Source of the DNA: a virus | Virus record (IMG/VR): IMGVR_UViG_3300032217_000255 | Coordinates: 1-37,960 of that record | Length of the DNA: 37,960 nt | Reading direction: 5' to 3' (one strand) | Shown: positions 1 through 37,960 of the stretch, piece by piece | How the letters are laid out: each line of letters starts with the position of its first letter | Numbering within the stretch: position 1 is the stretch's first letter | Notes under the pieces: generated by a model | Told to the model about the DNA's origin: nothing | The model's database searches: none | Seen by the model: the letters and a program-made list of their open reading frames with translations, nothing else | Translations under genes and position numbers: made by a program

Positions 1-236
1 AACTTAGAGATGATATCTCCTTCACCTTCAAAGCCAGACACAGAAGCAATGTACATTTCGAGTGGAAATGCTTTATTAAATTTGTATTGGGCTTCTCCGA
101 ACATTATGTTTTTATCATACTGCTCTCGGGGAATGTAAATCATATCCCTACCCATAGTCTTGATGATCTCTATGGAGAGATCTTCAATTATGTTCTGTTC
201 ACCTGAATAGTCTTTGAAGTAGGGATTATGAGCCAT
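1..236 (-). CDS. 14: Neck protein gp14, N-terminal part (gene leaves the window)
   Basis: The reading frame starts with ATG at 236-234 and is open to base 1, giving 78 codons beginning MAHNPYFKDYSGEQN. The segments IYIPREQY, EMYIASVSGFEGEGDII and the NPYF start match the N-terminus of gp14-type neck proteins of T4-like phages. In T4, gp14 joins gp13 to form the neck that closes the packaged head and accepts the tail. The start lies one base after the gp13 stop codon, so the two are probably co-translated. The identification is by motif recall plus position after gp13; the C-terminus is not visible. Confidence 0.8.
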   Translation of the reverse strand, partial: MAHNPYFKDYSGEQNIIEDLSIEIIKTMGRDMIYIPREQYDKNIMFGEAQYKFNKAFPLEMYIASVSGFEGEGDIISK

Positions 237-237
237 T

Positions 238-1044
238 TTATCCGACCATGAAGTTTATTGGGAGTTCGTATTCGAGTTGCACTTGTTGTTCTATTAACTG
301 AATTTCGTTTTGTGCATCTGCAACAATTTCTGCACCACGAAGAGTAACACCACCGGGAAGTTGAACACCAGTAAACTTGGACATGTTCATACCCCATTGT
401 CTCTTGATTAGAGCGGTGACATATTTCTTGAGAAGACGATCATTATAGATCTCTGTGAACTTATCTGGATCGAGAGTAACATATGCTTCAATCAAAAGAT
501 TTGCATTTGCTGCCAATTCTTCTTTCCAGTTCATATCAACATGAAGTTTGTTTGTAACCTTACTGAAGCGAATTGCTTTTTCTGGTTGGAACATGTCTTG
601 AATCATATTGATATACCGCTTGGTGCTATCGTATTGAGCAAGACCCATATTACGGCTAGACATTAAATTGGTATTGATGCCAAAGTAATCTGTTAGTGCC
701 ATCTGGTATCGAACATCAAACATGGAGATATTACTGAATGGACCAAACTGAAATAACTTGACGACAGAAACAATGTCTTTACCTGTTGGACCATCACCAC
801 CGAAACCATTTACTGGACCCAAATTATCGGTGTCGATATATTGATTGGTAATATCAGTTGCGGTAACTGGATATAAGAAGTATGCTTTTTCGACACCATC
901 AAAGTGACGCTCTGAGAAGTATTGTAAAGCATCATCTAAACGATCTTCACATTGCTGCCAATCTACATTGATATCTACAACTGGTGCGCCCAGTTGTCTC
1001 AATGAATATTCAATAAGGGTTTGTCTTGAACTTGGTGATGCCAT
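238..1044 (-). CDS. 13: Neck protein gp13
   Basis: The 268-residue product begins MASPSSRQTLIEYSLRQLGAP and continues with VVDINVDWQQCEDRLDDALQYF, the typical gp13 N-terminus of T4-like phages (SRQ.LI.Y.LR.LGAPV..INV...Q.EDR.DDA). T4 gp13 is 309 residues, so this is a slightly short but complete member. The protein forms the head-tail neck with gp14 after DNA packaging. The start is supported by AAGGAG at 1055-1050, five bases before the ATG, and by a late-promoter-like octamer immediately upstream. gp14 follows after one base. Family assignment is firm. Confidence 0.9.
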   Translation of the reverse strand: MASPSSRQTLIEYSLRQLGAPVVDINVDWQQCEDRLDDALQYFSERHFDGVEKAYFLYPVTATDITNQYIDTDNLGPVNGFGGDGPTGKDIVSVVKLFQFGPFSNISMFDVRYQMALTDYFGINTNLMSSRNMGLAQYDSTKRYINMIQDMFQPEKAIRFSKVTNKLHVDMNWKEELAANANLLIEAYVTLDPDKFTEIYNDRLLKKYVTALIKRQWGMNMSKFTGVQLPGGVTLRGAEIVADAQNEIQLIEQQVQLEYELPINFMVG

Positions 1045-1060
1045 AAATTCTCCTTATAGG

Positions 1061-1068
1061 TATTTATG
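1061..1068 (-). promoter_or_regulatory. Late promoter candidate before gp13
   Basis: The minus strand reads CATAAATA, one mismatch from the T4 late consensus TATAAATA that is recognised by gp55. Five bases separate it from AAGGAG, the gp13 ribosome site. The same octamer with the same five-base spacing precedes gp26 at 35902, which argues against chance. Function is inferred. Confidence 0.55.
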
Positions 1069-1080
1069 GCATTTACCAAA

Positions 1081-1671
1081 TTACTTTAAAGGTTCTGAAT
1101 TTAATTTGTTCTCTTGTTGAGCAGCAAGTTTTGCTTGTTGCTCGTCCATAGCCTTCTGCATTGCTTCTGGCATTTCTGGAAGAGTAACAGGCATTTTGTT
1201 CAGATCTTCAAAATTGATATTTTCAATGTAGTACTTACGAGTAATTGGTGGAATTGCTTCGTCTGGTTTGCTTGCGGAGTAATTAGTAAATCCAGGCATA
1301 TTGATTGGGCAATTTAACTTTGGATAGTCCAGTTTGCTATAGTCGGAACCGTTAGCAACCAACCAAGTACCTTGTCTGTCACCACAACCACATCCACCAC
1401 AGAAGTACTGTCCTTCGGTTTTACTCTCTTTTAGATGCTCACATGGTGGAACTACACCATTTAGATGCTTATCACCAAAGCAACTAAGAACTCGTAGTTG
1501 TTTTGTTGCTTTATTAATCTTCTTCTCGGTTAATCCGCGAGAAGTAAGAGACATAGCAAAACTTTGTATCATTCCAACTTTTCTGGAAAATACATTCTTA
1601 TTATCTGGTATAGCAACTGTTCTAAATTCGACAGGATTTGGTTTGCTCGAACAAGACTTATCTTCGCTCAT
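1081..1671 (-). CDS. Cysteine-motif protein of unknown function
   Basis: The 196-residue product is not recognised. Six central cysteines after Cys7 lie at about 64, 77, 91, 94, 96 and 121; the core reads CGGCGCGDRQGTW, then DYSKLDYPKLNCPINMPGF. This CxxCxC plus later CP pattern looks like a small zinc or iron-sulfur site, but no ligand set is proven. The C-terminus (about 155-190) is Gln/Ala/Glu-rich and probably helical or coiled. It sits between the adhesin genes and gp13, where T4 carries wac (fibritin), but no fibritin features are seen. GGAG lies ten bases before the start. It may be a virion or assembly protein. Confidence 0.75.
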   Translation of the reverse strand: MSEDKSCSSKPNPVEFRTVAIPDNKNVFSRKVGMIQSFAMSLTSRGLTEKKINKATKQLRVLSCFGDKHLNGVVPPCEHLKESKTEGQYFCGGCGCGDRQGTWLVANGSDYSKLDYPKLNCPINMPGFTNYSASKPDEAIPPITRKYYIENINFEDLNKMPVTLPEMPEAMQKAMDEQQAKLAAQQENKLNSEPLK

Positions 1672-1677
1672 AATATA

Positions 1678-4260
1678 TTACTCCAATTCAATTCTTCTTA
1701 TTAAACGAACATTAACTTGAGATGTTCTGGGTACTAAGTATATAGACCCGTAATTAGACTTACTATAACTTTGACCAAACATAAAAGATTGTCCTTTAAA
1801 AATCTGAGAATCTATGTTATATGTTGTGGCAGATTGTCTCTCAAAATATGGTGTGGATGTTAAGTATGTACCACTACTCATTGATTTGAATGCTTCTGGA
1901 ATAAAGAAGCCATGATTTAATTTATAGTTAATGAATTCTAATTCATTCTTTGATGGCAAATACCATCCAGAAAGTCTAGAATCATTTCTTAATTTCTCCA
2001 TCGATTTACTTTGTATTCCATAATATGTTTGATTATCACCATAAGTATTCCACAAACCATCATACATTGATGCTGGTATTATTTCTGTTGGTTCAAATTC
2101 ATCATTAAGAATACCAAGATTATATTCATTTGGTGCAACTATAATTGCCCATCTCTTTTTGGTTGTACCATATCCAACAATATTTGGAATATATTCAACA
2201 GCAGAACCAGTAGTTGGATTACCATTAACCACAGATCCTTGTGTATTTAATGGAACACCGGGTTCAAAAATACCAACATATAATCCATCTTTATAATAAG
2301 TTAAATCAGAAGTTGGAAGAACATCTTCGGTTTGTATTGTTATTCTTGGTGCAAAATTATTGCCATTATCATTGCAATCTCCACCAAGTAGAGCATCACA
2401 GAATCCTTCAGGGCATCTACCACCTGATGTAAAATTACCGCCTAAAGCCACACATTCTGCTTGAGATATTACTACACAATTTGTTGTATCACCAGTACCA
2501 CAGGTGCAACAACTTCCAAGCATTTGACTATTACATACATCCATGTCTGGCTCAACTACTGCATAGCAAGCACCACCATAGCACGAAATATCAAGTATGT
2601 CTGTGTATGAAACCAATGGTTGCTTTTCAAATTCCGTATCAGCAAGACCAATTTTTATTATTCTATTGTTTTCATCAACAGCAAAACAAAAATCATTTTC
2701 TGGTCTTTGATTATCTGGAGCCGCACCATTTATACTAGAACAAGAAACCAGTCTATATTTTTTATTTAATGGATAATTCATCTCGTTGTTTAGAGATTTG
2801 CATGTCATTATTCCATCTGCATCAATTCCACAAAAAGTATTAGCACCAAGAGATGCTTTGACAAATTGTTTCTTTGGTAAAGATCTAATAGTATCTCTTA
2901 AATCTTTTAATTCATCTAAGTCATTAATAAATGGAGAATAGTATTCAAAACTGTTGTCTAGTTTTTGTCCAACGAATCCAAGAGTAGCAAAATTAACTTG
3001 AATATTATTTTCACCATTTCCATCGGATTTAGGATTAACATAAACATTATGTTGATAAAGTTTTTTAAGTTTAGTATTTACACTTAATGTTTTAAACTGA
3101 TTATTTTTAGCATCGTAAAATCTACCATAAATTTTTACTGAATTATCAAGAGCAATATAAGCACTAAATGTTTTTGTTGCTATTAAATCTAATACTCTAG
3201 GTAGTGGTGGAAATGATGGTGGAATTGGAGAATTTAATGGTGTTTGTGAAAACCTATTTTTAAATTTTTCAGTTGCAAAATATAATGGAACCGAATTACC
3301 ACTTATCAGTGCAAAATACCCATCAGTCCATCTGTCTGGTTCTGGTGTTCTATAGTCATGAGCGTATCCACCGGGACAAAATTTAATAACTGTAGTATTG
3401 TCATTTGTACTAGCGTACTCATCACCATTTTTTGTCCATTCTAGGCTTGGTGCTAAAATCAAACTATAATATTGAGGATTATCTTTAATTTTTATTTGAA
3501 ATACACCTTGATTTACGCCTTGTGCAAAACTTCCTGCAAAATTATTATCAAACCATTGTTTTTGTTGACAACGACTATAATCTGGCAACTCCCAACAAAA
3601 TACATTTGTTCCATTTTCGCATGAATTTAAAACAAAAGTATTTGTTTCTGATATTTTACATTCATCTGCTGCTGGATTTGCTGCTCCAACTTGTTCAAAA
3701 CACTTTCTTCCATTATTGTAAAAAGTAGAAGTATAGGGATATACTGCTTTTTCTGCACATTCTTTTTCACTACAAACATCTGTACAATTTGCATAAACAG
3801 TTCCGTCATCATTATATTCTGGATGACAACATGCTCTTTTCTGTCTATAATCTAATTGATTTGAGTTTTCTAGTGTACCAGAAATACATAATCTTTTTAT
3901 TTCTGCATTAGCGGCAGATTCAAGAGATGGAAGTGTACAGTCAGAATCAAGTGTCCAACGACCACTAACGGATTGACACTCACACAAAGTTGTTTTTTGC
4001 AAGAAACTAGTAGCAGGACTAAAAGAACAAGCACAGCAACAACCCACACTCGATGGAGTAATATTTAAATTTGCATCGCACTCACCAGCAGTAAAATATC
4101 CATTTTGTAAATTGCAGTCAGAAATTGTAAGATCTGATGTTTTTGTTACATTATTTCCTTCTGCCGAATACACATAACAACAACCAGTTATTGTATTGTT
4201 TGTAACATAATCGCTATAATCTACTACTGTTTGTGATCTTGTTCTAAATTGAATTGACAT
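1678..4260 (-). CDS. Large cysteine-rich adhesin-like protein with RCC1-like and DUF1566-like regions
   Basis: The 860-residue product begins with a cysteine-dense region (about 27-222) containing CC, CCCAC and CxC clusters. Residues about 355-570 contain RCC1-type beta-propeller-like repeats, for example FVKASLGANTFCGIDADG and ILDISCYGGACYAVV. A GxCC module follows at about 582-630 (LGSCCTCG through CNDNG). The C-terminal part has WAIIVAPNEY and GWYLPSKNELEFI, ending in VNVRLIRRI, which matches the DUF1566 (Lcl_C) type. Unlike its three upstream neighbours it has no collagen-like stem. Its location and the shared C-terminal type suggest a host-binding tail or fibre component. Product role is inference; the domain impressions come from motif reading only. 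Confidence 0.7.
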   Translation of the reverse strand: MSIQFRTRSQTVVDYSDYVTNNTITGCCYVYSAEGNNVTKTSDLTISDCNLQNGYFTAGECDANLNITPSSVGCCCACSFSPATSFLQKTTLCECQSVSGRWTLDSDCTLPSLESAANAEIKRLCISGTLENSNQLDYRQKRACCHPEYNDDGTVYANCTDVCSEKECAEKAVYPYTSTFYNNGRKCFEQVGAANPAADECKISETNTFVLNSCENGTNVFCWELPDYSRCQQKQWFDNNFAGSFAQGVNQGVFQIKIKDNPQYYSLILAPSLEWTKNGDEYASTNDNTTVIKFCPGGYAHDYRTPEPDRWTDGYFALISGNSVPLYFATEKFKNRFSQTPLNSPIPPSFPPLPRVLDLIATKTFSAYIALDNSVKIYGRFYDAKNNQFKTLSVNTKLKKLYQHNVYVNPKSDGNGENNIQVNFATLGFVGQKLDNSFEYYSPFINDLDELKDLRDTIRSLPKKQFVKASLGANTFCGIDADGIMTCKSLNNEMNYPLNKKYRLVSCSSINGAAPDNQRPENDFCFAVDENNRIIKIGLADTEFEKQPLVSYTDILDISCYGGACYAVVEPDMDVCNSQMLGSCCTCGTGDTTNCVVISQAECVALGGNFTSGGRCPEGFCDALLGGDCNDNGNNFAPRITIQTEDVLPTSDLTYYKDGLYVGIFEPGVPLNTQGSVVNGNPTTGSAVEYIPNIVGYGTTKKRWAIIVAPNEYNLGILNDEFEPTEIIPASMYDGLWNTYGDNQTYYGIQSKSMEKLRNDSRLSGWYLPSKNELEFINYKLNHGFFIPEAFKSMSSGTYLTSTPYFERQSATTYNIDSQIFKGQSFMFGQSYSKSNYGSIYLVPRTSQVNVRLIRRIELE

Positions 4261-4261
4261 A

Positions 4262-7200
4262 TTAGCAACTTTCGTATGAACTACAATCAGATGAACATAG
4301 TATATCTACACAAATGCCTTCTGCTAGTTTAACTGTTTTTTGTTGTAATTGTGTGGATTGTGTGATTGGAGCAAATGGAGATCCAGAAGATTGTGTAGAT
4401 GAAACTAGTCTACCAGTTTTTTCAATAGCTAATACCCCGGAATCCGGTGCCGTTGTGCATATCACTGGGCATACCGCTGGTGGTAGTTCACGACAACCAT
4501 AATCTCTGTGACAAAACGGACAAGTACCACAATTCAAACAACTATTTCCACATGCCTCTAGATATGTTATCCAATAGTCTGCTGCTAATGGAATAACAAT
4601 ATTATCACTATATCCCATTGTTTGCACAAATGTGCTACCACCCATAAGTTGGAATACACCAGTATCATGATAGAATACTGTGGCAGTTCTAAATGAATCA
4701 ATATTATATCTTAGGTTTCTACCAAAAATACCAAATTTAAATAAGTCAGTAGAAATATCACCACTGGCATAATCATAATCAAACTCATTCGGTTTTATTA
4801 AATATTTTTCTCCAATGTTTGCTAATGTTTCACCACCTCGGGGATAAATAGCAAGTTCATCTTGATTTCGTGGTGGATTAACTATTTTTTCTATTGGACC
4901 TAAAACAGGATAGTCATCTGTTGGTGCGGGCCCCCATTTAAAAGAATCTTCTGGTTCAATAGGGTCGAAACAACCTAAAGAACAACGACCTAACGGAAAT
5001 CCAAAATATCTAGCCCCAGAAATTGATGAAAATCTTAATCCAATTCGATATGGATCAAATTCAATGCGGGGAGAGTGACACTCCGCATTAATATCATCAT
5101 TTATATAACCGTGAATGTATTTTTGACTTGCGTTTACTCCAGCTCTCGGCGGCATTTGATCGATTAAACCATATGTTGCATTACCTAATGCAATTGCTGC
5201 ATTCTTATAAAAACCATTATTACTAGGATCAGTTGAAAATGGTGTTTCATCATCCAATATTGGTTTAAGCCAAGTTTTAAGATTTCCCGAAAAAGTTTGA
5301 GAAACAATATCTCTTATTTGTGATTGTGAAAGTAGTCTTAAATTGAAAGTTTCATCTGTCCAACTGTTGTAGTTTGAACAGGCAGCATTACCTTGTCGAT
5401 ACTGATCTGTCCTTCTTCCCCATAGTGGAGGAAATGGAGCTGGTATATCATTATATGGTTCAATCTTGTTAAATGTTGCATCATTGGGTTCATTATCAAA
5501 TTTAGTTCTAGGAATTTTTATTGGTTTTGTTTCATCGCACACTTTACAGTTTTGGAAATCTGCATAACCAAATCTATTAAGACATTCTTTTTTATTGTTT
5601 TCTGTATTTGTTGAAGAATATGCATAAGCACCAACAAAACGGCATTCATATTTTCCAGTAACAGCAAACCAATTATAGTTCAATTCTCGTGGGTATATGA
5701 ATAATGATCTCTGATCTACTGGTGATGGTTTACCGGTCCAGTCTTCGGTAAAATATGGATTACCATTAACCAAATCAAGTTTTAATTGATATGTACCAGA
5801 CTTAGTTGTTATTGTAGAATTATCTAAGATGCCTTCTTGTCCAATGGGTACACCGTTTAATGTCACATCTTCTAATAATTCCGCAAGGGCTGGGTCTACT
5901 AAAAATGCTGCTCTATATGGTGCTTCCATATTATGTTTAACATTTGCTAACCATTGTGGATCTGTATGTCCAGTTAGACCACCATTTCCATCAGAAATTG
6001 CTTTATTATCTTGTATTTCGGGAAAACACCAGAAACATACTGCGCTTTTTTGACAGTCTACTGGATCGCAGTTACATAAGTCAAATGACTCAGTTGGACA
6101 TTCTTGATCTGCGGGTTGATCAGGTATTTCCTGGCAACTACAATTAAAACAATTCTCATAACAAGTTTTAGTTTTACATGTCACATCAGGAACACATTCA
6201 CCATCCAACAAACCATTCTCTGCACATGTGCCACACACTTGTGAAGTAGTGCAAATAGTATTTTCACATTTATGACAAGTAGATCGGATACAATTCTGTG
6301 TACACGAACTGTTATCTGGGTATAATCCCACTTCTAGACATGTTTTACTTTGATCTATTTGTATAGAGGTACAATTACAACCATTAGTACCAGAATCACA
6401 ACGATAACAAATATTTGGTTGACAGTCACATTTGATATTATCGCATGTTGTATTCTTACCCATATACACACCACCAAGATCACTGCACTCGGCTGGTGTT
6501 TCTACTGCTGTACAAGTATATGTTTCATTTTGATTTTGAATGCAACATGCACCCGGTGCTTTGATAAGATTACAGCAGGATGCTGTTGAACAATCATCAG
6601 CAGTAACACTAGTACCTTCGAGATATCTACAATGTTCATATGTTAATTGACCTAAACATTCACCATTTTTGCAGCAAATACTCGATGGTTTACATTGATT
6701 AAAACATAAACCGGATTTTGTAGTTTCAGTTGATATATTTGTTGCGCTATCATCTGGCCAGACACCATATTCTCCACCACATGTCAATCCAGATATAAAA
6801 TAACCACCAACGGTTTGACAAAAATTTGGATCTATATCAGAAAGACATCTACCTTCAGAACAGCAGACACCATCGGGTTTAGTGGTATCGCCAACCGTGC
6901 ATGAATTTTTATTACATGGAACTAAACCTTCAAATGTTCCTTCTCGTTCGTCGCAATATGACTGAGTAACATAGTCTTCGCAATATTTTGTATTGTCAAC
7001 ATCAAAGTAACAGCATGAACCACGCACACCGGGGCTATTAACTTCTGTAACACCAAATGCACGAGCCGTAAAGTTTGCTCTCCATACAGAATCAGAACTA
7101 GTTCTCCACATATGAAGAATATTTGTTCCGGGATAGAATACTGGTCCACTTGCTTCATCAAATACAACATCTGTTGGAAAATTCCAAACATCATCGCCCT

Positions 7201-7996
7201 CTATAACCAAAGTAACAGACATAATCTGACCGTCTGGAATTGATTCATATGTAAATGCTTTTATTCCAATTGGTGTTGTTAATTGATAAACTGTTGCTCT
7301 AGAAACATCTAATGTGATACCATCAATACCTACATCATAAAAATCATCTAATGATATAATTTTTTCACCACGGTGGATTGGTCCAACAGAAGCAATAGAA
7401 TCTGTTATTTGAGCAACTACATTTCTTCCTGCGGTTTCTCCACCAAAATTTACATATCCATAGTTAGAACCACCAACACGATTTGCAGAAGTTGACACTT
7501 CTGGTATCAAATCTGTGGACATAATGTATGTTCTTTCTTTAACATACACAATCCTATTGTTTTCTGTAGAAGCAGAAATACCACCAGCAGTTGTATTTGC
7601 AGAGATGGTAAATCGTAGAGTTCCATCTTCCTCATAAGTTAAACCAAGCAAACCATTGGTTCTAAAGTTATAGAAATCTAAGGTTATACCACCACATACG
7701 CCCTTTAGTATTGGGTATCCGCCACCAATAGAATCAGCAGTTAATCCGGCATATATTCCGCTTGGTCCCTTTAAAGTTCCAGCAGAAGTTGAAGTTCCAT
7801 CAGATAATACTAATTTAACTTCACCAGTATTTTGATCAACAACTACTTGAGTTATGTAATTGGAATTTAATCCGGTAGCACCAGTTGGACCGCGAACTGT
7901 TTGTACTGGACCTGTACTTCCTGTTGGTCCTATTGGTCCAGCCGCACCCGCTCCAGTTGTTGGATATATTGAACTGTAACCGATATTATTTGACAT
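4262..7996 (-). CDS. Giant collagen-like, cysteine-rich fibre protein
   Basis: The 1244-residue product has a collagen-like stem at about 15-43 (PIGPTGSTGP, RGPTGATG), a beta-rich region to about 325, and a dense cysteine region at about 327-657. Cysteine modules follow a G-x-CC...C...C...GG/EG...C...C pattern, for example GSCCYFD and GACCIQN. A second cluster (CGNSCLNCGTCPFC) is near the C-terminus, which ends with several more cysteines. By hand I count about 70 cysteines. There is no DUF1566-type tail, unlike the two genes upstream. A fibre or host-recognition role is inferred from the collagen stem, size and place in the appendage block. The ribosome site is a weak GAGAG about 8 bases upstream. 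Confidence 0.7.
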   Translation of the reverse strand: MSNNIGYSSIYPTTGAGAAGPIGPTGSTGPVQTVRGPTGATGLNSNYITQVVVDQNTGEVKLVLSDGTSTSAGTLKGPSGIYAGLTADSIGGGYPILKGVCGGITLDFYNFRTNGLLGLTYEEDGTLRFTISANTTAGGISASTENNRIVYVKERTYIMSTDLIPEVSTSANRVGGSNYGYVNFGGETAGRNVVAQITDSIASVGPIHRGEKIISLDDFYDVGIDGITLDVSRATVYQLTTPIGIKAFTYESIPDGQIMSVTLVIEGDDVWNFPTDVVFDEASGPVFYPGTNILHMWRTSSDSVWRANFTARAFGVTEVNSPGVRGSCCYFDVDNTKYCEDYVTQSYCDEREGTFEGLVPCNKNSCTVGDTTKPDGVCCSEGRCLSDIDPNFCQTVGGYFISGLTCGGEYGVWPDDSATNISTETTKSGLCFNQCKPSSICCKNGECLGQLTYEHCRYLEGTSVTADDCSTASCCNLIKAPGACCIQNQNETYTCTAVETPAECSDLGGVYMGKNTTCDNIKCDCQPNICYRCDSGTNGCNCTSIQIDQSKTCLEVGLYPDNSSCTQNCIRSTCHKCENTICTTSQVCGTCAENGLLDGECVPDVTCKTKTCYENCFNCSCQEIPDQPADQECPTESFDLCNCDPVDCQKSAVCFWCFPEIQDNKAISDGNGGLTGHTDPQWLANVKHNMEAPYRAAFLVDPALAELLEDVTLNGVPIGQEGILDNSTITTKSGTYQLKLDLVNGNPYFTEDWTGKPSPVDQRSLFIYPRELNYNWFAVTGKYECRFVGAYAYSSTNTENNKKECLNRFGYADFQNCKVCDETKPIKIPRTKFDNEPNDATFNKIEPYNDIPAPFPPLWGRRTDQYRQGNAACSNYNSWTDETFNLRLLSQSQIRDIVSQTFSGNLKTWLKPILDDETPFSTDPSNNGFYKNAAIALGNATYGLIDQMPPRAGVNASQKYIHGYINDDINAECHSPRIEFDPYRIGLRFSSISGARYFGFPLGRCSLGCFDPIEPEDSFKWGPAPTDDYPVLGPIEKIVNPPRNQDELAIYPRGGETLANIGEKYLIKPNEFDYDYASGDISTDLFKFGIFGRNLRYNIDSFRTATVFYHDTGVFQLMGGSTFVQTMGYSDNIVIPLAADYWITYLEACGNSCLNCGTCPFCHRDYGCRELPPAVCPVICTTAPDSGVLAIEKTGRLVSSTQSSGSPFAPITQSTQLQQKTVKLAEGICVDILCSSDCSSYESC

Positions 7997-8007
7997 TAAT
8001 TACTCTC

Positions 8008-10935
8008 TCATCTACACGAAGAACATGTGTACAAGGATTTAAAACTATATTCGAATTGGTTTTTGAAATCCTTGTTTTTAAAGTATATAGGAACCATGCG
8101 ACATGCCCTGAGTTTGGCTGTAGAAGAGGACTTTAGCGAAGAAACCATCTTTCCTGTGCTGAAATCTTGAGTATATGCTCTGTGTGCTTGAGCCAGTTTA
8201 TACTTTCTCCAAGTATCTGTTAATGGATCTCCAATTGTAACTATTCCTTCGAGTGTGTTATTCTGGGGATCATATGTTTTTGTGCCATATTCACCCGTTT
8301 GAAGTGTCTTGGAATCTAGTAATCTTCCACCTGTAGTAGAAGACCAATACTTAGAACTATTGGATATGGTTGCCCAACCAGCCGTTGCATTATTAATTAA
8401 TCCAGTATTGATGCTATCCATGTTGTAATACATGATATTCAATTCAAGTGCGCTTGGAATATACCAATCAGAATAACCATTATATGATTCTTTATTCTTA
8501 GTGCTAATTTGATACAAAGCAGTATTTGTGTTGTTTATGGCATACCACATTTCCATATACTTAGATCTGAAGTATTCTGCATTTCTACCAATTTGATTTT
8601 GATCTATATTAGATTGCCAATATGAATATTTACTATGATTAAATCTCTGATATGCAAGTGGATCTATTGTTTCCAACTTACCATTAAGTGTGTAATTGTT
8701 GGCAATAAACCATGTATTTCGTTCGATGGATGTTTCGTCAAACAGTCTGGTATTTAACAAACCATCAAATACTGTTGTTCCATATGGAGCAAGGACATTG
8801 TTCTGCCATAAAGAGTTACTGTAATTCTCAAATCCGTCTGGTGTGCTGAAACCATTTACAGACATACTCATACCAAAAGAAATATTATTTGTAGTAAACT
8901 CTTCTGGTGCTACGATCAATATCCAAGCACTTGGAATTTCTGATCCATATACTTGTGATGCATATTGCTTATATGCTAGTGCAGGATTAAATCCATATTT
9001 CTTATAGTCTGAACCATTATCGTTACATGCTTTTCCAGAATCAGTAAGGCAAGCATCTGTTAATCTGTTATAGAATGTTAGATTAACTTTATCTACTACA
9101 CCAGATAAAGATTTAACATCAGAAACATATACTTTACCGTTACTATTACTTAATGCGGAAAGATCAACATAACGAGATGGTGAGAAGTTAGAGCAGTTGC
9201 ACTTTATAGATCCATTATAAACACCATTTACTGGAACATATCGTTTAATAGTTGCTGTTGTATAGTTTTCTATTTCTGAGATTACTTCGCCCTTGGCAAA
9301 ATAACCATCAGTGTTAAAACCAATTGGAGGAGGATAGCCAACAAATCCAGCCACTATTCCACCTTGGAAATAATCACCAATTTTTAATCCGGCTGGAATT
9401 GATGCTCCTGCATCTGTTGCAACAGCGGCAAGTCGGAAGTTTATATCATTTTGAGAATCTTTGCAGCATTGAGAAGAAGAGCAAATGCTTCCAGGACCTT
9501 GGAATACACCACCTTCATCTGAACATTGTTTTGGTGTTGATTCATCTACACATTCATCAGCACCCATGCAGCACGCACCCAATAAACCATCAATACAACA
9601 ATTTCTGTCATCACATGGAACTGCTTGATATTTTCCTTTTAATTCATTACATAGATCTTGTGATGCAGGATTATCTGGAAGAGAATAGCAATTTCCATTT
9701 ACACAACATGATGCGTCTGTTAGAGAACAATTACTTGGGCATCCTTCTTCAAAGTCACCACATTTTACATTTTCATAGTATTTTCCAAATACTTTATCAC
9801 ATGTTTGTTTGTCTGTTTCTAAACAAACACCATTAACGCAGCAGGCACCACCAGAGTAACAATCGCCCGTTAGATATCGATTATTGCATGATTTAAAACT
9901 AAAATTTCCACTAATTGAATCACAAAAATCTTGTGAACAATAGTCAATACAAGAACGATGAACTATACTGGTTTGACCACTACTGCAATAACAACAAGAA
10001 CCTATAATGGAATTTTTATAAGTTTGAGTGGAATATGTTATACCTTTACCAATAACATTTATTTCAACAGCACCAGTTACACTAGCGGCATCACCAATAG
10101 TAATTCCTTCTGCACGAAATGACAGTTTTGGATATATGTTATTATTTCTTGTATCTTTTACTGTTATGAAAACGCCTTGATCTGTTCTGTTAAAAATGCC
10201 ACTAACACCTTGAACTAGTGAATAACTAGAACCAATTTGATTTAGTAAATTTAAAATATTATTGTTGGTATTAGTATTGATTAAATTAATATTAACCAAA
10301 TCATCTGTATCAAATTGTGGCGTATAATCTTGACTTACTTTAAATTTAAATGTATCTAATGTTAAACCAAATAAACTTCCAGCAACAGGAGTTATTTTTG
10401 ATCTATAATAATTTGTATTAGAATCATTAGTTGCATCTATTTTTTGTCCAGATCCAGAACTATCTGTGATGTACAATAGACTTCCAGTTTTTCCAACTCC
10501 GGCATTTGTTGTACCGGAAGTTGCAAGATAGAATGAATCTAAACTAATACCACCAGTTACTTCTCCAACTAATTTTATAGTTTTGAATTGTAATGAATAT
10601 GGATCAGTTGAAGATATTTGTTTAAATATGCTTACGGCATCAGAATCAGATGAACCAGTAAATGTGATGGTAAAGTTTGGTTGCGGATCTCTATATGATG
10701 ATCCTTTTGGTGCAGTGACTCCAAGGGAAAAGTAAGTATTTCCTTGGTATGTTATTCCTAAAGTATAGTTCTGAATTAAAGCAGAAACAAATTGAATACC
10801 AGTTGCACCAGTTGGCCCAGTAGCAGAATAACCAGTTATTCCACGAGGACCAGTAGGACCTGTAGGTCCAGTTGCATAGTTAACACCGGCTACAACTAAG
10901 TTATTTGGTATTGATGATGAACCGAATACTGGCAT
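8008..10935 (-). CDS. Collagen-like, cysteine-rich fibre protein with DUF1566-like C-terminal domain
   Basis: The 975-residue product shows a collagen-like stem at about 22-46 (GPTGPTGPRG, GPTGATG), a beta-rich region to about 310, cysteine modules at about 312-492 (GSCCYCS, GGACCVNGVC, LGACCMG), and a C-terminal domain from about 518. That domain has GDYFQGGIVAGF, SAWILIVAPEEF, SDWYIPSALELN, YWSSTTGG and LRACRMVPIYF, the pattern of DUF1566 (Lcl_C) proteins, which relate to the C-type-lectin-like/FGE fold. The start overlaps the previous stop as TAATG, with AAGGA upstream, so translation is coupled. Probable receptor-binding fibre; the ligand is unknown. Confidence 0.75.
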   Translation of the reverse strand: MPVFGSSSIPNNLVVAGVNYATGPTGPTGPRGITGYSATGPTGATGIQFVSALIQNYTLGITYQGNTYFSLGVTAPKGSSYRDPQPNFTITFTGSSDSDAVSIFKQISSTDPYSLQFKTIKLVGEVTGGISLDSFYLATSGTTNAGVGKTGSLLYITDSSGSGQKIDATNDSNTNYYRSKITPVAGSLFGLTLDTFKFKVSQDYTPQFDTDDLVNINLINTNTNNNILNLLNQIGSSYSLVQGVSGIFNRTDQGVFITVKDTRNNNIYPKLSFRAEGITIGDAASVTGAVEINVIGKGITYSTQTYKNSIIGSCCYCSSGQTSIVHRSCIDYCSQDFCDSISGNFSFKSCNNRYLTGDCYSGGACCVNGVCLETDKQTCDKVFGKYYENVKCGDFEEGCPSNCSLTDASCCVNGNCYSLPDNPASQDLCNELKGKYQAVPCDDRNCCIDGLLGACCMGADECVDESTPKQCSDEGGVFQGPGSICSSSQCCKDSQNDINFRLAAVATDAGASIPAGLKIGDYFQGGIVAGFVGYPPPIGFNTDGYFAKGEVISEIENYTTATIKRYVPVNGVYNGSIKCNCSNFSPSRYVDLSALSNSNGKVYVSDVKSLSGVVDKVNLTFYNRLTDACLTDSGKACNDNGSDYKKYGFNPALAYKQYASQVYGSEIPSAWILIVAPEEFTTNNISFGMSMSVNGFSTPDGFENYSNSLWQNNVLAPYGTTVFDGLLNTRLFDETSIERNTWFIANNYTLNGKLETIDPLAYQRFNHSKYSYWQSNIDQNQIGRNAEYFRSKYMEMWYAINNTNTALYQISTKNKESYNGYSDWYIPSALELNIMYYNMDSINTGLINNATAGWATISNSSKYWSSTTGGRLLDSKTLQTGEYGTKTYDPQNNTLEGIVTIGDPLTDTWRKYKLAQAHRAYTQDFSTGKMVSSLKSSSTAKLRACRMVPIYFKNKDFKNQFEYSFKSLYTCSSCR

Positions 10936-13745
10936 TATTGTTTATTCCTTAGAAGATCTGGAGTCTTCCATAATTTATATTGTTCTGATGATACATCTGG
11001 TACTACACCATCACATCTCAATGCTCTTATTGGTCTAACTTTAAGTTCTGAACTTCTTGTTTCTTTCTTAACTTTGAAGTTAGTAGAATCTCCACTAGAG
11101 TCAAAATAGAGTGCCCATGCAACTGAACCATGTTCTGGTTTTCCAGAAATATATACACCTTCCGTTGGAGAGGTTATATCAAATGAACCAGTTGAAGACC
11201 AATGCCAGTCATATAAAGGAACTCCACCATTTGATAATAAGTATGAATTAGTATTAAATCCATAATATGGATTTGTTGAGTCTGTAACAGTATTTGCAGC
11301 AATAAATGCTAATTCATCATGACTTGGGATATACCAATCTGTAAGTTGATTTGGATTTGCTGTTAATCCATGATTATTTGTATAGTCATCATTATCAAAC
11401 AATTTCAAAGCACGAACTGCTGTCATATCTACACCAGATGTAAATTCATCAGATGTGAAATATGGTGGTTGACTGATTTTTAAATAATCTGCATTATCGG
11501 CAGAAAGCATACGAATGGTATTGTAAAGACCCCAGTTTCTGTTCCATAAACCATTGGAAGACTTTACTGTTCGTGTGAACAGTCTAGCAACTGGATCTAT
11601 TCCATTTTTTCTGGTTGAATAGCAAGATTGGAAAGTTACATTTTTGATATTATCAAGAGATTCACCAGTTACACCGTAATAGCCTTCACCATATCTCATA
11701 TATGAAGAATCATATGATTGAGTAAGATATGTGAAATCTCCGTATGTGTAAGTTGTAAGATTTAAAATTGGACCCCATGCATTACCATCACCATACCAAG
11801 GGAATGTATCATTGTATGCCAATTCTTCTGTTGGATTAACAGAATTTCCATTAACATCAACAGATGCTGGATATAGAGAAACTATAATATAGTATGAATC
11901 AACATCTTGCGATACGGCTGCAAGGCATGATTCACCAGTTACACCATATCCAACATAATCGTTTTCGCTTGTGTAATAACCGGCTCCAGTTTCGCCACCA
12001 TACATGAATGATGCAGTTATACCTTGACGGGAGAATGCATGTGCGCCACCAAGTAGTCTGGATGTTCTTGGGTTGTATATTCCAACAACCATTCCACCAC
12101 CAATCAAATCACCGGGGCTCAACGGGAATCCAAGATAACCACCACACGATAATTGAGATGCACAAGTTATACCATTGCATGATGTACCATTACCATGATA
12201 ATTTCCATCGTTGGAAAAACAAGTATAAGCATCAGTAACAGTGCATGTTCCGTTTGTGTAGCAGCAAGCACCACTACCAGATGAACATGTTGGGTTTGTG
12301 TCATCGGAATAACACAGAATTCCCCTACCTAAGAAACTACCACCAGAAGCAATACAATCTTCTTTAGTTAAATCTTTGCAGTTTCCTTTACCATCACAGC
12401 ATCCACCAGTTTGATCAAAACAATTCTGACAGTTAACATCTTTACAAGTGTTTTCAGTACCAGTAAATACGGACTCAACAGAAGAATTGTTTAACATTAG
12501 ACAGTCAAATGGAGATACATTTTCTATGCAATATGTTGAAATCTGACCATCTGATGTGTTTTTTATACAGCACGATCCAACTGTTTCACTACAAACGCTA
12601 GTTGAACCAATCACACCACAAGTAGTTCCAACTCCTGCAAAGAATCCATCACACAATCCATCTGTTGTTATTTCACAAGTTCCATCGCCTTTACAGCAGG
12701 AGCCAGTAATACCAGAATAAAAATTCAAAATATTATTAGCAGTTTCTGTAAAATTTCCTACAACATTACTACAGAAGTAGTTACCACTACCTGCAACTTT
12801 GTTAAAGATATAACCATACCATGTATCTTTTACTGATATAAAATGAAGTACATAATTTTCACCACTTCTAAAACATGGATGTCTATTAAAAGGAAATACC
12901 ACAAGTTTTCCGTTATTATCCCTGAATGTGGTTCTAATATAATTCTCTGGAGTTTCACCATTTTGTATATGAAGAGTAATTGCCAAAGGTGTGACTTGTG
13001 GTGATGGTAATATAATTTCTGTTGTATCACGACCAAATTCATTTAAATCTATAGAATAGATTTTGGAATTAGATGTATCGCTGTTATTATTTTTTAATGT
13101 GATAAAAACCTTGCGATCACTACCTACAATATTAATATAGGTAAGATAAGTACCATATCCACTTTTTGCGCCTATTGTTCTCTCAAAAACATTTGCTTTG
13201 TTTATTTGAACGGTATTAGCAAGATTTAAATATTTTGCAGCACCAAGAGTTACACCAATTAATTTTCCATTAGAATCCGTTGCTATTATTTGAGCAAGTG
13301 TTCCAGCACTTAATCCATATTCACCATCATAACGATCTACAGATATTGTGATTGTGTCTGAATCTTGAGTAACACCAATATAAGATCTATATCCAGTGCT
13401 TCCTTTGATCTTTCTAAGTTGGATTGTTCTTTCAGATGCGGTGGCTCCAACAAACACATAACCAGTTCCAGTAGAACCAGTTTTACCATCAAGATAAATT
13501 GTGGTATCTCCGGTTACACCATAAAGCAAACCAGAAGCAGAAAAAGATGTGCCATTAGTAAATCTTGTAACTAATGTAAATCCAGCAGAAAGAGTTATAC
13601 CAGAAAGAATTATTGAAGCGGTAGGACCAGTACGACCAAAAAAATCAGTACCTCTTGGACCTTGAGGTCCTGTAGGACCTGTAATTCCATAGATTGTGAT
13701 TCCTTTTATGGCTTTAAACTGACTACTACCACGGATTGATGCCAT
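10935..13745 (-). CDS. Collagen-like, cysteine-rich fibre protein with DUF1566-like C-terminal domain
   Basis: The 936-residue product shares the order of the next gene: a collagen-like stem at about 20-42 (GITGPTGPQGPRG), a beta region to about 345, cysteine modules at about 349-534 (GSCCKGDGTC, GGCCDGKGNC, GACCYTNGTC) and a DUF1566-type C-terminal domain (GDLIGGGMVVGIY, TDWYIPSHDELAFI, WHWSSTGS, LKVRPIRALRC). The cysteine units are the clearest in the window: about 40 residues of CC-x-x-G-x-C...C...G-x-[FY]-x-G-x-x-x-C. GGA lies eight bases before the ATG and the previous stop is one base away. Probable host-binding appendage; inferred from architecture. Confidence 0.75.
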   Translation of the reverse strand: MASIRGSSQFKAIKGITIYGITGPTGPQGPRGTDFFGRTGPTASIILSGITLSAGFTLVTRFTNGTSFSASGLLYGVTGDTTIYLDGKTGSTGTGYVFVGATASERTIQLRKIKGSTGYRSYIGVTQDSDTITISVDRYDGEYGLSAGTLAQIIATDSNGKLIGVTLGAAKYLNLANTVQINKANVFERTIGAKSGYGTYLTYINIVGSDRKVFITLKNNNSDTSNSKIYSIDLNEFGRDTTEIILPSPQVTPLAITLHIQNGETPENYIRTTFRDNNGKLVVFPFNRHPCFRSGENYVLHFISVKDTWYGYIFNKVAGSGNYFCSNVVGNFTETANNILNFYSGITGSCCKGDGTCEITTDGLCDGFFAGVGTTCGVIGSTSVCSETVGSCCIKNTSDGQISTYCIENVSPFDCLMLNNSSVESVFTGTENTCKDVNCQNCFDQTGGCCDGKGNCKDLTKEDCIASGGSFLGRGILCYSDDTNPTCSSGSGACCYTNGTCTVTDAYTCFSNDGNYHGNGTSCNGITCASQLSCGGYLGFPLSPGDLIGGGMVVGIYNPRTSRLLGGAHAFSRQGITASFMYGGETGAGYYTSENDYVGYGVTGESCLAAVSQDVDSYYIIVSLYPASVDVNGNSVNPTEELAYNDTFPWYGDGNAWGPILNLTTYTYGDFTYLTQSYDSSYMRYGEGYYGVTGESLDNIKNVTFQSCYSTRKNGIDPVARLFTRTVKSSNGLWNRNWGLYNTIRMLSADNADYLKISQPPYFTSDEFTSGVDMTAVRALKLFDNDDYTNNHGLTANPNQLTDWYIPSHDELAFIAANTVTDSTNPYYGFNTNSYLLSNGGVPLYDWHWSSTGSFDITSPTEGVYISGKPEHGSVAWALYFDSSGDSTNFKVKKETRSSELKVRPIRALRCDGVVPDVSSEQYKLWKTPDLLRNKQ

Positions 13746-13746
13746 A

Positions 13747-14964
13747 TTAAATTCCTAGTATTTGTTCTAGTGCTTGAATCCGTGCTTCTAGTTGTACGAT
13801 TTTTGAATCAACATCTGCAACATTAGGTGTGGATAAAGTATCTGATACTTCTATGTTATTGAATATTGCTGAGTCTGGTAGATATGATACTGTTGTATCT
13901 GGTTTAACTCTTAGTAGAGTTTTGGTGTTGAACGACGAAACTTGATTTGATGTTCCGGCACTTGCTTCAATATTTGTTGAAAGTTTTGGTGTTTTGAAGT
14001 GTGTAATTTGACCAGAAGTTACAGTTACACGATTCAATCCTAAAACTGGTTGCAATAATTCATATAGTGAATAATTTGAATTCCACAACTCTTCTTGAGT
14101 TGTCATATGATCTAATACTATTGTATTGTTTGATGGATCAACTGAAGTGATGAAAGCATATGCTCCAACTCCCTTTCCAGTTGTTGGATTAATTGGTCTT
14201 ATAGATTGTTGTGCTAATGCAGAAACAAATGAGTAAGAACCATTTATAGATAATTCTTCATATGAGCCGTAATTAGTTCCGTAAATATTATATGCATCTG
14301 TATAATTTGTTATGGATAACACTTGTGGTGTGCTAGTATCAACCCAACCAGTTGGAACATTTGAATTTGAATCAACTGTTTGTATTGCTCCAATATTTGA
14401 CACGCTATTTTTAACTGTAAAGTTTTCAGCAGCAGATGACTCATAACCAAGATAATTGATTACTAGACTGTTATATTCCCCATCGGAATCTGAAGTTGGA
14501 CAAACTTGAAGAACTGGTTTAACGATAAGACCAGTTTCTTCTTCAAACTCAAATGTGATTCCACCTAGTACAGTTGGGCTTAGGAAGAAAATATCAGTTC
14601 CACCAGCACCGCCCTGTGAACCACTTATACCATTAATTGTAGTTAATAGATTTGGATAGTTCATCAAACCATGTGTAACAATGGTTGCATATGTTGTACC
14701 GCCTGTTTGTGCAATAGATTCAACTATACCAACTACTTCTGCTTTTGATAAATTAGGAGTAGTTAAACTTGGGTAATATGGATTAGCAATCGATGGAGTA
14801 AATTTGCTAGTAGTAACATCATATCTAATAACATTACCAGCAACTATGGTTGAGTCCCAATTCTTGCTAGTATCTTGCTTAAAAGATAACCTCTTACCGT
14901 TAATAGTATCGGTAGAGGTAACGAGCATTCCAGTGATTGTAGAATTATTAGTGCAAGATGGCAT
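13747..14964 (-). CDS. Fibre or appendage protein with C-terminal coiled coil
   Basis: The 405-residue product contains AEVVGIVESIAQTGG near residue 75, a segment type seen in phage fibre and appendage proteins, and ends in a short heptad stretch (DSKIVQLEARIQALEQILGI, residues about 386-405) that could trimerise the protein. The middle is Ser/Thr/Asn-rich, as expected for beta-structured fibres. No enzyme motif was found. AAGGA precedes the ATG by about six bases. It lies between two other fibre-type genes in the position where T4 keeps gp10-gp12 genes, but I cannot assign a T4 equivalent. Confidence 0.65.
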   Translation of the reverse strand: MPSCTNNSTITGMLVTSTDTINGKRLSFKQDTSKNWDSTIVAGNVIRYDVTTSKFTPSIANPYYPSLTTPNLSKAEVVGIVESIAQTGGTTYATIVTHGLMNYPNLLTTINGISGSQGGAGGTDIFFLSPTVLGGITFEFEEETGLIVKPVLQVCPTSDSDGEYNSLVINYLGYESSAAENFTVKNSVSNIGAIQTVDSNSNVPTGWVDTSTPQVLSITNYTDAYNIYGTNYGSYEELSINGSYSFVSALAQQSIRPINPTTGKGVGAYAFITSVDPSNNTIVLDHMTTQEELWNSNYSLYELLQPVLGLNRVTVTSGQITHFKTPKLSTNIEASAGTSNQVSSFNTKTLLRVKPDTTVSYLPDSAIFNNIEVSDTLSTPNVADVDSKIVQLEARIQALEQILGI

Positions 14965-14973
14965 TTATATTCC

Positions 14974-16083
14974 TTATGTTTCCAGACCTCTATCGTATGG
15001 ACTATAATCTAAATCGGCATCTGCAACCATATGAACTAAAATATCATCAAAAACTACTGCACCAGTTGCAACATTAAATGCCACACCATATGTAGTTCCA
15101 GAAGTTGTAAGAGTAGCAGCTCCAGTTGGAGAGAATCTTGTTACTTGATTCCAACCGCGAGTACCAGAGGTTAGTCTCATGTCTTTGGATGCAGTTCTAT
15201 TATAACCATCACCAGATACTCCACTGCTTGGCGAGTATAGAGTAATAGATGGTGATTTTCTCATTGGAGAATCAAAGTGATAATTATATGTGTAATTTGG
15301 ACTTACAGTAAAGTCTATTGCGGTTAGATCATTACCACCGATGGTAGTTACTGATCCTGTAGTATCTTCCACCGAATAACTTCTATAATAATATTTTGCT
15401 TGTCTTGCTTTTTCTTCTTCTGGATTATTGTATAGTGGTGATACACAATTACTAGTTTGTAGTGATACTGAACTTATGCTTACTGTGCTATTTGGCATTA
15501 TAACAAAACCTATACCAAAATAATCATCACCAGAAATACCAGAATTTGAAATAAAAGGAGGAACAAAATTAATTGAATAGTTGCTCCAATATTCATTAAG
15601 TTCCACAATATCAAATATGCTACTATATTCAGTTGTATTTGGATTTATTGCTTCTCTAAAGTAACAACCTAAGGTGGTTCCCGTTACTCCTGCCGAATAT
15701 TTCGCAGAAAATGATAAAGTTAATGGTAAACTACAAAATCTAGTAGAATTTTCTTGTTTATTTTCTAAATAGCAATAGCCAGCAGTTATTGCTGTAATAT
15801 CATTTTGAATTGTAATATAATACTTTGATCTGCTTGCCTGCTCTGCACTTGGACTAAATTCTTCTCTATAAATTTCAATAGAACCATCACTGATACCAGT
15901 TCTTTTTTGTGTATCTATTACATACCATCTATCGGCTGTCTTTTCTGTCTGTGCTGTATATGTGGTTCCATACAATCCCAGATTTGAATAATCAGCATCA
16001 AGAGGTATAGAAACTGATGTCCCTCTTTGCCATAAATCAAAATTACCATTTATTATTAAATTAGATGCATTTTGATTTGTCAT
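14974..16083 (-). CDS. Tail fibre protein with INGNFDLWQRGTS-type N-terminal domain
   Basis: The 369-residue product starts MTNQNASNLIINGNFDLWQR and continues GTS...EKTADRWYV. The combination LI-x-NGNFD-x-WQRGTS with a later ADRW is common in phage tail fibre proteins, where the domain appears to be a galactose-binding-like beta sandwich. The rest is Ser/Thr/Tyr-rich without catalytic motifs. It ends four codons after PYDRGLET-type residues. AGGA lies about eleven bases before the start, inside the previous gene. A carbohydrate- or surface-binding appendage role is likely, the exact ligand unknown. Confidence 0.75.
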   Translation of the reverse strand: MTNQNASNLIINGNFDLWQRGTSVSIPLDADYSNLGLYGTTYTAQTEKTADRWYVIDTQKRTGISDGSIEIYREEFSPSAEQASRSKYYITIQNDITAITAGYCYLENKQENSTRFCSLPLTLSFSAKYSAGVTGTTLGCYFREAINPNTTEYSSIFDIVELNEYWSNYSINFVPPFISNSGISGDDYFGIGFVIMPNSTVSISSVSLQTSNCVSPLYNNPEEEKARQAKYYYRSYSVEDTTGSVTTIGGNDLTAIDFTVSPNYTYNYHFDSPMRKSPSITLYSPSSGVSGDGYNRTASKDMRLTSGTRGWNQVTRFSPTGAATLTTSGTTYGVAFNVATGAVVFDDILVHMVADADLDYSPYDRGLET

Positions 16084-16085
16084 TT

Positions 16086-17954
16086 TTAATTTGATCCTCG
16101 GCCAGTTGCTGGCACTCCTTGCACATAGAAGTCACCAGCACTGAGTGTAAATTTAGAAGATAAAAGTATAGGAGATCCAGTAGTTAACCTAGTTGTTGTA
16201 TCGTACTTGTATAATTCTGTAATAATATTAATATTACACCCTGATGGTTGTTCTGGCATAACACTAATAAGTGAAACTGGAACAAAATAAACACTTTCTG
16301 GAATTGCACCATACCGCGCGTTCCATCCTAAAATAGAACTGTCCATTGTATATCCGTTTAAATCTGAAGTATCGTCAAAGACAGACCATTCAACAGATGA
16401 TTTAATATACTTTGATATATTAGTACCACTTAGAACTATATTATTAATAGTGAATGACTGTGGTCTAGTTCTGTAACCAATCGATGGGTATATAATTGGA
16501 AAAGAACCATTAATGTCTGCATTTCCATCTACAGTTCCACTGGTAACACCATAAACTGTGGTTACTGTTGTATTCAATAATGAAAATGGTACTTGGTTAT
16601 TAATATCTGGTTTTATTATTTCCGCTGTTGTTACTTCTGTTGTGTATGTTGGAATTCCTGGTGAAAGTGTTCCTTTAGTAATTGAATAACCATGTTTTCT
16701 TAGTTCTAAACGAAGATTTTTAAACATATTACTTTGAGGATTCCCCTCGTTGGCCGCCGATTGCATTCCAAAATTTATAAGTGTCGTTCCGGCTATAGAG
16801 TTATATTCTTTTTGTAGAGAAAATGTAAATAGTGGTGATATTTCTTCAAATGTACTATACTCATTAATTTCTGGTATGATTTTAATTTTAGTGATTTTAT
16901 AAACATCATCAAGCGTTCCGTTTGTTGAAAATATAAATCCAGAATTTATATTCTGACAAAATTGATAAGTTGCTTCTTGTCCATTGTTAGTTGATGAACC
17001 AAGAAATGATCCAGAAACAGTTGCAGGAATTCCACCAACTTTATCAAACATTGGTCTCAAACCATATTGTGTGAATGTATTACGAAAATCCAGTTCTAAA
17101 GCTTTTGTCCACTTAAAATTGTTCGAGGTATTGGAAGGAACCGACAAACCAATGTAATGTAGAGCGTGTAAATTACCTGTTGTTTTAAGTCTACTTACTA
17201 GTTGCGGACTCGTTAGGTTCCATAAAGAAGCACTAATACCATTAAGACTTGTTACTGCACCGGAAACACCAACAACCACATTATTTGATGATCCATTTGA
17301 AAGAGTCAATCCAATATAACCACGGTATGGAAGAATTAAGCCAGAATTGCCAGTAAGACCAAGAAGCATTGGCTTGGAAACATAATCTGTAACATCTGGT
17401 TCTAATGTAGTACCAGCACCAGACACACCACCACTTAAAAAGTAAACTACACCTTTTTGTAGTGTAGCACCAACGGTTCCTAGAAAATTAGAAATGATTG
17501 TTGAACCAGTTATTTTACCAGCAGTAGCAACCTGTGCATTTCCACCAGTAAAACCAACAACAACTCCAACTACTTCTGATGTGCATTCATCATTCGCTAA
17601 TGCTTTTTCTAGTTTACCAGTAGAATCTAGATAAACAATGTTTCCGACAGTCACACCAGTGTTTGCAGGAAGAACAACATTGATACCAGAAACATCTCCA
17701 CCAAAACTAGATGATAGAATACCATTTACAGTAACATTACCATTGAATGTTACATCTTTTGTTATAGTATTAGCAATATCTAGAGTATAACCTCCTTGTG
17801 TGGAAGTTTGTGGTCTAACAAGAATACCATCTCCTCCGGTTATTCCTCCAACTTTAAGAAGATTTAACCGAGTAATCATTTCATTCGTCTTGGCATACCA
17901 AGCACCGAATGTGTTTCCCAAATTTAATGAATCTATTTGTGTATAGTCAGACAT
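16086..17954 (-). CDS. Baseplate/fibre protein in the gp10 position
   Basis: The 622-residue product starts near NTFGAWYAKTNEMITRLNLL, the N-terminal attachment motif (N-T-F-x-x-W-x-x-K-T-N-E) shared by many T4-like phage fibres. It continues with short-fibre elements such as VTFNGNVTVNGIL and VGNIVYLDSTGKLEKALAND...EVVGVVVGF. Its length is close to T4 gp10 (602 residues) and it sits two genes after gp8, as gp10 does in T4, but sequence identity to gp10 was not tested. AGGA lies five bases before the ATG. It probably links fibres to the baseplate. Confidence 0.7.
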   Translation of the reverse strand: MSDYTQIDSLNLGNTFGAWYAKTNEMITRLNLLKVGGITGGDGILVRPQTSTQGGYTLDIANTITKDVTFNGNVTVNGILSSSFGGDVSGINVVLPANTGVTVGNIVYLDSTGKLEKALANDECTSEVVGVVVGFTGGNAQVATAGKITGSTIISNFLGTVGATLQKGVVYFLSGGVSGAGTTLEPDVTDYVSKPMLLGLTGNSGLILPYRGYIGLTLSNGSSNNVVVGVSGAVTSLNGISASLWNLTSPQLVSRLKTTGNLHALHYIGLSVPSNTSNNFKWTKALELDFRNTFTQYGLRPMFDKVGGIPATVSGSFLGSSTNNGQEATYQFCQNINSGFIFSTNGTLDDVYKITKIKIIPEINEYSTFEEISPLFTFSLQKEYNSIAGTTLINFGMQSAANEGNPQSNMFKNLRLELRKHGYSITKGTLSPGIPTYTTEVTTAEIIKPDINNQVPFSLLNTTVTTVYGVTSGTVDGNADINGSFPIIYPSIGYRTRPQSFTINNIVLSGTNISKYIKSSVEWSVFDDTSDLNGYTMDSSILGWNARYGAIPESVYFVPVSLISVMPEQPSGCNINIITELYKYDTTTRLTTGSPILLSSKFTLSAGDFYVQGVPATGRGSN

Positions 17955-17955
17955 A

Positions 17956-18696
17956 TTATCCTGTTGTTTCTTTTACTTTAATATTATTTAGGTAATATAA
18001 ACCATCAGACCTTTTCTGAACCAAACCAACAAAGTTATTAGTAATTGCTGTTTGAGAAATAGTTATTCCTGTAATTTTCAGATAATATCTACCAGAACCA
18101 CATGATGAAGAATTTTTAATATTTAGGGGATGCTTTCCTAGTAAGCCTTGAGTATTACAATTAACTAATTCTCCGGTATACTCTGCGTTTGCTGTGCTGT
18201 TTAAACTAAATCCGATATAATTGTTTTCGGAGACAGCACCTAGATCAAAAATTATATCAGCATCAGTATATAAAAATGCCCAAAAGTATAAACCAGATGA
18301 ATTAGTTTTACATAAAAACCAAGGATTTGGTTCTGTATCATCATATGGTTTGATCAATAATTTATTGTTGTTTATGTCATGAGTCACTAGATCTGGGTGT
18401 AGAGGGGTTGCTCCATTCCATCCAGGACCAGATGTTGCCTGTGAACCAGAAACCAGCAATGCATTCAACCAATTAGCAAACATCTGATTTGTTAATGTTT
18501 GTTCGACATTCATTCTAAACTGGATTTCATTCAATTCCTGAGCCTGAAGTATCTTTCCCGGCTCAAAAGCAATCATCTTATATCCAGCAGAATATAAACC
18601 ATTGGATGGAACACCAAAATCTACTGCACCAAAAGTTGGTGGTGTAAATCCCGGAACGCTGGTTAATGATTCTGTTATTATTGTTGAGTTTGCCAT
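17956..18696 (-). CDS. Baseplate-associated protein with QAQELNEIQ motif
   Basis: The 246-residue product carries FEPGKILQAQELNEIQFRMN at about residues 45-64. The PG-x-x-LQ-x-x-ELNEIQ signature occurs in phage baseplate and tail proteins, including DUF4815-type proteins. No transmembrane segment or enzyme motif is seen. It lies directly after gp8, the place of gp9 in T4, which connects long tail fibres to the baseplate; equivalence is only positional. There is no clear ribosome site, and the start is one base after the gp8 stop, so translation probably depends on coupling. Confidence 0.65.
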   Translation of the reverse strand: MANSTIITESLTSVPGFTPPTFGAVDFGVPSNGLYSAGYKMIAFEPGKILQAQELNEIQFRMNVEQTLTNQMFANWLNALLVSGSQATSGPGWNGATPLHPDLVTHDINNNKLLIKPYDDTEPNPWFLCKTNSSGLYFWAFLYTDADIIFDLGAVSENNYIGFSLNSTANAEYTGELVNCNTQGLLGKHPLNIKNSSSCGSGRYYLKITGITISQTAITNNFVGLVQKRSDGLYYLNNIKVKETTG

Positions 18697-18697
18697 A

Positions 18698-20434
18698 TTA
18701 GATTAGGAATGAAAGTTTTGCGGAAGAATCGGAACCAGTACTATTATCAAATACAATGTTATTGCTTAATATTTTGGTAGAAACATATTCAACATTATTT
18801 AGTTCATATTTTGGCTCTATTACATCACTTACAGTAAAAGTATCATCTCCAATGATAATTTGATCTGCACCAGTTAATACATTAAAAAGCAACTCATCCA
18901 CGCCTGCAATTTCTAGAGTAGAAGATATGGCATTTCCACCACCATCATAATTTACTTCTACTGCAACTAGAGCAGAACTATAATCTGATTCCGTGGCTGT
19001 TGCATCGTTTGTTTTAATTTTAATTACTGTTTGGCTTAATGAATTGTCAACAAAAATTTCGCCTGCTTCAATGTCGGGAAGAATTGGTTCGAAAAAAGTT
19101 TCAATCGCATCCAAAGTTATTAATGCCGTCATTCTTCCATTGTCAATTTCATTTGGTTGTAGATTTATTGTAGGATCTATACCATTCCCAGTTGTTACAT
19201 TTTTAACAATACCTACCTTAGAAAATACAGTTTGTTTTGTTAAAATATCACCACCCTGAATATCAGATGCAGTTAACTGCTTTATTATTGAGATTTTTGG
19301 TGTTGGTAAGAAAGTAGAAGGATCTGCAATATCTGGCATCAGAACAGCATTTATAGCATGTTGGAGATTTGTGCTAGTTGCATCTGGTATGCTAAAATGT
19401 GGATTTACAAAACTAGTACCAGCAGAACGAAGAGTTATTCCGTTTGCTATAAATGCATTTCTTCTTATGTCATAATATGTTTCTATGTTTGCTTCTGCAC
19501 CTATTCCGAGTGGATCTAGGATTGTAATTTCTGGCTTTTTTGTTCTTACAATTCTATCTTCTATGGAAAGATCAGAAACATCAAGGTGTAGGTAAACAAT
19601 ACCACCATTTAAATTTTGTGCATAAGAATAGTTGTTGTATTGGATATAATACCTACTATTCACATCAATAGAACCAAGATTGGCTACTAATTCATCTATT
19701 GGATTTCTTATAATAGAAGAAGATGAATTCAAATAATCAATATGGATTGATTTATATCCTAACATATCACCAACAGAATGACATACAGAACAAGTCCAAT
19801 CAGAAGAACCAACACCGGAGACTAAATCTCCTTTGCTATGGACAACTGAAGTTAATGGATCTATTGTATCTTGATTGTAGTAAAAGTAGCAAGAACCTGT
19901 AGTACCAGCACCATGCGAACATAAGGAATTATACTTTGATGAATATGAACCAGATGTTACTTGAGTTGTATAATCATATAAACTACTAACTGGCATTACT
20001 GTTTCTGTTAAAAATTTGCTTAAGGTAAAATCTACTTTATACATTGCCATCCAAGCATAACCATCCGAGTATACTTGAATTCCATTTACATGGGTTGGTT
20101 GTTGTGTTGAAGGAAACTTTGATTCTCCAATTAACCCAGATGGTTGGTTTTTACCAACGCAGAGATAAACCACATCAGTTACATTATTATAAACATATGA
20201 TCGATCACCAAGGGAACCAACATAATATGGTTCATAGTTTGAATTATATGACCAATTAACTCTTGGGACTACAGTAGATACTTCATCATTTGTAATTCTA
20301 CTGACAAGAGAAACATCCGTATCATCAACAGAAGCCGCAGCTCCAGATATACCACCCATAAAGACGAAAAATTTAGTTACTTCGTTTTTTGTTGGTTTGG
20401 CCGTAAATGATTTTATTTGATTTTTAATTGTCAT
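18698..20434 (-). CDS. 8: Baseplate wedge protein gp8
   Basis: The 578-residue product is recognised by its N-terminal third: FFVFMGG, VPRVNWSYNSNYEPYY, then VYLCVGKN, STQQPTHVNG and SDGYAWMAMYKV. The order of a nucleic short N-terminus, VYxCxxxN, PSTxxPT and DGYxWxxMY is that of gp8 in T4-like phages (T4 gp8 has GDGYVWEYLF). gp8 dimers form the outer wedge. T4 gp8 is 334 residues, so about 240 extra residues are present. Two cysteine pairs are inserted in the middle (LCSHGAGTTGSCYF and DWTCSVCHS). AAGGATAA precedes the ATG. Confidence 0.75.
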   Translation of the reverse strand: MTIKNQIKSFTAKPTKNEVTKFFVFMGGISGAAASVDDTDVSLVSRITNDEVSTVVPRVNWSYNSNYEPYYVGSLGDRSYVYNNVTDVVYLCVGKNQPSGLIGESKFPSTQQPTHVNGIQVYSDGYAWMAMYKVDFTLSKFLTETVMPVSSLYDYTTQVTSGSYSSKYNSLCSHGAGTTGSCYFYYNQDTIDPLTSVVHSKGDLVSGVGSSDWTCSVCHSVGDMLGYKSIHIDYLNSSSSIIRNPIDELVANLGSIDVNSRYYIQYNNYSYAQNLNGGIVYLHLDVSDLSIEDRIVRTKKPEITILDPLGIGAEANIETYYDIRRNAFIANGITLRSAGTSFVNPHFSIPDATSTNLQHAINAVLMPDIADPSTFLPTPKISIIKQLTASDIQGGDILTKQTVFSKVGIVKNVTTGNGIDPTINLQPNEIDNGRMTALITLDAIETFFEPILPDIEAGEIFVDNSLSQTVIKIKTNDATATESDYSSALVAVEVNYDGGGNAISSTLEIAGVDELLFNVLTGADQIIIGDDTFTVSDVIEPKYELNNVEYVSTKILSNNIVFDNSTGSDSSAKLSFLI

Positions 20435-20443
20435 ATCTTATCC

Positions 20444-22900
20444 TTATATTGCATAGATTGAATCTATGAAAATTGTTCCTGTTGTCGTTCCGTGTAATGA
20501 ACCAAACAATAAATCAATTTGTTTAATTTTACTCAAATCAAGAGCTGGTTGTTTTTGCTTAAAGTCTTGTAATCTAAAATTTGTAGAATTAATTTGAGAG
20601 TATGTGTAATTAGTAATACCGGATGTTTGAAAATATGAAGGATCTGCAATTCCATCATTATAATTTAAACAAGATAAAGTAGAAGTTAATAGAGCAGAAT
20701 CAGTCAATTTTAACGAAAATTTTAATGGAGTTTCGTTTAAAGTTGGAGAATTTAAAGGAGCAGTAGAAATTTGAGCTGCATTTATTTTTATAAAATTTCC
20801 AGATGATAAATCTAAATTAGACGGATATGAATAAGTTACATTATATTGTGTTAAAGAGGAATCATATGTTAGTAATAATCCTTTTCCTGTTGCTGTATAT
20901 AATTTATCGGCAAAATCTACAGGATAAGTAAATTCATCATGTCTTCCTGTATGAATAGATTCAACGAAAAACAATAAACCCTTAGAAAACAATTCCGATG
21001 CAAATGTGTATCCGGGTTCTGATAAAAACTCTAAATGATTTTTAAATATTTTATCTATGGCATATGCCAAAGTCCATCCACTAGTATTTGTTGTAAAATT
21101 TACAGAATCAAATTTGTCAATAGTTTTTATAATTGTAGATTGAACTGGATGTTCTGTAAATTCAAAGCATTCTAATAATGATTTTTGTCTAGAATTAAAA
21201 TCATTTGGATTATTATAAACATCGGTATTTAAATCCGCAGAATAAACACTATTTGCAATAAATTCTAAACTTTTTGAAGCCAGATACATTATCCTACTTG
21301 ATAAATTATTGAAAATAATACCAGAAGATGATGGGACATTATATCCTTTAATGGATAATAAGCCATTATATGAATTTAATGATATTACTGGAGTAGTTAT
21401 ACCATTGTGATTTAATTTTTTAACTAAAATATGTTTTCTTTTATTAATAACATTTCCAGAAGAATCTAAATTAGTAGATCTATATAAAATTGGAGTCACT
21501 ACATCTGTATCATAATCATATTCTGGATATAGAAATAAAGTTGGAATGTTTGTGTTTAATTTTAACTTTGATGCAGTTGATGAATTTAAAAGACTATAAC
21601 TGGCTTGACTAATTCCTCGTGTGTATTCACAATATCTACTTGCTGTTAAACCAGATACGATGGGATTATATGTTGGAACAACATTCAGCAGGCCTGCTTC
21701 TGATGCAGTTGGAAATCCTATTGTAGTTATTGAACCAAATGGGCGTAAAACATCCCCCTTCTGTGGTGCTAAACATACTAAACATTTTAAGTTTCCAACA
21801 GTCAAATTTGTATTAAATTTTGATATTAAACTGTTTGGATTATTTTTATAAAGCAATAATTCATACACATTATACGCAGCACCACCACCTCTACTATGTC
21901 CCATTGATATTAATTTTGTAAAATCAATCTTATTATTAAATTTACCACCATTTATTTTACTCAAATTCTTTTGAAGATGATCCAGATAACCTATTGTTAT
22001 TACTCCGTGTTGATATGTTCCGCTTTCTATGGGTCCAAAAAATAGGAAAGTCTGATCTAATCCAAATGTATATGCATTTTGCATATCAAATACACCATTA
22101 TCAAACACTAGACCTGATACGGTAGAAACATCTTGAAATAAACTAACACAAAAATATCCATATGATGCAAATAAACTTAAATAAACATCATAATTTTCTA
22201 CATTTGCAGCATTTGCTCTAACACAAAATACTAAAGGTCTTGGTGATGTGATATCTTTTGGATAAAAGCATCGCATCCCTTCTGCACCTAATAAATTGAT
22301 ATTTGCACTATATGCTGCTTGTCTTTCGGAATCAGTAAAATCATCAGGACTTAATATATCCACATTTTCAAATACAACTTCATATGGTCCAGATTGCATT
22401 GTATCTGCTACTATATGCAGATCTTGAACCAAATCTCCATTTTGAACACTAGGTGTCAGCACAGGAGATGATGTTGGATTTATCCTAAAAATTATTTTGA
22501 AAGATTTCTTTAATTTTTGAATCTCGGCTATACTCATACTTTCCAATAATTGATCATTATTGGAAAAATCTTCTAATATAGAATTAATTGATTCGTAAAT
22601 ATAATTATTTGTTTGGAGTGGACCTAAAGTGTATTGTTTTGTTTTCAGTGGTGAAAAAGTTAAATTAGATTCAACAGTATTACATAAAAACACAGTTAAT
22701 GTAAATTCTGTTCCAACTGGATTTATTGATGATTGACCAACAGAATTTCTTAAAGTGTTTAGTAATGCTAAATTTAAACCAAAGTATAAATCAGAACCAA
22801 CTATAAATGTATCATTATAACTTATTGGATTCTCTAATGAAGAATTGAATGTTATATTATGATTAATTCCTGTGAACAAATAATTTGATATGTAAGCCAT
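20444..22900 (-). CDS. Tail structural protein with embedded alpha/beta-hydrolase domain
   Basis: The 818-residue product has three parts. Residues 1-200 look like a virion attachment region. Residues about 205-510 form an alpha/beta-hydrolase-like domain: RPLVFCVRANAAN, then LFASYGYFCVSLFQD, the nucleophile elbow MGHSRGGGAAY (Ser336), a candidate acid in PEYDYDTDV (462-466) and candidate His498 in KKLNHNGI. Residues about 590-818 are beta-rich and end GTTTGTIFIDSIYAI, like a binding-module jelly roll. GHSRGG elbows occur in esterases and chlorophyllase- or PAF-acetylhydrolase-like enzymes. Lying between gp7-like and gp8, it is probably a baseplate-borne esterase or deacetylase acting on the host surface; substrate unknown. 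It may also be a non-catalytic domain. Confidence 0.7.
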   Translation of the reverse strand: MAYISNYLFTGINHNITFNSSLENPISYNDTFIVGSDLYFGLNLALLNTLRNSVGQSSINPVGTEFTLTVFLCNTVESNLTFSPLKTKQYTLGPLQTNNYIYESINSILEDFSNNDQLLESMSIAEIQKLKKSFKIIFRINPTSSPVLTPSVQNGDLVQDLHIVADTMQSGPYEVVFENVDILSPDDFTDSERQAAYSANINLLGAEGMRCFYPKDITSPRPLVFCVRANAANVENYDVYLSLFASYGYFCVSLFQDVSTVSGLVFDNGVFDMQNAYTFGLDQTFLFFGPIESGTYQHGVITIGYLDHLQKNLSKINGGKFNNKIDFTKLISMGHSRGGGAAYNVYELLLYKNNPNSLISKFNTNLTVGNLKCLVCLAPQKGDVLRPFGSITTIGFPTASEAGLLNVVPTYNPIVSGLTASRYCEYTRGISQASYSLLNSSTASKLKLNTNIPTLFLYPEYDYDTDVVTPILYRSTNLDSSGNVINKRKHILVKKLNHNGITTPVISLNSYNGLLSIKGYNVPSSSGIIFNNLSSRIMYLASKSLEFIANSVYSADLNTDVYNNPNDFNSRQKSLLECFEFTEHPVQSTIIKTIDKFDSVNFTTNTSGWTLAYAIDKIFKNHLEFLSEPGYTFASELFSKGLLFFVESIHTGRHDEFTYPVDFADKLYTATGKGLLLTYDSSLTQYNVTYSYPSNLDLSSGNFIKINAAQISTAPLNSPTLNETPLKFSLKLTDSALLTSTLSCLNYNDGIADPSYFQTSGITNYTYSQINSTNFRLQDFKQKQPALDLSKIKQIDLLFGSLHGTTTGTIFIDSIYAI

Positions 22901-22904
22901 AATT

Positions 22905-25900
22905 TTAACCTATTGTTCCTACTAAATCTAAAACATGAGTTGTTCTATTATACTTATAAATGTTAGTTTCGAGTGTAAAATACTCTCCATTCGCATTATA
23001 AGCAAATGAATACTCTGATAAAGATTCTAAAGATGCTTCAAATAACAATGGTTTATATGTTTTAGTTTTATCTATACTGAATATCATTGTTGTATCTGTA
23101 AAGACAACAAATAAGCGATCATCAGAAACATAACACTTTTCTATGTCTTGAGATAATATAGAAGAAGAAATTGTATATGCAAACTCAGAATTTGGACAAC
23201 TTGTTGGATTTGCCAAAACAGGAGTTTCGCGTGGTTTAATTGGTAATGCGTCATTTCGTATAAATGCATTTTCTAAATTTGTTTGATCAGAAGATTTATA
23301 CATTACTTTTAACCAACCATATGGCATAGAATTTGGTTCTTGTGCAAATGTTGAACCAGTATAATTAAAATCATTGTAAAAATATGAATCAGTGCCCTGT
23401 ATGTTTGTAGATGGGAATCTATAGATTCTTATATTAGGAATATTTAAATTTTGAGTAGAAAGAGTCACACCAGTGCTAAGACTGGGTATACCATTAGTAA
23501 TAAATTTACTTATATTATAAGTATCTGTAGAATTTATACACACCTTTGAACTTACTGCTTCTTCTCTTACTAATTGATATCGTTCGTAGTCCCATATACC
23601 TTTATTTGGTGAATTAGGTTTAGGTCTAGTTAATTCATCTCCAGCGAAAGGAAAAACATATCTTGTATACATTTTAGACATAAAATTGTAATTATATGAA
23701 GGATTTGCTATACTTAAATCTGAGACTCCATAATTAGAATTTAATTCTGGTGCAATCGATACTGATAAATTTCCAGAATCTCTGTAAGAACCATCATGAG
23801 TATATTGATTATTCACTTTTCTTGTAATACTAAAATTCTTTAATCCTATTGTTCCCTCCATAAAGTAATTACTAAGAGTAGTTTGAGCCACAAAGTTATC
23901 TGTTAAAGTTGTGAGAGGCATTGTAACACCACCAAGCAGTGTTATTGTTCCCGTTGCTCCTAATACTTTATACATCATATTATTCGTATAATTTGAACTA
24001 AAAGTAAATCCTGCATCTTTTACAACATTATACTTGGAATTAGATGTATTTGGAAAATGTGCTTTATAGTTTATCTGATCTGCTTCTAGAGCAATGTTTG
24101 AAAGTGCAAAATTATAACCCTTACATGCTATATCGTCGCATCTATTGATACCACAACTATTAAACAATGATCCAACTGGCGGATCATTATAAAAATCAAG
24201 TTTGTTAATTTTTAAAGAAATTCCTTGAAGACTAGCCAATCCATTATGTCTAGAATTTGTTACTGCATTTTGTGTGTGTATCTTTTTGAATCTTTGTGCT
24301 GCATTAGAACCAAAGTTTCTCTTATAATACATGATTGGTGAACTTACACCGAAGGAAGTAACTCTAGTATCATTAGAACTTGGTGTGCGTGTCAGTGAAC
24401 GAGTACTGATTGCCATTCCTAAGAAATCTTTATCTACGGCAATTTTGCTACCAAAGTCATCATAATCTTCACTAATAGTTTGTAGTAATTCAGACTCAAA
24501 CACATCAAAGAAGAAAACAGAACTGTTGCTTGGTGAGGAAAGAACCAAGTAATTTCCATCATTAGAGATTAAGCATCTTTCTGTGCTTCCGTCAAAGTCA
24601 ACATCTGCCGCACTGGCATCAATAGTATTCACTGGTGTTACTGTAAGTGATGGTGTGTATGAAATATCATAAACTGCAAGTATTTGTTGATTTGCATCAA
24701 ACAGAGCAACCTTAGAAGCATCATCTGAGAAGAATGATCTAAAACTTGGTGTGGTTGGATTTTCAGCATAAGTGCAACCAGAGCATCCTGCCAAAGCACA
24801 AGTTATTAGATCCGCATTTGGTGATCTTCCACCGCCTGGTTTTGATAAGGCAATGAAATTTTCAATTGTCATGTCGCCTAATGTTTTGTTAATTATATTA
24901 TTTCTAACACCAATGTCCCAATTTGGCCATACATGTTCTGGGAAATAATTAATAGTTTCTTCTTCTAGCAGTGGATCACAATTGTTATAGCAGCAATAAC
25001 ATTCATAATTTTTCTGATCGGTACACATATTATCTCTAACATATTGTGCATAGAGATTTTGTCCACCACCTTGAATACCAAATGCAGGTATTTCAGGAGA
25101 CATCAAAAGATATCTTTTAATTACTGGAAATTCTTCATAATCTACTGGAATATTTGTATCATTATTGTCGCCACCAGTATCAACATCATCCAATCGAACA
25201 TATTTTTCAAAGAAACCCAACATACCAGCCGGATGAGTTCCAGCCAATACTGTATTCTTATATGTTGGAGTTTCTGCATTATCATCTGCATCTGAAGTTA
25301 GAATATATGAAAATTCTTGCCAAAAATTATTATCTGGTAAAACTGCTTCGTTAAGAGCAGCACCAAACAAATTTGGTCTATTATCTGTGTTATATCCTGC
25401 ATTTCCAGCCAATATATTGTTTTCATCAATTGGATTATTTGGATCAAAATTTTCTGGCAAATCTATTATGCTATTTGGAACAATATCCCAAGAGAAATCA
25501 ATATACTTTCCACCATTAAGTCTCATCAAATACTTTTTGGGATAGTCTATATTAACATTACTGACATTATACAATGTTTTAAGTAAATACCGATATGCTG
25601 GTTCTGTTCCTTTTGCAATTAAGAAATCACTCTTAATAGAACGCAAAAAAGATCTTACATATTGTCTATCAGATGGTGAAATAGATGGTAAAGAAATAAA
25701 TGGAGCATATGATTTAATATACTCTTCCAAGAAAGCATCTGGAACCCGATCTATGTCCAAGAGTTCTTCTATATCGTATGGTGTTAACTGTACTTCTTCC
25801 TTTTTAAAGCCACAATAAAGCCAGTTATAATAACTCTTCAAAAAAGGTATTAAATAATTGTCAGTAGAATCTGTTCCGTAATTTTGTTTAATCCAGAAAG

Positions 25901-26078
25901 GAATTTGAGATTCTAATACAGAAGGGGCTTCACAATAATTTTGTCCTACTGGATTGGAACCAGAAGATGCGTTATTGCTTACTATTTTATTTACATAACT
26001 CTTGAAAGGAATAGCCTGTTCAAGTATTTCTTCTGGTGGAAGAGATTGTGGTTTTTTAAGTAAAACAGTAATTAACAT
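22905..26078 (-). CDS. gp7-like baseplate wedge protein with propeller-like insertion
   Basis: The 1057-residue product has an N-terminal domain (about 50-300) typical of a large T4-like baseplate protein: IPFWIKQNYG...FLKSYYNWLY, LLDIDRVPDAFLEEYIK, IAKGTEPAYRYLLKTLYNV, then HPAGMLGF. It lies directly after gp6, where gp7 lies in T4 (1032 residues). A region at about 445-570 resembles FG-GAP or WD-type propeller repeats (ISNDGNYLVLSSP, FGSKIAVDKDFLGMAI). Cysteine clusters occur at about 352-367 (ECYCCYNNC) and 427-435. The C-terminus has further propeller-like YVSDDRLFVVF and YNANGEYFTLE. gp7 assignment is by position and length, not by sequence. Confidence 0.7.
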   Translation of the reverse strand: MLITVLLKKPQSLPPEEILEQAIPFKSYVNKIVSNNASSGSNPVGQNYCEAPSVLESQIPFWIKQNYGTDSTDNYLIPFLKSYYNWLYCGFKKEEVQLTPYDIEELLDIDRVPDAFLEEYIKSYAPFISLPSISPSDRQYVRSFLRSIKSDFLIAKGTEPAYRYLLKTLYNVSNVNIDYPKKYLMRLNGGKYIDFSWDIVPNSIIDLPENFDPNNPIDENNILAGNAGYNTDNRPNLFGAALNEAVLPDNNFWQEFSYILTSDADDNAETPTYKNTVLAGTHPAGMLGFFEKYVRLDDVDTGGDNNDTNIPVDYEEFPVIKRYLLMSPEIPAFGIQGGGQNLYAQYVRDNMCTDQKNYECYCCYNNCDPLLEEETINYFPEHVWPNWDIGVRNNIINKTLGDMTIENFIALSKPGGGRSPNADLITCALAGCSGCTYAENPTTPSFRSFFSDDASKVALFDANQQILAVYDISYTPSLTVTPVNTIDASAADVDFDGSTERCLISNDGNYLVLSSPSNSSVFFFDVFESELLQTISEDYDDFGSKIAVDKDFLGMAISTRSLTRTPSSNDTRVTSFGVSSPIMYYKRNFGSNAAQRFKKIHTQNAVTNSRHNGLASLQGISLKINKLDFYNDPPVGSLFNSCGINRCDDIACKGYNFALSNIALEADQINYKAHFPNTSNSKYNVVKDAGFTFSSNYTNNMMYKVLGATGTITLLGGVTMPLTTLTDNFVAQTTLSNYFMEGTIGLKNFSITRKVNNQYTHDGSYRDSGNLSVSIAPELNSNYGVSDLSIANPSYNYNFMSKMYTRYVFPFAGDELTRPKPNSPNKGIWDYERYQLVREEAVSSKVCINSTDTYNISKFITNGIPSLSTGVTLSTQNLNIPNIRIYRFPSTNIQGTDSYFYNDFNYTGSTFAQEPNSMPYGWLKVMYKSSDQTNLENAFIRNDALPIKPRETPVLANPTSCPNSEFAYTISSSILSQDIEKCYVSDDRLFVVFTDTTMIFSIDKTKTYKPLLFEASLESLSEYSFAYNANGEYFTLETNIYKYNRTTHVLDLVGTIG

Positions 26079-26079
26079 A

Positions 26080-27849
26080 TTATGTGCTTGGTGTTGGTGT
26101 GGCTGCGATAATGTTTAGTTTCAAATAAACTTCATCTTTTGCGTTGATTGTTGTTAATGATAAATCTTTAGGATATACTTTGACATCAAATGAACTAGAT
26201 GACAGACTTGGATATATTGTTGCAGTTCCTGTGGTATAGTTTATTTCACCAACAACAGCATTTAAGTCTTCGCTTGCATTAGATGAACCTGCTGGTATAC
26301 CATACAATTTTAATTTTCCAATCGATGGTGCATTTTCTGCATTTGTGTATAAAATAGGAACATCTCTAATCTGAACAGTTCCGGTTGGATAATATGAACT
26401 CACAAATGCAGAAGATTTAAGGCCAACTCCAGATGTAGTATCTGTTCCTTTTCTTAATGCATTTTTAAAATTCAAATTAACCGATCTAGTAGATGGAACA
26501 ACAGTATATTGTAGAGTTACATCGTCTATTGATCCGCTAATACTGTAGCCAGTATATGATGTTACTACCGAATTAACATCGCTGAATTTTATACTAGAAC
26601 CAAAATAACCAATAGGATACAGTTGATTTAGATCGTTTATCATACCAGCCGCTGCTGTGTTTGGATCTGTAACAGCATCATCATTGTATTGTGTTTTAAG
26701 AGTAAAGTTAACAGTCATTGCCTTTGGTGGAATATATTCTGGTAAGACTGTAACAACAGATCTTTCTTTTATTTTTGCAATAATATCCTTTATCTCACTA
26801 TTATTGCTAGTTCCTATTCCACGAATAGTGAATAAAAGCCTTCCATATATTGGTGGTGAATTTTCTTCTCCACCCCATACATTGATATCTGTATATCCTA
26901 ATTGGGATATGAAACCATAATAATCGGCTTTTGTTACTAATCGTTGTTGTGCAGAGAATACGCTTGGGGCAATTCTTCTTGCTTCTTCTAAATCTGGAGA
27001 ATTTCTTCCACCAGATGATTGTTGAAGGTTTATGATAGAACTGCCAACTGGTGTTGCTACTGAAGTAAAAATAGAACAGGTATTTGCATTTTCACCATTA
27101 GAAGAAAGATATTGAATTCTTACAAGATCACCAGCAACTAGATTTGCAGAAGAACTTGATGTAGTTCTAAATTTAATTACAAATCCACCTGTAGTTCTTT
27201 CTAAACTGTAAATATTTGATGTTGGTTCAATAAATAAACCACTATATGTGTCTATTCTTGACCAATAATTATAAGTATCCGTATTTACTCTTTGAACAGA
27301 TACTTTAAGTGTTCTGATATCCATATTAAAATCAGGAATTAATATCTTCTGATCTGGATAATCATAGCCATTTCCACCGTAACTTAATTCCGTGTATGTT
27401 CCTTCATACATCGTAAAATAATCAGTTTGATTTGATCCGTTAGAACCACCAACAGCGATAGGATCTATATTCCAAAATTGATATCGCAATCCCTCTGGTG
27501 TTGAACCAGAAACACTAACAGTAAATGGAGAAATAAGTTGAGTATCTGTCACATCTTTTAGTTTTATTCGTGTTGTTGCACTTGTTTTTGTTGGTAGCAC
27601 ATAACCTAATGGCTTAACTAAAGAAACAATAGATCTTTCTAACTGTGCAGAATCCAAGAAAGATTCATTTGAGATCATATTTGCAAAATGAGCATAATAC
27701 ATGGTGTTATATGCCAATAGATCTAACAAAAAGTTTACAGCAGAACCTTCAAAATTAAGATCCTTTACGGTATCTTGTGTCTTGAGATAATCAACCAAAG
27801 AAGTTCTTATGCTTTTAAAGTCTAATTCTGATAGGTTAATTTGTGCCAT
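26080..27849 (-). CDS. 6: Baseplate wedge protein gp6
   Basis: The 589-residue product starts MAQINLSELDFKSIRTSLVD and contains FEGSAVNFLLDLLAYNTMYYA, NESFLDSAQLERSIVSLVKPLGYVP-like sequence and VTKADYYGFISQLGYTDINVWGG. These are signature segments of gp6 in T4-like phages, the J-like wedge subunit that forms the inner baseplate ring. T4 gp6 is 660 residues. It follows gp25 after four bases, and these two contact each other in the wedge core. No strong ribosome site is visible, so translation is probably coupled to gp25. Confidence 0.92.
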   Translation of the reverse strand: MAQINLSELDFKSIRTSLVDYLKTQDTVKDLNFEGSAVNFLLDLLAYNTMYYAHFANMISNESFLDSAQLERSIVSLVKPLGYVLPTKTSATTRIKLKDVTDTQLISPFTVSVSGSTPEGLRYQFWNIDPIAVGGSNGSNQTDYFTMYEGTYTELSYGGNGYDYPDQKILIPDFNMDIRTLKVSVQRVNTDTYNYWSRIDTYSGLFIEPTSNIYSLERTTGGFVIKFRTTSSSSANLVAGDLVRIQYLSSNGENANTCSIFTSVATPVGSSIINLQQSSGGRNSPDLEEARRIAPSVFSAQQRLVTKADYYGFISQLGYTDINVWGGEENSPPIYGRLLFTIRGIGTSNNSEIKDIIAKIKERSVVTVLPEYIPPKAMTVNFTLKTQYNDDAVTDPNTAAAGMINDLNQLYPIGYFGSSIKFSDVNSVVTSYTGYSISGSIDDVTLQYTVVPSTRSVNLNFKNALRKGTDTTSGVGLKSSAFVSSYYPTGTVQIRDVPILYTNAENAPSIGKLKLYGIPAGSSNASEDLNAVVGEINYTTGTATIYPSLSSSSFDVKVYPKDLSLTTINAKDEVYLKLNIIAATPTPST

Positions 27850-27853
27850 TTTT

Positions 27854-28237
27854 TTATACCGTTAGTACAAGTGTTTGTATTGGGAAATTTTGTTGTTGGT
27901 TGTTCAACTTATAATTAATATTTATTTTGGCATCAGCCTCACTTGTATCTACTAATGGATATAGAATTTCAACGGAATCTACTATTATTCTTGGTTCTAG
28001 TTCTTCTAGAATGGTTTTTATGTCACTTTGTAAAAACGCTATGTCAATCGGGGATGGATTGTTGAACAGTAGATCCAATACCCCAGTTCCAAAATAATTG
28101 TTAAATGGACGCTCACCCTTTGTAGTCAAAACAATATTCTTTATAGACTGAACAATAGATGAATTACCAGATACAAATGATATGTCACCATTGTTTATGT
28201 TTTTTCTAAAGAAAATGTCTATGTCTCTATATTTCAT
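27854..28237 (-). CDS. 25: Baseplate wedge protein gp25
   Basis: The 127-residue product has the gp25 fold signatures: an N-terminal RDIDIFFRKNINNGDI, then NSSIVQSIKNIVLTTKGERPF and FGTGVLDLLF. T4 gp25 is 132 residues. gp25 sits in the wedge core with gp6 and gp53 and touches the sheath. AAGG precedes the ATG and a late-promoter-like ACTAAATA lies just upstream. Complete and unremarkable. Confidence 0.95.
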   Translation of the reverse strand: MKYRDIDIFFRKNINNGDISFVSGNSSIVQSIKNIVLTTKGERPFNNYFGTGVLDLLFNNPSPIDIAFLQSDIKTILEELEPRIIVDSVEILYPLVDTSEADAKININYKLNNQQQNFPIQTLVLTV

Positions 28238-28244
28238 TGATGCC

Positions 28245-31200
28245 TTATTGAGTATTTAGTTTCAATTTAGTGGCTCTGTTATCATGATTTCCAGATTCTG
28301 AGTCTCTGATCATGGTTACATCCATCATATGCTTGGTTTTAGCAATATCATGATTAATAGTTGAAACTAACCACACTCCGCTATATCTCTTAGTACCAAG
28401 GTTTAATTTGACTTTCATTCCTGGTCTTAGAGTAAAATCACCATTAAGTTTAACGCTGATCTTATTAGCATTAATTTGCATCATTTGAGCATTTCTGTAT
28501 AAAGGACGCTCTGGTGGGGTATTCCAGAATGTGCAATATGTCTGAGAATATTTTAGATAATCCAAGAAATGTTTACCAATGCATGGACAATTACAATTTA
28601 AAGGACTCTTGCTGTCATTCCAAGCGCAACCCAACCAATCCTCACCTAATACTTCTTCTATTAGAGTACATTCCTTTATTTCCTCTTCTAGTTTTTTAAG
28701 TTCTTTGAAGGTTGGCTCTGGACCAGTTATTCCCATAGACAATCTATCTGGACGCAATTCCTGACATGGGCAATTGCAAAGTGGATTGTCGTCTGGACAT
28801 GCTGTGTTATCTACTGGATTTGGATTTGAACAACGATATCCAGCACACGCCGTATCAAATTCTATGCTTTCTCTAGACATTACTACGAACTGAGCAGCAA
28901 AGTTTCTGTCAAAAGTCGAATCATCCTCTTCTAGTTCTGGTCCAACAATTCCATATTCAGTTTCACCAGATATATCGTTCTTCCAAACAGAAGCAGTCAA
29001 TCCAGCCAATTGTGGATGTTGCCATATAGCAGAACCGTAATAATAACCATAGAATGCCGTTTCTTCTTCTGGTTCTACTCTATCGTTTCTATTTCTTAAA
29101 TCCATTTCAAAGAAAGAAATCCAAGGTTCGTTTTCATATATTTCTCCGGGATAATATGAGGCGTTTGATTTAAAATAATCTTTAGACACTGGTAATGTAT
29201 TATCACCATAACTACTAACATATATAATCGTATTTCCCGGATATAACATAGCCGCATTATACCTAAATGAGTTTGGAACATCACTACCATCATAGTACCA
29301 ATTTGAGAAGAAACCACTGTTGGGATTATCACCATAATCAATCTCAGTAAAATTAGTTATCCACGACAAACAATATGACAACGGGTTCAAATATGCGGTA
29401 TTAACTCCTTGGGGCCTTATATTATTAATTTCAAAATATGATGTTGGTAATGATAATGGATTTGTTCGTGTAACCGATTTTACTAAATCATAATAAAATG
29501 CCTCAGTTGACATAGTAAAAGCCGTATAACGATTGCTTGTTAAATTTGGAGAATATAAAACAGCATTTCTAAACGAATCAAACCTTACTGAATTATTATC
29601 ATTTGTTGTGTAAAAAGTGTTACTACGGAATGGAGATAAATAGGTTACTATGTTAGCTTCATTATAATAAAAACTCTTTTTATACCAAGATGGCATTAAA
29701 CCATATGCTGTAGCGTAAGATCCGTTATAACCATAATACTGATTTGAATAGGAATCAACCGGATATATTGAATTCGTGTATCCCTTTTCCATAACATGGA
29801 AGTCTTTATTATTGACTAATGCTTTATTTTCTGGTTTTAATTTTTGTTTTTTCTTCCGTATTCGTTTAACAGCAACATCAAATCCATATGGATCTTGTCC
29901 TAAGACAGATATATTGTAATCAACAGATTTTGTTCCGAATGGACCAGCAGTTAGAAGAACATGATATGGTAAATAATATTCTGAGCCTGGAGTATCATAA
30001 AAACCTTTAGGAAAATCATATAGAGTATTTGTACCAATTGGTTTTTGAAATTCTACTCGCACAAAACTTTCAATTTCTTCTAAAACAGTTTCAATTGGCC
30101 GTTTTGGTTCTTCATCATCTGCTGGTGGCTGAATATCTGTAAAATTTCTAGAATTTAAATATTCTATTGGATTAAAATCTTCTATTCGCTCCATACCAAA
30201 TGGTTCTAGAACACACACACCGGGATCATATTGTGATAAAAATGCATTACCTTTATTGTCCGAGTGTACAAAATCAATCTCAAATTTAATATTTTTTACT
30301 AGTTTTCGAGTACCACATTTAACTTCGCTTTCTTGTGTTGAAGTAAAAGAATTAGAAGTAACATTACTAGTATTACCATATTGAGTTCCATCCCAATTTG
30401 TTACTAATTTATTTACTATTGTAGAAATAATATTACTTTTTGTTAAATTACTTGGATCATGATCCGTAATTACTTTGTCATAAATACCATAACTTGTGCC
30501 GGTTTCAGTCTTAATTTCTACACCATCACATTCGCCCGGTGGTGGTTCATCGCAACATGGACACCGTTCACCGCCGCCGCCGCCGGCGCCGCCACCACCC
30601 CAACCGCCGCCGGGATTGCCGGTGCTGCAATCACAACCCGGGCACCACGGATCGCGCGGCGGAATTACTGGACCAGTGCTTTCCCATTGCGTGGTATTTT
30701 TAATTCTTACTGTAATAAAATATAGAAATTGCTTAATTGGATCAGGATCAATAGCAGAACCAGAATCTGGACCACCCGCTGGATCAAACAACGAAAATGC
30801 AGGATTTACTTGATATCCAACATCAAAATCATAACCAGAGTCATAATGTGGATGTTTTATCTTTGGATCAATTGTATTATCATTATCATAGAAAATTTCA
30901 TAAGGATAATATGAAGTTGCTCCAGATGGAAATCCTTTAAAGTCCGCAGTGACTCCATCACCAAGAGAAGAAATTAATTGAGATACAACAGACTTTTGCG
31001 CTAATTTTTCATATTTACTACCACGAATTGGCATTCTCTTTATTGATTTAATATTAAACAAATTCTTCTGTGAATTGTCAGCAGTAAAACCAATTTGATT
31101 GGAGATAAAGAATGCTTTTCTATTTTTATATTCTTCGTATACTTTTGTGAAGTTTTCTTTTTCACTAATAATTATATCTGCCATAGAATCAAAATAAGGA

Positions 31201-33155
31201 GAAGCAAGTAATTCTTGTCTATTTCTGATTGGATTGCTAAAATAATCTTTTATGTACTTTGATTTTATTTCTTCTGAGCAAAAACATTCCATTCCAAAGC
31301 TAAAGGTCGAACGCCCATCCTCGCAGTCTTGTATATTCACTGGATCACTGCATATAGGAAGATCCTCATACTTTGGTTTTACGTCTTGAAGTCTAGTAAT
31401 TGCATTTTGTATTGTTTCTTTTGCAATATCAATTCTCTTCAGTTCTAGATCATAAAGATATTTGGTTTGCAGATCTGGTGTTTCGCGTAGATACATCAAA
31501 TCACCAATTGTCGTATTAAAAGGCTCAGACTCAAAGTCATAACTTAAAGATAAACCTGTTGGGAATATTCCGGTAACACCAGCCGATATACCACCAGTAG
31601 TTCCTGTTACACCAAAGAATGAATCATAGTTAACCATGTCGCTAAATGCACCAGCGGCGACGACTCCATATTGTGGAGTAAATACAATTTCATCTAAAGC
31701 AGTAGTATCTTGATACCGATTATCACAGCAAATACTACAACGATATACTTTCCACTTTTCTTTTAGATTCTTTTTAGTGGCATATTCAACTTTTTTATCT
31801 TTGATCTTTTGTTTAATTTCTTTTTGAATCTTCTTACAGATTGCACCGTCAAGATCAACTTGGTCAAACATTGGTTGCCAAGATATCATACTATCTCTGT
31901 TGGATAGAGTATAACCATGATGTTCCCACTCTACAGTCTTATCTCTATTGCTATAACTTGGAGAGAAGTAACCAGAAATGTTATCATTTACGATATTTGC
32001 AACTGTTGGTTTGGTATCTACAGATTTATCAAATAATGGATATTTTTCTACCTTCAACCATTTATTGTAATCTTCAAAGTAATCAAAAGTAATTTCTTTA
32101 ATGGAATGTGATTCATTATAATCAAGATATTCTCTATATGGTTGATCCCATTTTGGTTCAACCAAGAAGTATTTTGCAGCAATTGCATTTGATTCAAATA
32201 ATCTTAGAAAATTTGATTCTTGTACTACTTGTAAACTATAAATGTTTTTAGTTTGTGTTGGTGAACTGCTTGCTTCATATTCTCGAACAACAGATTCCTT
32301 TAAAAGCGATTCAATACTTCTAAAATTCCATCTGTCTAAATCTTGCCAGAATAAAAAGTTACATGCATTTGGATTTTTTTCTCCAACTGCATATTCTGCC
32401 AAAAATTGCATTAATTGTGTTGCTTTAACTGGTCTTGTTAACTTGCCCCAAGGATATAATGTTTGGTTTTGTTTATACCAAATCCAATTTCCTGTTGGTT
32501 CAATATACATGTCCTTCTGTGTTGTATCAGTTGTAACTTTTCCAGTTTTGAAATAGTTATCATTAATCACATTGACAAGCCCAACTGGTCTTTTGTCTAA
32601 AGCACTAGCAATAGCAGATACAACTGGAGATCCAATTGTTGAAACTGCTCTGCTTACTGTTGGATCGCTTGCAATTTTTGTGATAATATCGGCACCAGTT
32701 GATCCAGCACCAGTAAATCCTGCCAGTTCAGAAAATTCTCTATAATTCAATAGATAATGCTCATATGAGCAGAATTGTATTACTAATTTAACATTAGTGA
32801 TATTTACATCTTCTTTTATTCTGTTATTTGAAATTTGATCGTCAGTTGCTGCTACATTATAGATTTTAAATCTTAAAGACTTATACGAATTTGGTATTTC
32901 TGGGTTTTCAAATTTAACAACCAAATCCTCAAACCCCATGAAGTTTATTTGTTCTGCCGTTGAGTTTAGATCACGAATAATCAAATTTCCAACAACAGAA
33001 GCCTCAAACATACCTTCTGTCATTTCCATAGAGACATACGAATAACTAGACATGTTTGGTACAATTTGATAAACTTCCCCAGAATCACCGAGAATCTTTA
33101 TTTCATGAATTTTTAAATTGTAAACATCTTGTACTATATTGTCTGCTTTTGCCAT
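28245..33155 (-). CDS. Giant gp27-like baseplate hub protein
   Basis: The 1636-residue product resembles gp27-type hubs at both ends. N-terminal: YVSMEMTEGMFEASVVGNLII, FEDLVVKFENP, FRIYN-like RFKIYNVAATDD and later NFLFWQDLDRWNFRSIESLL. C-terminal: LNGDFTLRPGMKVKLNLG then VSTINHDI. T4 gp27 has 391 residues, so roughly 1100-1200 residues are inserted. The insertion holds cysteine clusters (YRCSICCDN at about 472; ECFCSE at about 624; WCPGCDC and RCPCCDE at about 838-868; CNCPCQ and CNCPC near the C-terminus) and a Gly-rich run at 848-862. No lysozyme motif was seen. gp25 follows after seven bases, with gp53 upstream. Confidence 0.75.
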   Translation of the reverse strand: MAKADNIVQDVYNLKIHEIKILGDSGEVYQIVPNMSSYSYVSMEMTEGMFEASVVGNLIIRDLNSTAEQINFMGFEDLVVKFENPEIPNSYKSLRFKIYNVAATDDQISNNRIKEDVNITNVKLVIQFCSYEHYLLNYREFSELAGFTGAGSTGADIITKIASDPTVSRAVSTIGSPVVSAIASALDKRPVGLVNVINDNYFKTGKVTTDTTQKDMYIEPTGNWIWYKQNQTLYPWGKLTRPVKATQLMQFLAEYAVGEKNPNACNFLFWQDLDRWNFRSIESLLKESVVREYEASSSPTQTKNIYSLQVVQESNFLRLFESNAIAAKYFLVEPKWDQPYREYLDYNESHSIKEITFDYFEDYNKWLKVEKYPLFDKSVDTKPTVANIVNDNISGYFSPSYSNRDKTVEWEHHGYTLSNRDSMISWQPMFDQVDLDGAICKKIQKEIKQKIKDKKVEYATKKNLKEKWKVYRCSICCDNRYQDTTALDEIVFTPQYGVVAAGAFSDMVNYDSFFGVTGTTGGISAGVTGIFPTGLSLSYDFESEPFNTTIGDLMYLRETPDLQTKYLYDLELKRIDIAKETIQNAITRLQDVKPKYEDLPICSDPVNIQDCEDGRSTFSFGMECFCSEEIKSKYIKDYFSNPIRNRQELLASPYFDSMADIIISEKENFTKVYEEYKNRKAFFISNQIGFTADNSQKNLFNIKSIKRMPIRGSKYEKLAQKSVVSQLISSLGDGVTADFKGFPSGATSYYPYEIFYDNDNTIDPKIKHPHYDSGYDFDVGYQVNPAFSLFDPAGGPDSGSAIDPDPIKQFLYFITVRIKNTTQWESTGPVIPPRDPWCPGCDCSTGNPGGGWGGGGAGGGGGERCPCCDEPPPGECDGVEIKTETGTSYGIYDKVITDHDPSNLTKSNIISTIVNKLVTNWDGTQYGNTSNVTSNSFTSTQESEVKCGTRKLVKNIKFEIDFVHSDNKGNAFLSQYDPGVCVLEPFGMERIEDFNPIEYLNSRNFTDIQPPADDEEPKRPIETVLEEIESFVRVEFQKPIGTNTLYDFPKGFYDTPGSEYYLPYHVLLTAGPFGTKSVDYNISVLGQDPYGFDVAVKRIRKKKQKLKPENKALVNNKDFHVMEKGYTNSIYPVDSYSNQYYGYNGSYATAYGLMPSWYKKSFYYNEANIVTYLSPFRSNTFYTTNDNNSVRFDSFRNAVLYSPNLTSNRYTAFTMSTEAFYYDLVKSVTRTNPLSLPTSYFEINNIRPQGVNTAYLNPLSYCLSWITNFTEIDYGDNPNSGFFSNWYYDGSDVPNSFRYNAAMLYPGNTIIYVSSYGDNTLPVSKDYFKSNASYYPGEIYENEPWISFFEMDLRNRNDRVEPEEETAFYGYYYGSAIWQHPQLAGLTASVWKNDISGETEYGIVGPELEEDDSTFDRNFAAQFVVMSRESIEFDTACAGYRCSNPNPVDNTACPDDNPLCNCPCQELRPDRLSMGITGPEPTFKELKKLEEEIKECTLIEEVLGEDWLGCAWNDSKSPLNCNCPCIGKHFLDYLKYSQTYCTFWNTPPERPLYRNAQMMQINANKISVKLNGDFTLRPGMKVKLNLGTKRYSGVWLVSTINHDIAKTKHMMDVTMIRDSESGNHDNRATKLKLNTQ
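28253..28260 (-). promoter_or_regulatory. Late promoter candidate before gp25
   Basis: The minus strand reads ACTAAATA, followed after six bases by AAGG, the gp25 ribosome site. The geometry matches the gp13 and gp26 candidates. It lies inside the final codons of the hub gene. Two mismatches from TATAAATA lower confidence. Confidence 0.35.
30530..30647 (-). other. GC-rich Gly/Cys segment inside the hub gene
   Basis: About 118 bases are strongly GC-rich in an otherwise AT-rich genome. They encode residues 837-876 of the hub: two cysteine clusters flanking a nearly pure Gly run with one Trp pair (NPGGGWGGGGAGGGGGERC). On the plus strand the stretch reads as CCG-rich triplet-like runs. Codon choice (GGC, GGG, GCG) differs from neighbouring codons, which suggests recent expansion or insertion. 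Confidence 0.8.
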
Positions 33156-33157
33156 AT

Positions 33158-34066
33158 TTAACCAGTTCTAAAAATTGTATTTGCAGTCACAGTTGGATCA
33201 TTAAACATTACTTTAACTTTATCTTCTATTAATGGAGCAATAGAAGGATTTACAATATTTAATTTCATTTCATCAACATATTCGTTTAATAGTCTTTGTT
33301 CATTTGTTATAACACGAATACCATTAACTGTTTGACCATTTACTACTTTATAAATCAAAGTATTTTCAAATCTTGATTTATCTTCATCTGTGCATGTATC
33401 TATTTCAACCGAAGTAGTTACTGATTGACTTTCTACTACTGAAAATGGATTTAATATGTTATTCAATTCACCATAAATTGTACTCGGTGCCTCTAGATAT
33501 GGTTTAAATCCAAAACAATTAAATGCATAATTTGGTTCAGCAGTAGTTGAACAATATGTTGTTAAATTGGTTGTGGTTTTATCAGAATATATTCTTTGAA
33601 TTGTAAATGTTTTTGATGATAAATCCGTAATTGGTAAATTATAATTTTCTTTAATTACCAATTCTTTGTAGAATGGATTCCATGATTCAATAACACCATA
33701 TGATGTTTCATCTAAAAATAATATATCATTTGGGATAATATCTGCATTTTCATAAATGTAATATACTAATTTTTTGGCAGATTTGTCTAATGATTCACTG
33801 AAACCAGCCTGAGCAGATGGCCAATCTTTATTAACATCATAAACATTATTAGCAAGCATCAAAAGCCAGTAATAATCGAATTTTCCATATTTTTGAAATG
33901 ATAATCGTTCCGGGGTTAAAACTGGATCAGCAGTTTCTTCATAATATAAATCTTGACTTTTGAAGAATGCTTCTTTTAGACCAACTCTGATGAATATATC
34001 AGCAACATCATACTCACCGGAGGAGAATTTATACTTTATGGTTGGAATCAGATTGAAGTATATCAT
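33158..34066 (-). CDS. 53: Baseplate wedge protein gp53
   Basis: The 302-residue product begins MIYFNLIPTIKYKFSSGEYD and has VADIFIRVGLKEAFF, then YGKFDYYWLLMLANNVYDVNKDWP. The pattern YF..LP.I.Y, a DI..R segment and the D.YWLL...N...D...DWP block is the gp53 family. gp53 binds gp6 and gp25 and promotes wedge joining. T4 gp53 is 196 residues, so about 100 residues are added at the C-terminus, including a DTCTDEDKSRFENTL stretch. No ribosome site is evident; it follows gp48 with one base between. Confidence 0.82.
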   Translation of the reverse strand: MIYFNLIPTIKYKFSSGEYDVADIFIRVGLKEAFFKSQDLYYEETADPVLTPERLSFQKYGKFDYYWLLMLANNVYDVNKDWPSAQAGFSESLDKSAKKLVYYIYENADIIPNDILFLDETSYGVIESWNPFYKELVIKENYNLPITDLSSKTFTIQRIYSDKTTTNLTTYCSTTAEPNYAFNCFGFKPYLEAPSTIYGELNNILNPFSVVESQSVTTSVEIDTCTDEDKSRFENTLIYKVVNGQTVNGIRVITNEQRLLNEYVDEMKLNIVNPSIAPLIEDKVKVMFNDPTVTANTIFRTG

Positions 34067-34067
34067 T

Positions 34068-34883
34068 TTAAATTATTGTCCCAGAACCGGCAGCATTTCT
34101 GCTGAATAGTCCATTACCATAGGATTTATATGACTGATATGCCGGTTCTATTTCAGAAAAAGAAATACTGATATCTAATCCCAAGAAATAGTTATTAGTT
34201 GTTAAAACTGGAGCAGTGCTATCCATCCTAGAAACAGTGCAATTTACCAAAACACTAGGCTGAATGCTATTTTTTAGAACAAATGATTTATCAGAACCAG
34301 AACTTGGAACAATTTGTATTTTCCACATATCAGGTGGTGTTGCTTTTTGTCCTGATCTTGTCTCAAAGAACGGATACATTCTTGTTTGAAATGTATCAGC
34401 AATATAATCTAGATTTTCTGCATCTTGTGCATTTTTTGCATAAAGAGAAAATGAAAATGCATGTACTCTTTTTGCTGAATTTTTAAACATTAAATCGCTG
34501 TGAGATATATCCTGTAATGCTGCACCCTTGAGGCCAGCACCAAAATTTAACATATCGCTTAAATTTGTTCCACCAGGTCCTATTGGTATTGTATGTGCTG
34601 CTACAGCCATAAGTTTACCAATTCCACCACCACTGAACACATCACGAGCTCCCTGTAAAAGCATCTCTGCACCACTTGGTTCAACATCTTCATAGTTTGC
34701 AGAGTTTGGGCTGCTATAGCGTTGAAGTGGTAGAATAATAGAACCGCTTCCCCCTACCAGTTTTGCTTCTACTCTTGCATCTGGTAGTGTACTAAAATTT
34801 TGTGGTTGGAATTTAACCCAAGCAGCAACCTGACTTTGATATCTACTACTAGATGGAAATGTAACATCTGAGGATAAAGGCAT
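34068..34883 (-). CDS. 48: Baseplate tail-tube cap protein gp48
   Basis: The 271-residue product has Ser/Pro-rich residues, then RVEAKLVGG, SSPNSANYEDV, an Ala/Gly-rich middle and FKNSAKRVHAFSFSLYAKNAQDAENLDYIADTF, ending in MYPFFE. The KR.F.F.F.L.AKN..EA..I..I...F....YP block is typical of gp48/gp54-type tube-cap proteins of T4-like phages. gp48 tops the hub and starts the tail tube. AGGA lies six bases before the ATG; its sequence abuts the gp4 start codon on the other strand. Assignment as gp48 rather than gp54 is from size and neighbours. Confidence 0.8.
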   Translation of the reverse strand: MPLSSDVTFPSSSRYQSQVAAWVKFQPQNFSTLPDARVEAKLVGGSGSIILPLQRYSSPNSANYEDVEPSGAEMLLQGARDVFSGGGIGKLMAVAAHTIPIGPGGTNLSDMLNFGAGLKGAALQDISHSDLMFKNSAKRVHAFSFSLYAKNAQDAENLDYIADTFQTRMYPFFETRSGQKATPPDMWKIQIVPSSGSDKSFVLKNSIQPSVLVNCTVSRMDSTAPVLTTNNYFLGLDISISFSEIEPAYQSYKSYGNGLFSRNAAGSGTII

Positions 34884-34893
34884 TTAAGTTCCT
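34884..34893. promoter_or_regulatory. Ten-base divergent gene boundary
   Basis: The start codons of gp48 (minus) and gp4 (plus) are separated by ten bases, TTAAGTTCCT. This holds the gp48 ribosome site (AGGA on the minus strand) but has no room for two promoters. Promoters for the long minus block and the plus block must therefore lie inside the opposite-strand coding sequence. No exact TATAAATA was found nearby; TCTAAATA on the minus strand near 35004-34997 is a weak candidate. Confidence 0.7.
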
Positions 34894-35334
34894 ATGGCGT
34901 ATAAGAGTAAGTATAAACCAAAAAATCCACACAAATATGTTGGCAACCCAGACAACATAATATGTAGATCACTGTGGGAACGAACATTCTGTAAATATTT
35001 AGACGAAAATACAAATGTTATTCGTTGGTCTAGCGAAGAACTACAAATTCCATATATCTCTCCAATGGATAATAGACCACACATGTATTATCCCGACTTT
35101 CTGTTTGAAGTAAAGAAAGATTCTAGTGTTGAAACTTTAGTGGTTGAGATAAAACCAGAAAAACAAACAAAAGAACCAGTGCGTGGAAGCAAAAGTAGCA
35201 AGACTTTCTTGACAGAAAGCCTACAATACCAGATAAATAAATCTAAGTGGGATTCTGCCAAACAATTCTGTTCGAAACAGGGGTGGAAGTTTGTTGTTTT
35301 GACGGAAAACAACCTATTTAAAGGAAACGCTTAA
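34894..35334 (+). CDS. 4: Head-completion nuclease-like protein gp4
   Basis: The 146-residue product has YVGNPDNIICRSLWERTFCKYLD, VIRWSSEELQIPY, MYYPDFLFEV and VVEIKPEK. These are the hallmark segments of gp4 (also called gp50/65) head-completion proteins of T4-like phages; T4 gp4 is 150 residues. Glu29, Asp68 in PDF and Glu85-x-Lys87 form a PD-(D/E)xK-type nuclease pattern. gp4 stabilises filled heads before tail joining. It opens the plus-strand block, and its stop overlaps the next start as TAATG. The ribosome site is weak (AAAGG, 13 bases upstream). Confidence 0.9.
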   Translation: MAYKSKYKPKNPHKYVGNPDNIICRSLWERTFCKYLDENTNVIRWSSEELQIPYISPMDNRPHMYYPDFLFEVKKDSSVETLVVEIKPEKQTKEPVRGSKSSKTFLTESLQYQINKSKWDSAKQFCSKQGWKFVVLTENNLFKGNA

Positions 35335-35900
35335 TGCCATCATCACTCTATTCAGGAACACCCGGCGGAATCATGGATTATATTTCCCAACAAAAGGGAA
35401 TACAACTTTCTACTAGATTCCGTGTTTCAATCACCAGACCAAATAGTTCAAATGTTGACTTTATGTGTGATATGGCTCAAATTCCATCTCGAAAGTTAAG
35501 AGCATATAATGATTTCATGTCTGGTGCTGCTGCGCCTATTGGTATTCCATATGGAATGGATTACAATAGCAATGTGTTTCAATTTATAACCGAAGAGACT
35601 TGGATAAGTAGAAAGTACTTTGAAGATTGGCAATCTGCGTTTTTCAAAGATACTTCTGGAAATTCTAGCGAATACTTCAATAGAGTAGAATTTTTAGAAA
35701 ATGTGGCTGGAGATATACAAATTCGTGCGCTGTCCACCGCAGGATCTGGTGGAGAGCCAATAACAACTGCGATTGTGGTATTGAGCGATTGTGTTCCACT
35801 TGAAATTGTACCAGTAAAATTAGACGCTTCTGCATTCAATACACCCGTTCGTTTCATGGTAAATGTGTTTTATGCAAGATCTAAGTGGTATCCAGTTTGA
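35334..35900 (+). CDS. Tail-tube-fold protein (gp54 or gp19 type)
   Basis: The 188-residue product has STRFRVSITRP, FMCDMAQIPSRKLRAYND, PIGIPYGMDYNSNVFQFITEETW, FEDWQSAFF and LSDCVPLEIVPVKLD, ending with FMVNVFYARSKW. The order of a short N-terminus, RF.V.I, C....IPSR, FQF.TE...F..W and a final SDC.PLEI..V.L fits tail tube and tube-initiator proteins of T4-like phages. Because gp48 and gp26 are its neighbours, the baseplate tube initiator (gp54) is more likely than the main tube protein (gp19), but this is unproven. The start is coupled to the gp4 stop. Confidence 0.7.
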   Translation: MPSSLYSGTPGGIMDYISQQKGIQLSTRFRVSITRPNSSNVDFMCDMAQIPSRKLRAYNDFMSGAAAPIGIPYGMDYNSNVFQFITEETWISRKYFEDWQSAFFKDTSGNSSEYFNRVEFLENVAGDIQIRALSTAGSGGEPITTAIVVLSDCVPLEIVPVKLDASAFNTPVRFMVNVFYARSKWYPV

Positions 35901-35901
35901 C

Positions 35902-35909
35902 CATAAATA
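35902..35909 (+). promoter_or_regulatory. Late promoter candidate before gp26
   Basis: CATAAATA differs from the T4 late consensus TATAAATA at one position, is followed after five bases by GAGGAA, and lies in a true intergenic space. The same octamer and spacing precede gp13 at 1061-1068 on the other strand. Confidence 0.6.
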
Positions 35910-35928
35910 ATATTGAGGAAATTTAATT

Positions 35929-36666
35929 ATGCTTAAAGAATTATTGATTGAAAAAACACCAAAATATACTGAAATTTTACCATGCAGTCAAAAAAGGGTC
36001 ACTTATCGACCATTTGTTGTGCGCGAAGAAAAGAATTTGATGATTGCGCGGGAAACTTCATCATTTGAAAACCTAATGACAACAGTTCAAGAGGTAATAA
36101 ACTCTTGTACTACTGGAATGCCAGAAAATGATTGTAAAAATTTACCATTTTGTGATTTAGAATATCTTTTCTTAAAGATAAGAGAAAAATCACTCGGAGA
36201 AGTGGTAGATTGTATTATTACATGTCCAATTACTGGCGAAAGAGTTCCGACAAAGTTAGATTTACAAAAAGTAAAGTTGTCAAACAAGAAAATAAACAAC
36301 AAAGTAAAACTTGATAACTCTATTTCTGTAATAATGCAACAACCAACGCTCGATACTTACTTAAAACTTAATAAATTTGAAATTAAAGAAGAAGAAGATG
36401 GTGTCATTGAACTTTTGGCGCTCTGCATAAAGGAAATTGAAGCCGGAGAAGAAAACTATTATGCAAAAGATGTACCAGAACAAGAAATTACACAATTTGT
36501 CGAGTCGTTGACATCAAAGCAGTTCAAAGGTTTGTTGAGTTTCTTAAAAGAAATACCAACAATTGAACATAATATAGAATACATTACTAGTGATGGGATA
36601 AAAAGAAGCATAACCCTAAGAGGATTTGCTGATTTTTTAGAATTATTTTTGGTTATGCAGATTTAG
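35929..36666 (+). CDS. 26: gp26-type baseplate hub/tail assembly protein
   Basis: The 245-residue product starts with PKYTEILPCSQKRVTYRPFVVREEKNLMIARE, of which YRPF-x-V-x-EEKNLMIA is the signature of the T4-type baseplate (gp26, PF12322-like) family. Later come LPFCDLEYLFLKIR and CPITGERVPTKLDLQKV. T4 gp26 is 208 residues and acts in hub assembly. GAGGAA precedes the ATG. Nine codons before the stop lies a TTTTTTA heptamer in the 0-frame register T_TTT_TTA, so a fraction of ribosomes could shift to the -1 frame and make a 295-residue product: 237 residues of this protein plus 58 from the next frame. Confidence 0.82.
   Translation: MLKELLIEKTPKYTEILPCSQKRVTYRPFVVREEKNLMIARETSSFENLMTTVQEVINSCTTGMPENDCKNLPFCDLEYLFLKIREKSLGEVVDCIITCPITGERVPTKLDLQKVKLSNKKINNKVKLDNSISVIMQQPTLDTYLKLNKFEIKEEEDGVIELLALCIKEIEAGEENYYAKDVPEQEITQFVESLTSKQFKGLLSFLKEIPTIEHNIEYITSDGIKRSITLRGFADFLELFLVMQI
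36618..36639 (+). other. Predicted -1 ribosomal frameshift site
   Basis: The slippery heptamer T_TTT_TTA occupies 36633-36639 and is in phase with gp26: codons TTT (36634-36636) and TTA (36637-36639). Shifting back one base enters the frame open to 36815. AAGAGGA (36618-36624) lies eight bases upstream, like the Shine-Dalgarno stimulator of the E. coli dnaX frameshift. The heptamer is the one used by HIV-1 gag-pol. No strong downstream stem-loop was found by eye. Confidence 0.65.
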
Positions 36667-36815
36667 GAGCATTATTAAAGATAAATTTTCAAATTTTCTT
36701 CGAACATAAAGTACCAATAGATCAAATAGAAAGAATGATACCGTGGGAAAGGAATCTTTTCGTTGATATGATGAGAAAACACATAGAAGATCTAAATGAA
36801 AAATTAGGTAATTAA
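36633..36815 (+). CDS. Downstream frame of gp26, gp51 position, likely made by frameshift
   Basis: The frame 36633-36815 (-1 relative to gp26) has no ATG before Met-coding residues in its middle. It reads RIIFGYADLGALLKINFQIF, then HKVPIDQIERMIPWERNLFV and ends KHIEDLNEKLGN. The E-x-MIPWER-x-L-F block resembles small hub-assembly or chaperone segments (E-x-M-x-PFER) after gp26 in T4-like phages. Entry could be by the -1 slip at 36633-36639, giving a C-terminal extension of 58 residues. The alternative, start at an ATT codon, is less likely because the nearest ribosome-like site is about 17 bases away. T4 gp51 is longer (249 residues), so true equivalence is doubtful. Confidence 0.65.
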   Translation, partial: FFRIIFGYADLGALLKINFQIFFEHKVPIDQIERMIPWERNLFVDMMRKHIEDLNEKLGN

Positions 36816-36823
36816 CAAAAACT

Positions 36824-37960
36824 ATGAAAACAACTCATCAAAAACAAATAAAAACCTTTCTGAAGAAAGAATCTGACAAAATTTATCTTCCATTTTTGAA
36901 AACATTTTCAAAAAATGGGAAAGTTGCTCAAGTTTTTCAAAAAATGATGGACATTTTGCCAACTTTAAAGAAGGCAAAAGAAAAAATTGAAAAACCAGAG
37001 AATAATTTACTCAGTCCTATTACAGTAAATACTAAACCAAAAGTTATGACTCCAATGACTATGAAAAGTAGTCAGACTGTTGTTAATTTGCCACAAGTTG
37101 ACAAAGAAAAACTTGTTTCAATGGTAAAAAACAAACAGATACTTAATAAACTGGAATCTCCTGCCAAAAATCAATATGTTTTAACTCTTCCAGCATATGA
37201 AGATGGAAAGAATGTAGATGCATGGAAAGAAAATATAATATCGGAAAAACATGCTAAAGGATTAGAACAAGAGTCTGGAAATAATGCTATAGAAGATACT
37301 GGTAGAAATTTAGAAATACCAAAAGCAGATGCTTTAGTTGCTGCTTCAAAAGGAAACAATACAAGTACATCAAATTCGCCTGTAGCAGACAGACCAACTT
37401 CAAAATTATCTCCTGTTACAACTCCTGTGAGTGAAATTAAAGCAAAACTAGAACCAACAGCAAACACTGCTGGTGGTTCTGAAGGTGCAAAAATAACAGT
37501 AATAGGAGATAAAGATAAAAAAGAAGCATCTTTAGTGGGAGAAAAAGGCGTAGAAGCAATAGGAAAGACTGAAGTACTTCCTAAGAAAGAAATAGATGAT
37601 GTTACATCTGCTGCCGCTAATACACAAGCAAATGCAGCAGAACCAGAAGAGGCAGGATCTGGTGCAAAACGCGGTGGAGAGGTGCTAAAAGATATCGCCA
37701 CTACTGCTATGTCTTTTATACCTGGTCTTGGAGCCGCTGCTGGTGCAATGAAAGGTCTTAAGGGACTAGGTGCTGTTGGAAAAATGGCAAATATGGCAAA
37801 AGGAATGGGTGGTAAATCACCATTATCAGCAATGTCTTCGGGTGGTGGAGGTGGTATGGGTGGAATGTTAGGAGCAGCAGGAGGTGGTGGAGGTGGTATG
37901 GGTGGAATGCTAGGAGCAGCAGGATGTGGTGGAGGTGGTATGGGTGGAATGCTAGGAGCA
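36824..37960 (+). CDS. Tape-measure-like or internal tail protein, N-terminal part
   Basis: The frame begins ATG at 36824 and stays open for 379 codons to the window end. The N-terminus is Lys-rich and helical (KQIKTFLKKESDK), followed by a Pro/Thr/Glu/Ala-rich low-complexity linker. At about residues 290-330 there is a hydrophobic Gly/Ala stretch (TAMSFIPGLGAAAGAMKGL), which could enter a membrane. From about residue 340 it is built of GGGGGMGGMLGAAG units. Being next after the gp26 pair, it is in the tape-measure (gp29) place, but no gp29 sequence feature was recognised. The ribosome site is not clear. Other options are a hub protein or an internal virion protein. Confidence 0.6.
   Translation, partial: MKTTHQKQIKTFLKKESDKIYLPFLKTFSKNGKVAQVFQKMMDILPTLKKAKEKIEKPENNLLSPITVNTKPKVMTPMTMKSSQTVVNLPQVDKEKLVSMVKNKQILNKLESPAKNQYVLTLPAYEDGKNVDAWKENIISEKHAKGLEQESGNNAIEDTGRNLEIPKADALVAASKGNNTSTSNSPVADRPTSKLSPVTTPVSEIKAKLEPTANTAGGSEGAKITVIGDKDKKEASLVGEKGVEAIGKTEVLPKKEIDDVTSAAANTQANAAEPEEAGSGAKRGGEVLKDIATTAMSFIPGLGAAAGAMKGLKGLGAVGKMANMAKGMGGKSPLSAMSSGGGGGMGGMLGAAGGGGGGMGGMLGAAGCGGGGMGGMLGA
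37841..37960 (+). repeat. 42-base tandem repeat coding GGGGGMGGMLGAAG
   Basis: Three units of 42 bases begin at 37841, 37883 and 37925; the third is cut by the window end after 36 bases. Units differ by very few bases (TTA/CTA Leu codon; GGT to TGT in unit 3, which makes one Gly into Cys). The repeats are in frame and encode a Gly/Met-rich 14-residue motif. The high identity implies recent duplication and probably length variation. Confidence 0.92.

Follow-up and report, generated by a model that had tools for sequence, protein, structure and literature searches.

A conserved T_TTT_TTN slip site links gp26 to a gp51-type domain in the −1 frame and very probably yields two tail-assembly chaperone isoforms in T4-type phages

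Introduction

Can a single T4-type gene, gp26, encode two proteins, the longer one made by ribosomes that slip into the −1 frame and read on into gp51? The locus that raises this question lies in the window, the whole stretch of viral DNA analysed here (37,960 nt; IMG/VR record IMGVR_UViG_3300032217_000255, positions 1 to 37,960). A preliminary description proposed that a slippery heptamer close to the 3′ end of gp26 joins this gene to the frame at the gp51 position. Frameshifting of the −1 type in the tail-assembly chaperones of long-tailed phages was reportedly described by Xu, Hendrix and Duda in 2004. The chaperones of lambda (G/GT) and of other long-tailed phages are made in this way (PMC5009743), and this 2016 review speaks of G-T frameshifting in long-tailed phages "except T4".

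Results

The gp26 open reading frame (35929–36666, on the plus strand like the other features of the locus described below) encodes 245 amino acids, the predicted short isoform of a tail-assembly chaperone. Its product matches PF12322 (T4_baseplate; Pfam E=1.6e-49, 169 bits against a cutoff of 24.5) and the PHROG_150 profile (E=9.5e-51). The AlphaFold model is confident (pLDDT 92) and resembles other phage baseplate hub/gp26 proteins in a structure search. Among solved structures the predicted fold had no significant match (the HK97 chaperone 2ob9_A appeared at E=3.4, prob 0.14), and a sequence search of the PDB returned nothing meaningful. NCBIfam holds no model for either the gp26 part or the C-domain part, and no relative was found in bacterial genomes.

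Near its end, gp26 carries the heptamer T_TTT_TTA (36633–36639). As the preliminary description had stated, the heptamer is in exact slip register, gp26 being read GCT GAT TTT TTA GAA; it follows the X_XXY_YYZ pattern of programmed −1 frameshift sites, in register with the upstream frame. Eight sense codons separate the TTA from the gp26 stop TAG (36664–36666), which terminates the short isoform. The −1 frame begins exactly at the heptamer because TGA occupies 36630–36632, and it is open from 36633 to 36815, up to the stop TAA at 36816–36818. It also lacks a normal start, as had been claimed: the first ATG, GTG or TTG is the ATG at 36735, 32 codons in and without a Shine-Dalgarno (SD) match. 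The C-terminal domain encoded after the slip (36639–36818, from the slip codon AGA to the stop) has 58 residues, RIIFGYADLGALLKINFQIFFEHKVPIDQIERMIPWERNLFVDMMRKHIEDLNEKLGN. The predicted sizes also hold, a short product of 245 amino acids and a long one of 237 + 58 = 295.

The −1 frame had been linked to gp51 by its position, and its translation indeed matches PHROG_634 (the gp51 family, "baseplate hub assembly catalyst"; E=2.1e-11). In tblastn searches it aligned to the annotated gp51 of P-SSM2 and cyanophages, right at the gp26/gp51 junction. AlphaFold predicts a helical C domain (pLDDT 85), for which a BFVD structure search gave no significant match. Beyond the gp26 stop, variable sites in the window's own lineage are distributed 11/1/27 over codon positions 1/2/3, which shows that this stretch of the −1 frame is under protein-coding constraint. 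The locus thus has a long, conserved −1 frame constrained at the protein level, as is expected of a programmed −1 frameshift.

Chance does not account for this arrangement. The main genes of the window contain 19 in-register T6N or A6N heptamers, and only that of gp26 precedes a long −1 frame (58 codons, against 27 for the next best). Within the final 15 codons of a gene, about 0.02 in-register TTTTTTN are expected, and a −1 frame of at least 59 codons is found at 0.5% of in-gene positions.

Scanning viral contigs and phage records for relatives yielded 244 usable gp26 loci, which fall into 82 clusters at 75% amino-acid identity; one locus retrieved through a weak match (L257) proved not to be gp26 and was left out. 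An in-register T_TTT_TTN lies 0–8 codons before the gp26 stop in 81 of the 82 clusters, each time with a −1 frame open into a gp51-type domain, and the single exception is T4. The comparison with related phages, in which ATG-started genes lacking the heptamer would have spoken against frameshifting, thus came out in its favour. The heptamer is TTTTTTC in 60 clusters, TTTTTTA in 11, TTTTTTT in 8 and TTTTTTG in 2. The Phe codon of the slip site is TTT in all 81 clusters, compared with 562 TTT to 302 TTC elsewhere in the genes, and the codon before the slip site always ends in T (81/81); given each gene's own codon use, and with phylogeny ignored, these fixed choices have log10 P of about −18 and −22, respectively. 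Six of seven further phage records show the same slip arrangement (Aeromonas phages phiAS5 and P19, Vibrio phage nt-1, Ochrobactrum phage OC, Synechococcus phage Sf-FR1 and SRB7757, a phage of the sulfate reducer Nitratidesulfovibrio), and the seventh, Serratia phage Muldoon, is T4-like. Because virtually every relative that does not belong to the T4 group itself has the slip site, we conclude that the frameshift is very probably real. One HTVC008M-like contig (L235) looked like an exception, with a premature in-frame stop inside gp26; this stop is probably a sequence error, and the contig was counted either as a variant or as an erroneous sequence.

Eight nucleotides upstream of the heptamer, where the preliminary description had placed it, lies AAGAGGA (36618–36624), an SD-like element and candidate dnaX-type stimulator. 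Matches of at least four bases to an SD are found upstream of the slip site in 73 of 81 clusters, mostly 7–10 nt from the heptamer. Where a Glu-Gly codon pair precedes the slip site, its Glu codon is GAG rather than GAA in a ratio of 38:16, compared with 361:887 elsewhere (odds ratio 5.8, p=1e-9, allowing for shared ancestry only through the 75% clustering). The SD-like sequence suggested as a stimulator is widely conserved; a conserved downstream hairpin, sought in the window lineage, was not found there. On average, the 55 nt downstream of the slip site fold slightly better than shuffled sequences (mean z −1.25, vs −0.28 for a control region), because a cyanophage subgroup with a strong hairpin (z down to −5.5) drives the average. 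Strong stem-loops of the type GTATGGCTCAT...TTGAGTCATAC lie 3′ of the slip site in seven loci of one cyanophage subgroup (L069, L087, L097, L099, L121, L145 and L152) and may act as a second stimulator there. Judged from its sequence and spacing, the upstream SD-like tract is the likely, dnaX-like stimulatory element that a programmed −1 frameshift would call for.

How do these products relate to the two separate proteins of T4? In an alignment with a profile of the shifted products predicted here, T4 gp26 matches as far as the junction, at which it ends, and T4 gp51 matches through the junction and on into the C domain. A profile restricted to the C domain hits T4 gp51 and not T4 gp26, and PHROG profiles agree. 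In T4, therefore, one gene encodes the N domain by itself and another encodes N plus C, gp51 being an unshifted fusion of a gp26-like domain with the C domain; the two genes lie on opposite strands and are divergently transcribed. This two-gene layout with an unshifted fusion recurs in Serratia phage Muldoon. Among the indirect arguments for the fused product as the functional form, the T4 gene pair is the strongest.

Downstream, an ORF designated by its location lies at the position of the tape-measure gene (36824–37960) and is cut by the window end. In Pelagibacter phage HTVC008M, the second gene after the −1 ORF matches tape-measure PHROGs (E=4.8e-14), with one small gene in between; the downstream gene in relatives of the window lineage had no match to these PHROGs. 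Glycine-rich repeats (GGGGMGGMLGAA) occupy 37847–37960, inside the gene at the tape-measure position. Elsewhere in the window, large ORFs among the baseplate genes (1678–7996 and 16086–17954, minus strand) had no PHROG match, and 34894–35334 encodes a protein with a TnsA-like endonuclease fold that matches the head closure protein gp4 (PF08722, PHROG_218).

Three other explanations of the layout were weighed. The first is the one that databases imply by their annotation: gp51 would be a short gene of its own, with reinitiation or coupling behind the gp26 stop to start its translation through TAATG- or TGATG-type overlaps or non-canonical starts. Some relatives (Vibrio, Rhizobium, Stenotrophomonas and many cyanophages) do have an ATG overlapping or just past the gp26 stop, and in the 37 of 81 clusters with an ATG within 8 codons of the slip point reinitiation could contribute. 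The other 44 clusters have no such ATG, however, and the heptamer is retained whether or not an ATG is present in the −1 frame. The window lineage has no ATG, GTG or TTG before codon 33 of this frame, and none with an SD, and the T4 equivalent of gp51 is a fusion that contains the N domain. Taken together, these observations make a separate gp51 gene unlikely.

Mixed-length mRNAs encoding the long protein could also arise if RNA polymerase slipped on the T6 run. A homopolymer is indeed present, and it reaches T7–T8 in some relatives, but the run in the window has only six T. Transcript slippage needs neither a fixed register nor an SD-like element, so the invariant T_TTT_TTN register in the 81 clusters and the SD-like element at dnaX-like spacing both count against it, and we regard it as more improbable still. 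Finally, an indel or assembly error that split a gp26–gp51 fusion gene in this contig and left an incidental heptamer, an idea prompted by the fused gene of T4-type phages and by error-prone homopolymers, was rejected as having practically no chance of being correct, refuted by the same −1 layout in independent isolates and contigs over 81 clusters.

Discussion

Our results indicate that programmed −1 frameshifting at T_TTT_TTA very probably gives a short (245-aa) and a long (295-aa) tail-assembly chaperone, a prediction for both slippage and function that is read from sequence and comparison. Most ribosomes would terminate at the TAG at 36664, releasing the short protein, while a minority would slip by −1, presumably aided by pairing of the SD-like tract 8 nt upstream with 16S rRNA, and read to 36815, adding the helical C domain. 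If lambda gpG/gpGT is a guide, the tape-measure protein may be coated by many copies of the short form and few of the long one, whose C domain may recruit tail tube subunits. Short and long predicted isoforms that share an N domain and are specified by overlapping frames correspond to the G/GT type. The gp26/gp51 locus is best explained as a single tail-assembly chaperone gene with two products, its putative function being suggested by position and architecture.

How old is this arrangement? It is probable that SD-stimulated T_TTT_TTN frameshifting was the ancestral route to the long tail chaperone in the entire T4-type superfamily, including cyanophages and Pelagibacter, Rhizobium, Stenotrophomonas, Vibrio and Aeromonas phages, and that the T4 lineage swapped in a duplicated, fused gene. 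If so, the short "gp51" entries of databases would not be genes, and apparent losses of gp51 would be annotation artefacts. None of the 18 annotated slip-bearing records examined carries a joined CDS. In phiAS5 and P19 (L252/L253), because the gp51 domain lies in the −1 frame, it is annotated only as a short hypothetical protein in phiAS5 and is unannotated in P19. An artefact of this kind may also lie behind the gp51 reported as missing from Aeromonas phage Aeh1. In cyanophages and vibriophages gp51 appeared to lack about 200 N-terminal residues (Sullivan et al. 2010, PMC3037559), an apparent shortness that the proposed frameshift would explain, gp26 supplying the N part.

Frameshifted chaperones are a known class, and their occurrence in T4-like phages was at least partly published by 2022. 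The preliminary description knew of no published account for T4-type gp26 genes; this did not hold, since the tail chaperone genes of T4-like phages were, according to PMC12846349 and PMC10885494, assigned by Vladimirov, Gautam and Davidson in 2022. Citing them, PMC10885494 states that some T4-like phages possess two chaperone genes, one short and the other long and fused, and polyT slip sites in T4-like phages are mentioned in papers that cite Vladimirov et al. The present analysis adds that the heptamer and the SD-like element are conserved almost universally, and shows their reach across the T4-type phages sampled. If our reading is true, what is annotated as gp26 and gp51 in hundreds of genomes of cyanophages and other T4-type phages is a single recoded chaperone gene, and the locus allows frameshifting to be compared, in nature, with gene duplication as a way of setting the ratio of two tail chaperones.

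Compared with known systems, the locus resembles lambda G/GT in that at least one relative has a tape-measure gene close by, but it uses T_TTT_TTN together with an SD-like tract as its slip site, and its proteins, members of PF12322/PHROG_150, are not recognisably related in sequence to lambda G. The chaperone locus of Vandenendeviridae and Andersonviridae, which uses a GTTTTT slip motif, likewise combines a conserved −1 frame with a T-rich slip site in myovirus chaperones (PMC12846349), although the families and the motif are different. With dnaX the locus shares an SD-like element about 8–10 nt upstream of the slip site, whereas its heptamer is U-rich, that of dnaX is A-rich, and the window lineage has no conserved downstream stem. 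T4 itself has the homologous N domain (gp26) and the homologous N+C long form (gp51), but encodes them in two separate genes with no frameshift, where the phages described here would use one gene and a slip.
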